From: Hominimerdicola alba 8
GTDB taxonomy: Bacteria > Bacillota > Clostridia > Oscillospirales > Ruminococcaceae
Length of the DNA: 64,000 bases
Assembly: GCF_000178155.2 (NCBI RefSeq)
Contig: NZ_ADKM02000075.1
Location: 1-64,000 of the forward strand
Reading direction: 5' to 3'
Shown here: positions 1 through 64,000 of the stretch, piece after piece
Position numbering within the stretch: position 1 is the stretch's first letter
Layout: each line of letters opens with the position of its first letter
Translations under genes and position numbers: made by a program
Notes under the pieces: generated by a model
The model's input: the letters and a program-made list of their open reading frames with translations, nothing else
Told to the model about the DNA's origin: nothing
The model's database searches: none

Positions 1-483
1 TTTTTTGACAATTAATATCATGTTTTTGAAGAATGATTAATAAAATGAATATAAGTTAAAACATAAATTGTATTAATTAATAAATTTCACGGGCTGATTT
101 TGTACAACCTGTCTGTGACTTGGCTAATAAATTATGATTTTTTATGCAGCTGATGTGTCAAGAACTTAACATTATAATGACAGTTTTCAGGCGTGGTCGT
201 GGTTCCGATGATGATAGCTGAATAACTTATATTTCGGGCTTTGGAGTGTTTTTTTCTTGTTGTTATAATAGAAAATTCGCCCCAAAAATTCGCGAATTTA
301 ATTGTGAATATTCCATAATTCAAAAAGAGAATTATTTGATATAATCAATAATTGATATAGGTCAACTTTTTGTGCGCTTTCGACTTTGCCAACGCTTTCA
401 ACAAGTATATTTAAGTGAAAATGCGACAAATATATTCGTATTTATATGCAGTATATCATATCGTATATGACCATAAGTGATGG
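1..483. other. AT-rich intergenic region, no gene recognised
   Basis: This stretch is very AT-rich with scattered TAATTA and ATATAT runs. The only open frames are short, lack a convincing ribosome binding site and encode nothing recognisable. No tRNA, terminator or mobile-element signature was found. It lies upstream of the peptide/ABC operon and may hold regulatory sites: short dyads built on ATATCATATCG and TATATGA occur around 455-475, just before the promoter. Confidence 0.5.
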
Positions 484-512
484 TTGACAAATATCAGAAC
501 TTGTGATATTAT
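484..512 (+). promoter_or_regulatory. Sigma-A-type promoter of the secreted-peptide operon
   Basis: A perfect TTGACA (484-489) is followed after 17 bp by TATTAT (507-512). Transcription would begin near 519 and give a leader of about 195 nt before the peptide gene. Confidence 0.6.
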
Positions 513-558
513 TGTCATGAAAGTTCAAATATTGATATCCACCATATCCATTATGTTA

Positions 559-614
559 TCGTTTACGCCCCGCCCGCCGAATGTTTTTCTGGCATTCGGC
601 GGGAAAGTAAACGA
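559..614 (+). promoter_or_regulatory. Stable two-tier hairpin in the leader of the peptide gene
   Basis: An outer stem TCGTTTAC (559-566) pairs with GTAAACGA (607-614). An inner perfect 11-bp stem CCCGCCGAATG (573-583) pairs with CATTCGGCGGG (593-603). No U-tract follows, so it is not a simple terminator. It may protect the transcript or regulate translation of the peptide 100 nt downstream. Confidence 0.6.
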
Positions 615-713
615 CAGATCGCTGATTATGTGATCTGTATATTCGGTATGTTTATTTTAACTTTTATGCGCATGGAGTTTGAATAAAGAAATTATTCATA
701 GGAGGATCTAAAA

Positions 714-1091
714 ATGAGATCAAAGACAAATAAAAGACTGGCGGCTGTCGTAATGACTTGCGCTATGGCCATTTCTGCTGTTACAGCTATCAGCGCTAAT
801 GCAAAGAGCCTGAAGGACAGCTTCTCCAGCGGTACATCCGTAAACTTCAGCTCCAGCTGCTGGTGGAGTACTGATAAAGATTACTGGACTAAGTCTTGCT
901 GGGCAAGCACCAATGGTTACTATAAGTATCATTATGTAAGAGCAATGGTTGGTACGGTTGATAATGCGTGGGCTGATACCGGCAGATGCTATTCTTATGG
1001 TAACATCAAGCGTACTGCTACAACTGATCCGCTGCTTTGCAGTGGCTGGAGCTGGGAATTCCCTACAGGTCACGCTTACTACGGTAACTGA
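714..1091 (+). CDS. Secreted aromatic-rich peptide, lactococcin-972-like bacteriocin candidate
   Basis: A 125-residue precursor starts behind an AGGAGG site. Residues 1-30 form a Sec signal peptide: basic start, hydrophobic core, and an ANA cleavage site before KSLKD. The mature part of about 95 residues is rich in Trp, Tyr and Ser and has four cysteines (CWW, SCW, RCY, LCS), so two disulfides are possible. It ends in an aromatic tail, HAYYGN. Small size, secretion, aromatic C-terminus and immediate linkage to two FtsX-like permeases and an ABC ATPase resemble the lactococcin 972 family and its immunity transporter. Sequence similarity to that family is weak by eye, so the bacteriocin role is inference. 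A secreted signal or wall-binding peptide is the alternative. Confidence 0.6.
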   Translation: MRSKTNKRLAAVVMTCAMAISAVTAISANAKSLKDSFSSGTSVNFSSSCWWSTDKDYWTKSCWASTNGYYKYHYVRAMVGTVDNAWADTGRCYSYGNIKRTATTDPLLCSGWSWEFPTGHAYYGN

Positions 1092-1136
1092 TCTGTACAT
1101 AGACAACTAAGTTCCGACTTAATTTAGTCAAATAAC

Positions 1137-1183
1137 ATTAACTTTGAGGGGGTCTTGAAATACAGATCTCCTCTTTAGTTAAT
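1137..1183 (+). promoter_or_regulatory. Imperfect hairpin between peptide gene and permeases, possible attenuator
   Basis: ATTAACT (1137-1143) can pair with AGTTAAT (1177-1183), with a second tier GAGG/CCTC inside. No clear U-tract follows. A partial block here would lower transporter expression relative to the peptide, a common arrangement in bacteriocin operons. Confidence 0.35.
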
Positions 1184-1224
1184 GATATATCTATTCATAA
1201 AATGATAATATTCAAGGAGCATTT

Positions 1225-2223
1225 ATGCACAAGATCAGATATACTACAATACTGTTGCTCGCTGTATTCTGCATCATTCCGATAGTTTCTATCCTGATGA
1301 TACATCATCTGACACTGACTGACACGTTAAATAAGATGGGCTCAGGGGCGCTGGGTAAGTCGTCTTTGGTCATCAAAGTCGATGGTTATGACAATACCGA
1401 TGACCTGACTGATGCTTTGTCAGCTATAAAGGGCAATAGTGCCATTTATTCTGATGTAACCGATGAAAATGGTACTGTAAGATACATGTTTTTTAACAGG
1501 AACTATATCAATCTGCCAATGAAAGAAGGCAGGTTTTTCAAGGCATCGGACTTCACAAAAGATAATGCTGTATGCGTTGTGGGCAAGGGCAGATCCGATG
1601 AGATCTATGAAAAAGACGGTGATAAGTTCTTCGCACTGGATGGCAGGGAATACCGTGTCATTGGTGTGCTGGGATATGAGAGCGACACTGTGCTTGATGA
1701 CTATATTTTTGTGAACATGCTTTCTGCTGAACTGAGCGGTTCGGGTATTTTCACTTTTGACTTTTTCGATATCGAAGATCCCGAAGAACGCGCCAATGAA
1801 CTGATCGAATATTATTCGGACAAAGGTATCCGGGCTGAGATATGTTCGCAAGCCGCATCTTTCTCCGAGAGCGTTATGCCGCAGGTATTCAGTGCGAGAT
1901 GGTTTATCTGTCTTCTGGCAGCTTGTTTCTTGTGTCTGCTGCTTATCTCGGTTCGCTGGGTAGAAAAGCAGAAAAGGGAACTTGCAATACATCGGCTGGT
2001 GGGTGCATCGAAAAAGAACATAGCTATGCTGATAGTATTAAAATATCTGGCGGTATTTGCGGTTTCTTTTGCAGTGGGATTTGTTTACTGTAATGTCATT
2101 TATCCTGCATACTTTTCATCGCTCATTACGGGATATATAATATGTGCTGTGTTTATAGTATTATTCCTTATATGGTCTGTATTCTATATCCTGCGCACTC
2201 CCATCGAGGAGGTGATACAGTGA
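1225..2223 (+). CDS. FtsX-like ABC transporter permease 1 of the peptide cluster
   Basis: This 332-residue membrane protein has one N-terminal membrane segment (about residues 7-27), an extracellular domain of about 190 residues, and three C-terminal membrane segments. A short motif after the second segment (RELAIHRLVGASKKNI) is typical of FtsX/MacB permeases. It lacks a second FtsX repeat, so it probably pairs with the next gene. The start sits behind AAGGAG. The gene overlaps the next one by 4 nt, which indicates translational coupling. Bacteriocin-associated permeases of this size occur in lactococcin-972-type loci. Substrate unknown; self-immunity or export of the upstream peptide is inferred from context. 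Confidence 0.75.
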   Translation: MHKIRYTTILLLAVFCIIPIVSILMIHHLTLTDTLNKMGSGALGKSSLVIKVDGYDNTDDLTDALSAIKGNSAIYSDVTDENGTVRYMFFNRNYINLPMKEGRFFKASDFTKDNAVCVVGKGRSDEIYEKDGDKFFALDGREYRVIGVLGYESDTVLDDYIFVNMLSAELSGSGIFTFDFFDIEDPEERANELIEYYSDKGIRAEICSQAASFSESVMPQVFSARWFICLLAACFLCLLLISVRWVEKQKRELAIHRLVGASKKNIAMLIVLKYLAVFAVSFAVGFVYCNVIYPAYFSSLITGYIICAVFIVLFLIWSVFYILRTPIEEVIQ

Positions 2224-3509
2224 ATAGTTTCACCATTAAAAATGGCGTCAGAATACTGCGCAGACACCTTTTTCAGACTGTTGTAATGACTCTGCTGGCG
2301 TTCTTCTGTCTTTATATTCTTGGTGCGGCGATAGGTGCTAAGGAAACAAGTCATAAGGCAGAAAAGAAATTCACTGAAACTTATGGCGAGATGACGCTTT
2401 ACGATACTTCCGAATTTCTTGCCGATAGTGTGTACTATGGTTATCGCAATGAAAACGGAAGGGAGAATTTTGATAAGCTGCATTCCTTTCTTGAGAAACT
2501 TGAAAATAACGATGAATTTGACTTTGTATCACTTTCAAATCAGTTTGTGGAGATAACAAGTCAGCCTGTAGATGAACAATTTTTATACGGATACGAAGAT
2601 GGCAATGCCGCTGAACCTCAGCCCGGTCCCGAAGGGGAAACGATGTATGAAACAAAATCCTTGCAGGTATCCTCAAAGTTTTTTGATGTCTTTAGTGTTT
2701 CCATAGCTGACGGCAGGGGATTTGAAGAAAGTGACTATATGCTGAATGATGAGAGAGAGGTACCTGTTCTGTTGGGGTCTGCATATAAAGATACTTTCAG
2801 TATCGGTGATACCTTTGAGGGATATTATTTATGTGAAAAACTCACATACCATGTTATCGGATTTGTGGGTGACGATTCGTTCTTTCTTGATAAATCAAAC
2901 AATAAAATGACTTCTTGCGAACGCTATATAATACTGCCTTCGCTGTATTCAGATAAAGCAGATGAATTTGCAAGAAATCTTCTGCTTGACCATGTGTTAG
3001 GTTTTGTAAATTCATCTAAGGGATATGAAGTGACAAAGCAGATGTATGATGATATTCGCACAGAGGCGGGTATCGGCAACTGGAATATTATTCTCTATTA
3101 TAAAGGTGCATTGACTTCAGAAAGTATGCTTGAAACCTATTCGGCAATGACCAAAGAAGTGTCAAAGCAGTTCGGGCTGATAGTGGTCATAATGCTGTGT
3201 TTTTCGAGTATGGTGAATATAATATCGCTTTGCAGTATGCTGAGAGAGAATTTCCAGACATTCGGCGTTGAGATGCTTTGCGGTGCTTCTTTGAAGAATA
3301 TAATAGCTGAAAGTTCGGCTTCTGTTATGACGATAATGCTTACGAGTGATATCACAGCTTCGTTCTTATTATTTGCTATGGGATATTCGTTGAGGTCGGT
3401 ATTGCTGGTACAGCTTGCTGTGGCAGGCATAATTGTCTTCTCATTCGTGATATGCGGCATCTATATTAAACATATGAACCTGAATACCTATATTGGAGGC
3501 AAAGAGTAA
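2220..3509 (+). CDS. FtsX-like ABC transporter permease 2 of the peptide cluster
   Basis: The chosen start is GTG at 2220, behind GAGGAGG and overlapping the previous stop; a longer open frame upstream has no ribosome binding site. The 429-residue protein has an N-terminal membrane segment (about residues 22-42), a large extracellular domain of about 270 residues, and three C-terminal membrane segments around an FtsX-type motif (FGVEMLCGASLKNIIAE). It is the larger partner of the preceding permease. The stop codon overlaps the start of the ATPase gene by one base, so all three are co-translated. Confidence 0.75.
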   Translation: MNSFTIKNGVRILRRHLFQTVVMTLLAFFCLYILGAAIGAKETSHKAEKKFTETYGEMTLYDTSEFLADSVYYGYRNENGRENFDKLHSFLEKLENNDEFDFVSLSNQFVEITSQPVDEQFLYGYEDGNAAEPQPGPEGETMYETKSLQVSSKFFDVFSVSIADGRGFEESDYMLNDEREVPVLLGSAYKDTFSIGDTFEGYYLCEKLTYHVIGFVGDDSFFLDKSNNKMTSCERYIILPSLYSDKADEFARNLLLDHVLGFVNSSKGYEVTKQMYDDIRTEAGIGNWNIILYYKGALTSESMLETYSAMTKEVSKQFGLIVVIMLCFSSMVNIISLCSMLRENFQTFGVEMLCGASLKNIIAESSASVMTIMLTSDITASFLLFAMGYSLRSVLLVQLAVAGIIVFSFVICGIYIKHMNLNTYIGGKE

Positions 3510-4186
3510 TGATAAGTTTAAATAACATTTCGGTGAGTTATGGCAAAAAAGATGCCAGGACCGATGCTCTGAAAAATATCGACCTCACCATAGACAAAGG
3601 CGAATTTGTCACCATATCGGGCAAGAGCGGCTGTGGAAAGACTACACTGCTGAATGTTCTGGGCGGTATAATAACCCCAGATTCGGGAAGCTATCTATTT
3701 CAGGGCGAAGATGTCAGCAAATTCTCTGATAACAAGATATCTCTTTTCAGAAACAAGTGCATCGGATTTGTGGTACAGCATTTTGCACTTATCAATGACA
3801 GGACGGTTTACGATAATATAACTCTGCCATTAAAGTACAGAAAAAAGGATAGTTCAGTTAATGGCGAGAAAATTGACAGCGTACTTGATGAACTTGGCAT
3901 TCTTGAAAAAAAGAGCAAGTATCCTTTTCAGCTGTCGGGCGGTGAGAAGCAGAGAGTCGCGATCGCAAGGTGTATAATCTCTAACACCGAAGTTATACTT
4001 GCTGACGAACCAACAGGTGCGCTTGATGAGGAAACAGGTCACAAGATAATGGATATCCTTAAAAAACTCAATGAAAAAGGCAAGACAATAATCATGGTCA
4101 CACATGATATAGAGTTGTCAAAGGCAGGCTCAAGAAGGATAATTATGAAAGACGGTAAGATCGTTGATATCATTGATCCAACATAA
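3509..4186 (+). CDS. ABC transporter ATP-binding protein (MacB/LolD type)
   Basis: A 225-residue ATPase with all motifs intact: Walker A GKSGCGKTT (38-46), Q-loop Gln90, signature LSGGEKQR (142-149), Walker B VILADEPT (162-169) and H-loop His199. It energises the two permeases encoded just upstream. The family usually drives mechanotransmission or export of peptides and antibiotics across the membrane rather than classic import. It is the last gene of the operon; a strong terminator follows 34 bp later. Confidence 0.9.
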   Translation: MISLNNISVSYGKKDARTDALKNIDLTIDKGEFVTISGKSGCGKTTLLNVLGGIITPDSGSYLFQGEDVSKFSDNKISLFRNKCIGFVVQHFALINDRTVYDNITLPLKYRKKDSSVNGEKIDSVLDELGILEKKSKYPFQLSGGEKQRVAIARCIISNTEVILADEPTGALDEETGHKIMDILKKLNEKGKTIIMVTHDIELSKAGSRRIIMKDGKIVDIIDPT

Positions 4187-4220
4187 GTTCTGTCGGCGGC
4201 ACGATAAACACCTCCACCCA

Positions 4221-4270
4221 AAACTGCCCACAGCACCGATTATTTACGGTGCTGTGGGCAGTTTGCTTTT
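4221..4270 (+). terminator. Terminator of the peptide/ABC operon
   Basis: A perfect 18-bp stem, 4221-4238 with 4247-4264, has an 8-nt loop and is followed by GCTTTTG. Confidence 0.85.
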
Positions 4271-4273
4271 GTA

Positions 4274-4302
4274 TTGACATAAGGTATGTTTTGTGATAAG
4301 AT
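4274..4302 (+). promoter_or_regulatory. Promoter of the SIMPL-domain gene
   Basis: TTGACA (4274-4279), 17-bp spacer, TAAGAT (4297-4302). It directly follows the upstream terminator. Confidence 0.6.
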
Positions 4303-4354
4303 ATAACTAGAACGGTTAAGAATCTTTGAAAAAATCTGAAAGGAGAAGTTAAAA

Positions 4355-4969
4355 ATGAGTACGATAAAAGTTAAGGGCGAGGCATCTTCGGAATATACTG
4401 TTGACTGTTTTAAGATCACTTTTTCGGTAAGTGCGGTCTTGAAGACATCGGGTGAGGCTGTTGAAATGGGAAAAAAGCGGACAGAGCAGCTTTTGCAGGC
4501 CATGAATGATGAACTCGGGATCAAGCCCGAAGATCTGGTTTTCAATGATGAACGTGTTTCTCATTCAGCATACCAAAAGGAAGAATATTCCTATCACAAA
4601 AGTATGGTACTAAGGATCTGTTCGGATCTGAAAGTGGTCGAAAAAATAGCCGAACTTATGGGGAATATGTCTGATATAGGTTATAATATCGAATCGGAGT
4701 TGAGTGATGAGGATGAAAAGGCTAAGATAGTCCTGAAAAGCGCCATAGAAGATTCAAGGCACAAGGCAGAGCTGATAGCATCGGCGCTGGGTAAAAAGCT
4801 GGTCGGCGCGGAAGAGGTAAATTACGAATACACAAGCGATAGAAGTCAGTTCAGCGCTGAGCCGTACAGAGGTGGCGCTTCGCCTGTCATGGAAAATCTG
4901 GCAAGTCGGCTAAAGAATCCTGTGAAGACTATTAAAAAGTCCGTCGATATCATCTGGAATGTGGAATAG
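4355..4969 (+). CDS. SIMPL-domain (DUF541) protein
   Basis: A 204-residue protein beginning STIKVKGEASSEY, the usual first strand of SIMPL/DUF541 proteins. The domain spans almost the whole chain and has the characteristic alternation of beta strands with a helix rich in Lys and Glu. No signal peptide or membrane segment is present, so this copy should be cytoplasmic, unlike many Gram-negative OMP26/BP26 relatives. The start has an AAAGGAG site 9 nt upstream. The gene is monocistronic, with its own promoter and terminator. The biochemical role of the family is poorly defined; some members form oligomeric channel-like assemblies. Confidence 0.75.
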   Translation: MSTIKVKGEASSEYTVDCFKITFSVSAVLKTSGEAVEMGKKRTEQLLQAMNDELGIKPEDLVFNDERVSHSAYQKEEYSYHKSMVLRICSDLKVVEKIAELMGNMSDIGYNIESELSDEDEKAKIVLKSAIEDSRHKAELIASALGKKLVGAEEVNYEYTSDRSQFSAEPYRGGASPVMENLASRLKNPVKTIKKSVDIIWNVE

Positions 4970-4970
4970 C

Positions 4971-5016
4971 AAAAGAGCTGTCCGCTCCGCATGGGAGCAG
5001 ACAGCTCTTTTCTTTT
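4971..5016 (+). terminator. Terminator after the SIMPL-domain gene
   Basis: AAAAGAGCTGTC (4971-4982) pairs with GACAGCTCTTTT (5000-5011), followed by CTTTTC. It also separates this gene from the convergent guaA. Confidence 0.85.
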
Positions 5017-5113
5017 CAGCCAATTAATTATATCATTGTTGACAAAACGTTGCCATGATAAATGGCTGATAACGGCTTTTGGCGTGTTTATGCCCTATTT
5101 TTCGGGACGTTTA

Positions 5114-6655
5114 TTATTCCCACTCAATAGTAGCAGGCGGCTTGGTAGTAATATCATAGCAAACGCGGTTGATATTTTTTACCTCGTTAACTATGCGGCG
5201 GGACGCTGCTTCAAGTACCTCGTAGGGTATACGGCTGAACTCAGCGGTCATGAAATCTGTGGTTTCTACCGCACGCAGAGCCAGCGTGTAATCGTAGGTG
5301 CGGAAATCACCCATAACACCTACCGAACGGTTGTTGGTCAGCACTGCGAAATACTGGTTGATACTCCTGTCAAGACCTGCCTTTGCTATTTCCTCACGGA
5401 ATATCCAGTCGGCGTCCTGAAGTATCTCCAGCTTGTCATCGGTTATCTCACCGATTATCCTTATTGCAAGACCTGGACCCGGGAACGGCTGACGCCATAC
5501 CAGCGTTTCGCTAAGACCCAATTCCTGACCCAGCTTTCTTGTTTCGTCCTTGAAAAGCATTCTCAGCGGCTCGATTATTTCCTTGAAATCAACATAATCG
5601 GGCAGACCGCCGACATTGTGATGGCTCTTGATGACTGCCGCATCACCTGCACCGCTCTCTATCACATCGGGGTAGATGGTGCCCTGCGCCAGAAAGTCCA
5701 CATGACCTATCTTCTTTGCCTCAGCCTCAAAGACTCTGATGAATTCCTCACCGATGGTCTTGCGCTTTGTTTCGGGGTCGGAAACGCCTCTCAGCTTAGA
5801 CATGAACTGCTCTTTCGCATTAACTCTGACAAAATTTATATCCCAGTCCTTGAAAGCCGCCTCGACTTCATCGCCCTCGTTTTTGCGCATGAAACCGTGG
5901 TCAACAAAAATGCAGGTAAGCTGTCTGCCGACCGCTTTAGAAAGCAGAGCCGCCAGCACCGAACTGTCAACGCCGCCCGACAGCGCCAGCAGTACTTTGC
6001 CGTCACCGACTTTTTCGCGTATATCCTTTATAGCCTTTTCAGCGTAGTTCTCCATAGTCCAGTCGCCTGTACAGCCGCATACATCTTTGAGGAAACTGCC
6101 CAGCATCTTCACGCCGAACTGTGTGTGATTGACCTCAGGGTGGAACTGCACCGCATAAAGGCGCTTCTCTTCATTGTACATAGCCGCGCAGGGGCAGTTT
6201 GCGGTGTGAGCCGCTACCTTGAAGCCGTCAGGCACCTTTGAAATGAAGTCAGTGTGGCTCATCCAGCTGACAGCTTTTGACGGTATCTCGGCATCAGCAA
6301 ACAGAGCGCAGTTCTTGTCGTAATCAGTTTCGGTCTTGCCGTATTCTGAAATTGTACATGTTTCGACCTTGCCGCCCAGAACATGTGCCATAAGCTGAGA
6401 ACCGTAGCATATGCCCAGCACAGGTATGCCCAGTTCAAAGATCTCTTTGGGGACGCTTGGAGCGTTATCGCCGTAAACGCTCTGGGGACCGCCCGTAAAG
6501 ATTATGCCTTTGGGCGAGAGCTTTTTTATTTCATCTATGCCTATCTTGTTATACGCCTTGACTTCGCAGTAAACGTTGCATTCGCGCACACGCCTTGCGA
6601 TCAGCTGATTGTACTGTCCGCCGAAATCGAGTATGAGAACATATTCGTTGGTCAT
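5114..6655 (-). CDS. guaA: GMP synthase (glutamine-hydrolysing)
   Basis: Converts XMP, glutamine and ATP to GMP in the last step of guanine nucleotide synthesis. The 513-residue length is normal. The N-terminal class I amidotransferase has the nucleophile Cys83 in GICYGSQ and the FHPE His/Glu pair. The ATP-pyrophosphatase domain has the P-loop LSGGVDSS, and the C-terminal dimerisation domain ends in PPATIEWE, as in other GuaA proteins. The start at 6655 gives the conserved beginning [15 protein letters not shown] behind an AGAGG site; the longer open frame upstream is rejected. No purine riboswitch is visible in the 140-bp upstream gap. Confidence 0.97.
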
Positions 6656-6760
6656 AGTGCAAACCTCTTTCCTGAAAAAATATACAATATTATAACATAT
6701 TCGCGTTATCTTTGCAAGAGTAATAATGTTAACTTTTTTACTGTTCGATACAACAAAGCA

Positions 6761-6786
6761 AAAAGCCCACCTGTAAGGTGAACTTT
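6761..6786 (-). terminator. Terminator of the zinc-ribbon gene
   Basis: Read on the minus strand, CACCT-TAC-AGGTG with flanking AAAAGTT/GGCTTTT forms a short hairpin followed by TTTTTGC. Confidence 0.7.
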
Positions 6787-6797
6787 TCGCAGTTTGA

Positions 6798-7592
6798 TCA
6801 GTTTTCTTCGCTGACCACAGGAGGTATCTCACCATCGTTGGGAGAACCGTCTTCGTTAACACTGCCGACATCTTCGGTCATGCCGAAGATCCGCCAGTAG
6901 CCGCCCGTCTTTCCGACATAGAGGTACAGCTTCGCCTGATCGTTGCCTTTCAAGCCTCTGAAATCAGCATTCACGACCATCTCGTAGACTTCGCTGAGTC
7001 GCGGTGCTGAACCGTACTGTGCCTTGTAATCGCTCATGTCGTAATCATCTGCATTCAGCTGTGTTTCGTTGCCCAGCTTGATGTTTATGCTGTAGCCCTC
7101 GCCGTATTCCTCAGTAAAGTCCTGATAGAGGGCTTTCATGTAGTCTTTTTTTGATAAGCCCGATGCCGTCCTGTCTTCTTCGTAATCGCGCTTTATCTCT
7201 TTTGGAAAGCACTTTACGAATTTGTCGAAATCTCCCTCACTGATGGCGGAAAAATACTGTCCCACCACTTCCTCACGGGTGTTTGAGAATATCGCCCCCG
7301 ACCGATACAATGCCAGCACTATGACAGTAACCGCCGCTATCGCCACAACTATCAGAAAATGCTGACGCGCCTTTGGGTCTACTCGTTTTTCTGTCACCTC
7401 TGTGCGTTCTTCCTTAGCCCATTTTGCCAGCAGCTTTTTGTCTTCGGCTGTCTGCATTCGTTCGGGCTTTCGCCTTGCGGCATCGCGGTATTTTTTTGCA
7501 GACTTCGATACACCCGCAGGCTTACCGTAGCCGCATTTGTCACAGTAGTCACCGCTGTAGTAGTTTCCGCATGACTTACATATCTTACCCAT
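6798..7592 (-). CDS. Zinc-ribbon single-pass membrane protein, unknown function
   Basis: A 264-residue protein. Residues 5-20 form a zinc ribbon (CKSCG and CDKCG pairs). A basic linker follows, then one membrane segment at about residues 79-96 and an outward-facing domain of about 165 residues. That domain looks like an NTF2-like/DUF4878 fold, with a helix around [18 protein letters not shown] that recurs in lipoprotein-like or TcaA-like proteins. The zinc ribbon should be cytoplasmic. I do not recognise a specific family; wall-stress or envelope sensing would fit the layout but is only inference. It has its own terminator. The 86 bp to the next gene upstream show no strong terminator. Confidence 0.7.
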
Positions 7593-7678
7593 AAACTTTC
7601 CTCACAAATATCCTTACTGAAATTTTTTGACTGCTCCATAAAAAGATGCAGTCCATCAAAACATGAAAAGGGGAGTCA

Positions 7679-10024
7679 TCACTTTTGAGTGTCCCTCTCA
7701 GCCTTGATTATCGATCTCTTGTTTTTCTTGCGTGCATACAGCAGAGCATCGGCATGGCTCAGCAGTTCACCGACTTCGACAGTGCCGCCGCATCTGAACG
7801 GATAAACGCCGACACTGGGGTGAACATAATATTCCTTTTCACTGCCGTCACGCATGTTGAATTTCTCGGTCATCTCTTCGATGTGCTTTCTTATCGCTGA
7901 CGCATCAGTGCCCTCTTCAGCCAGTGCGCATACCACAAATTCATCGCCGCCTATTCGTCCGATGACCTCATTGTTGGTGAATGCAGCAGAAAGTATCTTA
8001 GATATCCCCCTTAAGGCGAAATCTCCGTCCTCATGACCAAAACGGTCGTTTATCGTCTTAAGACTGTCAAGGTCAGCGAATATCATCACCGCAGCTTTGC
8101 CCTCATTCTCTTCGGCGCGTATCAGCTTTCTTACCTCTTCAAAAAATCCGCGTCTGTTGTAGCAGCAGGTCAGTTCATCCAGCTTTGACAGTTCGCCAAG
8201 CAGTTCATTGTTTTCGCGTATCTCGATAAGGCTTGCCTGCAGCTGTTTCTGTATCTTAGTCTGCTGCTTCATCAGCGAGATTATTTTCAGTGCTGCACAA
8301 AGCTGAACAGTTATCGATTGCAGAAAGCTGAAATATTCATGTTCAAGTTCACATATCAGCAGACCGTAATGCTCTTCATTGGTGAACAGCGGCATGCAGA
8401 CCATAGTGTATCGCCTGTCAGCAGGGAAGTACGGGTTCGAGAATATTTCTTTCGGCGAGATCATCTGCTTGTCAGCAGGCAACAGCTGAGGTCCGCACAT
8501 GTTGTGGTAGGCTTTCAGCATCATCTTTTCGGGAAATTTCCAGACATCGTGCTTTGTGTTGACTATCTGCGGCTCATACACATAAAGGTAGCTTGACTTT
8601 ACATGCAGCATAGTCAGTTTGTCTATCACCGAGCGATACGCTTCATCATCGTAGGCATCGAAGATCAGCATATCTTTAGTCATCGAATTTGTCTGCCATG
8701 TCATGAAATAGTTGTTGCTCAGCTTTTCGTGGCAGACCGAATCGTTCAGTTCTGATATCATCTTGTACAGCCTTACGAAAATACTGTTGAGCTGGAACTG
8801 TCCTGTCTGTGTGTCGATGCACCCCGCCAGTGACGAATGTATATATTCCATCACCGAATACAACGTTTCAAGGTCGGTATAGTCGAAGAAATGCACATCT
8901 ATTATCTGTTCCAGCATGTCAAATATCACATATGGGTCGTAGCCTTTTTCCTGTCGTATCATGTCTGCACAGCGGGCTATCTCGACTATCATTGCCGCGA
9001 AATCTCTGCGATAGTTCTGCGAACCGCTGCTCAGGCGGTACCTGTTGAATATCATCCTGCTTATCTCTTCGGCATGCCCCGCTATTTTCATCGGGTCAGC
9101 TTCAAGCCCTACTATGCCGAGTTTCGTATTGTTTGAGCAGCCGCAGGAGTTTCTCACTATCATCGAACTTGAAAGCGTGTCCCGTTGGATCTCACCATCA
9201 TTTATATAGTTGACAGCTTCTATCAGCGCGTTGTAGCCAAGTTCGGTGGAATCCATTGCAACTGTGGTCAGGTGCGGTGTCAGGTCGGTGGCTGCGGGGT
9301 CATCATCAAAGCCTGTGACAAGTATGTCCTTGCCGGGCTTGATGCCTCTCTGTTCCATAGCCTGATAACCGCCTATCGCCATCTGGTCGTTTGAGAAGAC
9401 TATGGCATCAAGGTCAGGGCATCTGTCAAGCAGTTCACCCACTTCTTCCACTACATATTTTGAAAAATTGCCGTAAGCCACTCGATTTTCGTCATACTCT
9501 ATACCATATTCGGAAATGACCTGCTTGTACACATCAAAACGCTCGATGGCATCATCGCTTGTCACCGGACCGCTCACGAAACCTATTTTGCGGCAGTTAT
9601 GTGTTTCTATCAGATGCTCTATCACCTGCCTGAGCCCTGTGCGGTTATCCACCGATATGCAGGGATATCCTTCTATCTGCGAGGTAAGTGTGATTATGGG
9701 CACATTGCCGAACTGTTTGAGGAACGCTTTTCTGCGATCCTTGTCCAGATGGCTTCCTATGGTGCCGATAAGCACCAGCAGCGCGTCAAATCCATCGTCT
9801 TTAGCAAGTTCAAAGAGAGTGTTGTACTGATATTCGTATTCAGTCCTTATTTTATCTGCATAGACAGCATCGATATAGCGTCCGGGCAAAATGACAAGAT
9901 CGATGTCGTGCTGTTTGGCTGCTATCATTGCGCCCTCGCATACAGCATCATCGAAGTCATCTTCCAGATGACTTACCAGCATGCCTATCCTTATCCTGTG
10001 TCTGTTGTTGGGACCATTGCTCAT
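7679..10024 (-). CDS. LacI-type sensor domain fused to GGDEF diguanylate cyclase
   Basis: This 781-residue protein combines an N-terminal LacI/GalR-type periplasmic-binding fold (about residues 10-290) with a middle region of about 300 residues, a coiled coil (about 580-610) and a C-terminal GGDEF domain. It has no signal peptide, membrane segment or DNA-binding helix-turn-helix, so a sugar or other small ligand is probably sensed in the cytoplasm. The active site GRIGGDEF is intact. The inhibitory I-site RxxD is replaced by TNNE, which suggests no feedback inhibition. It lies 17 bp downstream of an EAL protein, so synthesis and breakdown of cyclic di-GMP are encoded in one operon. Confidence 0.88.
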   Translation of the reverse strand: MSNGPNNRHRIRIGMLVSHLEDDFDDAVCEGAMIAAKQHDIDLVILPGRYIDAVYADKIRTEYEYQYNTLFELAKDDGFDALLVLIGTIGSHLDKDRRKAFLKQFGNVPIITLTSQIEGYPCISVDNRTGLRQVIEHLIETHNCRKIGFVSGPVTSDDAIERFDVYKQVISEYGIEYDENRVAYGNFSKYVVEEVGELLDRCPDLDAIVFSNDQMAIGGYQAMEQRGIKPGKDILVTGFDDDPAATDLTPHLTTVAMDSTELGYNALIEAVNYINDGEIQRDTLSSSMIVRNSCGCSNNTKLGIVGLEADPMKIAGHAEEISRMIFNRYRLSSGSQNYRRDFAAMIVEIARCADMIRQEKGYDPYVIFDMLEQIIDVHFFDYTDLETLYSVMEYIHSSLAGCIDTQTGQFQLNSIFVRLYKMISELNDSVCHEKLSNNYFMTWQTNSMTKDMLIFDAYDDEAYRSVIDKLTMLHVKSSYLYVYEPQIVNTKHDVWKFPEKMMLKAYHNMCGPQLLPADKQMISPKEIFSNPYFPADRRYTMVCMPLFTNEEHYGLLICELEHEYFSFLQSITVQLCAALKIISLMKQQTKIQKQLQASLIEIRENNELLGELSKLDELTCCYNRRGFFEEVRKLIRAEENEGKAAVMIFADLDSLKTINDRFGHEDGDFALRGISKILSAAFTNNEVIGRIGGDEFVVCALAEEGTDASAIRKHIEEMTEKFNMRDGSEKEYYVHPSVGVYPFRCGGTVEVGELLSHADALLYARKKNKRSIIKAERDTQK

Positions 10025-10041
10025 ATGTACTCACTCCGATC

Positions 10042-12672
10042 TCATTCGTTGATACGTATGCTTCTTGTGCCTCCGCTGAAATTCAGCTTGCCGTCACGGC
10101 AGCCGAGCGCGAAACCTTTGCCTGTCATGAAGTTTATGTCTATTTCCGAGTCGTCAATGTCAACAGTGCCCGCACCCTCGCAGTCACCGATGCCTGTTAT
10201 CACGCTGCCCTCACATGTGAGGTGTATAGAAGAGCGGCTGATACTGCAATCAGCCTGACTGCCGTTTGAGCCGATGTTGATTATTGATTTGCCCTTTATT
10301 TCAGTATTCAGCTCGCAGAACTTTATATCAATGATAGCCTTGCCGATTTCACGCGAACCCACAGCGCACATGCTATTGCCGCCTGCGTTTATTTCCAGCT
10401 TCACGTTCCTTATACTTATGTCAGTATCACCTTTGAAAGAACCCACTGCCACAAAGTTCGACGAAGCTGCCCACACTGACATGTAGCACTCGTTGATTGT
10501 TATTTTCGCCTTTTCGTACACGCTGCCCACGCCAATGCTGTAAGCACCCGAACAGCTTATCATAATATGTCCCGCCTTGAACGTTATGCCGTCGGGACTG
10601 TCACACCTGCCGCCGCCGATGCCTACGCAGTTGTCGCCGCAGGTGGTTATGTTCAGGTCATCGGTCATGTATGATGTTATTTTGCCGTAGGTCAGGTCAT
10701 ACTCGTTGCCGATGCCGTAGCAGCTGACACTCTCCGGCAGAATGGTCAGCTTGCCCGCACCTTCCAGGATAAGTTCTGTGTTGCCCGGTACAAGTATCCC
10801 GCCGCGCATCAGTTTGTTCTCACCGTGTACCGCCAGACGCAGTCTGCTGCCGTTGCCCAGCGATATCGCGGGTTTGTCAAGTTCTGCTTCTATGCTGACA
10901 TTGCGTATGGTCAGCTTGCAGTCGGTGTCCTCACGTATAGTGATGGGCATTATAACTGATGGCATCTCAGCGCCGCCCTTTATCTCCACATCACTGCCGC
11001 TGATGTATATTCCCGTATATTTTTCGCGAACCAGCGCAGCAAGGTCTATCACCAGATGTTCTTCGCCGTCTGCATGGAATATCTTGTCAGCGCTGCCCTG
11101 AACATCAAGATGATACCTGATTATCTCGCTGCGTATCTTCTCACTTATCTCATTTATGAAGAACGGCTTTGGTCTTGATATGTAAAAGCCCTGAAACAGG
11201 TCAGCGTGCATCGCTGAAAGCACCTGCATCTCTTCCGCAGTTTCCACACCCTCAGCCAGCACCATGAAGCCGTTCGAGTGCATCATGTCTATCAGCTGTG
11301 AAACTATGCTCCTCAGCTTCATATTAGTGTCTATCCCCGATATCAGCGAGTGATCGAGTTTGATATAGCGCGGGTCGTACCTTATAAGCCTTGAAGTGTT
11401 TGAGTAACCTGTACCGTAGTCGTCTATCGCCATCTCGACCTTGTGTGTCCTCAGTCTGTTTATGAGAAAATCCAGATTTTCGTCAGAAGTATCAGTCTGC
11501 TCTGTCAGTTCGATGACTACTTTTTCCATAAGTTCACCGTAAACGCTCAGCAGCCTTGTCCAGTCATCTTCAGAAAGAAAGCTGGAGGGTATGGCGTTTA
11601 TGAACAGCTTGCGCTTTTTGAAAAAGTTCTGGTTGCGGCTCAGCTGGAAAAGCACGTTGAACATTGTGGCATGTTCGATATCGTACAGCCTGTCGTACTT
11701 AGCTGCCATGTCGATTATCTGCAAAGGACTCAGCCCGTACTTGCGGTCGGTGCGCATAAGGGCTTCATATGCGTATATGCTGCCGTCAATGGCGCTGACG
11801 ATAGGCTGAAAATGGTACATAAACGAATTTTCTTCCAGCACATGGAAAAAATTCTGCACCTTGCGGTAGTCGTTCTTTTGCAGTTCGTATATGGCACTTG
11901 AAAAACTGCTTATTGTGCCAACGCCCGCACTGACAGCTTCATACAGCGCGAACGAAGCATAGTGGAACTCTTTTACAGCCGCCTGTTCGCGTCCGTCAAA
12001 TGACACATAGCCGCCTGTAAATGTCAGCGAATGGTTTTTGCTTATCACCACACCGAATTCATCAGTGATGACACAGTCCCGCACTGCCTGCTGTAACCTG
12101 TCAGCAAACTCCTGCGGCTCTTTAACGCCGTTTTTCACGAACACCCAGTATTTCAGACCTGAATGATACGCCAGCACTGCGCCTTCGGGACAGGCTTTGT
12201 CGATGGCTTCGAGCGCACTTTTTATAAATGCGCGTTCATCTCTGCCGCTGTCGGCACGTTCAATCAGCATGAGCATCAGGAACGCATCACTGCCCGCATC
12301 ACTCATTTTCTCCACCAGCCTGTTCTGGCTTATCAGCGGGAAGACTTCTTCCATATCACGCGGCACCGAAGTTTCATGCTTTATAACGAAACCTGCGGTG
12401 CAGTTATTCTCTTCATCACGCGGCAGCATCACGACTTTTGCAGGCGATGCCGAATCATCGGGCGCAGATGCGCATTCAAGCACATTCATCAGCCCATCAT
12501 AGCCAAGTCCCGAATTGTCCATACCCAGCAGAAGCAGTGCATTGTCATCGATATAATATTCATGACTGTCATGCCACAGCACAAAAGCACCCACGCAGTC
12601 TGATGACCGCATAAGTTCTCCCCAAAGTGTGCCAAATAATTTTTCGACAAGTTCCCGACCTTTTTCGTTCAT
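10042..12672 (-). CDS. Degenerate GGDEF-EAL cyclic-di-GMP phosphodiesterase with beta-helix-like C-terminus
   Basis: 876 residues; the start at 12672 follows AGAGGG. The N-terminal part contains a GGDEF fold whose active-site motif has decayed to YHSGLKYW. A central EAL domain (about residues 280-530) keeps the key motifs YEALMR, IELTEQ, DDYGTGYS, YIKLD, AEGVET and QGFYIS, so hydrolysis of cyclic di-GMP is likely. The last 300 residues are a run of short repeats rich in Gly, Ile and Asn (for example GDNCVGIGGGRC, GAYSIGVGSV, SMCAVGSRE) that read like a parallel beta-helix. I know of no common EAL/beta-helix fusion. No signal peptide is visible. First gene of a two-gene operon with the LacI-GGDEF protein. 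Confidence 0.85.
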   Translation of the reverse strand: MNEKGRELVEKLFGTLWGELMRSSDCVGAFVLWHDSHEYYIDDNALLLLGMDNSGLGYDGLMNVLECASAPDDSASPAKVVMLPRDEENNCTAGFVIKHETSVPRDMEEVFPLISQNRLVEKMSDAGSDAFLMLMLIERADSGRDERAFIKSALEAIDKACPEGAVLAYHSGLKYWVFVKNGVKEPQEFADRLQQAVRDCVITDEFGVVISKNHSLTFTGGYVSFDGREQAAVKEFHYASFALYEAVSAGVGTISSFSSAIYELQKNDYRKVQNFFHVLEENSFMYHFQPIVSAIDGSIYAYEALMRTDRKYGLSPLQIIDMAAKYDRLYDIEHATMFNVLFQLSRNQNFFKKRKLFINAIPSSFLSEDDWTRLLSVYGELMEKVVIELTEQTDTSDENLDFLINRLRTHKVEMAIDDYGTGYSNTSRLIRYDPRYIKLDHSLISGIDTNMKLRSIVSQLIDMMHSNGFMVLAEGVETAEEMQVLSAMHADLFQGFYISRPKPFFINEISEKIRSEIIRYHLDVQGSADKIFHADGEEHLVIDLAALVREKYTGIYISGSDVEIKGGAEMPSVIMPITIREDTDCKLTIRNVSIEAELDKPAISLGNGSRLRLAVHGENKLMRGGILVPGNTELILEGAGKLTILPESVSCYGIGNEYDLTYGKITSYMTDDLNITTCGDNCVGIGGGRCDSPDGITFKAGHIMISCSGAYSIGVGSVYEKAKITINECYMSVWAASSNFVAVGSFKGDTDISIRNVKLEINAGGNSMCAVGSREIGKAIIDIKFCELNTEIKGKSIINIGSNGSQADCSISRSSIHLTCEGSVITGIGDCEGAGTVDIDDSEIDINFMTGKGFALGCRDGKLNFSGGTRSIRINE

Positions 12673-12815
12673 AATAATCCCTCTTTGCCATATATCGGCA
12701 TAATAAACATCTATAACACCATTATATATTATAACAAATCTGCGCTTAACTGTCAACTGTTTTCGGTCAATATTTACAAGTTTTAGCTTGTGCTGACACA
12801 TTTTCAAAACAAAAA

Positions 12816-12838
12816 GCCGCAGTCGGAATGACTGCGGC
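12816..12838 (-). terminator. Terminator of the minus-strand gene at 12844
   Basis: GCCGCAGTC (12816-12824) and GACTGCGGC (12830-12838), followed on the minus strand by TTTTTG. Confidence 0.85.
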
Positions 12839-12843
12839 ACAGT

Positions 12844-13590
12844 TTATGATATTTTAGCAAAGATTTCCTTGTAGTAGGGGAGCAACTCTTCATCTATAAT
12901 CAATGTATCGTTAACTGAATATATTTTTCCGTTTTCAAGGTCAAAATTATAGGTGCGGTTATTGACTTTAAGCACATAAAGACCTTTCTGCGGCACTTCT
13001 TCTACATCGCTGTTTTGTCCGTAGTATGGTATAGCGATATCATTGACCTGTTCTTCGGTAAGGAATATCGTATTTCCGTCAGCGGTCTGTAATTCGTCGC
13101 CTTCATGTGCCCATATACATAAGCCTTTGTATTTTCTATATAAGCCTTTGTGTTTTCTTAACTCGTAGGTGACATCAAGGTCTTCGTTAACAGTTATCTT
13201 GTATATCGAACAATCACGGATATTCATTCCGCCGGTGTGATGTACGACCACAGCAAAGGAAGTACCTGCCGATACAGCTTTCAGCTTATATTTATTCTTC
13301 ATGCTTGTCCCTGTGAGTATACCTTTTGTGACCTCTTCAACATCTTCAAGCACCACAGCGTCATCGCCATAAATATTACAGCTGAAATGTGACCCCATTG
13401 AAGCCGAACCCAGCGGGGTGACAAGTTCGATACCGTCTTTTGTGACCTTAGTCTTTGTATTATCGAATATTGCTCCTCTGACTGCCATTGAAATAATAAA
13501 CACAGTGACTAACAGTAAAACAAATCCTAAAGGTATAAAAATAAAAATAAGTGCAAGCAGTTTGAAAATATTCATTTTTTTCTTAGCCAT
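12844..13590 (-). CDS. Membrane-anchored protein of unknown function
   Basis: A 248-residue protein with a basic N-terminus (MAKKKMNIFK), one membrane segment (about residues 12-35) and an outer domain of about 200 residues rich in beta strands. The start at 13590 is preferred because GGGAGGC lies 6 nt upstream; the in-frame ATG 15 nt earlier overlaps that site. No catalytic motif was recognised. It is flanked by terminators and so is expressed alone. The extracellular domain has the look of a ligand-binding or envelope-associated domain, but no function can be assigned. Confidence 0.65.
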   Translation of the reverse strand: MAKKKMNIFKLLALIFIFIPLGFVLLLVTVFIISMAVRGAIFDNTKTKVTKDGIELVTPLGSASMGSHFSCNIYGDDAVVLEDVEEVTKGILTGTSMKNKYKLKAVSAGTSFAVVVHHTGGMNIRDCSIYKITVNEDLDVTYELRKHKGLYRKYKGLCIWAHEGDELQTADGNTIFLTEEQVNDIAIPYYGQNSDVEEVPQKGLYVLKVNNRTYNFDLENGKIYSVNDTLIIDEELLPYYKEIFAKIS

Positions 13591-13731
13591 GCTATCGCCT
13601 CCCATGTATCATATACGTTTTGGTAGAGCAATTTTTATGGCGTAAAACTGCATAAATATTAGTTCGGAAATTTGTATATTATTCCCGCTTAGATAAAATG
13701 TGTCACGCTCTCATAAGCAGGTCAAACAAAA

Positions 13732-13769
13732 AAGCCACAGTCCGCGAGAATTCGTGGAAACTGTGACTT
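13732..13769 (-). terminator. Terminator of the MATE transporter gene
   Basis: AAGCCACAGT (13732-13741) pairs, with one mismatch, with ACTGTGACTT (13760-13769). On the minus strand a run of six T follows. Confidence 0.7.
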
Positions 13770-13786
13770 ATTTCAATTTATCAGAT

Positions 13787-15166
13787 TTACTGCGCCGCCG
13801 CAGGAACAGGTTTTGCACTCAGTCGACGCTCAGCTTTGCGTATCATGAAACCGTACAGTATGCTAAGCAGAAGTGCCGCCGCCGCCCATGCTATGGGGGA
13901 AGCGAATACCGCCGCGTTGAAACCGTATCTGGATATAAAACCGAACGCTACCACACAACGCGCAACGAGTTCCATACAGCCCGCAAGCATCGTCACTGCC
14001 GAGAAGCCCAGCCCCTGCAGAAGACTTCTGAACAAAAACAGCACGCCAAGCACAGGGTAGAACAAACATGTCACTCTCAGGAAATGGCGCATGTTCTCAA
14101 GGATCAGCAGGTAGTCTTCCGAGTCTTTCTTTATGAATATCTGCGCCAGCACATCACCGAAGAAGAATACGAACACGCCTATCAGCACAGCGTAGATGAC
14201 CTCAGCCGCCAGCACCTCACGCGCACCCTTGTGTATGCGGTCAAATCTGCCCGCACCGAGATTCTGCCCGCCGAATGTGGCTATCGTAACACCGAGAGTA
14301 TCCATCGGCTGTGCGATGAAGTTCTGTATCTTCTGACCCGCCGCCATCGCCGCAACGCTGTTCGCGCCCAGCTTGTTGACGGCAGTCTGCAATATTATCG
14401 AACCGACCGCAGTTATCGAGAACTGGAAAGCCATCGGCATGCCAATTGTGAAGATGTTCACCATCAGTCTGCCATCTATCTTCTTTTCATCTGCTTCCAT
14501 CGAGATGACCGCAACGTTGCGTATCATGTGCCTTAAGCATAGCAGTCCTGCTATCAGCTGAGATGCGACGGTCGCTATCGCCGCACCTGCGACACCCAGT
14601 TTGAAGCCGACTATCAGCGCGATATCGAGAATAACGTTCAGCACCGATGATATCAGCAGATACCGCAGGGGAGTCTTGCTGTCGCCCAGTGCCCTCAGCA
14701 CGCTGCACAGCAGATTATAGAAGATGGTAACGGGTATCCCCAGAAATATCACGAACAGGTAGTTGTAAGCGTGACTGAAAAGTTCATCGGGAGTGCTCAT
14801 TATTTTCAGCAGGTCGCCTGCCAGCACAGTAGTCACTGATGTCAGCACCAGCGCTATGATGCCTGCCAGTATCACCGCGTTGTATAATGTCTTTCGCATG
14901 CCCTTGTAGTCCTCAGCACCGAAGCGCTGTGCTATAGGTATCGAGAAACCGCTGCACATGCCCACAGCTGTTCCTATAACAAGAAACATCACCGAGCCGA
15001 CCAGTCCGACGGCTGAAAACGCTTCAACGCCCACATACTGTCCGACTATTATCGAATCGACCATATTGTAAAGCTGCTGGAACAGACTTCCCGCAGTCAT
15101 GGGCAGGCAGAAAGTCAGGATGTTTTTTAATGTGCTGCCCTTTGTCATATCTGTTGTCATATTCAT
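13787..15166 (-). CDS. MATE family multidrug/Na+ antiporter
   Basis: A 459-residue, twelve-segment membrane protein. It opens with LKNILTFCLPMTAGSLFQQLYNMVDSI, cut here for length, which is typical of bacterial NorM/DinF-type MATE exporters. Two homologous six-helix halves are visible; the second begins near IFTIGMPMAFQFSI and carries the QNLGAG-type motif. Such proteins export cationic drugs or metabolites in exchange for Na+ or H+. Substrate unknown. It has its own terminator and a TATAAT-like element upstream on the minus strand near 15190. Confidence 0.9.
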   Translation of the reverse strand: MNMTTDMTKGSTLKNILTFCLPMTAGSLFQQLYNMVDSIIVGQYVGVEAFSAVGLVGSVMFLVIGTAVGMCSGFSIPIAQRFGAEDYKGMRKTLYNAVILAGIIALVLTSVTTVLAGDLLKIMSTPDELFSHAYNYLFVIFLGIPVTIFYNLLCSVLRALGDSKTPLRYLLISSVLNVILDIALIVGFKLGVAGAAIATVASQLIAGLLCLRHMIRNVAVISMEADEKKIDGRLMVNIFTIGMPMAFQFSITAVGSIILQTAVNKLGANSVAAMAAGQKIQNFIAQPMDTLGVTIATFGGQNLGAGRFDRIHKGAREVLAAEVIYAVLIGVFVFFFGDVLAQIFIKKDSEDYLLILENMRHFLRVTCLFYPVLGVLFLFRSLLQGLGFSAVTMLAGCMELVARCVVAFGFISRYGFNAAVFASPIAWAAAALLLSILYGFMIRKAERRLSAKPVPAAAQ

Positions 15167-15445
15167 CGCCTCCGTTTTAGCATTTCATATTATAGCAGAA
15201 AGCCCAAACGAATGCAACAGAAAATACGAAAAAACATTTACAAACATTTCGCTGCATTTAGCTGCCAATGTATGCGTTTTTGCGGTAACAACACATAGTC
15301 TGCAACGAAAATTCATATTTTTTTCGTAAATTATCGAAAACGTAAATATGATATTGTGATATGCTAATCATCTTCTGAGTGCTTTTGTGCCTAAAACCTT
15401 TGCATTGCATAATAGTTTAGGTAAAAACGATGCTGTGAAAAGTAA
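15167..15445. other. Intergenic region between MATE gene and downstream terminator
   Basis: About 280 bp with no credible gene. It includes the minus-strand promoter of the MATE gene (TATAAT complement near 15189-15194) and an AT-rich tract with a weak dyad, CCTAAAAC/GTTTAGG, around 15392-15421. Nothing else was recognised. Confidence 0.45.
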
Positions 15446-15473
15446 AAGGCTGCCGACCTGAGCCGACAGCCTT
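15446..15473 (-). terminator. Terminator of the J-domain-like gene
   Basis: AAGGCTG and CAGCCTT flank a further paired core (CCGAcctgagCCGA region). On the minus strand the stem is followed by TTTTAC. Confidence 0.75.
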
Positions 15474-15485
15474 ATGAAAGTTATA

Positions 15486-17576
15486 TTACAGCCAGAATAC
15501 CAATATGCCTACCAGCAGACCTACCAGCGCTATGAAACCGAATACCTTGAACATGGATACCGAAAATTTCTTATCAGACTCCTTGCGCTTAACATATTCT
15601 TTAATAGCATCTTCATGATACTCACGCTTAAGGGTACTGCCGACAGTCGGGTTGAGCATGTCGCTGATGTTGATATTTTTGTACTTAGCCTTGATAGCAT
15701 CAGCAGCATGGGCTTCATCAAATCTCTTGTAGCCGTAAGCCGAGTCGAGATTTGAACTGTCAGCCTTTTTAAGGTCGATGTCGTCCATAGTAACATCGGG
15801 ACCTTTTTTCTCACTGGTACCGCCGCCGTTGAGGAATACGTGGGTAGTGTCAACGTCCTTCATCATCTTGCTGGAACGGTTTGAACGCAGCAGTTTGATA
15901 AGTGCATCGGTGTACAGCTCGTCCTCGATCTCCTGCTCTTCAAGCAGCTGATCTGTGGTGGTTTCTGTCATCGAGTCAACCTCATTTATAAGGTGTGTCA
16001 GTGAGCGGTTGCTTACCTCGCGCTCTTCTTCAATGACCTCTTCCTCAACTGCACGCCTTGAACCTGTCGGTGCAGTGAACTGCATCTCGACACGCTCTTC
16101 GGCTATGTCATCACCTGTGCCGTCAAGACCTGTCAGGTTGACCTGCTTGCGCTTTGTGCCTGTAGCAACACTGCCCTCGTCGATCATAGCCTTTACGCCG
16201 CTGCCCGAAGCTGCGAACGGGTCAATAGCTTCCAGTGTCCGCTCACCGACGTTTGCGGTGGGAAGGTCGTTATTATCAGGCACGTGATATGATACGGGAC
16301 CCATTTTTTCTTTGGGTTTGCTGTATTCATCGGGCTTGGCATTTATAGTGAACTTATCCATCAGACCTTCGTCAGAAGGTATATCGAATACGCCCGGAGT
16401 ACCTGTTTTGGCAGCAGGCTGAGGCTTTACAGTGTTTACAACAGGTCTTCTTCTCGGCTGAAGACCATCTATAGCTTCAACATGCTTTACAGGCATCTCA
16501 ACTTCTTCTTCAATCAGCGATACCTTGTTGCCGGAAGAAGATGAAGAACTGCTATGCGAGCCGCCTTTATTTGCTGAAGAAGCTGCTGCCTGAGCTGCAA
16601 GAGCATCATCGATAAGGCTGACTCTGTTCTCGCCTTTTGGCTTGTGTGTCTGTACGGGAACTGACAGATCCATAATATCTTGCGGTGTCTGATGAACAGG
16701 TGTCTGCTGAACGGGCTGAGGTATCTGCTGCTGCGCAGCAGGTCTTGCAGCGGGTCTTACAGTAGGCTTGGGTGCTTCCTCGCTTATGATGGCATCAGCA
16801 CTGATAGCAGATGCAGAAGCCACAAATGTGTGCTGCTCTTCGGTCTTTGCAGCTGTAGCACCTGCGATCTCTCTCGAAGCGATCCTCAGCTTTGAGCCTG
16901 TGCCGTTCGCCTGACCGACACTCGGCATATTGTAAGCCTTGTTGACATCTATCTTTGCAGCCTGAAGTATCTGTGTGGCGGAGGTACATCTCATTGAACC
17001 TCTTACCATCTCTTTCAGCGGCAGAAGGATTATATCTTTAAAAGTAGTATGCAGTTCAGCAAGCAGCTGGTCGCCGTTTGAAGCCATTACCGAAGCCGGA
17101 AAACGGTTGTCGAACAGCCTTTTCCACTCGCTCTGCGGTGAACCTATCAGCTTGTCTATGTACTTTGCCAGCAGTACCCAGAGATGGGGCTGCTCAAAAC
17201 TGCGGTCATTGGTTATCAGCCACATGTAGCATCTGAGAAATGCGTCGTAGCAGGTGACATTCTGCAGGTTCAGCTGAACATCGTTCTCGTTGAGCGACTG
17301 TGAGAAAACGCCGTCTGAAAAAGCAAAGCAGCGATAGCCGTTGCTGGCGAGCTTTGCATAAGCCGTCCTCAGTGTGAGGTCATCTCTCTTGAATGGCGGC
17401 AGGGCGTTCTGAAAATCAAAATCAGTTGTATAACCCTCTGCGCCGCCCATAGAAAGCAGCTTTTTGTAGGTGGCTGTCAGCTCATCATCTTCTGCGGTAA
17501 CAGGTAGACCAAGTATCCTGAAAGGATTGCAGGCGAACAGCTCATTAGCGGTAACTCCAAGTTTCTGGTTTGCCAT
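15486..17576 (-). CDS. Large tail-anchored protein with J-domain-like N-terminus, unknown function
   Basis: A 696-residue protein. Residues 10-90 resemble a J-domain fold (FACNPFRILGLPVTAEDDELTATYKKL) but have no HPD motif, so ordinary DnaK stimulation is unlikely. A helical region follows to about 230, then 300 residues of low complexity rich in Pro, Gln, Ser and acidic stretches, including a SHSSSSSSSG run. A single C-terminal membrane segment (about 675-694) leaves almost no tail, so the protein should be tail-anchored with its bulk in the cytoplasm. The start follows GGGGGAG. It is divergent from two other unknown genes, which may share its pathway. I do not recognise a named family. Confidence 0.65.
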   Translation of the reverse strand: MANQKLGVTANELFACNPFRILGLPVTAEDDELTATYKKLLSMGGAEGYTTDFDFQNALPPFKRDDLTLRTAYAKLASNGYRCFAFSDGVFSQSLNENDVQLNLQNVTCYDAFLRCYMWLITNDRSFEQPHLWVLLAKYIDKLIGSPQSEWKRLFDNRFPASVMASNGDQLLAELHTTFKDIILLPLKEMVRGSMRCTSATQILQAAKIDVNKAYNMPSVGQANGTGSKLRIASREIAGATAAKTEEQHTFVASASAISADAIISEEAPKPTVRPAARPAAQQQIPQPVQQTPVHQTPQDIMDLSVPVQTHKPKGENRVSLIDDALAAQAAASSANKGGSHSSSSSSSGNKVSLIEEEVEMPVKHVEAIDGLQPRRRPVVNTVKPQPAAKTGTPGVFDIPSDEGLMDKFTINAKPDEYSKPKEKMGPVSYHVPDNNDLPTANVGERTLEAIDPFAASGSGVKAMIDEGSVATGTKRKQVNLTGLDGTGDDIAEERVEMQFTAPTGSRRAVEEEVIEEEREVSNRSLTHLINEVDSMTETTTDQLLEEQEIEDELYTDALIKLLRSNRSSKMMKDVDTTHVFLNGGGTSEKKGPDVTMDDIDLKKADSSNLDSAYGYKRFDEAHAADAIKAKYKNINISDMLNPTVGSTLKREYHEDAIKEYVKRKESDKKFSVSMFKVFGFIALVGLLVGILVFWL

Positions 17577-17812
17577 AATAACTCCCCCTTATGGTAAATT
17601 GTAAAAAATATCTTGATAAAAATTTAAACGGTTAAAATATTATACATTTTTCCCGCATACCAATAGTCAAATACTTTACCAAAACAATTATATCAAATAT
17701 TTGCGCATTATATATCGATAATTATAAAACGTTTTGTGAACTCACTGTTAATATAGGTGAATTTAACTAAAAACTTCACCGAAATTTATCTCAATTCCCC
17801 TACAAAAAGTAT

Positions 17813-17841
17813 TTGCATTTTTGTGCAAAATATTGTATAAT
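17813..17841 (+). promoter_or_regulatory. Promoter of the plus-strand unknown genes at 17.9 kb
   Basis: TTGCAT (17813-17818), 17-bp spacer, TATAAT (17836-17841). The 365-bp divergent region 17577-17941 otherwise contains only AT-rich DNA. Confidence 0.65.
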
Positions 17842-17941
17842 TAGAACGTATAGATGATTTGTGCATTTTTGGATATCTGCGCCGTCTGTCTGAGGGCAGA
17901 TGACAATTATCTGTTATTCTTACTTTTAGGGGGAAAATATA

Positions 17942-18664
17942 ATGGGTCTTTTCAGTAATAAAAAGAAGCCCGCTGCACCTGCTGCAGCGCCCGCGCCTAA
18001 GCCCGTCAATCCTGATGATATCTGGAACACTCCATCACCGAAACGCAAGCAGACCGTGACTATCAAGGAGTCGAAGTATGATGAACCTCTGCCTGAGAAG
18101 CTGGAGGTAGAGTCTGTAGACCCGGAGATGATAAAGACAAAGATGGCTCAGCTTGAAGCTGAACTGGCTGAGAAGAAGAACCAGCCTGTCAAGACACATG
18201 CTGACTACGGTACCAGTACAGTCGCAGCAGAAGAGATAATCGATGCGCAGAGCGAGTATGAGAAGCTCTATGAAGTTGAGCATGAGAGGTATATCAAGTC
18301 CCATCAGGAGGATATCAGTGCTGCCAAAGCTGACGGCATGGCTGCAAAGATGGAGGCTATGTATGCAGAGCATGAAGCTAAGGTAGCTGAAGTCGAGAAT
18401 ACAGATTTCAAGTTCAGTGAGGTAGGTCAGGCTGAGGTGGATAAGAAAATGGTCGATCTGCCATATGCGAAGAAGCCTGAGGATTATCCGGAATATAAGG
18501 ATATCGCTGCTGTTGCATCTGAACCCGATCAGGCTGATCTCGATAAACTGGGCGTTATCGACCACAGTGAGGATCCCGACAACATAGGTGATGTTGACGA
18601 GGAACTGCTTGCGAGAAAAGTCGAGGAATTCGAGGCAAAGTACGGTGACCGCAAGAAGGCGTGA
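17942..18664 (+). CDS. Acidic coiled-coil-like cytoplasmic protein, unknown function
   Basis: A 240-residue protein without membrane segment or signal peptide. The N-terminus MGLFSNKKKPAAPAAAP is a short basic/Ala-Pro linker as in scaffold proteins. The rest is strongly charged and mainly helical, with heptad-like Leu/Ala spacing at about residues 60-90 and 95-150. The ribosome binding site is AGGGGG. It is 46 bp from the next gene, with no terminator between, and both lie opposite the J-domain-like gene. A scaffold or adaptor in a lineage-specific assembly is conceivable; no family was recognised. Confidence 0.6.
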   Translation: MGLFSNKKKPAAPAAAPAPKPVNPDDIWNTPSPKRKQTVTIKESKYDEPLPEKLEVESVDPEMIKTKMAQLEAELAEKKNQPVKTHADYGTSTVAAEEIIDAQSEYEKLYEVEHERYIKSHQEDISAAKADGMAAKMEAMYAEHEAKVAEVENTDFKFSEVGQAEVDKKMVDLPYAKKPEDYPEYKDIAAVASEPDQADLDKLGVIDHSEDPDNIGDVDEELLARKVEEFEAKYGDRKKA

Positions 18665-18710
18665 TACCGTTTAGCTTATATGGATAGTTATAGTTTGGGA
18701 GCGGATCACT

Positions 18711-19250
18711 TTGAATATCAACACAGACAATCCTATTATAAAATATTCTGATGTGGGGAAGGTCTTTCCCTATGATAAGCTGTTTTACGCAACAGTTAAC
18801 GATTATATACTTGAATACAAGAACGCACGTCTTGATAAGCTGACCGACCACGATGCTTCTGTATGCCTTGCAAGGATAATCAGGCGCATGGAGGTAAACG
18901 GTGTGCCTGTACAGCAGTTTTTCAAGGAAGAACTTGACGCATGGACAGATGTAGCCAACTACACCAGGGTACTTCGCCTTTGTGACCTGATGGCGAGGGA
19001 TATTTTCTGCTGCTTTGATAAGAACAGGTATGATGATGACGGCAATTTTGCAAAGGTCAACAGGTTCTACTGTGTCAATACCGATGGCAACAGAGATTTC
19101 TTCACGCTGGACGAAAAGGTGAAGTCGGGTCTGTTCAAAAAGAAGCGTTCACCCGAAAGCGAGTATTTTATGGATCTGCAAAACCGCTATGATGCAGGTC
19201 TTCTCCCCAAAACGAAGGAAGAAGAGCGCAAACTTTACGGCGAAGGCTGA
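18711..19250 (+). CDS. Conserved-looking cytoplasmic protein, unknown function
   Basis: A 179-residue protein starting at TTG 18711, 8 nt after GGGAG. No membrane segment. The helical N-terminal two thirds (VGKVFPYDKLFYATVNDY and following) and basic C-terminal end (FKKKRSPESEYF) suggest a compact soluble domain. The spacing to the previous gene (46 bp) and next gene (26 bp) suggests an operon ending with the cyclophilin. No motif allows a function to be assigned. Confidence 0.55.
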   Translation: MNINTDNPIIKYSDVGKVFPYDKLFYATVNDYILEYKNARLDKLTDHDASVCLARIIRRMEVNGVPVQQFFKEELDAWTDVANYTRVLRLCDLMARDIFCCFDKNRYDDDGNFAKVNRFYCVNTDGNRDFFTLDEKVKSGLFKKKRSPESEYFMDLQNRYDAGLLPKTKEEERKLYGEG

Positions 19251-19276
19251 TAAAAGATTTGAGAGGAAAGATTAAA

Positions 19277-19750
19277 ATGGTTAAAATAGAAATGGAAAAC
19301 GGTAAGGAGATACTTATCGAACTTTATCCCGATGTGGCACCCATCACTGTAGCAAACTTTGAGAAACTGGTAGGTCAGGGCTTCTATGACGGTCTGATCT
19401 TCCACAGAGTTATCAAGGGCTTTATGATACAGGGCGGTGATCCCGAAGGCACAGGCATGGGCGGTGCTAAAGAAAAGATCAAGGGCGAGTTCAGATCGAA
19501 CGGCGTTGCCAATGACCTTAAGCACACCAGAGGTGTTATCTCAATGGCAAGGTCGATGATGCCAAACTCCGCAAGTTCGCAGTTCTTCATCATGCACGAA
19601 GATGCACCTCACCTTGACGGCGACTATGCTGCTTTCGGCAAGGTAGTAAAGGGTATCGAGGTCGTTGATGAGATAGCTTCGGTGAAGGTCGATTTCAATG
19701 ATAAGCCCCTTGAACCTCAGGTAATGAAGAAAGTCACCATTGTAGACTGA
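19277..19750 (+). CDS. Cyclophilin-type peptidyl-prolyl cis-trans isomerase
   Basis: Catalyses cis-trans isomerisation of Xaa-Pro bonds during protein folding. The 157-residue single-domain protein carries the cyclophilin signature: FHRVIKGFMIQGGDP with the catalytic Arg, SMARSMMPNSASSQFFI, and a central GTGMGG loop. There is no signal peptide, so it is cytoplasmic. The start at 19277 is chosen because GAGAGGAAAG lies just upstream; the longer frame would start inside that site. A terminator follows. Confidence 0.93.
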   Translation: MVKIEMENGKEILIELYPDVAPITVANFEKLVGQGFYDGLIFHRVIKGFMIQGGDPEGTGMGGAKEKIKGEFRSNGVANDLKHTRGVISMARSMMPNSASSQFFIMHEDAPHLDGDYAAFGKVVKGIEVVDEIASVKVDFNDKPLEPQVMKKVTIVD

Positions 19751-19771
19751 TATGATAAGTTCACTGCATCT

Positions 19772-19803
19772 GCCTTTGTATTGAAATAATACAGAGGCTT
19801 TTG
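19772..19803 (+). terminator. Terminator after the cyclophilin gene
   Basis: GCCTTTGTATT (19772-19782) pairs with AATACAGAGGC (19788-19798), one mismatch, followed by TTTTG. Confidence 0.75.
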
Positions 19804-19842
19804 CGGTGTATGCCCAAAAATAAGATTTCGGGAGTGGTTAAG

Positions 19843-21186
19843 ATGAATTTTAAAAGACCTGCTGCGGTCATCGCCGCTGCGCTGACGGTCTTTGCAGCAG
19901 CGCCAAAGGCTTTTGCTGCATATGATTACGGGTACGATCAGGGCTACGACTACAACTATAATTACGATTATAACTACGATTACAATAACGGCTACGACTA
20001 TGGCTATGATAATGGTTATGGATACGATAACGGTTACGGCTATGACAACGGCTATGGTTATGAAGAGTGGGGCGATACGACAACTACTACCGCACCTGTT
20101 CCCGAATTTGACCCTGCACAGTCTGCGGGTAATGAGGTCACCAGCATGCAGAACAAGACTACTACTCTGGTGCCCGATAAGCCGACTTCTGCACCGTCAA
20201 GGGTGTACCTCCAGCCCGGTCAGTTCGATGAAAACGATATTATACCCGTCGAACTTAAGATAGAAGCTGATAACGCGGTTTCCAATGCACTGATATCAGT
20301 TTCTTTCGATACCGAACTTTTTCAGCTGGTCAGTACAGAACTTAATGAGGAAGCAGGCGGCAAGGCTGCCGAGAACAGCTTCAACGGCAAGTATGTTTTC
20401 AATTATACCAATGATGCGGGCAGCAAGTACAAGGGTACTTACGCTACACTGAATTTCAGGATGCTGGATAAGAGCATGGTGTCATCGACGATATTCCTGT
20501 CGGTCACAACGCTTGATAACAAGACGGGTATACCGATATCGTATACTGCCGATAACGGTATAATCACAAATCCAAATTCTCCCGAATATCAGAATTCCGA
20601 AACGGAAGCGCCTAAACTCAACAAGCAGCTGACTCTGCTTAAGAGCAAGGGTCAGGCTCAGCCCGCTGAACTGGGTCTTGAAGCGTTCAGGAACATCGTT
20701 GTGGCTGATACCGATGTAGTCAGCTATGAGGACGGTGTGATAAAGATACTCTCGGCAGGTCAGACTACTTTTGATGTGGTATTTGAGAACAACGATCTTG
20801 AAACTTACGATGTGATCGTTATGGACGATACCATCGTGACCGATGCTGAGGATACTGCTGCAAATGTCACAAGAGAACAGCCTGCCGATAATAGCAAGCG
20901 CAACCTCTTCATAATCATTGCGGTGGCTGTGGCACTGGTGGTGCTGGTGGTCGAGTATCTTGTTATCATGAAGCCTGTCAGCAAGCGCAGCAAAAAGCTG
21001 GCAGAGGCAGAGGCTTTCTTTGAGAATGAGAGCAGAGAAGACGGCGGCGAAGAAGACGAAGAGATGCGTGCTGAATTGCAGAAAGCGTTCGCTGTACGCG
21101 ATGCCCGCCGCAAAGCTGCACAGGGCGATGAGTCCGATGAACAGCAGGAAGATGCTGATGTCGGAGAAGATACCGACAAGGAATAA
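19843..21186 (+). CDS. Membrane-anchored surface protein with Tyr/Asp/Gly repeats and cohesin-like domain
   Basis: 447 residues from ATG 19843 (behind GGGAG). A signal peptide (residues 1-25, cleaved after FAA) leads into about 50 residues of YDYGYDNGYG-type repeats, then a Thr-rich linker. Residues of about 115-250 look like a cohesin fold: VYLQPGQFDENDIIPVELKI, LISVSFDTELFQLVSTE, FNYTNDAG and a TLNFRM strand. A smaller domain, one membrane segment (about 355-378) and a highly acidic cytoplasmic tail of about 70 residues complete it. In rumen Ruminococcus species cohesins bind dockerins of cellulosomal enzymes. Here the membrane anchor and cytoplasmic tail are unusual for a scaffoldin. The cohesin call is by pattern only. 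Confidence 0.65.
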   Translation: MNFKRPAAVIAAALTVFAAAPKAFAAYDYGYDQGYDYNYNYDYNYDYNNGYDYGYDNGYGYDNGYGYDNGYGYEEWGDTTTTTAPVPEFDPAQSAGNEVTSMQNKTTTLVPDKPTSAPSRVYLQPGQFDENDIIPVELKIEADNAVSNALISVSFDTELFQLVSTELNEEAGGKAAENSFNGKYVFNYTNDAGSKYKGTYATLNFRMLDKSMVSSTIFLSVTTLDNKTGIPISYTADNGIITNPNSPEYQNSETEAPKLNKQLTLLKSKGQAQPAELGLEAFRNIVVADTDVVSYEDGVIKILSAGQTTFDVVFENNDLETYDVIVMDDTIVTDAEDTAANVTREQPADNSKRNLFIIIAVAVALVVLVVEYLVIMKPVSKRSKKLAEAEAFFENESREDGGEEDEEMRAELQKAFAVRDARRKAAQGDESDEQQEDADVGEDTDKE

Positions 21187-21202
21187 AAGCAATATGATTT
21201 TT

Positions 21203-21234
21203 GGCTGCGTAGTCGGTACTGCGCAGCCTTTTTG
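21203..21234 (+). terminator. Terminator after the cohesin-like gene
   Basis: GGCTGCG (21203-21209) pairs with CGCAGCC (21222-21228), followed by TTTTTG, just before the response-regulator gene. Confidence 0.8.
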
Positions 21235-21248
21235 TTTGAGGTGTTTAT

Positions 21249-21860
21249 ATGAAGAAGATACTGGTGCTTGAAGATGATGAGAATATAAGGCTGGGGCTGT
21301 GTCATATACTGCGTGCGAAGGGTTTTGAAGCTGTACCTGCTGAAAATATCTCTGAGGCGCGTGAAATTTTTGGCGGCTGTTCGCTCTGCCTTTTGGATGT
21401 CATGCTGCCCGATGGCAGCGGTGTGGACTTTTGTCGGGAAATACGCAAGTCCAGCGATGTGCCTGTGATATTCCTTACCTGTGTCGATGACAGCGGAAGA
21501 ATAGCAGGTGCGCTTGACAGCGGCGGAGATGACTATGTAGTCAAGCCATTTGACACTGTGGTGCTCATATCCCGCATCAACGCGGCTTTGCGAAGGTGCG
21601 GCAGTGCAGAAGAGCCATCTGCCGAACTTGAACTCACTGCTATCGAGCGTGAATTGCTGGATTATTTCAGAATAAATAAAAACCGCATACTCACCCGCGA
21701 ACAGATACTTGCAAGGCTGTGGGACTCGCGGGGCGAATATGTCAATGACAACACACTTTCGGTGCGTATCAACCGTTTGCGTGCGAAGCTGGAAAAAAAC
21801 GGCAGATGCGGCAGGATAGTCACGGTAAAGGGGGTCGGATATAAGTGGGAAGAGCAGTAG
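21249..21860 (+). CDS. OmpR-family response regulator
   Basis: A 203-residue regulator. The receiver domain has the acidic pocket (LEDDE), phospho-acceptor Asp50 in LLDVMLP, Thr77 and Lys99. The winged-helix DNA-binding domain (about 125-203) ends in VKGVGYKWEE and lacks part of the usual N-terminal beta sheet, so it is shorter than the roughly 225-residue norm. It overlaps the histidine kinase gene by 16 nt. Gene order (regulator, kinase, ATPase, large permease) matches antimicrobial-peptide sensing and detoxification modules of the Bce/Vra group. Confidence 0.92.
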   Translation: MKKILVLEDDENIRLGLCHILRAKGFEAVPAENISEAREIFGGCSLCLLDVMLPDGSGVDFCREIRKSSDVPVIFLTCVDDSGRIAGALDSGGDDYVVKPFDTVVLISRINAALRRCGSAEEPSAELELTAIERELLDYFRINKNRILTREQILARLWDSRGEYVNDNTLSVRINRLRAKLEKNGRCGRIVTVKGVGYKWEEQ

Positions 21861-23068
21861 TCACCCTTTCAAACCGTACAGCAAGGGTGTTTTTGTGGCT
21901 GGGGATATTGATGACCGTGATATCACTTGTAGGTTCGTACCTTCTGCATGAGTATTCGGGAAGGAAAGCCGCCGAAGCTGAAGTCAGCTACCGCCTTTCG
22001 CTGGCGGGTCAGCTTTATGATATGGGAATGTCAGAAGATAAGATAGCTGAACTTGTTTCTTCCCCCGCCGATGAAAGCTATACCGCCAGAGGTGAGGAGA
22101 TACTGGCGGGCTACGGTTATTTTTCGGGAATGACTGTAGGCGGCGAGTATGTTATTTATTCGCATCTCGCCAACGATATCTTATCAGCTTTGCTGACTGC
22201 CGTGTGCTTTTTTGCAGGCTTCTGCTGTATACACACTGTTTTTATTGATATCCGCAGGCTGACAGCACAGCTTGAGCATGAAGAGAAGATAGTCTTTTCA
22301 GACGAACATGACATCGGTCTGCTGGGCGAAGCGATACTTTCACTCAGGCAGAAGTCAGAACATCTGCTGAAACAGCTGGGCGATGAAAAGCAGTACCTCG
22401 CTGATTACCTCGATGACTTTTCGCACCAGATAAAGACCCCATGCACAGGTCTTAAGCTGAATAATGAGATACTTCTGTCAGCACCAATGCCATTTGAAGA
22501 GCAGAAGGATTATCTTATGCGCGACAAAAAGTGCATCGATCGGATCTCGCGGCTGGTTTCGGCATCACTAAAGCTGGCAAGGCTTGAAGCGGGTGCGGTG
22601 GAATACCATTTCGAGGAAAATGATATAAGCGAGATAGCCGCAGATGCAGTCGCCCAGCTTACAGCCATAGCCGCTGAGAACAATGCTGAGATGATAAACG
22701 AAGTGAAACGCGGTACTCGCCTTTACTGTGACAGATTGTGGCTGTGTGAAGCTGTCACCAATCTTATTAAAAATGCCGCCGAGCATTCAAACGGTGGTCA
22801 TGTGAGGATATATTCCGACTGCGACCCGATGACTGTTCGCATATTCATTGAAGACAACGGCTGTGGTATATCCGAAGAGGAACTGCCAAATGTGTTCAGG
22901 CGCTTCTGGTCAAAGTCGGGGGCAGTGAACTCAAATTCTGTGGGGATAGGCATGTCGGTCGCAAAGAAGATAGTCGAGGATATGGGCGGCAGACTATATA
23001 TTGAGAGTGAACTTAATAAAGGCACTAAAATAAAGTTAGAATTTTTGCGTACTGTAACTTTACTGTAA
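21845..23068 (+). CDS. Sensor histidine kinase of a Bce-like module
   Basis: 407 residues starting at GTG 21845 behind AAGGGGGT. Two membrane segments (about 14-34 and 112-134) bracket a sensor loop of about 75 residues, too large for the classic BceS intramembrane sensor but still small. The HisKA domain has phospho-acceptor His194 in DFSHQIKTP. The ATPase domain has N-box NLIKNAAEH, G1 DNGCGIS and G2 GIGMSVAKKI. It should phosphorylate the regulator encoded upstream. Near its 3' end are direct repeats that may be the regulator's own operator for the downstream transporter. Confidence 0.92.
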   Translation: MGRAVVTLSNRTARVFLWLGILMTVISLVGSYLLHEYSGRKAAEAEVSYRLSLAGQLYDMGMSEDKIAELVSSPADESYTARGEEILAGYGYFSGMTVGGEYVIYSHLANDILSALLTAVCFFAGFCCIHTVFIDIRRLTAQLEHEEKIVFSDEHDIGLLGEAILSLRQKSEHLLKQLGDEKQYLADYLDDFSHQIKTPCTGLKLNNEILLSAPMPFEEQKDYLMRDKKCIDRISRLVSASLKLARLEAGAVEYHFEENDISEIAADAVAQLTAIAAENNAEMINEVKRGTRLYCDRLWLCEAVTNLIKNAAEHSNGGHVRIYSDCDPMTVRIFIEDNGCGISEEELPNVFRRFWSKSGAVNSNSVGIGMSVAKKIVEDMGGRLYIESELNKGTKIKLEFLRTVTLL

Positions 23069-23095
23069 GATTGGTATGCTATCATTACAGTAAAG
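23050..23095 (+). promoter_or_regulatory. Direct and inverted TACTGTAA repeats, candidate regulator operator and promoter
   Basis: TACTGTAA occurs at 23050-23057 and again at 23061-23068, 11 bp apart (one helical turn), the spacing preferred by OmpR-type regulators. The reverse copy TTACAGTA lies at 23085-23092. CTTTACTGTAA/TTACAGTAAAG form a perfect 11-bp dyad (23058-23068, 23085-23095). A -10-like TATGCT sits at 23075-23080. The block is inside the end of the kinase gene and directly before the ATPase ribosome binding site. Confidence 0.55.
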
Positions 23096-23106
23096 GAGGG
23101 ACGGAT

Positions 23107-23799
23107 ATGGATAAAGAGATAATAATATCAGCCGAAGACCTTGTAAAGACCTTTGGCGGCAAGAACAATAAAGTCGTCGCAGTTGACGGTGTTTCGCTGA
23201 AAGTACACAAGGGTGAAATGGTTGCTGTAACAGGTGCATCGGGAAGCGGGAAATCCACTTTGCTCAATTTGCTGGGCGGACTTGACAAACCTGACAGCGG
23301 GACGATAACAGCTGTGGGCGAAGACCTCACCGCCATAAAAGACAGTCAGCTTGCTGAGTACAGGCGGCGCAAATCGGGATTCGTTTTTCAGTTTTACAAT
23401 CTGATACCTGTGCTGAATGTTGAGGAGAACATCTGCCTGCCCGTACACCTTGACGGCAAGAATGTCAAAAAGCAGGAACTTGATGAACTGCTGGCACTTC
23501 TCGGACTTAACGATCGGCGCTACCACTTTGCAGGTCAGCTTTCGGGCGGTCAGCAGCAGAGGGTATCGATAGGCAGGGCAGTTATAAACAAGCCGCCGTG
23601 TATATTTGCCGATGAGCCTACAGGCAACCTTGACAGCAAGAATTCCCGCGAGATAATCGCGCTGTTCAAGGAGATAATCAAGACCTACAACACAGCTGTC
23701 GTACTGGTCACCCATGACGGCAGCATCGCTGAGGAAGCCGACAGAGTTATAACGATGTCAGACGGAAAGATAATAAACGAAAGGGTGAGGTCATTTTGA
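23107..23799 (+). CDS. ABC transporter ATP-binding protein of the Bce-like module
   Basis: 230 residues from ATG 23107, behind AAAGGAGGG. Walker A GASGSGKSTLL, signature LSGGQQQR, Walker B CIFADEPTGNLDS and H-loop VLVTHD are intact, typical of the MacB/BceA/LolD group. It pairs with the following permease, whose start overlaps its stop. Predicted role: energising resistance to, or sensing of, envelope-active peptides. Confidence 0.92.
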   Translation: MDKEIIISAEDLVKTFGGKNNKVVAVDGVSLKVHKGEMVAVTGASGSGKSTLLNLLGGLDKPDSGTITAVGEDLTAIKDSQLAEYRRRKSGFVFQFYNLIPVLNVEENICLPVHLDGKNVKKQELDELLALLGLNDRRYHFAGQLSGGQQQRVSIGRAVINKPPCIFADEPTGNLDSKNSREIIALFKEIIKTYNTAVVLVTHDGSIAEEADRVITMSDGKIINERVRSF

Positions 23800-26700
23800 A
23801 TAAACTCTTTCTGATAACATGGCGCTGGCTTTTGCGTGACAAGCGCCGTACTGCTCTGACTTTTGCGAGCATCGTGCTGGCGGTCTACCTTATCAGCTTT
23901 GTGGGATTTTATATGAGCACTGCGCTGACAACATACCACGCAGTTGTCGAATACCATGAGCCGCATCATGCTTCGCTGATCCTTGAGAACATCGAACAGG
24001 CGAAAAAGCTGGATAACAATGTTTCGTGGGAAAGTCATCTTACCAAAATAAGTCCTGATGGTTTCATGATATCTGATTTTGCACATGATCATGTGTCTTC
24101 AAGTGAAAGTCTTTTCCCGTTGATCACTATAAACGGCAAAAGTATATTCGAGGATAAGCACGACTTACAGGCTGTTATGATAAGCGGCGATGTCAAAGAA
24201 CTCACACCGAAGCAAGAATACAGTCTTGACGGCGAGATGCCGAAACATGCGGGCGAAGTAGCTGTAAGCAAGGAGTTTGCCGGCAAGTACGGTGATGTCG
24301 GTATCGGTGATACGCTGACCATAAAGTATGATACTTACAAGGGTACTCTGTACTGCGCAAAGACAGATGAGAATAACCAACTGATAAAGGACAGTGATGG
24401 CGGACTTATCTACTGTGAAGACAAGCTGGGCTTGAAACTCAGACAGCTGTATGGTGCTATACAGTATGACAGCTATGAACTCGTCAAATTATTCAACAAA
24501 CTCTATTCCGTTGAGAACGGCAATGATAAGCCTGTAAAGTCAGTGTTCAGTTATAACAATTACGAGTTCCCGCCTGCGTATGCCGTCCTTTCGGACGAGT
24601 GTACCGAGAGTTTTGAGTACACAGCTAAGGTCACTGGGATAATAAGCAGTTCAATGGCAGATATAGCATTCAGCATCGATGACAACGAGATAATGCCATA
24701 TTTTAAAGATAGTCCTGTCGATTATATTGTGCGCGTCAAAAAAGGTCTTGATGCTGAACAGTGCTGCAAGAAAGCTCTGAAAACATTCGGACTTGATAAT
24801 GATAATAATACCAACCTCTATGTTAATTCCGAATTGCTTATACTTGAGGGCAGACAGCTGGAATACGTTGCAAACATAGGTCCTGTATTTGCTGTTGCGG
24901 CGATAATAATGGGCATATTCGTATTCCTTTCAAGGCTGATAATCAACAATGCCTTTGAGATAAGTGCCGCCTACCGTACCGAACAGTACGGCGCATTAAA
25001 GACCATAGGTGCTTCTGACAAGCAGATATTCACGATGATAATGTTTGAGTGCGGACTGTATCTGCTGACCGCACTGCCGCTGGGCTTTTTGATCGCGTTG
25101 GCGGTGGGCAGGATCCTTCTGGCGAAAGTGCGGGATATTGGTTTGTATGATCTGATTTTCGGTGAGGCTGCCAATGACAGCTTTTTCAAATTTGAACTTT
25201 CACCGTTCGTCATGGTCATAACACTCCTTGTGGCGGCTTTTTCGATATTCTTCTCTTCATATGCAGATGCGATGCGCGTTCGCAGAATGCCGCCTATCCA
25301 GTCGGTGGGCTACGGTCAGAAAAAGCGTGCAAAGACAAAGAAGTCGCGCTGGTTTTCAAGAAGACTGCTGGGTTATCCTCGCGGTTTTGCGATAAAGTGC
25401 ATATCCAAGCAGAAAGTGCGCTTTGCGGTAACGCTGACAGCATCGGTTATGAGCGGCATCTTCATAATGACTTTTGCCTGCTTAGTGGAAACCTACAGTA
25501 ACAGACATACAGATACCATAGACCGCTGCTGCGATATCTCAGCATCACATTTGGAAAGTGATTTTACGCTGGAAAGTGTCAAGAAAGACTATGAGGAACT
25601 TAAAGCGTCGGGCTATTTTGAAGAAATAATACCAAATATAGTTATCAATATCGGCAGCTATAAAAGCGCGTATGATAAAGATGCACCGGCTGATCTGAAC
25701 GAGAAATGCTATTCAGATAAGTATTTAGAGTATTGCAATGACCCTGGTCATTTTGTTTATGATCGATATTTGATGAATGTCAGCTTCATCACCCGTGATA
25801 GTTTTGAAAAACATATACACACCGATATGACTTACGATGAATTTCTGAAAAGCGGCAAGCCACTTGTATGCAACACAGTTTCGGCACAGTGCTATGGCGA
25901 TATTGAACTTAACATGCTTAAGGAAAAGTACAATTTCAATGAATGCTATCAGGGCATTTACGGTATAACTTATGCTGTGCTTGACTTTGATATGTTCAAA
26001 GAAAATACAGATGAACTTGTATTCAACGGTGAACTGATAGATTACAATGATGACAAAACTGACACAATAAAACATGAATACACCGAAAATGTAAGGATAG
26101 GCGGTTTTTACACCACCGATCAGCCGGATTTTATGTTTTCGGGTAGTGGAATTCAGGCAATAATGCCCTATGAACTTGCGGGCGAGGATATTTTTGAATT
26201 CCAGAAAATAGAGTTAAAAGACCCCTCACCGATAAGCATACGCTTTTACTACAATGGCGCAGATTACTATATAAAAGATGGCTGTGCAAATGATGCGATA
26301 TCGCTTATTTACAAGTATTATGATTCTGAGGACGATGATATAGAAGACTTCGTTGAAAACAATGAATACAGAGAGAAGATAGGTGAGGTCATCAAGGTCG
26401 CGATAGGCGGCTTTGCAGTATCGCTGGCAGCTGTGGTGCTGCTGAGTATTTTCAGCACGATGCGTGCGAATGTCATAAACCGCCGCCGTGATTTCTCGAT
26501 GATGCGAAGCTGCGGCATGTCGCTTAAGCAGGTACGCAAGTCGCTGTTCTTTGAGGCTCGTATATACGCATTCATCACAACGCTGATAAGTTCGGTGATC
26601 GGTATAGGAGTGGCGCTGTTCATCTACTACGCATTCTTTGAGTCGGGTGAATTCGGCTCTGAAATGATGCACACACTTATGCCGAAATTCCCCTGGCAGG

Positions 26701-26813
26701 TATCTGTGGGCATATACATTACCATAATGATCGTGATGGCGGCGGCATTCGTACCCGCACTTGTAACCATGAAAAAGGAGAACATAGCAGAGGAGATAAG
26801 AACGGATATTTGA
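23796..26813 (+). CDS. Large FtsX-type ABC permease of the Bce-like module
   Basis: A 1,005-residue permease, starting at TTG 23796 behind AGGGTGAGG and overlapping the ATPase stop. An N-terminal membrane segment (about 18-40) precedes an extracellular domain of about 310 residues and a first FtsX block (about 365-500). A second segment near 545 leads to another extracellular domain of about 300 residues, and the C-terminal FtsX block (about 870-1000) has MMRSCGMSLKQVRKSLFFEAR. Two large outer domains distinguish it from BceB, which has one. With the upstream two-component pair it likely senses and removes peptide antibiotics; the ligand is unknown. Confidence 0.88.
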   Translation: MNKLFLITWRWLLRDKRRTALTFASIVLAVYLISFVGFYMSTALTTYHAVVEYHEPHHASLILENIEQAKKLDNNVSWESHLTKISPDGFMISDFAHDHVSSSESLFPLITINGKSIFEDKHDLQAVMISGDVKELTPKQEYSLDGEMPKHAGEVAVSKEFAGKYGDVGIGDTLTIKYDTYKGTLYCAKTDENNQLIKDSDGGLIYCEDKLGLKLRQLYGAIQYDSYELVKLFNKLYSVENGNDKPVKSVFSYNNYEFPPAYAVLSDECTESFEYTAKVTGIISSSMADIAFSIDDNEIMPYFKDSPVDYIVRVKKGLDAEQCCKKALKTFGLDNDNNTNLYVNSELLILEGRQLEYVANIGPVFAVAAIIMGIFVFLSRLIINNAFEISAAYRTEQYGALKTIGASDKQIFTMIMFECGLYLLTALPLGFLIALAVGRILLAKVRDIGLYDLIFGEAANDSFFKFELSPFVMVITLLVAAFSIFFSSYADAMRVRRMPPIQSVGYGQKKRAKTKKSRWFSRRLLGYPRGFAIKCISKQKVRFAVTLTASVMSGIFIMTFACLVETYSNRHTDTIDRCCDISASHLESDFTLESVKKDYEELKASGYFEEIIPNIVINIGSYKSAYDKDAPADLNEKCYSDKYLEYCNDPGHFVYDRYLMNVSFITRDSFEKHIHTDMTYDEFLKSGKPLVCNTVSAQCYGDIELNMLKEKYNFNECYQGIYGITYAVLDFDMFKENTDELVFNGELIDYNDDKTDTIKHEYTENVRIGGFYTTDQPDFMFSGSGIQAIMPYELAGEDIFEFQKIELKDPSPISIRFYYNGADYYIKDGCANDAISLIYKYYDSEDDDIEDFVENNEYREKIGEVIKVAIGGFAVSLAAVVLLSIFSTMRANVINRRRDFSMMRSCGMSLKQVRKSLFFEARIYAFITTLISSVIGIGVALFIYYAFFESGEFGSEMMHTLMPKFPWQVSVGIYITIMIVMAAAFVPALVTMKKENIAEEIRTDI

Positions 26814-26860
26814 TAGATCAGAAGACAACAAAGCAAAAGCGTATCCTGTGTTATTTAAAA

Positions 26861-26915
26861 CGGATACCCATATAGAAATAATGCCCCTAAGCATGTCAAA
26901 AGTGCTTTGGGGCAT
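26861..26915 (+). repeat. Dispersed repeat, copy A, acting as terminator of the permease operon
   Basis: CGGATACCCATAT (26861-26873), an 8-nt gap, then a hairpin ATGCCCCtaAGCA...TGCTttGGGGCAT (26881-26915). The same arrangement occurs in inverted orientation at 29413-29360. The hairpin followed by TTTTG can terminate the upstream operon. Confidence 0.7.
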
Positions 26916-27179
26916 CGCATTTTGTATGGGTGATATATATACTGCTGCTCCTCCAAATCCCGATTTATGTCATCAATAATTATAGCACTACCTTGCTTTT
27001 GTGTCAATAAAAACGCTACAGCTATCCTATATCAGCACCGCAAGTAAGATACAGGGGTTATATTCGGGTCATATCATACAAGTACTTATCTTATGAATTG
27101 TATAACATGCTGATTTTTCGTGAATGTGTTGAGTTTTCGGGAAGAATAAGCGATTATATTACAGGGAGGTGCAAAGCAT
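26916..27179. other. Intergenic region upstream of the ECF sigma gene
   Basis: About 265 bp without a credible gene. It must hold the promoter of the sigma/anti-sigma pair. A TATAAC element near 27101 is the best -10 candidate, but no convincing -35 was found; an ECF-type autoregulated promoter would not have to match the consensus. Confidence 0.4.
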
Positions 27180-27668
27180 ATGCGAAGAAACGATCCCGCT
27201 ATACAAGATCTTGAAATGACAATGAGTAAATACAAACGTACCGTTTACGGCATAGCTGTCACACAGCTGAACAACAGGCATGAAGCTGATGATGTATTTC
27301 AGGAGGTCTTTCTGCTGTATTTCAGCAAGCGCCCTGTTTTTCAGACCGAAGAGCAGAAGCGTGCATGGCTGATAAGGGCGACAGTCAACAAATGCAGGCA
27401 GTACAATTTCGGCAAATGGAATCTGCATGTTGACCGCACTGCCGAGCCTGAAATATCTGCCGAATTTGAAAGTCAGGCTGACAAAGAACTTTACGCCGCA
27501 GTAAAAGAACTTCCGCCAAAACTGCGCGAAGCTGTGTATCTGCACTGGTTCATCGGCATGAATGTCGGTGAAACGGCTGATATACTGGGCGTAAGGGCGA
27601 ATACAGTCAGCATGAGGCTGGCTAAGGCGAAGAAACTTCTGCAAAAAAGACTGGAGGAAGAAATATGA
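27180..27668 (+). CDS. ECF RNA polymerase sigma factor
   Basis: A 162-residue sigma-70 family protein with only regions 2 and 4. Region 2 includes NRHEADDVFQEVFLLYF (core binding) and the RAWLIRATVNKCRQY helix. Region 4 (about 107-160) has LPPKLREAVYLHWFIGMNVGETAD and the DNA-contact helix VRANTVSMRLAKAKKLL. The start follows GGGAGG. The stop overlaps the start of the next gene, a membrane protein that fits an anti-sigma factor. The stress it answers to is unknown. Confidence 0.93.
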   Translation: MRRNDPAIQDLEMTMSKYKRTVYGIAVTQLNNRHEADDVFQEVFLLYFSKRPVFQTEEQKRAWLIRATVNKCRQYNFGKWNLHVDRTAEPEISAEFESQADKELYAAVKELPPKLREAVYLHWFIGMNVGETADILGVRANTVSMRLAKAKKLLQKRLEEEI

Positions 27669-28837
27669 AGCGTGAGAGATTTGAGCGGATAGAAAGACAG
27701 TTCGCACCAAGCGATGAACTTGTAGAGCAGGTACTCGCAAAGGCAGAAAAACTCTCTGCGGGTGAGGTGACAGAAAAGCCGATGGAAGGAGGAATATTTA
27801 TGAAAAATAACATTATCAGGAAAAGCCGTGCTATACCGATAGTCACCGCAGCGGCATCACTGGTGCTGGTATTCGGCGGGGCAGCGTGCTTTGGCAAAAT
27901 GGGAACGGAGAAACCCGAAGTAAGCCCGCATGAAAATGCGTCTGAAAGCATGACAGTCACCCAAAAACAGGAAGAACAGGCGGAGAATAAGGAGAAAGAA
28001 AGCACAGCAGATAAGTCAGATGACCCGCAGGCATCGTCAGCGGCAGAAAAGCCGAAAGATGAGAGCGAAACCAAATCACGGGAGTGGGTATTCCTTACGG
28101 AAGAGGGCAAAGATGCGGCGTGGCACCCCGATGCAGGCGAGGACGGCAGTGCAGAAGCGGCAGTGCGCAATATCGATGCTGAGGTGTATACTAACTTTGA
28201 ACTGGACGGCAGAGGCTACCACTATGTTACAGGCAAAGGCGAAAATTATAGCGAACTTTATGAGGACTATACTTTCAACAGGAACATACCCAACGATTCT
28301 TACATCGGTGAAGAACTGGCGCATATCGACATGGTGCCCTGGTTCGGTGATGCCGAACTCACTAAGGGCGCAGAGGTCTATTCACTGAGGAATATAGACA
28401 GCGATCATCTGCTGGCAGTTAAGTTTGACGGTTCTGAACTTTATTATCTCTATGCGGCTGACAGCTTTGCCGCAGACAGCTTTGAAAGTTTCGCGGAAGC
28501 CGTTCAGCTGAGGGCTGTGACTTTCGGCGGAGAGTGCGTAAACCGCAGTCAGACATATCATGCGAGCCGCGAACAGTACCTTATGATAGATGACAGCACA
28601 GAGTTCAACGAGCTTGTGTTCTCGCTCAGCGGCGAACTTGTTTCACAGCCAACAGGTGAAATGGCGTGGCAGACATTCCTTGATGTACCGCTTTTCGGCG
28701 GCAGTCTGAGTTTCAAGTGGTATGCCGACGGATATGTTACAGTTAACGCATTTGGCAACGAAGCCACCTACAATATCGGTGCGGATGCCGCAGGTCAGAT
28801 AATAGATCATATCAGCGCGAATGGTCATACCATCTGA
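27665..28837 (+). CDS. Putative membrane-bound anti-sigma factor with extracellular domain
   Basis: 390 residues; start overlaps the sigma factor stop (ATGA). Residues 1-45 form a short helical cytoplasmic part that could bind the sigma factor; no zinc-binding HxxxCxxC motif is present. One membrane segment lies at about 57-76. A long Glu/Lys/Ser-rich linker (about 80-135) leads to an extracellular domain of about 250 residues of beta-rich character. The partner assignment rests on gene order and topology. The outer domain may sense an extracellular signal. Confidence 0.75.
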   Translation: MKRERFERIERQFAPSDELVEQVLAKAEKLSAGEVTEKPMEGGIFMKNNIIRKSRAIPIVTAAASLVLVFGGAACFGKMGTEKPEVSPHENASESMTVTQKQEEQAENKEKESTADKSDDPQASSAAEKPKDESETKSREWVFLTEEGKDAAWHPDAGEDGSAEAAVRNIDAEVYTNFELDGRGYHYVTGKGENYSELYEDYTFNRNIPNDSYIGEELAHIDMVPWFGDAELTKGAEVYSLRNIDSDHLLAVKFDGSELYYLYAADSFAADSFESFAEAVQLRAVTFGGECVNRSQTYHASREQYLMIDDSTEFNELVFSLSGELVSQPTGEMAWQTFLDVPLFGGSLSFKWYADGYVTVNAFGNEATYNIGADAAGQIIDHISANGHTI

Positions 28838-28884
28838 TAAAAAACGCCCGTTCTCTGTATTGGCGTCGCTGATATAGAAGTTTT

Positions 28885-28931
28885 ACGCCATAGTACTTCT
28901 GATCCAAAGTCAGAAGTACTATGGCGTTTCT
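28885..28931 (+). terminator. Perfect hairpin downstream of the anti-sigma gene
   Basis: An 18-bp perfect stem (28885-28902 with 28910-28927) with a 7-nt loop, followed by TTCTG. The tail is weak in T, so termination may be partial. Confidence 0.65.
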
Positions 28932-28932
28932 G

Positions 28933-28961
28933 TTGACAGACCTTCAATACTGTGTTATAAT
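28933..28961 (+). promoter_or_regulatory. Promoter of the small hypothetical gene at 29.0 kb
   Basis: TTGACA (28933-28938), 17-bp spacer, TATAAT (28956-28961): a full consensus promoter. Confidence 0.8.
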
Positions 28962-28999
28962 TGTTACTGACAAAAAATCGGAATTAAGAGGAGTATTCT

Positions 29000-29335
29000 A
29001 TGGATAAAGATAAAGTGAGAGTCATTAAAATAAGTAAAGAAGCGCTGTTTGAATTTATTTATGAAAATTTTATTGCAAAACAAGATGAGTATTTAGATGT
29101 TGATAAGACTGAAGTATCAAATTATTTTGATATTGATTATGAGAACGGAAATTTTATTTTCTGCGCAATAAAATTTGAAGATGAGGATGGAAATTTTCTT
29201 TCTATGCCTGCTGAGATCAACTTACAAAAACTTATGAAAATTATTCCGGATACAACAGATTCAATGCTGTCTCCTACCTCAAAATATTATAAGGAATACT
29301 CTAAAGACGAATTAGCTGAATTGTCAAAATTATGA
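29000..29335 (+). CDS. Small acidic hypothetical protein
   Basis: A 111-residue soluble protein with a strong ribosome binding site (AGAGGAG) and its own consensus promoter. It is acidic and rich in Asp, Glu and Tyr, with codon use more AT-rich than its neighbours, which may indicate acquisition. It has no membrane segment and no recognisable domain; size and composition resemble immunity-type small proteins, but no toxin partner is adjacent. A strong hairpin terminator (repeat copy B) follows. Confidence 0.65.
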   Translation: MDKDKVRVIKISKEALFEFIYENFIAKQDEYLDVDKTEVSNYFDIDYENGNFIFCAIKFEDEDGNFLSMPAEINLQKLMKIIPDTTDSMLSPTSKYYKEYSKDELAELSKL

Positions 29336-29359
29336 TTTATCTTAGCACCCGAATAAAAA

Positions 29360-29413
29360 ATGCCCCGAAGCACGATAAAGTGCTTCGGGGCAAAACTTCA
29401 ATATGGGTATCCG
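29360..29413 (-). repeat. Dispersed repeat, copy B (inverted relative to copy A)
   Basis: On the minus strand, CGGATACCCATAT (29413-29401) precedes TGCCCCGAAGCAC/GTGCTTCGGGGCA (29392-29361), a 13-bp perfect stem. It matches copy A at 26861 in outer sequence, gap length and hairpin frame. On the plus strand it can terminate the small gene upstream. Confidence 0.7.
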
Positions 29414-29489
29414 TCATATGGGGAACGGGCTTTGCGCTTCACAAAAAAATCAGGAAAAAGAATGATAAGTAAAATGTCAGATTTTGGAC

Positions 29490-29518
29490 TTGACAAATCA
29501 GGAAAAATGTTGTAAAAT
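29490..29518 (+). promoter_or_regulatory. Promoter of the T-box transcript
   Basis: TTGACA (29490-29495), 17-bp spacer, TAAAAT (29513-29518). Confidence 0.75.
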
Positions 29519-29524
29519 AGACTA

Positions 29525-29772
29525 AATGCTATGATGGAATGAAGTAGCCGTTGAAACAACTTCCAGAGAGTCTGCGGGTGGTGTGAGCGGGCAGTGTACA
29601 GCGGTGAAGTTACCTTCCTGAGCAGTCTGCCTGAAATATTTCAGTAGGGTGTGACCGTTTTGCCGCGTTAAGGTCAAAGAGGTCGGCGTTTGCCGATAAA
29701 CTGAGGTGGTACCGCGTTAAGCGTTAGCTGTTGACGCCCTCAGAGGACTTTGTGTCTTCTGAGGGCTTTTAT
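29525..29772 (+). promoter_or_regulatory. T-box riboswitch, specifier probably GUU (valine)
   Basis: Stem I has the S-turn AGTA (29543-29546), the distal AGAGAG and GGTGGTG/TGAGC elements, and GAA (29606-29608) opposite the S-turn. The triplet right after this GAA is GTT (29609-29611), which would read tRNA-Val; TAC or ACC in shifted registers cannot be excluded. The T-box AGGTGGTACCGCG is at 29704-29716. The terminator stem GCCCTCAGA (29736-29744) with TCTGAGGGC (29758-29766) ends in TTTTATATTTTT. It controls the downstream acetyltransferase remnant and probably the radical SAM gene in response to uncharged tRNA. Confidence 0.93.
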
Positions 29773-29798
29773 ATTTTTATGTGCGAGGTGTCGTTTGC

Positions 29799-30288
29799 AT
29801 GAACAGTGTCAGACTTGTCAAAGCCGTCCGTGAAGATGCAGAACTACTGCATGGGCTTCAGCGCGATGCTTTTATGCCGCTGTATGAACGATACCGCGAT
29901 GACGATACCAGTCCCGCGCTTGAAAGTACAGAGATCGTTGCCCGCAAGATAGCTGACTCGGATTTTTTCATCATATATTGATGATGTTCCGTCAGGCGGT
30001 GTGCGGGTAAGGCGTTCGCGGAATGATGGTGAGAATGTCTGTCGGATAAGTCCGATATTTCTTATGCCTGCGTGCTGTGACATGGGTATGGGCACAACTG
30101 TTATGGAAATGCTGTTTGATATGTATGCTGATGCTGACAAATGGTCGCTTGCGACTATCGCGCAGGATAAAAGGAACTGCCATTTCTATGAAAAAATGGG
30201 CTTTGTGTACACATGGGAAAGCACTGTCATCAATGAACGCATGACTATCATCGGCTATGAAAAAAGGTGCAGGCGATGGAATACGTAA
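29799..30288 (+). pseudogene. GNAT-family N-acetyltransferase, frameshifted
   Basis: The first part (29799-29981) begins MNSVRLVKAVREDAELLHGL and ends at a TGA after DSDFFIIY. The second part continues one frame later from about 29973 with IDDVPSGGVRVRR and keeps the GNAT core: ISPIFLMPACCDMGMGT (acetyl-CoA loop region) and NCHFYEKMGF. Removing one T around 29971-29976 (ATCATATATTGATG) would restore a single protein of about 162 residues. It is either a recent pseudogene or a sequencing error. Its leader is an intact T-box, and its 3' end overlaps the radical SAM gene. Confidence 0.75.
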
Positions 30289-31160
30289 GCGTTAAAAGTA
30301 TTCTGCACAGGTGCAGGGACACTTCATGGTTCGGCAGTGACTACAATATGAACCTCTATCGCGGCTGTTGTCACGGCTGTATCTATTGTGACAGCAGAAG
30401 TGAGTGTTATCACATAGAGAACTTTGATAAAGTTCGCGCCAAGAAAGATGCGGCGGTGATACTGCGTGATGAACTCAGACGCAAGCGCAGGACAGGTGTG
30501 ATAGGCATGGGTGCTATGTCTGACCCTTACAATCCTTTTGAGAGGACTGAAAGGCTCACCGAAAAGGCGCTTATGCTGATAGATGAATTCGGTTTCGGCG
30601 TGAATGTCGATACGAAGTCTGCACTTATCACAAGAGATGCGGCGCTGTACCGAAGTATAGCACAGCATTCGCCTGTGCTTTGCAAAATGACGATAACTGC
30701 GGCTGATGATAGTCTTTGCAGACTTATCGAGCCGAATGTCAGCACGAGCAGTGAACGTTTTGCGGCGCTTGAAAAGCTGTCTGCGACGGGGGTAAAGACC
30801 TGTATTCTTATGAACCCGATACTGCCGTTCATGACCGACAATGCCGAGAACATAACTGCCATAGTAAGGCGTGCGGCGGAAGTCGGCGTGATGGGGATAT
30901 TCACTTATTTGGGTGTAACACTCAGGCAGAATCAGCGCGAATACTTTTATGACCGACTTGACGAGCGCTTTGCGGGACTTCATGCAAGATACGCAAGGCA
31001 GTTCGGCGGCGCTTATGAATGTTTTTCACCGAACAGCAGTATGCTTTGGAAAGTATTCATCAGCGAATGCGAAAAGCATAATATACTTTATGATATGAAT
31101 GATATAACAGCGGCATACAAGTCGGGCTATGGCGACAGCCAGCTCAGCTTTTTTGACTGA
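30276..31160 (+). CDS. Radical SAM protein of the SPL-like family
   Basis: 294 residues from ATG 30276. The iron-sulfur motif is CxxxCxxC in RGCCHGCIYCDSR, with a following GMGAMSDPYNPFE segment that is typical of the spore-photoproduct-lyase-like/Rv2578c group. The C-terminal part has conserved-looking Cys residues but no second cluster motif. It overlaps the acetyltransferase remnant by 13 nt, so both probably depend on the T-box leader. Members of this group have been linked to DNA photoproduct repair, but most, including this length class, are uncharacterised. Confidence 0.82.
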   Translation: MEYVSVKSILHRCRDTSWFGSDYNMNLYRGCCHGCIYCDSRSECYHIENFDKVRAKKDAAVILRDELRRKRRTGVIGMGAMSDPYNPFERTERLTEKALMLIDEFGFGVNVDTKSALITRDAALYRSIAQHSPVLCKMTITAADDSLCRLIEPNVSTSSERFAALEKLSATGVKTCILMNPILPFMTDNAENITAIVRRAAEVGVMGIFTYLGVTLRQNQREYFYDRLDERFAGLHARYARQFGGAYECFSPNSSMLWKVFISECEKHNILYDMNDITAAYKSGYGDSQLSFFD

Positions 31161-31238
31161 TGCTGCGCTTTGAAAGGTCGTGATATAAATGATATTCCCC
31201 GCGGATATCATTGCTTATGAAAAGAGGAGGTCTGCATA

Positions 31239-31715
31239 ATGTTCAGAAAAATGCTGAGAAAAAAGCAGGCGCTTTCCGAAGAGGACTGCATAACAGTCCT
31301 GAAAACGCAGAAAAGGGGAGTGCTGGCGGTGCTGGGCGATGAAGATTATCCATACGCACTGCCAATAAACCATTATTATAATGACGAAGACGGTCACATC
31401 TACTTTCACGGTGCGAAGTTCGGTCATCGTGTGGACGCGGTAAAGCGTCACGATAAGGTCAGCTTTTGCGTATATGACGAGGGCTACCGCCGTGAGGGCG
31501 AGTGGGCGCTGAACATAAAAAGCGTCATAGTTTTCGGCAGACTTGTGCCCGTTGAGGACGAGGATAAGATGATAGACATCTGCCGCAGGCTGAGCCGCAA
31601 ATTCACCGATGACGAAAGCTACATTGAGGACGAGATAAAGCGCGCAGGCTTCCGCACGCTGATGTATGAACTTATACCCGAACAAATGTCGGGCAAGCTG
31701 GTAAAAGAAGCGTGA
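31239..31715 (+). CDS. NimA-like pyridoxamine 5'-phosphate oxidase-fold flavoprotein
   Basis: A 158-residue protein with the split-barrel FMN-binding fold. GVLAVLGDEDYPYALPINHYY and IYFHGAKFGHRVDAV, both typical of NimA/nitroimidazole-resistance-type proteins, mark the flavin site; His in the FHGA segment matches the usual active-site His. Probable role: flavin-dependent reduction of small molecules. The ribosome binding site is AGGAGG. It stands between the radical SAM gene and tyrS with short gaps on both sides. Confidence 0.85.
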   Translation: MFRKMLRKKQALSEEDCITVLKTQKRGVLAVLGDEDYPYALPINHYYNDEDGHIYFHGAKFGHRVDAVKRHDKVSFCVYDEGYRREGEWALNIKSVIVFGRLVPVEDEDKMIDICRRLSRKFTDDESYIEDEIKRAGFRTLMYELIPEQMSGKLVKEA

Positions 31716-31780
31716 CGCTGACAGTAAAGCAAATAAATATTCAATGTATATGATATTTCTTAAAACGGAGGAAAACTAAA

Positions 31781-33001
31781 ATGACTTGTTATGAAGAACT
31801 TGTAAGACGCGGACTGATCGCTCAGGTAACTGATGAAAAAGAGATCAGCAATATGATCAACAACGGTAAAGCCGTATTCTACATCGGCTTTGACCCAACC
31901 GCAGACAGTCTGCACGTTGGTCACTTCATGGCACTGTGCCTTATGAAGAGATTGCAGATGGCAGGCAACAAGCCTATCGCACTGGTAGGCGGCGGCACAG
32001 GCATGATAGGTGACCCGTCGGGCAAGAGCGATATGCGTAAGATGCTGACACCCGAAACCATTCAGCACAACTGCGAATGCTTCAAAAAGCAGATGAGCAG
32101 ATTTATCGACTTCTCTGACGGCAAGGCTCTCATGGTAAACAACGGCGACTGGCTGCTGAACCTCAATTACATCGATGTTCTGCGTGAGGTAGGTGCATGC
32201 TTCTCGGTAAACAAGATGCTGACTTTCGAGTGCTACAAGCAGAGAATGGAGAGAGGTCTGACATTCCTGGAGTTCAACTACATGATAATGCAGTCCTACG
32301 ACTTCTACAGACTGTTTCAGGATTACGGCTGCAACATGCAGTTCGGCGGTGATGACCAGTGGGCAAATATGCTGGGCGGCACTGAACTTATCAGAAAGAA
32401 GCTGGGGAAGGACGCTCATGCTATGACCATCACACTGCTGCTGAACTCTGAGGGCAAGAAGATGGGCAAGACCGAAAAGGGTGCTGTATGGCTGGACGCT
32501 GAAAAGACTTCTCCATACGATTTCTACCAGTACTGGAGAAACGTTGATGATGCTGATGTCATCAAGTGCCTGAAGCTGCTGACCTTCGTGCCTATCGAGG
32601 AGATAGAAGAGATGGAGCAGCACATGGAGGGTGCTGAGTACAACAAGGCTAAGGAACTGCTGGCGTTCGAGCTGACCAAGCTGATACACGGCGAGGAAGA
32701 GGCTAAGAAGGCTGATGCTGCGGCTAAGGCTATCTTCGGCGGCGGTGCTGACAGTGCCGATATGCCCACTACAACTCTGACTAAGGACGATGTAGACGAG
32801 AACAACTGTATCGGTATCCTAAATCTGCTGGTAAAGGCAGGTCTTGCACCATCAAACAGTGAAGCAAGAAGACTTGTACAGCAGAACGGTATCGCGGTCA
32901 ACGGTGAAAAGTTCACTGACCCTAAGGGTATGGTGGATATCAGTGAGCAGGTCATCATAAAGAAGGGCAAAAAGATATTCCAGAAGGTTGTGATAGGCTG
33001 A
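31781..33001 (+). CDS. tyrS: Tyrosyl-tRNA synthetase
   Basis: Charges tRNA-Tyr. 406 residues, class I enzyme with HIGH-type motif HVGHF, the tyrosine-pocket segment [15 protein letters not shown]-like (here [11 protein letters not shown]) and KMSKS-type motif KMGKT. A C-terminal S4 RNA-binding domain (about 345-406) is present. The start follows CGGAGG. No T-box directly precedes it; the T-box at 29.5 kb is 2 kb upstream, with its own terminator and other genes between. Its stop overlaps the next start by one base. Confidence 0.96.
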
Positions 33002-33597
33002 TGGACGGTAATGCTGTACTTAAAAAGATAGCTTTTAACTCCGTTATGATGATCGTCGGCGGGGCTGCCTTGACACTGATAGGTCTGGCTATGTTCATGG
33101 GATCGGTCATAGTAGCTATTGTCCTGTTGCTGTGCGGCGGGTTACTGGTGTACTTTGGCATACGCAACAAAAAAGATCCCTACAGATCAGATCCTCTGAA
33201 AAAAAATCCCGATCTTCTGGCAATGGCTGATGAACTTGCTTCTGCCACAATATACGAAGATAAGTTCATATGTATGTCCGAAAGGCTGATACGTTCAAAG
33301 AAAGACCCTCTGCATATCACATTTTTTGAAGAGATATACTGCATGTATATCCGCAAGGAGTCAACAAATTTTATCCCGACAGGCAAGGATATCATGCTCC
33401 TTACTCCTAGAGGTGATATTCGCATCAGCATATATGGTCAGAGAAAAGCCGTTGCTGATATGATCGCTGAAACGATATTGCAGCGCGCACCTTATTGCAG
33501 GGGCGGCTATACAAACGAAAATCTTGCTTATGCAGAAAGCATGATAAATAACTGGAAGTCACAGCGTACATACGGTGCAAACAACGTAAATATGTGA
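33001..33597 (+). CDS. Small membrane protein with C-terminal soluble domain, unknown function
   Basis: A 198-residue protein translated from an ATG overlapping the tyrS stop. Two membrane segments (about 12-32 and 36-54) form a hairpin, followed by a cytoplasmic domain of about 140 residues with a beta-rich, PH-like pattern (YEDKFICMSERLIRSKKDPLHITFFEEIYCMYI). No catalytic residues stand out. Coupling to tyrS may be incidental. A strong terminator follows. Confidence 0.6.
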   Translation: MDGNAVLKKIAFNSVMMIVGGAALTLIGLAMFMGSVIVAIVLLLCGGLLVYFGIRNKKDPYRSDPLKKNPDLLAMADELASATIYEDKFICMSERLIRSKKDPLHITFFEEIYCMYIRKESTNFIPTGKDIMLLTPRGDIRISIYGQRKAVADMIAETILQRAPYCRGGYTNENLAYAESMINNWKSQRTYGANNVNM

Positions 33598-33670
33598 TGA
33601 GGGAGCATGTATCATTTCCGGAACGTTGATATATCCCATACAAACTTTTAACTTATCCTATTGTAATGCT

Positions 33671-33706
33671 CTGCCCGATGATGATATTCATCGGGCAGAT
33701 TATTTG
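33671..33706 (+). terminator. Terminator of the tyrS operon
   Basis: CTGCCCGATGA (33671-33681) pairs perfectly with TCATCGGGCAG (33688-33698), followed by ATTATTTG. Confidence 0.8.
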
Positions 33707-33737
33707 TAAAACAAATTGTAAATTCTCAGATATGGTC

Positions 33738-33766
33738 TTGCAAATGCGGTTGACCTATGCTATAAT
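33738..33766 (+). promoter_or_regulatory. Promoter of rlmA
   Basis: TTGCAA (33738-33743), 17-bp spacer, TATAAT (33761-33766). Confidence 0.65.
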
Positions 33767-33784
33767 ACATCAAAGGTGATGAAA

Positions 33785-34606
33785 ATGTATATCTGTCCTG
33801 TATGTAAAGATAAACTGAAACGAATAGAAAACTCGTGGCGATGCCGTAACGGGCACTGTTTTGATATCGCACGCAAAGGGTATGTCAATCTGCTGACCAC
33901 TGCAAAGCATAACCCAAAGACAGCGGGCGATAACGCTGACATGGTCAAGGCGCGTACAGAATTTCTTGATAAAGGCTATTACAGACCTCTCGCTGAAAAG
34001 CTGAGAGATGTCGCGGGCGAAGTACTGAAAGATAATGACAGCCCTGTCATCATTGACAGCGGGTGCGGTGAGGGCTTTTACACGGCTGAATTGGCAAAAC
34101 TCAGTAAAGCAAGCATCTTCGGCATCGACATTTCAAAGCATGCTGTGGCACACTGTATGACAAGGGTGCATCTGGCGGGCATAACGAACTGTCAGTTTGC
34201 GGCGGCATCTTCCTTTGAACTGCCTTTTGCAGACAAAAGTGCAGATATGGTCGTAAGCGTGTTCGCTCCCGTCAGCAATGACGAGTACGCCCGCGTGCTG
34301 AAAAAGGGCGGTGCGCTGATAGTCGTGTCGCCGTCACCGCGTCATCTGTTTGAACTTAAAGCCGCAGTCTATGACGAGCCTTACGAAAACAAGCCTAATG
34401 TCTACGGGCTGAACAAGTTCACGCTTGGCAGTGAGATATGCTTTGAATACAGCGCAGATATCACTTCGCAGGCAGATATACACAGTCTTTTCATGATGAC
34501 ACCATACTTTTACAAAACATCGGAAGAGGGTATGGTGCGTCTGAGGGCGCTTGATGATATCGAAGTCACCTGCGGCTTCGTGATACAGACATATTATAAA
34601 AAATAG
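33785..34606 (+). CDS. rlmA: 23S rRNA (guanine-N1)-methyltransferase RlmA family
   Basis: 273 residues from ATG 33785, placed 6 nt after AAAGGTG; two in-frame starts lie just upstream inside that site. The N-terminal zinc finger (CPVC...CRNGHCFD) followed by ARKGYVNLL is the hallmark of RlmA/RrmA proteins. The methyltransferase domain has the SAM loop DSGCGEGFYT and a VFAPVSNDEYARVLKKGG strand. It methylates N1 of a guanine in helix 35 of 23S rRNA; the Gram-positive form (TlrB type) can affect macrolide sensitivity. Which of the two positions this one targets cannot be told. Confidence 0.9.
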   Translation: MYICPVCKDKLKRIENSWRCRNGHCFDIARKGYVNLLTTAKHNPKTAGDNADMVKARTEFLDKGYYRPLAEKLRDVAGEVLKDNDSPVIIDSGCGEGFYTAELAKLSKASIFGIDISKHAVAHCMTRVHLAGITNCQFAAASSFELPFADKSADMVVSVFAPVSNDEYARVLKKGGALIVVSPSPRHLFELKAAVYDEPYENKPNVYGLNKFTLGSEICFEYSADITSQADIHSLFMMTPYFYKTSEEGMVRLRALDDIEVTCGFVIQTYYKK

Positions 34607-34639
34607 TACGATCTTTAGTACAGAAAAGAGAGGGTAAGT

Positions 34640-35611
34640 ATGGATAGGGATATTTTCTGCAAAGGCTACACATGGGGTTTTTTCAGTCGCGAGGGTGAAC
34701 TGCTGACCGACAAGGCGGAAGAGTCGATGAAGCGCCTTGCATCAAACGGGCTGGACTGGATATGTATAACAGTCAACGGCTGGCAGGAAACTTTTTACAG
34801 CACAGTGGTTTTCTCGATGTACGGCATGACACAGACAGATGAGGAGATAATACACGCAGTAAAGATGGCAAAGTCGATGGGGCTGAAAGTCTGCCTCAAG
34901 CCGATGGTCAACTGCCTTGACAGGTCGTGGCGTGCGCGCATAGATTTCCCCACAGAAGAGGGCTGCGGTTACTGGGAGAAGTGGTTCAGGTCTTATAATA
35001 ATTTCATGCAGCACTATGCAAAACTGGCTGAAAAACTGGGCTGTGAGATGCTCTGTACAGGCTGTGAGATGGCGGGCATGGACAAGCAGGCTGACCTCTG
35101 CCGCGATATGGTGGCAAGGGTTCGCAAGGTATACAGCGGCATAATAATGCACAACATAAATCACGGTGATGAAATGCGCTTCAAGTGGCTCGATGCAGTC
35201 GATGTGATAGGCATAAGCGCATATTATCCCGTTACCGATGCTGAAAATACAGGCATCGACACCATGAAACAGCGATGGGCAGAAGTCGTAAAACGACTTG
35301 AAGTATGCCATGAACATTTCGGCAAACCGATAATGTTCGCTGAGATAGGTGTGCGCAACGAAGAGGGCTGTACTGCTTATCCGTGGGATTTTCACTACCG
35401 CCCCGAAAAAAAGACCGATGAGCAGGAACAGGCTGATTTCTATGAGAGCGCTATGGCGGCAACATGGGATATACCCTGGTTCTGCGGATATTTCTGGTGG
35501 GACTGGAAAGCAACTCTGCCGCCGATTGAAAAGGCAAAAGAGAACCGTGATTTCACCATCTACGGCAAACTGGCCGAGCAGACACTTAAAAAGTGGTACA
35601 CCGAAAAATAA
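34640..35611 (+). CDS. Glycoside hydrolase family 113-like endo-beta-mannanase
   Basis: A 323-residue (beta/alpha)8 enzyme without signal peptide, so cytoplasmic. KGYTWGFFS at the start, LKPMVNCLDRSWRARIDF, the acid/base region CTGCEMAGMDKQ and the nucleophile region IMFAEIGVRNEEGC fit GH113, whose members hydrolyse beta-1,4-mannan or manno-oligosaccharides. Intracellular location suggests processing of imported oligosaccharides. The GH2 beta-mannosidase inside the sigG element at 59-61.5 kb could complete this pathway. Family assignment is by motif and order of Glu residues, not by search. Confidence 0.75.
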   Translation: MDRDIFCKGYTWGFFSREGELLTDKAEESMKRLASNGLDWICITVNGWQETFYSTVVFSMYGMTQTDEEIIHAVKMAKSMGLKVCLKPMVNCLDRSWRARIDFPTEEGCGYWEKWFRSYNNFMQHYAKLAEKLGCEMLCTGCEMAGMDKQADLCRDMVARVRKVYSGIIMHNINHGDEMRFKWLDAVDVIGISAYYPVTDAENTGIDTMKQRWAEVVKRLEVCHEHFGKPIMFAEIGVRNEEGCTAYPWDFHYRPEKKTDEQEQADFYESAMAATWDIPWFCGYFWWDWKATLPPIEKAKENRDFTIYGKLAEQTLKKWYTEK

Positions 35612-35615
35612 AAAT

Positions 35616-35649
35616 ACGGGAACGAGCGAACATCATCACTCGTTCCCGT
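35616..35649. terminator. Bidirectional terminator between the mannanase and pcrA genes
   Basis: ACGGGAACGAG (35616-35626) pairs with CTCGTTCCCGT (35639-35649). TTTTG follows on the plus strand and ATTTTTATT on the minus strand. The two genes converge here. Confidence 0.85.
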
Positions 35650-35653
35650 TTTG

Positions 35654-38002
35654 TTATATCTTCTTGGGCTTTGCAAAATTAGCGAATATCTTCTTTGTGC
35701 CCACTTTGTCAAAGGCAATCTCCAGCATCGTGTCGCCTGCCATCGGGGTAACGCCGACTACAGTGCCCTCACCGAATTTTTTGTGCATCACTCTGTCACC
35801 AACATTATAGCTTTCAGATGATGCTGATGTTTCGGATCTTTTCGCCGCATTGTACATGGCTATCTGCTTGCCGAGAGAAAGGTTCGGATTTGCAGTGGGA
35901 GCAGCACCCTCGCTGAGTTTTGGCACCTGTTCTTCGATATTCTCTTTCGGCAGTTCACGCAAGAACATCGACTCACGGTTGCGCTGAACGTTACCGAATA
36001 TCATTCTCTCACCCGCATATACAAGATGAAGTTCTTCCTTTGCTCTTGTCAGGGCAACGTATGCCAGACGGCGTTCTTCCTCTATCTCTATGTCGCTCTC
36101 CATACTCCTGCTTGACGGGAAAACATTGTCTTCAAGTCCTGCCACGAACACCACAGGGAATTCCAGACCCTTTGCCGCGTGCATGGTCATCAGTGCCACA
36201 TAGTCACCGTTTTCATCAAGTGTGTCGATGTCGGTATACAGCGCCACCTCTTCGAGAAAACCTTCCAGCGACGGCTCTTCTGCCTCTTCTTCGTATTTCG
36301 CCATAGTGGATTTCAGTTCTTCTATGTTTTCGAGTCTTGCTTCGCCCTCAAGACCCTGCTGCAAAAGATAACTGCCGTAGCCTGTCTTGTCAACCACTGC
36401 ATCGAGAAGTTCGGGGAGTGTCGATATGTCTGCAAGATCGGTGAGGTCGTCTATCATAAATGCAAACTCTGTAAGCGCTTTTGACTTTTTTGCCAGCGGC
36501 ACATATTCGGGCGAATGCTCCATAATATATATGGCATCTTCACCCAGATCTGAAACTATCTGGTCGATGACCCTCACAGTGGCATCACCGATACCGCGCT
36601 TCGGCTCGTTGATTATCCGCCTTAGTCTGAACATATCCGAATGGTTGTTTATTACTTCCAGATAAGCCAGTATATCCTTGACTTCCTTGCGGTCATAGAA
36701 TTTCAGTCCGCCGAATATCTTGTAGGGGATACTCGCTTTTATCATCGCCTGTTCAAGCGCGTTTGACTGGGCGTTCATGCGATAGAGTATAGCGTGGTCG
36801 CCGTAGCGCCTGCCTTTTTCGGTGTTTTCGGTGATGATCTTCGCTATGTAGGACGCTTCTTCGCGCTCGGTCATCGACTTATGAACTATGACTTTCTCGC
36901 CGTCGCCGCTGTCAGTCCAGAGGTTCTTGCCTTTTCTGCCTACATTGTGACTTATCAGCTTGTTGGCACAGGTGAGTATGTTCTGGGTAGAGCGGTAGTT
37001 TTGTTCCAGCTTGATGACATCTTCGGGGCGGCAGCCGAACTCTTCCTCAAAGTTAAGGATATTCTCGATGGTAGCACCGCGAAAACGATAGATGCTCTGG
37101 TCATCATCACCCACAACGCATATGTTGCCGTATTTCTGTGAAAGCAGTGACACCAGCCGAAACTGTACTTTGTTGGTGTCCTGATACTCGTCCACCATTA
37201 TGTATTTGTAAAGATTTTGATAGTGATCCAGCACATCAGGCTGTTTCTCGAAAAGATCTACCGTATGGCAGATTATGTCATCGAAATCCATAGCGTTGCT
37301 GGCGCGAAGTTCAGCCTGATAACGCTTGTATATCCTTGCGATGGTGTCCTTGCGGTAGTCGCCCACAGCTTCACTGGCGAATTCATCGGGACCTATCATC
37401 GAATCCTTTGCGTTCGAGATCTCTGTCATTATCGACCTTATGGGGAACATCTTCTCATCGAGATCCATCGCGCGCATCACTGACTTTATCACGCGCTTTG
37501 AATCATCGGTGTCGTATATGGCAAAACTCTGTGTAAACCCGATATGCGTGCATTCCCGCCTGAGTATCCTTACGCAGGCTGAGTGGAATGTCGCCGCAGT
37601 GATGCCCTTGCCCTCTTCACCGAGTATATTTGCGATACGGTCTTTCAGTTCGCCTGCTGCCTTGTTTGTAAAGGTTATCGCCAGAATGTTCCACGGTCTG
37701 ACAGGTCTGAAACCTATCACCTGTGCCAGCTGTGCGCCGTCATCGTTCCTGCCCTCAGCATAATCAGCTATGAACTGTGCCTCCTCAGGTGTGAACTCCT
37801 GCTGATAGCTTGTTTCATAGGCATCTCCGAAATGTATCATGTTGGCGATGCGGTTTATCAGCACAGTGGTCTTGCCGCTTCCCGCGCCTGCAAGTATCAG
37901 CAGCGGACCATTGATGTGGAAGACAGCTTTTTGCTGCATCGGGTTCATTCTGCTGAAAAATCGTTCAAGTGCTTTCTTTTTCAATGTATTGATATCGTTC
38001 AT
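35654..38002 (-). CDS. pcrA: ATP-dependent DNA helicase PcrA/UvrD
   Basis: A 782-residue superfamily 1 helicase with 3'-5' polarity, acting in nucleotide excision repair and removal of replication roadblocks. Motif I AGAGSGKTTVL, motif II DEYQDTN, GDDDQSIYRFRGA (motif III), EQNYRS (IV), TMHAAKGLEF (V) and VALTRAKEEL (VI) are all present. The C-terminal region carries the Tudor-like fold typical of PcrA (VGDRVMHKKFGEGTVVGV). The start lies behind CGGAGG. Gene is alone between two terminator/promoter regions. Confidence 0.96.
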   Translation of the reverse strand: MNDINTLKKKALERFFSRMNPMQQKAVFHINGPLLILAGAGSGKTTVLINRIANMIHFGDAYETSYQQEFTPEEAQFIADYAEGRNDDGAQLAQVIGFRPVRPWNILAITFTNKAAGELKDRIANILGEEGKGITAATFHSACVRILRRECTHIGFTQSFAIYDTDDSKRVIKSVMRAMDLDEKMFPIRSIMTEISNAKDSMIGPDEFASEAVGDYRKDTIARIYKRYQAELRASNAMDFDDIICHTVDLFEKQPDVLDHYQNLYKYIMVDEYQDTNKVQFRLVSLLSQKYGNICVVGDDDQSIYRFRGATIENILNFEEEFGCRPEDVIKLEQNYRSTQNILTCANKLISHNVGRKGKNLWTDSGDGEKVIVHKSMTEREEASYIAKIITENTEKGRRYGDHAILYRMNAQSNALEQAMIKASIPYKIFGGLKFYDRKEVKDILAYLEVINNHSDMFRLRRIINEPKRGIGDATVRVIDQIVSDLGEDAIYIMEHSPEYVPLAKKSKALTEFAFMIDDLTDLADISTLPELLDAVVDKTGYGSYLLQQGLEGEARLENIEELKSTMAKYEEEAEEPSLEGFLEEVALYTDIDTLDENGDYVALMTMHAAKGLEFPVVFVAGLEDNVFPSSRSMESDIEIEEERRLAYVALTRAKEELHLVYAGERMIFGNVQRNRESMFLRELPKENIEEQVPKLSEGAAPTANPNLSLGKQIAMYNAAKRSETSASSESYNVGDRVMHKKFGEGTVVGVTPMAGDTMLEIAFDKVGTKKIFANFAKPKKI

Positions 38003-38137
38003 CAGTATACCTCCGTTATCTAAGACATATATTATATCATATATTTTTCCGTTTGAAAAGGGATAATCGTGAATTTTTTCATAAATCGGCTTTTAGTACA
38101 AAAATAAGTACACCGATATTCTTTGGTGAATATGCCC

Positions 38138-38166
38138 TTGACATTCGGACAAAAATAGAGTAAAAT
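38138..38166 (+). promoter_or_regulatory. Promoter of the RNase J gene
   Basis: TTGACA (38138-38143), 17-bp spacer, TAAAAT (38161-38166). Transcription should start near 38173. Confidence 0.75.
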
Positions 38167-38172
38167 AGAATA

Positions 38173-38348
38173 AGATATTTTTGTTCGGATATATTCCGCA
38201 TCACTTTGCGGATCATGACGGCTGCCTCGTTTCAGCTTTTATTCGTCTAAGGGCTATCCATTCAGCCCAAGGCTGCCGCTTTATACACCTATCTAACGGA
38301 AAAATCGAATAATTATCGGGCGGCGTCTGCCCGAAGGAAAGGAGCTTT
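38173..38348 (+). promoter_or_regulatory. Structured 5' leader of the RNase J gene
   Basis: About 175 nt with several local hairpins: TCCGCA/TGCGGA around 38197-38213, GGGCT/AGCCC around 38254-38272 and CGGGC/GCCCG around 38319-38336. The GGAAAGGAG ribosome binding site follows directly. No known riboswitch class was recognised. RNA-degrading enzymes often regulate their own leaders, which is a possible explanation. Confidence 0.4.
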
Positions 38349-40244
38349 TTGCGCACCTCTGCGCCGAGGCTTGTTTGCGGTGCAATTGTGCGCATTTATC
38401 AAATCATGGCTAATAACAATTCTAATTCTGAAAAAAGAAAGACATCAAAACGCTACACACCAAAGCAGGGCAAGCTGAGAGGTGTTCCGCTGAAACGTAA
38501 GAATGACGGAGCATCATCGCAGAATAAGCTGCATCCAAACGGCAGGGCGGCTTCACAGCGTTCTTCTAAGGACGCGCAGAGGCGCACGCCTGTCAAGATA
38601 ATCCCGCTGGGCGGTCTTAATGAGATAGGCAAGAACTTCACGGTCATTGAATGTTCAAACGACATGTTCATCATCGACTGCGGACTTGCTTTTCCCGACA
38701 GCGAGATGCTGGGTGTCGATATAGTCATACCCGACTTCACATATGTGGAGAAGAATCTTGAAAAACTGCGCGGCGTTGTTATAACTCACGGGCATGAGGA
38801 TCACATCGGCGGTCTGCCGTATTTTCTCAAAAAGTTCCCAAGCGTGCCTGTTTACGGTACAAGGCTTACCATCGGACTTATCGAGGGCAAACTGCGTGAA
38901 CATGAATTGCTGGGCAGTGTAAAGTTGAATACCGTGACACCACGTCAGACCATCAGAATGGGCTGTATGGCGGTCGAGTTCATAAGGGTGAACCACTCTA
39001 TACCCGATTCGGTGGGTATGGCTATCCATACTCCCGCAGGCGTTCTTATCCATACGGGTGACTTTAAGGTGGATTACACACCCATCGAGGGCGGCATAAT
39101 TGATCTGCCGCGCTTTGCCGAACTGGGCAACAAGGGCGTCCTTGCACTGATGTCAGATTCCACAAACTCGGAGCGTCCGGGCTACACCGCCAGTGAACGC
39201 AAGGTCGGGGATAATCTCGAAATGCTCTTTGCAAAGGCTGAGGGCAAGCGCATAATCATCGCTACCTTTGCATCTAACATACACCGCGTACAGCAGATAA
39301 TCAATAATGCTGTCAACACAGGCAGAAAGGTCGCTGTTTCAGGGCGCAGTATGGTGAATGTCATAAGTGTCGGCATCGAACTGGGCTACCTTAAAGTACC
39401 TGATGGCGTGCTTATAGATATCGATATGATAGGCAGATACCTGCCGGAACAGATAGTGCTGGTAACTACAGGCAGTCAGGGCGAACCGATGTCTGCGCTT
39501 TCGAGAATGTCGATGAATGAACACCGCAAGGTAAGCATAACTCCGCAGGATTTTATTATCATCTCCGCTAACCCGATACCGGGCAACGAGAAGCTGGTCA
39601 CAAGGGTCGTAAATGACCTGATGAAACTGGGCGCTGAGGTGGTTTATGAGAAAATGTATGAAGTACACGTTTCGGGTCATGCTTGTCAGGAAGAGCAGAA
39701 GCTGATGCTCTCCATCACAAAGCCGAAGTTCTTCATACCGGTACACGGCGAGTTCAAGCACCTTATGAAGCATAAGCAGACTGCCATGACCGTAGGCATT
39801 CCCGAAGAGAATATCATAATCGCGGGTATAGGCGATGTCATCGAAACTGATGGTGTCGATATGCGCATCACCGGTGAAGTACCTGCGGGCAAGGTGCTGG
39901 TAGATGGTCTTGGTGTCGGAGATGTCGGCGCAATAGTCCTCAGGGACAGAAAACATCTGGCTGAGGACGGTCTGATAATCGCAGTTGCGACCATAGACCG
40001 CTCGGTCGGTGAGATACTTTCGGGACCCGACCTTGTGTCCAGAGGCTTTGTGTATGTCCGCGAAAGCGAAGAACTTATGAACGAGGCTAAAGAACTGCTG
40101 ACAGAAACTCTCCAGACCTGCCTTGATAATAACATGCACGAATGGAACGCGATAAAGGGCAAGATGAAAGACAATCTTTCTGATTTCATATTCAGAAGGA
40201 CCAAGAGAAGCCCCATGATATTGCCGATAATAATGGAGATATAG
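38349..40244 (+). CDS. rnj: Ribonuclease J
   Basis: 5'-3' exo- and endoribonuclease for mRNA turnover and rRNA maturation. The metallo-beta-lactamase core has HGHEDHIGG, and the beta-CASP region and C-terminal domain are complete (SGHACQEEQKLM, PVHGEFKHL). The chain is 631 residues from TTG 38349, which has a strong AAAGGAG site. An ATG at 38406 (612 residues) lacks one but begins a more usual MANNNSNSEKRK sequence. Either way there is a basic N-terminal extension of 60-80 residues beyond the 555-residue B. subtilis enzyme, perhaps an RNA-binding tail. Confidence 0.92.
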   Translation: MRTSAPRLVCGAIVRIYQIMANNNSNSEKRKTSKRYTPKQGKLRGVPLKRKNDGASSQNKLHPNGRAASQRSSKDAQRRTPVKIIPLGGLNEIGKNFTVIECSNDMFIIDCGLAFPDSEMLGVDIVIPDFTYVEKNLEKLRGVVITHGHEDHIGGLPYFLKKFPSVPVYGTRLTIGLIEGKLREHELLGSVKLNTVTPRQTIRMGCMAVEFIRVNHSIPDSVGMAIHTPAGVLIHTGDFKVDYTPIEGGIIDLPRFAELGNKGVLALMSDSTNSERPGYTASERKVGDNLEMLFAKAEGKRIIIATFASNIHRVQQIINNAVNTGRKVAVSGRSMVNVISVGIELGYLKVPDGVLIDIDMIGRYLPEQIVLVTTGSQGEPMSALSRMSMNEHRKVSITPQDFIIISANPIPGNEKLVTRVVNDLMKLGAEVVYEKMYEVHVSGHACQEEQKLMLSITKPKFFIPVHGEFKHLMKHKQTAMTVGIPEENIIIAGIGDVIETDGVDMRITGEVPAGKVLVDGLGVGDVGAIVLRDRKHLAEDGLIIAVATIDRSVGEILSGPDLVSRGFVYVRESEELMNEAKELLTETLQTCLDNNMHEWNAIKGKMKDNLSDFIFRRTKRSPMILPIIMEI

Positions 40245-40294
40245 AAAAACGCTGTATGAACAGATAAAGGATTTTGCAAAGGAGTTGACAGGCA

Positions 40295-42319
40295 GTGAAA
40301 AAGAACAGAAACTTTCTGGTGCTGCTGGGGGCTACAATGGGCGTTATCGCTGTTGCGGCGCTTATAGGGGCATTTATGCTGCATTCAACCATTGAGAAAA
40401 AAGGTTCGGGCAGCGTGCTGATATTGGTTTCTGTTGTGAGTATTTTACTTCTTCTGCTGGAAGCATTCGTTTTCAGAAATCAGACCCACAAATATCTGAC
40501 AAAGACAGCCACACAGCTTGTAAGGACAGAAAGGGACTCACTTTTGTATTTTCCCGCGCCCTGTGTTATACTTGACAGCGAGAACAGCGTGGTATGGTTC
40601 AATAAACTCTTTGAGAAGAGTTTGTATGACATCGACCCTTACGGTGAACAACTCACCGAGATAATGAATATCGACCTTGACCGCGCCTACGGCGAGGACG
40701 GCTGTCAGATATGCCTGAACAAGCGCTACTATGTGGCACATGCTGTGCATTCCGACCTGCGCAACGGTCTGTCAATGGTCTATTTCAAAGATGTCACAGA
40801 TTATACCGAACTCAGGTATGAAGCCTATCAGTCGCACAACGGTGTTATAATCATAGTGATAGATAACTACGATGCTATGATGTCAGACATTCGTGAGAGT
40901 GAAAAGGCGCATGTCGCTGTTGAGATAGAGAAGCTGATGGAACGCTTTCTCGAAGGCACTACCGCCATCGCCAAGAAAGTTTCAGATGACAAGTTCTATG
41001 TTTTCATGGAGGAGAGATATCTTTCACGCAAGATAGAGAACAGGTTCAGGATACTTGAAGAAGCAAGGCAGATACGCATCGGCGGCAAGACGAATGTAAC
41101 ACTTTCGATAGGTGTCGGCAGAGAGGGCAAGGGTCTTGAAGAGTGCGAAAAGCTGGCTAAACAGGCGCTTGAACTCTGTCAGGGACGCGGCGGCGATCAG
41201 GCAGCTTACCGTGAGAACGGCGAATTCAGGTTCTTCGGCGGTGTGTCTACGGGTGCTGATAACAACAACCGCGTAAAGATACGTATATTTGCAGAAACTC
41301 TGCTGGAGATAATCAAGCCCGGCAGTATAGAAAGCATGGGCAACTACAGGACAGAAGCCGAAGATGCACAGGGCTTCCGAAGGGTTCTGATAATGGGTCA
41401 CAGGTTTGGTGACCTTGACAGCATCGGTTCGGCTACGGGTCTGTGCTGTGCGCTGAGGAAGATAGTTTCCGAGTGCTATGTGGTTGTCGATAAGGAGAAG
41501 AACCTTGCGCTTTCTCTGATAAATTACATCGAAGAAAACGAGATATCCAATTATTACATAACCCCTGAACAGGGGCTTGACAGGCTTGACTCGGATACAC
41601 TTGTGATAGTGGTGGATACCCATAATCCTGAACTGGTCGAGTCAAAGGAAATGATTGCGCGGGCTAAGAATATCGTTGTCATAGACCACCACAGGCGTAT
41701 GGTAAAGGGCATCGAGCCGCTTATAGCCCAGTGTCTTGAACCCGGTGCTTCATCGGCGGCAGAACTTGTCACCGAGATAATCGAACTCTGGGGCGACAGG
41801 ACGAGTATAGATGCACATGCGGCGGAGGCTCTGCTTTCGGGTATCATGCTTGATACAAAGTATTTTGTGATGAAGACGGGTGTCACTACTTTTGAAACAG
41901 CGGCGTACCTAAAGAAGATGGGCGCTGATACTGTAACGGTAAAGTCGATGTTCGCAAATTCCATCGAAACTTATCATGAGAAGTCAAAGGTGATAAATTC
42001 CGCAGAGATATACCGCAAATGCGCCATCGCAAAGGCTGACGGCAGTTTCGACAATGTGCGCGTGGCGGCTTCACAGGCGGCTGATGAAATGCTGGGCATA
42101 ACAGGGGTTTTCGCATCTTTTGTTATGTATAAGCAGGGCAATACCGTGAATATATCTGCAAGAAGTATGGGCAGATACAATGTTCAGGTCATTATGGAGG
42201 CACTGGGCGGCGGCGGTCATCTGACGATGGCGGCGGCGCAGATGCCTGTTGAACTTGACGAGGCTGAAAGACTGCTTCGTGAAGCGATAGATGATTTTAT
42301 AAGAAACAATACCAATTAA
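40295..42319 (+). CDS. gdpP: Cyclic-di-AMP phosphodiesterase GdpP
   Basis: Hydrolyses cyclic di-AMP to pApA. 674 residues, starting at GTG 40295 behind AAAGGAG. Two membrane segments (about 8-28 and 40-60) precede a PAS-like domain, a degenerate GGDEF (SDDKFYVFM in place of GGDEF) and the DHH/DHHA1 catalytic half, with HRFGDLDSIG, VDTHNPEL, IDHHRR and the GGGGH motif near the end. It is followed at 18 bp by rplI and dnaB, the usual Firmicutes order. Confidence 0.96.
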   Translation: MKKNRNFLVLLGATMGVIAVAALIGAFMLHSTIEKKGSGSVLILVSVVSILLLLLEAFVFRNQTHKYLTKTATQLVRTERDSLLYFPAPCVILDSENSVVWFNKLFEKSLYDIDPYGEQLTEIMNIDLDRAYGEDGCQICLNKRYYVAHAVHSDLRNGLSMVYFKDVTDYTELRYEAYQSHNGVIIIVIDNYDAMMSDIRESEKAHVAVEIEKLMERFLEGTTAIAKKVSDDKFYVFMEERYLSRKIENRFRILEEARQIRIGGKTNVTLSIGVGREGKGLEECEKLAKQALELCQGRGGDQAAYRENGEFRFFGGVSTGADNNNRVKIRIFAETLLEIIKPGSIESMGNYRTEAEDAQGFRRVLIMGHRFGDLDSIGSATGLCCALRKIVSECYVVVDKEKNLALSLINYIEENEISNYYITPEQGLDRLDSDTLVIVVDTHNPELVESKEMIARAKNIVVIDHHRRMVKGIEPLIAQCLEPGASSAAELVTEIIELWGDRTSIDAHAAEALLSGIMLDTKYFVMKTGVTTFETAAYLKKMGADTVTVKSMFANSIETYHEKSKVINSAEIYRKCAIAKADGSFDNVRVAASQAADEMLGITGVFASFVMYKQGNTVNISARSMGRYNVQVIMEALGGGGHLTMAAAQMPVELDEAERLLREAIDDFIRNNTN

Positions 42320-42337
42320 AAGAAAGGCGTGTTGAAA

Positions 42338-42784
42338 ATGAAAGTTATTTTACTTAAAGATGTTAAAGGTTCGGGCAAGGCAGGGGATACTCTGAACGTG
42401 GCTGACGGCTACGCTAGAAATTTCCTTATAGCAAGGGGTCTGGCTGTTGAAGCAAACGCAAAGAACCTCAATGACCTTGCAGGCAAAAAGGCTTCCGAAC
42501 AGCACAAGATAGATGTTGAAACTGCTGATAACAAGGCTATAGCTGAGAAGATAAAGGATAAGGAAGTCGTTATCAAGGCTAAGGCAGGTCAGGGCGGAAA
42601 GCTGTTCGGCGCTATAACCGCAGGTGTTGTTGCCGATGCTCTGAAAGAACAGTTCGGCGTTGATGTTGACAAGAAGAAGATAAACCTGAGTGCTGATATC
42701 AAGGCATTTGGTGACTTCACTGCCAATGTCAAGATGACTCACGGCGTATCCTGCGGTATAAAGGTAAAGGTCGTGGAGGAATAA
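42338..42784 (+). CDS. rplI: 50S ribosomal protein L9
   Basis: 148 residues beginning [17 protein letters not shown] with the typical N-terminal rRNA-binding domain ([11 protein letters not shown]), the long connecting helix and a C-terminal domain. Placed between gdpP and dnaB as in B. subtilis. The start at 42338 follows GAAAGGCG; an in-frame GTG 9 nt upstream is less likely. The stop is 1 bp from the dnaB start. Confidence 0.97.
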
Positions 42785-42785
42785 T

Positions 42786-44171
42786 ATGCCCGATCGCATA
42801 GATAATATCGACTATGATGGTGCTGCGCCCGCCGACAAAGTTCAGCGGGCAATACCATTCAGCCCCGAAGCTGAGGAAGCTGTCATCGGTTCGATACTGT
42901 TAGACCCGATAGGTACCCGCGAAAAGGCGATGGAAATGCTCAAACCTGAGAATTTCTATATGCCCCAGCTGCAAAAGGTCTTTTCGATACTGATGCGAAT
43001 GTTCACTACGGGCAAGGCTGAGGATATCGTCACGGTTGTCGATGAATGTGTTAATACAGGCGTTTTTGAAACCAGTACTATGGCGATGAACTACCTGTAT
43101 GGTCTGATGGAAAATGTGCCATCGACCAAGAATATCGAGAGTTATTGTAACATAATCCTGCAAAAGGCGCAGATGCGCTCTCTGCTGAATGTCGCCAACG
43201 AGATAATCGACGGTGTCAACAAGGGCGGAAATGATCCCGGCGCACTGCTTGACAGTGCTGAGCAGAAGATATTCAATATCCGTCAGGGCAAAGATGTTGA
43301 GGGACTTACAAGGATAAGCGATGTCATCGTGGAAACTTTCCATCACCTGACCGAGATATCAGGTCCCGATGCAGCTGAGTTTCAGGGCGCAAGATCGGGT
43401 TTCTCACAGCTTGACAGCATAACGACAGGTTTGCAGAAGACCGACCTTATAGTGCTGGCTGCAAGACCTGCGATGGGTAAATCTGCTTTTGCACTGAATA
43501 TGGCGGTCAACTGCTGCAAGGCGACTAAGCGCGATGTTGTCATATTCTCACTCGAAATGGGTAAAGAACAGCTGGTATCGAGAATGCTGGCTTCGGAAGG
43601 CAAGGTCAACAATACTCTGCTGAGAAACGGTGAGATGAAAGATGATGACTGGACTAAGCTGGCGGAAGCGGCAGATGTTCTTTCACAGCTTCCCATCTAC
43701 CTTGATGACGGCGCGGGCGGCGTAACTGTGCCGAAGATGAAGGCAAAACTCAGAAGAATGAAAAATCTTGGGCTTGTAGTCATTGACTACATACAGCTGA
43801 TGGAGTCGCCAAACAAGCACAGCAGCCGTGTTACCGAAGTTTCCGAGATTACCAGACAGATAAAGCTGATGGCTAAAGAGCTGAGTGTGCCGATAATCGC
43901 ACTGTCACAGCTGTCACGTAGTTCGGAAAAGCGTGAGGATAAGCGACCAATGCTCTCTGACTTGAGAGAATCGGGTTCTATCGAGCAGGACGCAGATATA
44001 ATCATGTTCCTTTACAGAGATGCTTATTATGCAGATTCAAAGGAAGACCAGACTGTGGCAGAATGTATCGTGGCGAAGAACCGTCATGGTCAGACGGCAA
44101 CAGTCAAACTCAGCTGGATAGGCGAGTACACATTGTTCAGAGGATTGGAATTCAGAAAAGATGAAAAGTGA
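42786..44171 (+). CDS. dnaB: Replicative DNA helicase DnaB
   Basis: A 461-residue hexameric helicase of the replication fork (called DnaC in B. subtilis). The N-terminal domain starts at PFSPEAEEAVIGSILLD. The RecA-like domain has Walker A ARPAMGKSAFALN, Walker B LVVIDYIQLM, the RLLR-type segment SQLSRSSEKREDKRPMLSDL, and arginine-finger region YRDAYY. No intein is present. The 3' end overlaps tilS by 11 nt. Confidence 0.97.
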   Translation: MPDRIDNIDYDGAAPADKVQRAIPFSPEAEEAVIGSILLDPIGTREKAMEMLKPENFYMPQLQKVFSILMRMFTTGKAEDIVTVVDECVNTGVFETSTMAMNYLYGLMENVPSTKNIESYCNIILQKAQMRSLLNVANEIIDGVNKGGNDPGALLDSAEQKIFNIRQGKDVEGLTRISDVIVETFHHLTEISGPDAAEFQGARSGFSQLDSITTGLQKTDLIVLAARPAMGKSAFALNMAVNCCKATKRDVVIFSLEMGKEQLVSRMLASEGKVNNTLLRNGEMKDDDWTKLAEAADVLSQLPIYLDDGAGGVTVPKMKAKLRRMKNLGLVVIDYIQLMESPNKHSSRVTEVSEITRQIKLMAKELSVPIIALSQLSRSSEKREDKRPMLSDLRESGSIEQDADIIMFLYRDAYYADSKEDQTVAECIVAKNRHGQTATVKLSWIGEYTLFRGLEFRKDEK

Positions 44172-45495
44172 GTTAGCCGCAAAGGTCGAGAGAACTATCC
44201 GAAAATTTCATATGGCTGAAAAGGGCGAGCGCTTGCTGGTCGGGCTTTCGGGCGGAGCAGACAGCGCTGCGCTCCTTTTGTGTCTTGATGAACTGGGATA
44301 CGATGTTTCGGCGTGCCATGTCAATCACTGTATACGCGGCGAGGAAGCTGACAGAGATCAGCATTTCTGCGAAAGGCTGTGTGAGGGGCTGGGTATCGGG
44401 ATAATAGTCAGGCGTGTCGATGTACCCGCCTATTGTCGGGCTAATCCCGTATCGGAAGAAGAGGGCGCAAGACTGTTAAGGTATAATGCTTTACAGGAAA
44501 TATCCGCCGATAAGATATGTACAGCTCATAACCTTGATGACTGTCTTGAAACAACGCTGTTCAATCTGGCTAGGGGTTCGGGGCTGAAAGGTATAGCTTC
44601 CATCCCGCCTGTAAGAGGGAATATCATCCGCCCGCTGATAGAGTGCAGCCGCGCTGATATCGAAGCATATCTGGCTGAGCGTGGTCAGGATTTCGTAACA
44701 GATTCGACTAATTTGCTTGACGAATATTCACGAAACAAGCTGCGTCACAAGGTTGTGCCTGTGTTAAGAGAGATCAATCCGTCACTTATGGAAACTTTTG
44801 CGAAAACGCTGGGCTTTCTGCGTGAAGACAGCGCATTTCTTGAAAAAACGGCGGATAAGGCTTTTGAAGAGAGCATTATAGGAGATGGATTTTCACGTAA
44901 AACCATCAGAGGTCTTGATTATCCTCTGCGCAGAAGGGTAATAATGCGTATACTGGCAAAAAATGATATCGGGATAAGTCAGGATAAGATCGAGTTGATC
45001 GAACAGCTTGTTAACAACGGCGGAAAAGCAAGTGTCAAGTCAGAATGCTTTGCATATACAAAGTCAGATATCCTTTATATCTACAACGAAAATAACAGAC
45101 CTAAAAGCGCCGAAGATGAGGTCGTTATCAGACCCGATACTGTTATTATCTGGCAAAACAGACATATTTGCTTTAAAATTATAGAAATTGATGGGAAATT
45201 TGAAAATGTTAATAAAAAGTTTGCAAATTCCTGCTTAGATTATGATAAAATAAGAGGTGTTATTGTGTTGAGAAAGCGCCGCGCAGGTGACAAGATAAGA
45301 CTGGTCGGGCGCAGCTTCAATTCTGATGTAAGAGTGCTTATGAAACAGGCTTTTCCCGCTCATAAGCGCGATGGTGCTGTGATACTTGCCGATGACGAGG
45401 GCGTTGTGCTCGCGGAGGGCAGCGGTGCCGCTGAAAGGGTTAAGATCGACGATAACACAAGGCGTGTGCTTGTATTTGATGATAGGCGTGAATAA
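44161..45495 (+). CDS. tilS: tRNA(Ile)-lysidine synthase
   Basis: Modifies the CAU anticodon of tRNA-Ile to lysidine. 444 residues with the PP-loop LSGGADSAA, followed by the N-type ATP pyrophosphatase domain ([26 protein letters not shown]). The TilS C-terminal domain is recognisable by [12 protein letters not shown]. Upstream overlap with dnaB and the ftsH gene downstream reproduce the familiar tilS-ftsH linkage. Confidence 0.95.
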
Positions 45496-45602
45496 CCACT
45501 GTTTATGACAGTATTTTCACGCTGTTTTCACATATGAGGTCTATACTTAATCGGTATAGCAAAGCGGCTCGCCGCAAAATCAGAACAAAAGGATGTGATC
45601 GA

Positions 45603-47567
45603 TTGAAAAACGGAGGAAGATCGCTGCTGATCTATCTGATAGTTTCGATCTGTATTATTACAGGTCTGGTCTATATGCTGATGAGCATGAGCAGTAAGTC
45701 CGATGAGGTCAAGTATTCCGAAGTAATGGGGCATTTTGATGCTTTGGAGGTTTCGGAGTTTCAGCTTGATCTGGGTTCGGGTGAACTGAAATACAAGCTC
45801 AAGGACGCACCGGATGAAGAGAAAAACTATAAGGTGCCCAACGTTTCACTTTTTGTAAGCGAGGTGCTGGGCGGTGAAGAAGCTGTCAACTACCGCAAGC
45901 AGTATGATGCTGCAAACCCAAATGATCCCTTGCAGTATGACCTTATACCGATATCGGATAACAGCTTCTGGCTCAATCTGATACCGACTTTCCTGATGCT
46001 TGGTGTCATGATATTCTTCTTTGTATTCATGATGAAGAGCGCAGGCGGCGGAAAGATGACAGGTTTCGGCAAGACCAACGCAAGGCTCGCGCCAAGCAGC
46101 AAAAAAGCAACTTTTGCCGATGTTGCGGGTGCTGATGAAGAAAAGGAAGAACTCAAGGAGATCGTAGATTTCCTTAAAGACGGCAGAAAATATGCTGAGA
46201 TCGGTGCAAGGATACCCAAAGGCGTGCTTCTGCTGGGACCTCCCGGTACAGGTAAAACTCTGCTGGCAAGGGCTGTTGCAGGCGAGGCTAATGTGCCTTT
46301 CTTCTCGATCTCAGGTTCCGACTTTGTTGAGATGTTCGTCGGTGTCGGCGCTTCCCGTGTCAGAGATCTGTTCGAGCAGGCTAAGAAAAGCGCTCCTTCG
46401 ATAATATTTATTGATGAGATCGATGCTGTCGGCAGACAGAGAGGTGCAGGTCTTGGCGGCGGTCATGATGAGCGTGAGCAGACGCTGAACCAGCTTCTGG
46501 TCGAAATGGACGGCTTTGAGGACAACGAGTCAGTCATAGTAATGGCTGCTACCAACAGACGTGATATCCTCGACCCGGCGCTCCTAAGACCGGGCAGATT
46601 TGACAGGCAGATACTTGTCAGCTACCCAGATGTAAAGGGCAGAGAAGAGATACTGAAAGTCCACACCAAGAACAAGCCCCTTGCGCCTGATGTTGACCTT
46701 TCCACTATCGCTAAGTCAACTGTAGGCTTTACAGGTGCAGATCTTGAGAACCTTGTTAATGAGGCCTCGCTGCTGGCGGCTCGAAAGAACAAGAAAGCCA
46801 TCACCAGAGAGGATTTGGAAGAGGCTTCCATCAAGGTCGTTGCAGGTCCCGAAAAGAAATCCAAAGTGGTTTCAGAGCAGGAAAGAAAACTCACGGCTTA
46901 CCATGAGGGCGGTCACGCTATCTGCACTTACTATGCACAGAAGCAGGATAAGGTGCATCAGGTCACCATTATACCCAGAGGTCAGGCGGGCGGCTTTACA
47001 ATGAGTCTTCCCGAAAAGGATAAGGCTTTTGTCAGCAAGAACGAGATGTATAACAATATCGTTGTTCTGCTGGGCGGTCGTGTTGCTGAAAAGCTGATAC
47101 TTGACGATATCTCAACAGGTGCATCCAACGACCTCGAAAGGGCAACTGCTACCGCGAGAAATATGGTCACAAGATACGGCTTCAGCGATAATCTGGGTCC
47201 TGTGGTTTACGGTCAGGGTGAGCACGAAGTGTTCCTCGGCAGAGATTATACCAACACTCCCAGCTATTCTGACAATGTTGCCGCTGAGATCGACAATGAG
47301 ATCAGAACCATCGTTGAGAATGCTTTTGAGGAAGCGGAAACTATCCTTAAGGAACACATGGATCAGCTTCATATGATCGCTAAGTATCTGATGAAGCATG
47401 AAAAGATCGATGGTCCTAACTTCGAGCGCCTTATGAAAGGTGAGATGCCTGCATCTGAGTACGAAGAAACCAAACAGGAAGTGGAAGTCAAGATCGATAT
47501 GCCTTTCCTTTTTGATGAAGATGGAAAGAGTGAGCCTGTTTCCGATAACAAAGATAACGATCAGTAA
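45603..47567 (+). CDS. ftsH: ATP-dependent zinc metalloprotease FtsH
   Basis: Membrane AAA+ protease for quality control. 654 residues from TTG 45603 (AAAGGATG upstream); the ATG at 45534 would add 23 residues but lacks a ribosome binding site. Two membrane segments (about 8-28 and 120-140) flank a small outer domain. The AAA domain has Walker A GPPGTGKT, Walker [12 protein letters not shown] and arginine fingers RPGRFDR. The protease site is HEGGH with the third ligand Asp in the [15 protein letters not shown] region. An imperfect dyad CTATAC-N7-GTATAG (45541-45559) upstream may be a regulatory site. Confidence 0.96.
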
Positions 47568-47574
47568 TTATATG

Positions 47575-47608
47575 ATGCCGATGCCCGAAAGGGTGTCGGC
47601 ATTTTTTA
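47575..47608 (+). terminator. Terminator of the gdpP-ftsH operon
   Basis: ATGCCGATGCCC and GGGTGTCGGCAT form a 12-bp stem with one G-T pair and a GAAA loop, followed by TTTTTT. Confidence 0.8.
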
Positions 47609-47631
47609 CAGCAAATATTTTTAACTTTCTA

Positions 47632-47660
47632 TTGCTTTTTTTTGTGATTTGTAGTATAAT
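47632..47660 (+). promoter_or_regulatory. Promoter of the YmdB-like gene
   Basis: TTGCTT (47632-47637), 17-bp spacer, TATAAT (47655-47660). Confidence 0.65.
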
Positions 47661-47692
47661 ACAATTATCTGAAAAATAGAAGAGGTATTGAT

Positions 47693-48463
47693 ATGAACCT
47701 GTTGTTTATCGGTGATGTTGTTGGGCGTTCGGGCTGTGATTATCTTGAAAGCCGTTTGTTTGACATAAAAAGAGAGTATGATATAGATGTAACGGTCGTC
47801 AACGGTGAGAATTCAGCGCAGGGCAACGGTATAACTCCCGAGTCTTTTGACAGGCTGATGCGCATGGGGGTCGATGTGGTCACAACGGGTAACCACTGTT
47901 TCAGGCGGAAGGAAACTGCTGATCTCTATGACAGCAGTGAGTTTCTTATCAGACCTGCGAATTTTCCCGACGGCGTACCGGGCAGGGGAGTCACTTATAT
48001 TGATCTATGTCCTGTCAAGATAGCAGTTGTCAATCTAATGGGTACCATGTTTCTTGAAAGCCTTGACAATCCTTTCATAAAGATGGACGAACTGCTGAAA
48101 GAGATCGACACACCGAATATCATCGTGGATTTCCATGCTGAAGCTACCAGTGAGAAAAAAGCGATGGGCTTCTATTTGCAAAAGCGCGTGACTGCTGTGC
48201 TGGGTACTCATACCCATGTCCAGACTGCTGATGAGTGCATTCTGGGTGGTCACACTGCCTATATCACCGATGCCGGTATGACAGGTCCCGAATTGTCGGT
48301 ACTTGGTGTTGACAGTGAACTTATTATCAGTAAATTCAAATATCATATGCCTGTTAAATTTGAAGAAAGCAAAAACCCCCCTTTTTTGAATGGCGTTGTG
48401 GTAACGTTTGATGAAAAATCGGGAAAATCGACAAATATTTCCAGATTAATTAGTCGTAAATAA
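47693..48463 (+). CDS. YmdB-family metallophosphodiesterase
   Basis: 256 residues of the TIGR00282 family. Metal ligands are visible in GDVVGRSG, NGENSAQGNG, TGNHCFRRKE, VDFHAEATSEK and LGTHTHVQTADE. B. subtilis YmdB hydrolyses 2',3'- and 3',5'-cyclic nucleotides and influences biofilm versus motility decisions. Directly upstream of spoVS, an order seen in many spore-forming Firmicutes. Confidence 0.92.
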   Translation: MNLLFIGDVVGRSGCDYLESRLFDIKREYDIDVTVVNGENSAQGNGITPESFDRLMRMGVDVVTTGNHCFRRKETADLYDSSEFLIRPANFPDGVPGRGVTYIDLCPVKIAVVNLMGTMFLESLDNPFIKMDELLKEIDTPNIIVDFHAEATSEKKAMGFYLQKRVTAVLGTHTHVQTADECILGGHTAYITDAGMTGPELSVLGVDSELIISKFKYHMPVKFEESKNPPFLNGVVVTFDEKSGKSTNISRLISRK

Positions 48464-48483
48464 ACAAAATAAGGAAATAACTA

Positions 48484-48512
48484 TTGCAAAATATTTCAAA
48501 ATGTAGTATAAT
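48484..48512 (+). promoter_or_regulatory. Promoter of spoVS
   Basis: TTGCAA (48484-48489), 17-bp spacer, TATAAT (48507-48512): sigma-A-type, not obviously the sigma-H type used in B. subtilis. Confidence 0.6.
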
Positions 48513-48567
48513 ATTACTGTAAAGTGATAAAAGCACGTAGCATTATTTTGAGTATAAGGAGGGTTAG

Positions 48568-48831
48568 ATGGTGGAGGTTTTGAAGGTTTCATCACGATCT
48601 GTACCTAATTCTGTTGCTGGCGCTATCTCGGGCGTTATCAGGGATAAGGGCGCTGTTGAGGTTCAGGCAGTCGGCGCAGGCGCTGCAAATCAGGCGATCA
48701 AGGCTATTGCTATCGCAAGGGGATATCTTGCACCTGTCGGCATAGATATGATATGTATCCCTGCGTTCGCCAACGTTGAGATAGACGGTGAGGAAAGAAC
48801 AGCTATCAAGCTGATCTGTGAGCAGAGATGA
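48568..48831 (+). CDS. spoVS: Stage V sporulation protein S
   Basis: An 87-residue protein matching SpoVS almost end to end: EVLKVSSRSVPNSVAGAISG, then GAGAANQAIKAIAIARGYLAP and the conserved end IDGEERTAIKLICEQR. In B. subtilis it affects spore coat assembly and septation; it folds as an Alba-like nucleic-acid-binding dimer. The start has AAGGAGGG upstream. Its retention, near a split sigG, indicates that a sporulation programme is at least partly preserved. Confidence 0.96.
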   Translation: MVEVLKVSSRSVPNSVAGAISGVIRDKGAVEVQAVGAGAANQAIKAIAIARGYLAPVGIDMICIPAFANVEIDGEERTAIKLICEQR

Positions 48832-48837
48832 ATTATT

Positions 48838-48866
48838 GCGCGGAGTTTTGGCTTCGCGCTTTTTGT
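48838..48866 (+). terminator. Terminator of spoVS
   Basis: GCGCGGAG (48838-48845) pairs with CTTCGCGC (48852-48859) with one mismatch, followed by TTTTTG. Confidence 0.75.
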
Positions 48867-48944
48867 TTTACGACTATTTCTTTCAAACGACTGCTAAGTT
48901 TTACATATCGGCTGAATAACCATATCTTGTTTTTGCAAAAAAAT

Positions 48945-48970
48945 CTCCCCTGTGCGTACACACAGGGGAG
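48945..48970 (-). terminator. Terminator of ackA
   Basis: CTCCCCTGTG (48945-48954) pairs perfectly with CACAGGGGAG (48961-48970). The minus strand continues ATTTTTTTG. Confidence 0.85.
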
Positions 48971-48981
48971 TTATTTGTATA

Positions 48982-50181
48982 TTACTTGGAGAACAGTGCC
49001 AGAGTATCTCTTGCGATCAGCAGTTCCTCATTGGTAGGTACAACGTATACCTTTACCTTAGAATCATCAGTGGAGATCTCCTGCAGCTTGCCGCGGCAGT
49101 TGTTCTTCTCGGCATCTATCTTGATGCCCATGAACTCCAGACCTTCGCAGGACTCTGCTCTTACCTCAGGTGCATTCTCACCGATGCCGCCTGTGAACAG
49201 AACTGCATCAACACCGCCCATTGCAGCAGCATAAGAACCGATGTACTTCTTGATCTGATAGGTCAGCATCTCGTTTACTGCCTGTGCCTGCTCGTTGCCC
49301 TCAGCAGCAGCCTTCTGGATATCTCTGTTATCAGAACTGATGCCTGATACGCCCAGGAAACCTGACTTCTTGTTCATGTAAGCAGTCATCTCGTCAGGGG
49401 TGAAGCCCTTCTTCTTAGCTACGAACTCAACAGCAGATGGGTCAACAGCGCCGCAGCGTGTACCCATTACCAGACCGTCCAGAGGAGTGAAGCCCATGGA
49501 AGTATCAACAGACTTGCCGCCGTCAACCGCAGTGATGGAAGAACCGTTGCCCAGATGGCAGGAAACTATCTTCAACTCTTCAGGCTTCTTGCCAAGCACC
49601 CTTGCAAGTTCGCCCGAAACAAATCTGTGAGAAGTACCGTGGAAACCGTACTTTCTTACATGCAGTTCAGTGTAGCAGTCATAAGGCAGACCGAACAGGA
49701 AAGCCTTTCTGGGCATGGTTGCGTGGAATGCTGTATCGAATACGACAGCCTGAGGTGTGCCTTCGGGCAGAACAGCCTTACATGCTCTCAGTGCCAGTGC
49801 GTGTGGGTGATTGTGAACAGGTGCCAGCTCAGCCAGAGCATCTATCTTGTCGATGACCTCATCAGTAACAGCACATGTCTCACGGAATATCTCAGCACCC
49901 TGTACTATTCTGTGACCTACAGCAGAGATCTCGTCCATCGAATCGATGACCTTTGTATCACCGCTTGTCAGTACCTCTACCAGCTTCTCAAAAGCCTCAG
50001 TGTGTGTTGGGAAATTGCAGTCAGCCTCATAGCTTCTGCCGTCGCCTGTCTTGGCGCTTACATGACCGTCAATGCCTATACGGTCGCAGTTACCCTTTGC
50101 TATAACGCTCTCGTCCTCCATGTTCAGCAGCTGATACTTCAGCGAGGAAGAACCTGCGTTAACAACCAGTATGATCTTCAT
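48982..50181 (-). CDS. ackA: Acetate kinase
   Basis: Converts acetyl phosphate and ADP to acetate and ATP, the main energy-yielding step of acetate fermentation. 399 residues from 50181 with the conserved opening MKIILVVNAGSSSLKYQL, GFHGTSHRF, SCHLGNGSSI and LVMGTRCGAVDPS motifs and the FTGGIGENA ATP-binding loop. The ribosome binding site is GAGGAG. No pta gene is adjacent. Confidence 0.97.
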   Translation of the reverse strand: MKIILVVNAGSSSLKYQLLNMEDESVIAKGNCDRIGIDGHVSAKTGDGRSYEADCNFPTHTEAFEKLVEVLTSGDTKVIDSMDEISAVGHRIVQGAEIFRETCAVTDEVIDKIDALAELAPVHNHPHALALRACKAVLPEGTPQAVVFDTAFHATMPRKAFLFGLPYDCYTELHVRKYGFHGTSHRFVSGELARVLGKKPEELKIVSCHLGNGSSITAVDGGKSVDTSMGFTPLDGLVMGTRCGAVDPSAVEFVAKKKGFTPDEMTAYMNKKSGFLGVSGISSDNRDIQKAAAEGNEQAQAVNEMLTYQIKKYIGSYAAAMGGVDAVLFTGGIGENAPEVRAESCEGLEFMGIKIDAEKNNCRGKLQEISTDDSKVKVYVVPTNEELLIARDTLALFSK

Positions 50182-50210
50182 TGGAAAAATATCTCCTCTC
50201 AATAAGTAAT

Positions 50211-50253
50211 GTGATATCATATCGGGCTTGACAATCCCGCTGTGATATCATAT
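50211..50253. promoter_or_regulatory. Twin GTGATATCATAT repeats upstream of ackA
   Basis: GTGATATCATAT occurs at 50211-50222 and 50242-50253, 31 bp (three helical turns) apart. Each contains the palindrome TGATATCA. They lie just upstream of the ackA ribosome binding site, within the expected promoter or leader region, and could bind a regulator of acetate metabolism or form a looped operator. Confidence 0.45.
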
Positions 50254-50361
50254 AATATTAGTATAACAATAATTGCTTTAAATTTCAAGTATGTTTTACA
50301 TAAATATACATTTTGCACAATATTTATTCTGTGAATTTGTTAATAGTGAGGAGGGCAAGCT

Positions 50362-51528
50362 ATGAAGATCGCAGCAGTTATAGCTGAGTATAATCCTTTT
50401 CACAACGGTCATAAGCATCAGCTTGCCGAAACAAGGCGGTTCGGTGCGACACATATCGTTGTTATCATGAGCGGTGCGGCTGTTCAGCGCGGCGATGTAG
50501 CTGTGGCAGACAAATTCTTCCGCGCGCAGACGGCGCTTGAAAACGGTGCCGATCTCGTTATCGAACTGCCATGTCCTTATTCCTGTTCGAGTGCCGAGCG
50601 GTTTGCAAGGGGCGGTGTACAGCTGCTTGCAGGCTTAGGTGAGGGCGGCGTTACGATGCTTTCTTTCGGCTGCGAGGATGCCGATATTACGCTGCTGAAA
50701 AAGGCAGCTGAGATATCAGCGGAACTTGATGATTCGGAATATGTGCGTAATATGCTGGAAAACGGTGTTCCTTATCCCGCAGCTGTGGCTTCCGCTGCGG
50801 GTATACCCGCTATACGTGCTGTGCTGGATAAGCCGAATAACATGCTTGCCATCGAATACATAAAAGCACTGGGTAAATACGCTCAGTGGGTCGAACCTTT
50901 CGCTGTTGCCAGAAAAGGTGCTGACCATGACAGCGCTTCACCGACAGACGGCATAGCCAGTGCTTCATATATCAGGGAACTTATCGGGGCGGGCGAGGAT
51001 CATTCTGCCTTTGTACCGAAAATTTTGCAGGACGAGCCTTTTCTTATCAAAAACGCAGATAAGTCGCTGCTGCTGAAAATAATGACAGCTTCGGCTGCTG
51101 AGATACAACGCCTGCCCGATATGTCTGCTCACCTTGCAAGGCGTTTTGTGAATACCCGTGAAACAAAGTGCGAGGTCATTCGTTCAGTTGATGACTTTGC
51201 AGCACAGTTCAAGCACAAGGCGGTCACACTTGCAAGGGTACGGCGAATGATACTTTATCTTGCACTGGGGGTGACTTCGCACGACTTTTTCGATGTGCCT
51301 TACGGCAGAGTTCTGGCACTCAACGAACGCGGGCGTGAGATATTTGCGGCGTGCAAAAACAATACCCTGGAATACGGCACTTCACTGGCATCGCTCGAAA
51401 AGCTGTCTGCAAGGGCGGCGAGGATATCTGAACTGGAGCGGAATGCTGTCACTTTACAGCAGATGTGTGTCAGCGGCAGGGCAGAGTTCAGAAATGAGTA
51501 CAGAAGAAAGATAGTGCTGTCCCGTTAA
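50362..51528 (+). CDS. tmcAL: tRNA(Met) cytidine acetate ligase TmcAL
   Basis: 388 residues. Catalyses ATP-dependent N4-acetylation of the wobble cytidine of elongator tRNA-Met using acetate. The nucleotidyltransferase-like motif AEYNPFHNGHKHQL is intact, as are the MSGAAVQRGDVA and ELPCPYSCSSAERFARG segments of the YlbM/TmcAL family. Divergent from ackA, whose product supplies acetate. Start behind GAGGAGGG. Confidence 0.92.
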   Translation: MKIAAVIAEYNPFHNGHKHQLAETRRFGATHIVVIMSGAAVQRGDVAVADKFFRAQTALENGADLVIELPCPYSCSSAERFARGGVQLLAGLGEGGVTMLSFGCEDADITLLKKAAEISAELDDSEYVRNMLENGVPYPAAVASAAGIPAIRAVLDKPNNMLAIEYIKALGKYAQWVEPFAVARKGADHDSASPTDGIASASYIRELIGAGEDHSAFVPKILQDEPFLIKNADKSLLLKIMTASAAEIQRLPDMSAHLARRFVNTRETKCEVIRSVDDFAAQFKHKAVTLARVRRMILYLALGVTSHDFFDVPYGRVLALNERGREIFAACKNNTLEYGTSLASLEKLSARAARISELERNAVTLQQMCVSGRAEFRNEYRRKIVLSR

Positions 51529-51551
51529 TAGAATGTTTATAAAATTAGCTA

Positions 51552-51580
51552 TTGGCAAAAGCGGGATAATGTGGTATAAT
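51552..51580 (+). promoter_or_regulatory. Promoter of the ACT/UPF0210 pair
   Basis: TTGGCA (51552-51557), 17-bp spacer, TATAAT (51575-51580). Confidence 0.7.
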
Positions 51581-51621
51581 AAATAGGTTAAAATAAAATG
51601 TAACGAAAGGCGGTCATATAT

Positions 51622-51891
51622 ATGAGAGCAGTTGTAACTGTTATCGGTAAGGATACTGTAGGCATTCTGGCAAAGGTCAGCACCAAGTGCGCTGAGCTGA
51701 ATGCGAATGTTGAGGAGGTAACACAGTCGGTGTTGCAGGAACTTTTTGCTATGATAATGGTAGTTGATATCTCCAAGCTGAATTCTGATTTCGCCACCCT
51801 CAGTGACAGCCTGACTGCGCTGGGTGATGAAATGGGCGTTAAAGTCCACGTAATGCACGAGGATATTTTCAACTGCATGCACCATATCTAA
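51622..51891 (+). CDS. ACT domain protein (UPF0237)
   Basis: An 89-residue single ACT domain, beginning AVVTVIGKDTVGILAKVSTKC, the usual ligand-binding ACT pattern. It probably binds an amino acid. It is almost always found directly upstream of a UPF0210 gene, as here (16-bp gap). Confidence 0.92.
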   Translation: MRAVVTVIGKDTVGILAKVSTKCAELNANVEEVTQSVLQELFAMIMVVDISKLNSDFATLSDSLTALGDEMGVKVHVMHEDIFNCMHHI

Positions 51892-51907
51892 GGAGTGACT
51901 CTGACAG

Positions 51908-53263
51908 ATGATAAACGTATATGATATTCTTGAAACTATACGTATGATACAGGACGATTGTCTTGACATACGTACTATAACAATGGGCATTTCTCTGCTT
52001 GACTGTATCGACAGCGATATTGACAAGGCTTGCGAGAAGGTCTATGAAAAGATAACCACTAAGGCGAAAGACCTTGTAAAGGTCGGTGAGCAGATAGAGA
52101 AAGAACTGGGCATACCGATAATAAACAAGCGTATTTCGGTGACTCCTATCGCTATCGTTTCTGCGGCATGCAAGGGTTCACCCGTAAAGTTTGCCCATGC
52201 TATGGACAGGGCAGCCAAAACTGTCGGTGTAAACCTGATAGGCGGTTACTCGGCACTGGTGCCTAAGGGCTTCTCGGCAGGCGATATCGAGCTTATCAAG
52301 TCTATTCCCGAAGCACTCGCTACCACTGAGAGAGTTTGCTCATCTGTAAATATCGGCTCTACCAAGACAGGCATCAATCTTGATGCTGTAAAGCTGATGG
52401 GCGGCATTATACGTGAATGTGCTGAAAAGACTGTTGACCAGGCTTGCTTCGGTGCGGCTAAACTGGTGGTATTCTGCAACGCTGTTGAGGACAACCCCTT
52501 TATGGCAGGTGCTTTTCACGGTGTCGGTGAGCCTGACTGCATGATAAATGTCGGTGTTTCCGGTCCCGGTGTTGTAAGGGCGGCTCTTAAAAAGTATCCT
52601 GATGCTGATATCACAGGCATTGCAGATGTTATTAAGGAAATTTCCTATAAGATAACCCGCGTCGGTCAGCTGGTAGGCACTATCGCTTCTGAGCGTCTTG
52701 GCGTGCCTTTCGGTATAGTTGACCTGTCACTTGCGCCTACACCTGCTGTTGGTGACTCAGTAGCGCATATACTTGAAGAGATAGGTCTTGAAAAGTGTGG
52801 TACTCACGGCACTACTGCCTGTCTTGCCATGCTCAATGATGCTGTCAAGAAGGGCGGCGTTATGGCTTGCTCACGCATCGGCGGACTTTCGGGTGCGTTC
52901 ATACCCGTTTCAGAGGATGCAGGCATGATAGCTGCGGCTAAGAGCGGCGCGCTCTGCATAGAGAAGCTGGAAGCTATGACAGCAGTCTGCTCGGTAGGTC
53001 TTGATATGATAGTTGTACCCGGTGACACTCCCGCTGATACCCTTTCTGCAATAATCGCAGATGAAGCGGCTATCGGTATGGTAAACTGCAAGACAACAGC
53101 TGTCAGAGTTATCCCCGCCATCGGTAAAGATGTGGGTGAAGAACTCGACTGGGGCGGTCTGTTCGGCTGCGGACCTGTTATGCCGCTCAAAAAGGAATCG
53201 GCAAGCAAGTTCATCAATCGCGGCGGTCAGATACCTGCGCCTCTGCACAGCCTTAAAAACTGA
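51908..53263 (+). CDS. UPF0210/DUF711 family protein
   Basis: A 451-residue cytoplasmic protein of the PFL-like DUF711 (UPF0210) family. Its conserved Gly-rich stretches ([35 protein letters not shown]) and Cys-containing C-terminal part resemble glycyl-radical enzyme folds, but no glycyl-radical motif RVSGY is present. Function unknown; the ACT domain protein next to it suggests amino-acid control. Terminator follows. Confidence 0.9.
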
Positions 53264-53271
53264 TATTTCGG

Positions 53272-53298
53272 GGGCAGCCTTGTGCTGCCCTTGTTTTG
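53272..53298 (+). terminator. Terminator of the ACT/UPF0210 pair
   Basis: GGGCAGC (53272-53278) pairs with GCTGCCC (53284-53290), followed by TTGTTTTG. Confidence 0.8.
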
Positions 53299-53385
53299 TT
53301 GAAAAAGGTAATTTTACATACAGGCATAAAGCACAGCCCAACGGGCTTTTTGGAATGCTTATAGAAAGACCACAAAGGTGATACT

Positions 53386-54234
53386 ATGGAAAAAATACTT
53401 CTCGATATGCACACACACAGCAGTCATTCCCCCGATGCTGATGACAGCGCTTCGGCTATGTGCGAAAAAGCTGCCGAACTGGGTATGAAGGCTTATGCGC
53501 TGACCGATCACTGCGATGTTAACTTCTGGGAGGAAGCACCGTCACCGGAAACTATTGATGCCATGATGTACGGCGCGGGCAGGTATGCACTTGCGAGCAT
53601 AGCAGAGCAGACCGAACTGCGTGAGCGCTTTGCGGAAAAGTTCGACTTGATCGTGGGTATCGAACTCGGTCAGCCGATGCAGAACATAGAAAAAGCAGAA
53701 CTGATCGCAAATGACCCTCGCCTTGACTTCATCATCGGTTCGCATCACATGAATGCAGGTGTCGATGATTTCTATTATCTTGATTACAGCAAGATGTCAG
53801 CCGAAGAAATAGACCATCTTCTGTGTGACTGCTTTGAGCAGACTTTAGAAATGTGTCAGTGGGGCAAATTCGATGTGCTGGGGCATCTGACATATTCGCT
53901 GAGGTACATCTGCGGCGAATACGGCATAGATGTCAGCCTTGAAAAGTACGAAGAGGTCATAAGAGAGATCTTCGGCACGCTTATTTCAAAGGGGAAGGGC
54001 ATTGAGATTAACACATCGGGTCTCCGCCAGAAATACGGGCAGACTTTCCCGACTTTTGAATTGGTGAAACTCTATCGTCAGCTGGGCGGCGAGATACTTA
54101 CCATCGGTTCGGATGCGCATCGCACTGCCGATCTCGGCAAAGGCATCGCGGAGGGTATCGCGCTTGCGAAAGCGGCAGGTTTTGACAGGGTGACATACTT
54201 CAAAAAACATGAGCCGCATTTCTTAAAGCTGTGA
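53386..54234 (+). CDS. PHP-domain histidinol-phosphatase
   Basis: 282 residues of the HisK/HisJ PHP family. Metal ligands are visible in DMHTHSSHSPD, LTDHCD, GIELGQ, GSHHM, GHLTY and GSDAHR. The likely reaction is dephosphorylation of histidinol phosphate; other phosphoester substrates are possible because no histidine genes are adjacent. Start behind AAAGGTG. Its last 12 bases overlap the convergent end of the sigG 3' segment. Confidence 0.87.
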   Translation: MEKILLDMHTHSSHSPDADDSASAMCEKAAELGMKAYALTDHCDVNFWEEAPSPETIDAMMYGAGRYALASIAEQTELRERFAEKFDLIVGIELGQPMQNIEKAELIANDPRLDFIIGSHHMNAGVDDFYYLDYSKMSAEEIDHLLCDCFEQTLEMCQWGKFDVLGHLTYSLRYICGEYGIDVSLEKYEEVIREIFGTLISKGKGIEINTSGLRQKYGQTFPTFELVKLYRQLGGEILTIGSDAHRTADLGKGIAEGIALAKAAGFDRVTYFKKHEPHFLKL

Positions 54235-54711
54235 TTTGATCTTGTCGAGTGCGTTTTTTTCAAGGCGGCTGACCTGTGCCTGCGATATGCCTATCTCTTT
54301 TGCGACCTCCATTTGAGTGTGTCCCTTGTAAAACCGCAGGAACAAGATGTTCTTTTCACGGTCTTTGAGGGTCTTTAACGCTTCTTTCAGGTTAAGTTCT
54401 TCAAGCCAGCTTTTGTCATCGTTGCTGTCACAGATCTGGTCAACGATGTACAACGCATCACCGCCCTCAGTGTAGACGGGTTCGTATATCGATACAGGGT
54501 CGGTTATTGACTCCAAAGCGGTTACGATATCGGCACGCTTTTCACCTGTCAGTTCGGCTATCTCGTCTATGCTCGGTTCACGCTGATGCTTTGCTATAAA
54601 ACTTTCCTTTGCCTGCATAGCTTTGTAAGCAAGGTCGCGCATCGAACGGCTCACCCTGATGGGGCGGAAATCTCTCATATAGCGCTTTATTTCTCCCAAT
54701 ATCATTGGCAC
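54223..54711 (-). CDS. sigG: SigG 3' segment (codons 97-256 of the interrupted sigG)
   Basis: C-terminal part of the forespore sigma factor. From ATG 54705 it encodes 160 residues starting MILGEIKRYMRD, i.e. the second half of region 2.3, then region 2.4 (RPIRVSRSMRDLAYKA), region 3, and region 4 ending in HTQMEVAKEIGISQAQVSRLEK. Without the N-terminal segment it lacks core-binding region 2.2 and has no ribosome binding site of its own. The sequence before 54705 on this strand belongs to the attachment site. Recombination across the TTGGCACAGCGT repeats (54705-54716 and 63181-63192) would fuse it in frame to the 5' segment. No internal stop or frameshift: selection appears to maintain it. Confidence 0.95.
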   Translation of the reverse strand: MPMILGEIKRYMRDFRPIRVSRSMRDLAYKAMQAKESFIAKHQREPSIDEIAELTGEKRADIVTALESITDPVSIYEPVYTEGGDALYIVDQICDSNDDKSWLEELNLKEALKTLKDREKNILFLRFYKGHTQMEVAKEIGISQAQVSRLEKNALDKIKSQL

Positions 54712-54730
54712 AGCGTTGTGCAGTCGAAAA
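54690..54730 (+). repeat. Left attachment site of the sigG intervening element (hybrid att)
   Basis: The core repeat TTGGCACAGCGT is at 54705-54716, with the likely central dinucleotide GG at 54707-54708. Outside it lies the chromosomal half TTTCTCCCAA (54690-54699). Inside it lies the element half, TGTG then CAGTCGAAAA (54721-54730), the mirror image of TTTTCGACTG at the other end. The alignment of the flanks to the right end, CCCAAT-N4-TTGGCACAGCGT in both, extends the similarity to 18 of 22 bp. Confidence 0.92.
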
Positions 54731-54735
54731 AGCGG

Positions 54736-54764
54736 CGGCGATCATTAGGATCGCCGTTTTTTTG
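54736..54764 (+). terminator. Terminator just inside the left end of the element
   Basis: CGGCGATC (54736-54743) pairs with GATCGCCG (54749-54756), followed by seven T. It would stop plus-strand transcripts coming from the chromosome, insulating the cargo operon; in the circle it would stop transcripts leaving the recombinase gene. Confidence 0.85.
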
Positions 54765-54820
54765 TTATATATTGCGAATATGTACAATAGACTGTGTGTA
54801 ATTTTATATATATTGACATG

Positions 54821-54849
54821 TTGACAAAAACGCATATTAGTGCTATAAT
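54821..54849 (+). promoter_or_regulatory. Promoter of the NAD salvage operon in the element
   Basis: TTGACA (54821-54826), 17-bp spacer, TATAAT (54844-54849): full vegetative consensus, so the cargo is probably expressed in growing cells. Confidence 0.85.
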
Positions 54850-54915
54850 GATAACAACAAAGAGATAATAACTAAAAGTTACAAAGAAAACAAAACTTGA
54901 AAGGAAGGTCTTACT

Positions 54916-55464
54916 ATGAAAATGTTGGTAGCTATTGATCTGCAAAAGGATTTCACAACAGGTGTTCTCGGAAACGCTGAATGCGATAAGGCGGCTGACA
55001 AGGCGGCTGAAAGGATAGCGGCATTCCGCAGAGAAACTCCCGATACCCCTGTGATATTCACACTTGATACCCATACTGAGGATTACATGAATACTCAGGA
55101 GGGAAAGAATCTTCCTGTTGTACACTGTGTTCGCGGCACTGATGGCTGGAAGCTGGACGAGCGCATCGAAGCGGTCAGGGCTGAGGGTGATATAATGGTC
55201 GAGAAGCCTGTATTCGGTTCGGCTGAACTGCCCGCAGTCATCAGAAAAGCGGCAGGCGGCAAAGATATTGAAGAGATAGAGTTCATCGGTGTCTGCACAG
55301 ATATATGCGTTATCTCCAACGCGATGATAGTAAAGGCTGCTTTCCCCGAAGTACCCATTGTTATAAACAGCGAATGCTGTGCAGGCGTAACACCGCAGTC
55401 GCACGAAAATGCACTCAGCGCGATGGCTGTCTGCCAGATGAAAATAGAAAGGAATGAGGCATAA
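54916..55464 (+). CDS. pncA: Nicotinamidase-like cysteine hydrolase
   Basis: 182 residues of the isochorismatase/nicotinamidase superfamily. The catalytic triad is visible: Asp8 (AIDLQKDF), Lys97 (VEKPVFGS) and Cys131 (CTDICV). Metal ligands Asp51 and His53 lie in DTHTEDY, with a further His70. The expected reaction is nicotinamide to nicotinate plus ammonia. First gene of a three-gene operon; its stop overlaps the start of the next gene (TAATG). The neighbours make an NAD role likely, though nicotinamide would also be the substrate of the third gene. Confidence 0.85.
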   Translation: MKMLVAIDLQKDFTTGVLGNAECDKAADKAAERIAAFRRETPDTPVIFTLDTHTEDYMNTQEGKNLPVVHCVRGTDGWKLDERIEAVRAEGDIMVEKPVFGSAELPAVIRKAAGGKDIEEIEFIGVCTDICVISNAMIVKAAFPEVPIVINSECCAGVTPQSHENALSAMAVCQMKIERNEA

Positions 55465-56279
55465 TGCTCAGCTATAAGATAGACGGCGGAGAATTTATCA
55501 AGCCGCAGTTCGACAATTACCCCGATGGTACCATGAAGATAGACGTTGCGCAGGCTGACAAATGCGAAAAGGTCGAAATTCGATGGCTTTACGAGAACGA
55601 AACTGAGCAGATGCAGCTTTTCTTTATCGCATCTAATCTGAAAGAACGTTTTCCAAAAGCCGAAATGACGCTTTTCATGCCCTATCTGCCCAACGCAAGA
55701 ATGGACAGAGTTCACAGCGATACAGAGGTGTTCACGCTGAAATATTTCTGCCGCTTTATAAATGCCATCGGCTTTGACAAGGTGACTGTGCTGGACGTTC
55801 ATTCAAGTGTTGGCGCGGCACTGCTTGACAGGTGCGAGAACCTGTCCCCTGCGCCGTATATCGGAAAGGCTTTGGAAGCCGCCGGCTTTGACCCCGATAA
55901 CGACTATCTTTTCTTCCCCGATGAGGGTGCTATGAAGCGCTATTCTTCGATGTTCACGGTAAAGCATGCAGGTTTCGGCATAAAGAAGCGTGACTGGTCA
56001 ACAGGCAAGATACTGGGTCTTGATGTTGACGGCGATGATCCCGCAGGCAGGAATATCTTTATAATAGATGATATCTGTGCTTACGGCGGAACTGTTTTCT
56101 ACTCGGCACAAAAGCTGAAAGAACTCGGCTGCAAGGATATAAACGTTTATTTCAGCCATTGTGAAAATTCAATTGAAAAAGGCAAGCTGTTCGGCTGTGG
56201 GCTGATAAAGAATATCTACACCACAAACTCCATCTGCACACTGGCAGAAAACGACATACTTAAGATAATGAAGCTGTAA
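55464..56279 (+). CDS. Ribose-phosphate pyrophosphokinase-like protein
   Basis: 271 residues, shorter than the roughly 315 of housekeeping Prs. The two-domain phosphoribosyltransferase fold is recognisable: YLPNARMDRVHSDTEVFTLKYF (the PYARQDR-type ATP loop region), DVHSS (catalytic/metal), and the PRPP loop IFIIDDICAYGGT. It should make PRPP from ribose 5-phosphate and ATP. Phage genomes often pair a short Prs like this with a nicotinamide phosphoribosyltransferase, which consumes PRPP. Here the pair is adjacent (16-bp gap), suggesting a phage-type NAD salvage module. Confidence 0.88.
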   Translation: MLSYKIDGGEFIKPQFDNYPDGTMKIDVAQADKCEKVEIRWLYENETEQMQLFFIASNLKERFPKAEMTLFMPYLPNARMDRVHSDTEVFTLKYFCRFINAIGFDKVTVLDVHSSVGAALLDRCENLSPAPYIGKALEAAGFDPDNDYLFFPDEGAMKRYSSMFTVKHAGFGIKKRDWSTGKILGLDVDGDDPAGRNIFIIDDICAYGGTVFYSAQKLKELGCKDINVYFSHCENSIEKGKLFGCGLIKNIYTTNSICTLAENDILKIMKL

Positions 56280-56295
56280 GAAAGGAAGATACACC

Positions 56296-57816
56296 ATGAA
56301 AGGCATAAATGCTGCACTGATGTGCGACTTTTACAAGATAGTCCACAGAGATATGATAAACCGGAAGATGACTAAGTCGATGTCTTACTATACTCCGCGA
56401 ATGAGCCGTGTAAAGCGTTGGGATAAGGTGGTCATGTTCGGGCTTCAGATGTTCTGCAAGACCTGGCTTATCGACTACTTCAACGATAATTTCTTTGCAG
56501 TGCCCGAAGAGGAGATAGTTGCCGATTACAAGCGCGTGCTTGACAATTCTTTCGGCAAGGGCATCTACAACACTTCTTCCATTGTTGAACTTCACAGACT
56601 GGGCTACCTGCCGCTGGAGATAATAGCACTGCCTGAGGGCACTCTTGTACCTGTACATGTCCCGATGTTCGGCATAACCAACACCCACCCTGATTTCGCA
56701 TGGCTTCCGCAGGCGCTTGAAAGCCTTATCTCTGCTGAGATGTGGTACCCGCAGATAACAGCAACAGTCGGCAAGACCTACCGCGATATAGTCAACAAGT
56801 ATTACGACCTGACCTGCGATGACAACATATCCCGCGCTAAGGCACTGGGTTCGTTCGATTTCAGGGGCGACCAGGGACTTGATGCGGCACTTAAAGCGGC
56901 GGCAGGCTGGTGCATGTCTTTTGAGAATACTGCTACCGTTCCCGCGATACCGTATCTTGAAAAGATGTTCGGTGCAGACTGTGAGAAAGAGTCTGTTGCA
57001 TACGGCGCGGTCAGCACAGAACATTTTGTGATGTGCTCGAACTATGCAGTTGACGGCGATGAGGAAACTTTCCTCAGGAAGATGCTCAGGGAACTTTATC
57101 CGAACACCAGCTTTTCGGCAGTACTTGACTCCTACGATTACTGGAATGTCATCGACAATATCCTGCCAAAGCTGCACGATGACATCATGGCGCACAACGG
57201 CTGTATGCTGATGCGCGGCGATTCGGGCGACTGCGTTGAAGTTGTCACAAAGACAGTCTTCAAGCTGTGGGAACAGTTCGGCGGAACAGTGAACAGCAAG
57301 GGCTACAAGGTGCTTGACCCTCACGTTAAAGCCATTTACGGCGACAGCATAACAGTTCAGCGCTGTGAGATGATATATGAGATACTGATGAAGAACGGTT
57401 TTGCCTGCTCGAATGTGGCGCTGGGTGTCGGTTCTTTCTCGATGCACTGCATAGAAGAGGACGATGACATCACCGTTACAACGGCAGACGGTCAGCAGAT
57501 AAAGGGTAGGGCGACTATCCTCAAGCCTTTCACGCGCGATACTTTTTCCAGCTGCATCAAGGCTTGCTATGCTGAGATAGACGGCAAAGAGTACCCCATC
57601 TTTAAAAACCCGAAAGAGGGCGGATTCAAAAAGAGCCAGAAGGGTCTGTGCTACGTTTACCGCGATGAAAACGGTGAACTTGCCTACAAGGACGGCTACG
57701 TTGGCAGCAATATCCCCGACGGCAACCTGCTTGAAACTGTCTTTAAGGACGGCAGGATAGTCAGGGAATTTACCCTCAGCGATATAAGAAACAGGCTCAA
57801 CAACAACGCTTTCTGA
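56296..57816 (+). CDS. nadV: Nicotinamide phosphoribosyltransferase (NAMPT/NadV)
   Basis: A 506-residue enzyme that makes nicotinamide mononucleotide from nicotinamide and PRPP. Family segments include LMCDFYKIVHRDM near the start, the active-site region YGAVSTEHFVMCS with the catalytic-position His, LDSYDYWNV, the phosphate loop MRGDSGDCVEV and the C-terminal LGVGSFSMH. Length matches bacterial and phage NadV (about 460-510). It uses the PRPP made by the gene before it. A strong terminator follows. A second adenylylation step to NAD must be supplied by the host (no NMN adenylyltransferase here). Confidence 0.92.
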   Translation: MKGINAALMCDFYKIVHRDMINRKMTKSMSYYTPRMSRVKRWDKVVMFGLQMFCKTWLIDYFNDNFFAVPEEEIVADYKRVLDNSFGKGIYNTSSIVELHRLGYLPLEIIALPEGTLVPVHVPMFGITNTHPDFAWLPQALESLISAEMWYPQITATVGKTYRDIVNKYYDLTCDDNISRAKALGSFDFRGDQGLDAALKAAAGWCMSFENTATVPAIPYLEKMFGADCEKESVAYGAVSTEHFVMCSNYAVDGDEETFLRKMLRELYPNTSFSAVLDSYDYWNVIDNILPKLHDDIMAHNGCMLMRGDSGDCVEVVTKTVFKLWEQFGGTVNSKGYKVLDPHVKAIYGDSITVQRCEMIYEILMKNGFACSNVALGVGSFSMHCIEEDDDITVTTADGQQIKGRATILKPFTRDTFSSCIKACYAEIDGKEYPIFKNPKEGGFKKSQKGLCYVYRDENGELAYKDGYVGSNIPDGNLLETVFKDGRIVREFTLSDIRNRLNNNAF

Positions 57817-57821
57817 ATAAC

Positions 57822-57855
57822 AAAACGGCGGTCTTTGCGGACCGCCGTTTTGCTG
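57822..57855. terminator. Bidirectional terminator after nadV
   Basis: AAAACGGCGGTC (57822-57833) pairs with GACCGCCGTTTT (57840-57851) with a 6-nt loop. It separates the convergent nadV operon and MFS gene. Confidence 0.85.
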
Positions 57856-57900
57856 TATATGTTTGATGCACGCTGTTAAAATAATTTCGTGCATCTGCGC

Positions 57901-59067
57901 TTATGAGATCTCTTTTGACTTCTTTACCGTGAATTTCAGCACATAAAGCAGCAGGCAGAACATCACTGCGCTTATCGGCAGCACGACTATTGCCTTGCCG
58001 TATCCCGCTTTTTCTACCAGTCCACCGAAGAATGCGTTGAAGCCGATGTCGAAGAATGTTGCAATGCTTAATACCATGCCTGTTGCAGTGCCGGCTTCGG
58101 CAGGGTCGTAAAATTTGCCTATCAGCATGACAAGCATCGGGTAAATTATCGAAAATGCCACTCCCGATGCGCCCACCAGCAGCATACCGCTTTTGCCCAG
58201 CGCGATGCCTGTTGTGTAAAGTCCTGCGCCTGCCGCTGACCATATCAGCAGGCTTCTGAAAATGCCTATCCTGTCGATAAGCGGTGCGAATACCAGCCGC
58301 CCGACGGTTATCCCGCCGAAGAAAAGAGAAAGGTAGAATGCCGATATCTGCACCGTGAAACCGAGATATTCGCTGCCGTAAGATGTCAGCCAGTTCATAA
58401 GCCCGTGTTCTGCAACGAAGTAACCGCCGCATATCAGTATCAGCAGGGGACTTGCGGGTTCTTTAAGCATCTTAAAATATCCGCCGCCGCTGCTTTCAGG
58501 CTTTTCGGGGTCGGGCAGTTTCAGCGTCACCAGAAGTGCCAGACATATCAGTGCCGCTGTAAGCAGTATGGCGTTGGCGATGTGCCAGTATCTCAGCTTA
58601 TCGGCAAATCGTCCGCCGACATTCTGTGAGAAGGTTATGCCTGCCCCTTGCAGAAAGTTGAAAATGCTCACCAGCATCGCAGGCGATGCAAAAAGCAGGG
58701 GAGTGATGATGTTGACCGATGTGGATATCATAGTCGAGCCGCCCATCGAGAATATCATGGCTATCAGCAGAATGTAGTAATTCTCGGTGAAAACGTAGGT
58801 CGCCAGTGCCGCAGCCCAAAGCAGCAGCACCCCGCCGATGAACCTCTTGCGCGGCATTCTGTCAGAGAGGTATCCGCCCACTGACAGAAACAGCAGATTG
58901 CCCACGTAGCTTATCATTATTATCCTGCCTGCCTGCGGTTCTGTCAGCGAAAATGAACTGCGCAGCTGCGGCAGAAATACGCCCCTCAGCGAGTCTGATG
59001 CCGCAGTTATGGTCATAATAAGCCCGCAGAACAGCACCGCAGTTATTTTTGAGTTTTTCTTTTCCAT
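57901..59067 (-). CDS. MFS transporter, FucP-like
   Basis: A 388-residue twelve-segment membrane protein. The loop between segments 2 and 3 has GGYLSDRMPRKRF, the MFS signature A motif. The N-terminal part (SLTEPQAGRIIMISYVG) resembles sugar/proton symporters of the FucP group. Thirteen base pairs downstream of the GH2 gene on the same strand, so both form one operon. Probable role: uptake of manno-oligosaccharides or the sugars released by that enzyme. Substrate not determinable from sequence. Confidence 0.85.
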   Translation of the reverse strand: MEKKNSKITAVLFCGLIMTITAASDSLRGVFLPQLRSSFSLTEPQAGRIIMISYVGNLLFLSVGGYLSDRMPRKRFIGGVLLLWAAALATYVFTENYYILLIAMIFSMGGSTMISTSVNIITPLLFASPAMLVSIFNFLQGAGITFSQNVGGRFADKLRYWHIANAILLTAALICLALLVTLKLPDPEKPESSGGGYFKMLKEPASPLLILICGGYFVAEHGLMNWLTSYGSEYLGFTVQISAFYLSLFFGGITVGRLVFAPLIDRIGIFRSLLIWSAAGAGLYTTGIALGKSGMLLVGASGVAFSIIYPMLVMLIGKFYDPAEAGTATGMVLSIATFFDIGFNAFFGGLVEKAGYGKAIVVLPISAVMFCLLLYVLKFTVKKSKEIS

Positions 59068-59080
59068 CAGCTGCCACCTG

Positions 59081-61528
59081 TCAGTAGTTTTGTATTTGCA
59101 GCTGTGATCTCAGCTGTTCGGCAGTCATGTTTTCGGGCAGCTGTGACTTATCTGCTGTTATGCTGACTTTCTCACTGCCGTGAATATCGAACCAGTTATC
59201 TGAAAAAATGCAGTCATAGTCTTTCAGTGACAGGCAGACGCTCTTAGCGTAATTGTCAGATGTCAGTCCTATTTCAAAGATGTCGCCTCTGTCATGTACT
59301 TCTGCATTTATCTTGCTGGGAAGGAAGATAAATTCCTTTGGTCTGACGAACAGTGTCGTGCCGCCGCTTATGACTTCGCCGTTCTTTATCAGCTTGTATT
59401 CGAGGTATTTTGTTCGTCTGTCCTCGCGTTCTGCAAGTTCGGCAGAGTAGTCTGTCATGCACATTTTCTTTGCTGACATCGCTTTGATGATGCCCCTGCA
59501 TTCGCCCTTGCAGATGATACTGCCGTCATTCCCGCGCAGATTTTCAATTATAGTAAGTTCTTCATCGTTCAGCGTATCATTGGTGACATATAGCGCGGGC
59601 TTTGCAGGTTCGCTGTCATCACAGCTGAGGAGTATCGGCGCATGGAATTTCCTTGCGTAATAGTGCAGGGCTTTCCATCGCCCGAAATAGTCGATACTCG
59701 ACCATGAGATGACAGGATTTGAGTCGTTTACCTGCCAGTAAGCCGAACCCATACAGCGACCTCTTGCGCGGCGCATATGTTCAACATTTGAGCGTATGCA
59801 GTCAGCCTGAACTATCTGCGAGCAGTATATCAGCCGCCTGAAATCGTATGGGTAGTTGACCATCTGTGCCAGATAGTACATTACTTTTTCGTTGCCCTGT
59901 GTACATTTCTGGTGCGCCTGCATGACATTTCCGCATAAGTCCAGGTCACCCTTGCTCTCGTCTGCAAAATACAGGCAGGTCTTTATGTCGGGCAGACTTT
60001 CAAAACCGTATTCCGAGCAGAAGCGGTAGTGGTACTGTCTGAAAGCCTCAATGGGCTTGAAATTGTGCCATACGTCCCAGTAATGCTTGTCGCCTGCTTG
60101 GGCGGAGTCGGGATCGGTACCGCCGCCGCCCGATGATGGTGAGGACGGCCAGTAGAAGGTTTCGGGGTCAAGTTCACTGAGCATAGAGGGTATGATGTCC
60201 TCGAAAAGCCGCAGATAGTCGGCTTTGCACTGCTTGTCATCAGCCCAGCCCCAGTATCTCCATGCTGATTCTATCTCGTTGTTGCCGCACCACATGCCGA
60301 GAGAAGCGTGATTTCTCAGCCTGAGGATATTGTCTTTGAACTCAGCGCGTACAGTACTTTCAAACTCAGGTGTCAGCAGGTAAGCCGAACATGCGAACAT
60401 GAAGTCCTGCCAGATGATAAAGCCGTTCTCATCGCACCAGTCGTAGAAATATTCATCGGGATAATATCCGCCGCCCCATACTCTTATGAAATTATAGTTG
60501 GCAGCCTTGCAGTCATCCAGCAGTTTAACGGTACGTTCTTTTGTACAGCGGGTAACTATCTGGTCTTCGGGGATATAGTTTGCACCCATAGCGAATATCC
60601 TGACACCGTTGTTTATAAAGCAGAACTCCTTGCCCCATTCATCTTTTTCCTGTGATATGGTCAGCGTGCGCAGACCTATACGCTTCGTTACGCTGTCAAA
60701 GATATGTTCGCCGCAGTACATCTCAACTGTACAGGTGTAGAGCGGCTGTTCGCCCAGACCTCTGACCCACCATAGTTTTGGGTCATCTATCACGACCTCA
60801 GCTTTGCCCTCCTCGATCGGAAAAGTCTGTGAGATGCCGTCGGGGGAGGTGACAGTAAGCCTTGCCGATATCTTTTCCGGCGGGTCGGTTTCCAATATGT
60901 CCATATCAGCTGTACAGCAGAGGGTAACTTTGCCGCCCTCATGCTTCTGGGTGAAATAAATGCTGTTTATCCTGCCCTTGTCAAAAAAGCAGAGCGAAAC
61001 GTTACGCCATATGCCCATATCAGGCAGTTTTGGACCCCAGTCCCAGCCGAACATGCAGTGTGCTTTGCGCAGATGCGGATAGCCTGCCATTGAATGTTCA
61101 ACGCCGATAAGCGGGCGTTCTTTCTGCTTCTGACGGATATACTCGTTTGGCGAAAACAGTTTTACCGTCAGAATATTGCCTTTTTCTTTCAGTTTTCCGT
61201 TGGCATCGTATTCCCATATGCGGTGCATGTTGTCGGTCTTGCCCAGCAGTTCACCGTTAAGGCAGACTTCTGAAAGCGTGTCGATGCCGTCAAAGCGAAG
61301 TATCTTTCTGCCGCAGTCAAGCAGCTGGCTGTCAACATCGAAAGTTTTTTCAAATGTGCAGCCGTTGTCACAGATGTCTGTGGATATATATTCGTTCTCA
61401 CGGTAATATGGGTCGGGGATAACTTTATTTTCGATAAGTGTTTTGTATAATGAGCATGGTACATCGGCGGTATAGGTCTTTTCTCCGCTCTTCAGCGACC
61501 AGCTTTTATTTAGATCAAGTCTGTACAT
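59081..61528 (-). CDS. Glycoside hydrolase family 2 beta-mannosidase
   Basis: 815 residues from ATG 61528 (AAAGGAAG upstream); no signal peptide, so intracellular. The N-terminal jelly-roll (LNKSWSLKSG, DPYYRENEY) is typical of beta-mannosidases of GH2. The acid/base Glu lies in GMWCGNNEIESAWRYWGW and the nucleophile Glu in RFCSEYGFESLPD. It would release mannose from manno-oligosaccharides. The first gene of a two-gene operon with the MFS transporter inside the sigG element; the GH113 mannanase at 34.6 kb could supply its substrate. Confidence 0.93.
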   Translation of the reverse strand: MYRLDLNKSWSLKSGEKTYTADVPCSLYKTLIENKVIPDPYYRENEYISTDICDNGCTFEKTFDVDSQLLDCGRKILRFDGIDTLSEVCLNGELLGKTDNMHRIWEYDANGKLKEKGNILTVKLFSPNEYIRQKQKERPLIGVEHSMAGYPHLRKAHCMFGWDWGPKLPDMGIWRNVSLCFFDKGRINSIYFTQKHEGGKVTLCCTADMDILETDPPEKISARLTVTSPDGISQTFPIEEGKAEVVIDDPKLWWVRGLGEQPLYTCTVEMYCGEHIFDSVTKRIGLRTLTISQEKDEWGKEFCFINNGVRIFAMGANYIPEDQIVTRCTKERTVKLLDDCKAANYNFIRVWGGGYYPDEYFYDWCDENGFIIWQDFMFACSAYLLTPEFESTVRAEFKDNILRLRNHASLGMWCGNNEIESAWRYWGWADDKQCKADYLRLFEDIIPSMLSELDPETFYWPSSPSSGGGGTDPDSAQAGDKHYWDVWHNFKPIEAFRQYHYRFCSEYGFESLPDIKTCLYFADESKGDLDLCGNVMQAHQKCTQGNEKVMYYLAQMVNYPYDFRRLIYCSQIVQADCIRSNVEHMRRARGRCMGSAYWQVNDSNPVISWSSIDYFGRWKALHYYARKFHAPILLSCDDSEPAKPALYVTNDTLNDEELTIIENLRGNDGSIICKGECRGIIKAMSAKKMCMTDYSAELAEREDRRTKYLEYKLIKNGEVISGGTTLFVRPKEFIFLPSKINAEVHDRGDIFEIGLTSDNYAKSVCLSLKDYDCIFSDNWFDIHGSEKVSITADKSQLPENMTAEQLRSQLQIQNY

Positions 61529-61668
61529 ATTCAACTTCCTTTCGGCTGATACTTTTTAGATATTATATCACTCAAAAACACTGTCGTCAATAGATGTATA
61601 CGATTGCAATTCGTTAAATTTCTGATTATTTTTTGTATATCTGCCAATAATTTTTCTGAGGTGATAAC

Positions 61669-61800
61669 ATGTTAAGAATAAACAGAACAGTCGGCAGGGA
61701 CGGCAAGCCTATGGCAGAGGGAAGACCCGCTGAAAGCGAAGCGCTTCGCCTGCTTTTAAATGAGATATCAGCACGTATCATAAGTACAGATGAAGAATAA
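61669..61800 (+). CDS. 43-residue ORF coupled to the recombinase gene, candidate directionality factor
   Basis: A small protein beginning MLRINRTVGRDGKP and ending in ISTDEE, with GAGGTG 5 nt before its ATG. Basic N-terminal half, amphipathic helical C-terminal half (ALRLLLNEISARII). Its stop codon lies within 10 bp of the recombinase start and overlaps the longer start option, so both are co-translated. Large serine recombinases need a small partner for excision (for example SprB for SprA of SPbeta, 58 residues). Position and size fit such a partner; sequence similarity was not evident. Confidence 0.55.
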   Translation: MLRINRTVGRDGKPMAEGRPAESEALRLLLNEISARIISTDEE

Positions 61801-61810
61801 GGACAAGCGC

Positions 61811-63160
61811 ATGACAGCGCTCTATATAAGGGTATCGACCGATGCGCAGTTTGAAGAGGGTTATTCTGTTGATGCACAAAAGGAAAAGCTGGCACAGTTC
61901 TGCAAGCTGAAAGATATCGAAAACTATGGATTTTACATCGACGGCGGCTGGTCTGGAAGCAACATCGAGCGGCCTGAGATAAAACGCATGATAGATGATA
62001 TACTCGCAGACAGGATATCCGCAGTGGTGGTATATAAGCTGGACAGACTTTCACGTTCGCAGAAAGACACAATATTTCTGCTGGAAGATGTGTTCATACC
62101 CCATAACTGCGCCTTTATATCGCTGAACGAGAATTTCGATACCTCGACTCCGTACGGTAAGGCTATGATAGGAATACTGTCAGTGTTTGCACAGCTTGAA
62201 AGGGAAAACATACGTGAACGTACCCGCATGGGCATGTATGAAAGAGTACGTTCGGGACTGTGGATGGGCGGCGGGCGTGTGCCTTTCGGGTATGACTATG
62301 ACCGTGAGAAAAACAGGCTCGTACCAAATGAAAAGGCTGAACAGGTCAGGCAGATATATGACCTTTATCTGCAAGGCTATTCCACCACACAGCTTGCCGC
62401 CATGTTCGATGTTTCGGGCGACCAGCATATCTCTGCCATTCTTGACAGGATGACCTATCTCGGAAAGATAAGTTTTCGCGGCGAGGTCATCGAGGGCACG
62501 CACGAGCCGATAATTGATGAAGTCACATGGCTGAGGGTCCGGGAAGAGCGGAAGAAGCGCTCGAAAAACAGCGGCGGGCAGTCGGCATACCTTTTGACGG
62601 GACTGCTGGTGTGCGGAAGGTGCGGCGCTAAGATGCGATATCAGAAATGGGGCAGGGGACTTAAGATATACTGCTACTCTCAGCAAAAGAGCAAGCCCTC
62701 GCTGGTAAAAGACCCGAACTGTGACAATATCAGATATGATGCCCGCGAGGTCGAAGAACTGGTGGTGAAAGATGTCTTTGAAAAGACAAAAAATATTTCT
62801 GCCGATAAGAACGGCGCTTCTGTGAATGTGACTGCAAGGCAGGTCTTAAAACAAAAATATGATGCCGCCGCCCGCAAGATAAAGCGCCTGTATGACCTGT
62901 ATGCCAATGACGAGAACGAACTTCTGCTTGAAACCATAGAGGAGAACAAAAAACAACTCGCAGAGATAGCCGAAGCCATCAAAAGGGAGGAGAAAACAAA
63001 TTCAGCGGCACGCGAACTTGAGTACAGACGAAAAACACTCTATGACTTGTGCGGTCTGTGGGACGCAATGACGCTTACCGAACGTCAGCGTGCGCTGCGC
63101 ACCTGCATCGACAGGATAATACTTGACGGTGAAGATATAGATATAGTATACTCTCTGTGA
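61811..63160 (+). CDS. Large serine recombinase of the sigG element
   Basis: 449 residues from ATG 61811 (AAGGA 7 nt upstream; an ATG at 61790 is in frame but lacks a site). The resolvase domain has nucleophile Ser9 in YIRVSTDAQ and the LDRLSRSQKD arginine segment. A Recombinase domain (about 155-260), a zinc ribbon (CGRCGAKM...CYS...NCDN) and a C-terminal coiled coil (about 345-400) complete the large serine-integrase architecture, as in SpoIVCA and phage integrases. The stop codon ends exactly one base before the right attP arm (63161). Its last 159 bp lie antisense to the read-through tail of the sigG 5' segment. Confidence 0.94.
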   Translation: MTALYIRVSTDAQFEEGYSVDAQKEKLAQFCKLKDIENYGFYIDGGWSGSNIERPEIKRMIDDILADRISAVVVYKLDRLSRSQKDTIFLLEDVFIPHNCAFISLNENFDTSTPYGKAMIGILSVFAQLERENIRERTRMGMYERVRSGLWMGGGRVPFGYDYDREKNRLVPNEKAEQVRQIYDLYLQGYSTTQLAAMFDVSGDQHISAILDRMTYLGKISFRGEVIEGTHEPIIDEVTWLRVREERKKRSKNSGGQSAYLLTGLLVCGRCGAKMRYQKWGRGLKIYCYSQQKSKPSLVKDPNCDNIRYDAREVEELVVKDVFEKTKNISADKNGASVNVTARQVLKQKYDAAARKIKRLYDLYANDENELLLETIEENKKQLAEIAEAIKREEKTNSAARELEYRRKTLYDLCGLWDAMTLTERQRALRTCIDRIILDGEDIDIVYSL

Positions 63161-63469
63161 TTTTCGACTGCCCAATGCTGTTGGCACAGCGTAGGTAGAA
63201 AACTTAACATTCAGTCCAACATCAAAATTATCGATGGCTTTTATCAGCCCTACTACACCGACCTGAAAAAGGTCATCGGGACTTTCCTTGCCCGAAGAGA
63301 ACCGCTGGAGAACGCTCAGTACGAGCCGTAGGTTGCCTTTGATAAGTTCCTCTCTTGCATTTTTGTCGCCGCATGCTGTCCGCCTGAGAAGTTCCTGTTT
63401 TTCGTTTTCGGTCAGTACCCTGAGCGTACTCGTATTGACACCGCTTATCTCTACTTTGTTATACTGCAT
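63002..63469 (-). CDS. sigG: SigG 5' segment (codons 1-96) with read-through tail
   Basis: N-terminal part of the forespore sigma factor; start 63469 behind GGAGTG. It encodes YNKVEISGVNTSTL (typical SigG opening), region 2.1 (GNLRLVLSVLQRF) and region 2.2 (DDLFQVGVVGLIKAIDNFD), and breaks after STYAVP in region 2.3. From codon 97 the frame runs into the element and adds 59 unrelated residues before a stop at 63002. The unexcised protein would keep the core-binding surface but no promoter recognition (2.4, 4). Rejoining at TTGGCACAGCGT restores the next SigG residue, Met97. Confidence 0.95.
   Translation of the reverse strand: MQYNKVEISGVNTSTLRVLTENEKQELLRRTACGDKNAREELIKGNLRLVLSVLQRFSSGKESPDDLFQVGVVGLIKAIDNFDVGLNVKFSTYAVPTALGSRKSQRVYYIYIFTVKYYPVDAGAQRTLTFGKRHCVPQTAQVIECFSSVLKFACR
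63161..63201 (+). repeat. Right attachment site of the sigG intervening element (hybrid att)
   Basis: Element half TTTTCGACTG (63161-63170), then CCCAATGCTG, then the core TTGGCACAGCGT (63181-63192) with GG at 63183-63184, then the chromosomal half TAGGTAGAAA (63192-63201). The chromosomal halves of both ends, TTTCTCCCAA and TAGGTAGAAA, are inverted repeats matching at 8 of 10 positions, as expected of an attB. Confidence 0.92.
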
Positions 63470-63496
63470 TTTTTACACTCCGTTCCTTTTTTATGG

Positions 63497-63528
63497 GAAT
63501 ATTTTTCCCGTTTTTCGGGAAAATATTC
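63497..63528. promoter_or_regulatory. Hairpin upstream of sigG
   Basis: GAATATTTTTCCCG (63497-63510) pairs with CGGGAAAATATTC (63516-63528), one bulged base. It lies 28 bp upstream of the sigG start. No T-run follows on either strand; a transcript-stabilising or regulatory element is possible. No clear SigF or SigG promoter was identified. Confidence 0.45.
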
Positions 63529-63617
63529 AACATTGTTCAAACAATAGTGTAAAGTGTCGGAAAAAGAAACAATTGTTATATGATATGACACTAATTGTAA
63601 AACTTTGTGCCGAAATA

Positions 63618-63646
63618 TTGATTTTACAGTAAAAGTCTGTTATAAT
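63618..63646 (+). promoter_or_regulatory. Promoter divergent from sigG
   Basis: TTGATT (63618-63623), 17-bp spacer, TATAAT (63641-63646). Confidence 0.65.
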
Positions 63647-63650
63647 CAAA

Positions 63651-63806
63651 ATGAACGTGTCAGATGGAATGGTGGTAAAAAATAACGTGGTTATCCCGCT
63701 GACACACCACAAAAACGGCGGTTTTACAGAACTTAAGGTGGTTGGCGTATGGTGCTCAATTATCCTTTTGTTTACAGCATTTTCAGCTGGTGTGCTAAAG
63801 GGATAG
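63651..63806 (+). CDS. 51-residue single-pass membrane protein, possible
   Basis: ORF beginning MNVSDGMVVKNN with one membrane segment near the C-terminus (VVGVWCSIILLFTAFSAGVL). The ATG is only 5 bp after the -10 element of the promoter at 63618, so it would be read from a leaderless or nearly leaderless transcript. No ribosome binding site is visible. A hairpin GTGTCAG/CTGACAC (63656-63662, 63700-63706) overlaps it, so the region may instead be a structured leader of the next gene. Confidence 0.35.
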   Translation: MNVSDGMVVKNNVVIPLTHHKNGGFTELKVVGVWCSIILLFTAFSAGVLKG

Positions 63807-63841
63807 TCATAAATAATAATAGTAAGATAGGAGTGTCACCC

Positions 63842-64000
63842 GTGCTGATAAAGGAAAGACTTCTGTTCGTAAAGGATAATGAACACGAATTTGAAAACCT
63901 GATAGAAGTTATCAAAGACCGTTATGAACTGGATTTTTGCGGGTACGACTATTCGACGATCAAATGTAAGGCAATGAACATGGATTCGGATCATATCATT
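63842..64000 (+). CDS. Partial hypothetical gene running off the window
   Basis: Fifty-three residues from GTG 63842 (TAGGAG 8 nt upstream) to the end of the window: MLIKERLLFVKDNEHEF and following. An in-frame ATG at 63749 would extend it by 31 residues. Soluble, Lys/Glu/Asp-rich; no domain can be recognised in the part present. Confidence 0.5.
   Translation, partial: MLIKERLLFVKDNEHEFENLIEVIKDRYELDFCGYDYSTIKCKAMNMDSDHII

Follow-up and report, generated by a model that had tools for sequence, protein, structure and literature searches.

An integrase-bearing, skin-like element splits sigG in a Ruminococcus clade, at a codon cut in many other Clostridia

Introduction

The sporulation sigma gene sigK of Bacillus subtilis and Clostridioides difficile is split by skin, an element which carries a large serine recombinase, and the gene is rejoined through a short core. 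A recombinase of the same kind, the A118 integrase, belongs to the Listeria prophage that reversibly interrupts comK, a gene of competence and not of sporulation, and Tn5397-like conjugative elements also carry a large serine recombinase. Sigma-F is the first sigma factor of the forespore, and sigma-G, required late in sporulation, is a forespore sigma factor as well. According to PMC6957869, almost all known intervening elements of sporulation lie in mother-cell genes, the reason given being that the mother cell is doomed whereas the element persists in the genome of the spore; the same paper places skr, the recombination directionality factor (RDF) gene of B. subtilis skin, across the start of the recombinase gene, and mentions excision from comK. 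PMC5595907 describes gin, a non-phage element of 28.6 kb that lies within gerE in Bacillus cereus ATCC10987 and has a serine recombinase, three recombinases in all, and an additional directionality factor (GirX); gerE acts in the mother cell.

A sequence-only reading of a 64-kb stretch of DNA (the window) from a Ruminococcus assembly of a gut or rumen bacterium had proposed that a skin-like element splits sigG, as a switch on late forespore gene expression, and had known of no other case in that gene. The description as skin-like holds for the anatomy but not for the cargo, which consists of NAD-salvage genes, a transporter and a glycosidase, without phage genes. Searches of the open PMC literature turned up no description of an intervening element for either sigG or sigF. 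The case is not unique, the same codon being split in many Clostridia.

Results

Anatomy of the split gene

An interruption of 8,476 bp, measured as the start-to-start distance of the repeats, separates Pro96 from Met97 of sigG, whose halves are co-oriented and in the correct order (Table 1). The proposed break and its coordinates were borne out, and its assignment to region 2.3 is compatible with the Sigma70_r2 match, whose end falls on residue 95. Joining the halves in silico with one repeat copy gave 771 nt, that is 256 amino acids and a stop codon, in agreement with the predicted exact, in-frame restoration of an intact SigG, as in skin-like elements. The 12-bp core repeat TTGGCACAGCGT had five matches in the window, of which the two at the breakpoints are exact and the remaining three have two mismatches each. 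Random sampling of 100-bp stretches also gave a shared word of at least 12 bp, in 2 of 2000 draws, so that the core repeat alone is modest evidence; the case for an element rests on the inverted-repeat arms and on comparative data rather than on this repeat.

Searching the 4.05-Mb assembly (98.78% complete) with a sigG model gave nine matches, two of them the split halves. The other seven all score below the C half and, to judge from score and length, are other sigma factors, and no second sigG, named beforehand as evidence against the proposal, was found in this search. Phage structural or replication genes were not found among the element's six large ORFs (Pfam), nor transfer genes among the window's element genes, and the element does not classify as an integrative conjugative element.

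Table 1. Features of the split sigG locus in the 64-kb window.
Feature	Position	Strand	Basis or remark
Flank: PHP-domain gene	53386..54234	(+)	adjoins sigG 3' end also in element-free G023
sigG 3' half, Met97 to stop	54223..54705	(-)	Sigma70_r3 and r4 matches
Core repeat copy 1 (attR)	54705..54716		exact TTGGCACAGCGT match
Element-side attP arm at C half, TTTTTCGACTGCACAACGCTGTGCCA	54706..54731	(-)	arm comparison
Cargo: isochorismatase/nicotinamidase-like protein	54916..55464	(+)	PF00857; nicotinamidase by context only
Cargo: ribose-phosphate pyrophosphokinase-like protein	55464..56279	(+)	TIGR01251, just below cut-off
Cargo: nicotinate/nicotinamide phosphoribosyltransferase	56296..57816	(+)	NF006629 over cut-off
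Cargo: MFS transporter	57901..59067	(-)	domain match
Cargo: GH2 enzyme of mannosidase type, listed with a TTG start	59081..61534	(-)	domain match
Divergent housekeeping-type promoter candidate for cargo, TTGACG-N17-TATAAT	61562..61590	(-)	by eye
Sigma-F-like promoter candidate, recombinase operon, GATTA-N14-GCCAATAATT	61624..61652	(+)	motif
43-aa ORF overlapping recombinase start, candidate RDF	61669..61800	(+)	position, recurrence
Large serine recombinase, 456 aa	61790..63160	(+)	domain matches, integrase-chain matches
Element-side attP arm at N half, ACAGCATTGGGCAGTCGAAAA	63161..63181	(-)	inverted repeat of C-half arm
Core repeat copy 2 (attL)	63181..63192		exact TTGGCACAGCGT match
sigG 5' half, residues 1-96	63182..63469	(-)	Sigma70_r2 match, rejoined frame
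Sigma-F-like promoter candidate, sigG, GAATA-N14-GGGAAAAATA	63500..63528	(-)	motif

Attachment sites

The N-half attP arm begins immediately after the recombinase stop codon. A common arm pattern, TTTC-N2-C ... TCAT-NCC, was obtained from 41 distinct N-side stretches, which include one from another sigma gene (L117) and one from sigF (L137), and from 59 distinct C-side stretches, CC standing at the centre of all 59 C-side att sites. The attB of an integrase is shorter than its attP, with outer motifs expected nearer the core. Of 39 intact sigG loci, most have similar outer motifs which, at either side, are shifted inwards by 4 nt; the key columns of the attB motif reach 62-100% there, although conserved residues are encoded by the same bases. 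The arms are symmetrical round a central dinucleotide and longer in attP than in attB, as in integrase att sites. The attB probably corresponds to the conserved part of sigG that codes for STYAVP before and MI.GEI after the break; the two ends of the element make up an attP with inverted-repeat arms. Judged from the sequence, the element ends, the att-like sites and the integrase frame are intact.

Recombinase and promoter candidates

As first noticed, an intact large serine recombinase, open throughout, lies at one end of the element. Resolvase (PF00239), Recombinase (PF07508) and Zn-ribbon (PF13408) domains were all detected over gathering scores and, at 456 aa, the protein has the three domains and the length (about 450-600 aa) of large serine integrases. 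It matches the TP901-1 and A118 integrase chains and is about 37% identical to A118-type integrases. This large serine integrase of the A118/TP901-1-like kind is the likely cause of the split. Phage record MT839977, considered as a phage carrier, was rejected since its sequence looks like that of a host contig which contains the recombinase beside a C half of sigG; the best other match was 42.5% identical among the 15 phage matches listed, and at least 40.3% identical among the 15 plasmid matches listed. The 43-aa ORF gave no Pfam match; in 50 of the 79 unique loci compared, a small ORF directly precedes the recombinase gene. Placed like skr in skin, it is a candidate recombination directionality factor.

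Sigma-F-like promoter candidates were judged against the sigma-F consensus. A sigma-F-like motif was found 44-46 nt 5' of the small ORF in 6/6 Ruminococcus elements, and none of 5000 single-base shuffles reached 5/6. The strict pattern occurs at three places in the window, two of which are the recombinase operon and sigG, and is absent from all 28 regions upstream of recombinases that are located elsewhere than at sigG; it was drawn from these same sequences and its statistics are therefore after the fact. With a B. subtilis-style sigma-F pattern, 6 of 74 other recombinase upstream regions were positive against a shuffle mean of 0.23. The loose pattern precedes sigG at 10 of 14 loci, yet in just three of seven split genomes (L041, L042, L043 and L166 being without it). 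A sigma-G-type promoter for the recombinase was rejected, as the SASP upstream regions differ by eye.

Carriers and non-carriers in the Ruminococcus clade

Within the genus, sigG is split in all seven recombinase carriers and intact in all 20 scorable non-carriers (2 of 29 genomes unscored); the C-terminal-only sigG matches of G051 and G037 lie at contig ends and are therefore uninformative on splitting. In each of the seven the element occupies the same syntenic place and encloses the same NAD operon. Cultured carriers include R. albus KH2T6 and AR67. Decay in sister strains would have refuted the proposal, but the sigG halves are undecayed in six sister genomes, and the recombinase is full length in five, a contig end cutting the sixth (G012). 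The uninterrupted sigG sought among relatives was found, seamless and without element, in G023 and G015 of the same clade. In the NAD-operon tree G023 is nested among carriers (98/97); the species and sigG trees by themselves do not reject a single carrier clade. Two relatives keep the NAD operon alone, at another place.

The pN/pS of the sigG halves among carriers was 0.12, compared with 0.16 for ylmC, 0.23 for php and 0.21 and 0.25 for intact sigG, all rough values because synonymous sites are near saturation. The split is common to genomes with a synonymous difference near 0.66 per site, the frames being open, and the halves look to be under purifying selection.

The sporulation gene check covered three families. 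GPR was present in 7/7 split genomes (one partial) and SASP in 6/7, and SpoIIR (Pfam) was absent in 29/29 genomes of the genus and therefore does not separate split from intact. In Galperin 2012 (PMC3533761), R. albus 7 is listed as non-spore-forming and without ten sporulation genes. A dead insertion in a decaying sporulation gene would agree with the absence of such genes from R. albus 7 or from the genus as a whole, but the divergence at which the split is shared, its open frames and pN/pS, and the two clade members with seamless sigG make this highly improbable.

Related elements in other Clostridia

Interruption of sigG is not a one-off: of 80 loci that have a related recombinase, 59 contain one half of sigG with the break at the identical codon, in many Clostridia. 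Element sizes vary widely. An element of about 90 kb in sigG of [Ruminococcus] faecis carries T4SS-transfer-like, SSB and DnaC-like genes and is 92% identical (3.5-kb and 3.7-kb ends compared) to an element in sigF of host G114, in which ParA and ParB were found; by locus, a T4SS-transfer-like gene was found in L142 and a ParA in L137. These transfer, partition and replication-type genes recall Tn5397-like elements, from which the window's element differs by its small size, the lack of any transfer gene seen and its fixed syntenic place across the clade. The element could be plain mobile DNA whose attachment site is a conserved gene dispensable for growth, excised for transfer and not for development, in hosts that do not sporulate or are losing sporulation. 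The [Ruminococcus] faecis element with its near-copy, the differing sizes, the missing SpoIIR and the reportedly non-sporogenous R. albus 7 are compatible with this. It is nevertheless unlikely, given that no transfer gene was seen in the Ruminococcus-clade element, that its place is constant, that both sigG halves are constrained, that the promoter is sigma-F-like, and that the GPR and SASP genes are kept.

In several genomes the sigG halves lie far apart or on separate contigs. Agathobaculum and Hominifimenecus are among the hosts whose halves seem to be distant or inverted. In Butyricicoccaceae and others the distance is >100 kb to >600 kb (contig positions), and several lineages with distant halves have the recombinase on yet another contig. 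Such arrangements, and the constraint on both halves, would suit separate polypeptides acting together like SigO/RsoA, the two-part sigma factor of B. subtilis. Against this, no Shine-Dalgarno-like sequence was seen by eye just 5' of Met97 in the window's C half, the N half continues into differing element sequence or a stop, and att arms, needless for a two-part protein, are kept across the break; we consider it very unlikely.

In G127 the halves face opposite ways at a distance of about 26 kb; their arms match, as would those of an invertible switch. Phase variation, in which excision would precede polar division, or befall vegetative cells at random, and give a heritable on/off ability to sporulate, could explain this locus and make G015 and G023 heritable 'on' states of their clade. 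All seven carriers of the genus were however assembled 'off', though consensus assemblies hide minorities, and the sigma-F-like promoter recurs in every element compared, so that we hold phase variation to be distinctly unlikely.

Search for excised forms

The attP of an excised circle was not found in 50 recombinase-bearing genomes, a set without Ruminococcus of the window's clade, whose arms the pattern does not fit; the three pattern matches were all attR. Nine pattern matches were obtained in viral contigs, with no recombinase on the stretches examined. Split and intact forms of one sequence were not found within any one genome. G102 was considered as a mixed state, with an intact sigG and a split C half, and rejected: the copies are just 80% identical over 496 bp and therefore not from one strain.

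Discussion

The best explanation of this locus, to which we give a probability of about two in three, is a skin-like element that would be excised in the forespore to make sigma-G. A large serine integrase would have inserted an integrative element into the sigG attB. Promoter resemblance suggests that sigma-F would transcribe the recombinase operon, with the candidate directionality factor and the integrase, along with sigG. The element would then be cut out in the forespore and sigG rejoined in frame, sigma-G taking over; the cell would thus still make SigG through precise excision. With the forespore as germ line, the excised circle would have to be lost or to re-integrate after germination, and loss may have happened in the two relatives that keep the NAD operon alone. 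The search of assemblies for a circular form found none, so that the switch itself is something we infer.

Compared with skin, the target is the forespore gene sigG instead of sigK, and no phage genes were seen. The skin recombinase promoter is sigma-E-dependent in B. subtilis or, according to PMC5025042, constitutive in C. difficile, whereas a sigma-F-like one is suggested here. The usual, though not strictly defining, mother-cell target is absent, and a forespore target raises a germline puzzle because almost all known elements sit in mother-cell genes. That many Clostridia keep a forespore sigma gene split and rejoin it under sigma-F in the future spore, as a programmed and reversible germline rearrangement, is a tentative and rather improbable generalization. 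If true, sigma-G in lineages with distant halves would need inversion of the segment, or else a forespore in which the chromosome is divided into two circles that fuse again on germination.

Both sigG and sigF, the latter interrupted in one host, function in the cell destined to become the spore. If excision restores sigma-G there, the element would have to survive in the germ line via re-integration, maintenance of the circle or selection for its cargo, the NAD-salvage genes. The loci also offer small proteins that are candidates for a family of directionality factors, as well as an integrase family with one predictable target. If the preferred reading is true, sigG looks broken in the genomes of many gut Clostridia, and their ability to form spores may be misjudged.

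The sigG gene is split by a recombinase-bearing element

The sequence-only reading had proposed that sigG is split between Pro96 and Met97 by an 8,476-bp element, and this was upheld: both halves were located on the same strand, with the common repeat TTGGCACAGCGT present at each break. The claim that in-frame rejoining is possible stands as well, the halves and one repeat copy giving 771 nt that encode a 256-aa SigG. A second sigG, which would have spoken against this reading, was searched for in the 4.05-Mb assembly, where the window makes up bases 1-64000 of contig C62, and was not found. Between the halves lie an isochorismatase-family gene, a PRPP-synthetase-like gene and a nicotinate/nicotinamide phosphoribosyltransferase gene (together, the NAD operon), an MFS transporter, a GH2 enzyme, a 43-aa ORF and a 456-aa large serine recombinase.

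Coordinates of the split sigma factor genes (L, fetched locus; G, genome)
Feature	Sequence	Position	Strand
sigG N half	window	63469-63182	-
sigG C half	window	54705-54223	-
sigF half, G114	L137	3904-4140	+
sigF half, G114	L138	1161-1643	-

The recombinase has TP901-1 and A118 integrase chains among its matches, and the two ends of the element are mutual inverted repeats. Across the fetched loci, the distinct arms, 41 on the N side (including L117, which is not sigG, and L137, which is sigF) and 59 on the C side, have in common TTTC, a C at the third base after it, an inner block resembling TCAT and a CC centre, the inner bases differing in Ruminococcus and some other loci. In large serine integrases, attP half-sites are longer than attB half-sites. 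Intact sigG (39 loci) has similar outer motifs, shifted four bases towards the core on each side and agreeing at 62-100% in key columns, with the caveat for an attB motif that these bases double as codons for conserved residues.

Recombinase and split sigG in the genus

Named relatives place the window in Ruminococcus. Among 29 genomes of the genus, the recombinase was found in seven, all with a split sigG, and the 20 genomes without it each have one contiguous sigG match (Fisher p = 1.1e-6, uncorrected for kinship); G019, with a partial sigG match, and G020, whose matches are no stronger than those to be had from other sigma factors, were left unscored. Remoter serine recombinases, 30-40% identical, are carried by the intact-sigG relatives G049, G065, G083, G089 and G094.

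The order php / sigG-C / pncA-prs-nampt ... recombinase / sigG-N / ylmC / rpsB / tsf is common to the seven carriers. The element lies on a single contig in five of them (window, L039, L040, L041 and L043), with mfs in 5/5 and gh2 in 3/5, and is spread over two contigs in G005 and G012, the G012 recombinase being cut by the contig end. Mean pN/pS over 21 carrier pairs comes to 0.120 and 0.119 for the two halves of sigG; the recombinase gives 0.199, ylmC 0.158 and php 0.231; for intact sigG it is 0.209 and 0.251 (21 pairs from seven intact genomes), sigG pS being near saturation (0.66-0.81).

Uninterrupted sigG, which the earlier reading had suggested seeking in relatives, was found in G023 and G015 with the php neighbourhood kept. 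The G023 locus holds php, intact sigG, ylmC, rpsB and tsf without the element, and its NAD operon is ~1 Mb from sigG; this operon (L159:6480-9783) comes straight after two sequences that by eye look tRNA-like. In G015 the NAD operon lies between php and sigG. The phosphoribosyltransferase occurs in 9/29 genomes (E up to 1e-60), namely the seven carriers, G023 and G015. In the species tree these nine form a clade (100/99) with several open inner forks; the tree covers 11 of the 14 genomes with fetched regions, three having been dropped because they lacked genes, and none of the remaining 15 in the genus. G023 is nested among carriers in the NAD-operon tree (98/97) and grouped with three carriers in the sigG tree (90/98), the position of G015 is not settled by the trees, and the species and sigG trees alone are compatible with a single carrier clade. 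The simplest history would be a single ancient insertion, later lost precisely in two lineages that rescued the NAD operon; there may instead have been independent gains.

Distribution and mobility of recombinase relatives

A class-wide draw revealed the recombinase in 10/391 genomes, the window's own counted (E up to 1e-95). From a recombinase-query scan of genome contigs, 80/115 loci were kept; a sigG half (at least 55% identity for N, at least 48% for C) is present in 59, a sigF half in one, another sigma gene only in one, and 19 gave no match. When both halves were surveyed in 36 genomes from 37 loci (L111 left out; tables scored by hand), 26 had both sigG halves present and apart, many on different contigs, and seven a single half; G102 has intact sigG plus an extra half, G114 has sigG intact and sigF split, and in G110 sigG was looked for and absent. 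No sigG half lies near 14 relatives (L069, L070, L073, L077, L078, L080, L083, L085, L088, L099, L107, L116, L117, L118), most of which still have a small ORF upstream; sigG is still in two pieces in the five hosts checked (L080, L083, L099, L116, L117). The smallest element seen, 2.55 kb within sigG of a Defluviitaleaceae MAG (L057:8835-11389), contains the recombinase, a small ORF and a further ORF whose resemblance to a homing-endonuclease repeat protein is weak and falls short of the Pfam cut-off.

Contig sizes set a lower limit on the inter-half segment of about 675 kb (G121), 303 kb (G130), 216 kb (G128) and 139 kb (G126), and they place each of the two halves and the recombinase on a contig of its own in G122, G123, G134 and G135; assembly errors may lie behind distant, inverted or scattered halves. 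On a 3.2-Mb contig (G124:C2; L140, L141), the order of halves is such that recombination would free a 112-kb circle bearing sigG. In G127 (C149:59113-85858; L135, L136) the halves are inverted, ~26 kb apart and with matching att arms, so that site-specific inversion would rejoin sigG; the recombinase found is on a separate contig.

In G114 (Lachnospiraceae STE_209), sigF is split at the same motif as sigG elsewhere, beside a recombinase relative. The best equivalog match of the C half is sigF, and spoIIAB (over cut-off) directly precedes the N half. L142 ([Ruminococcus] faecis sigG) and L137 (G114 sigF) have the same 26-base N-side arm, the elements are 92% identical over two compared ends (3.5 and 3.7 kb), and their recombinases are sisters (100/100) in a tree where placement on the N or C side of sigG switches several times. 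The [Ruminococcus] faecis element, ~90 kb from the half positions, encodes a T4SS-transfer-like protein, SSB and a DnaC/DnaI-like ATPase; ParA and ParB were found in the G114 copy.

Possible control elements upstream of the recombinase

A small ORF ends within ~60 nt of the recombinase start at 57/87 loci (50/79 without duplicates); its called length ranges from 34 to 104 aa and is mostly 40-66. A motif like R-Y-(I/L/V)-N-G is present in 34/50 and missing in the five Ruminococcus ones, and a few of the others look unrelated; the window 43-aa ORF, a candidate recombination directionality factor (RDF), is 8-46% identical to 20 other aligned small ORFs. By comparison, skr, which encodes the RDF of B. 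subtilis skin, overlaps the start of the recombinase gene there (PMC6957869).

The sigma-F-like pattern GATTA-N14/15-G(G/C)C(A/C)ATAAT(A/T), with varying spacer, lies 44-46 nt upstream of the small ORF in 6/6 Ruminococcus elements, the seventh carrier, G012, being left out for its missing recombinase 5' end. At least 5/6 was reached in 0/5000 single-base shuffles, a figure that is only descriptive because the pattern was derived from the same related sequences. It occurs at three places in the window, including the recombinase operon and sigG; a looser form is upstream of sigG at 10/14 loci, in 7/7 intact but only 3/7 split ones. Outside Ruminococcus, a B. subtilis-style pattern was found in 6/74 recombinase upstream regions (shuffle mean 0.23, maximum 3), in none of the 74 on the reverse strand, and in 0/28 regions upstream of recombinases that lie apart from sigG or reach a contig end. 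SASP genes are expected sigma-G targets, and by eye their upstream pattern differs from that of the recombinase operon.

Sporulation context

GPR is present in 7/7 split genomes (partial in G018) and SASP in 6/7; SpoIIR was searched across the genus and found in 0/29 genomes. Galperin 2012 counted R. albus 7 among Spo0A-bearing non-spore-formers (PMC3533761). The known role of sigma-G and the promoter resemblance suggest that excision, if it takes place, may fall in the forespore. Intervening elements are, by the rule given in PMC6957869, located in mother-cell genes; if the forespore reading is true, this rule would gain an exception, and the element would have to go through the germ line.
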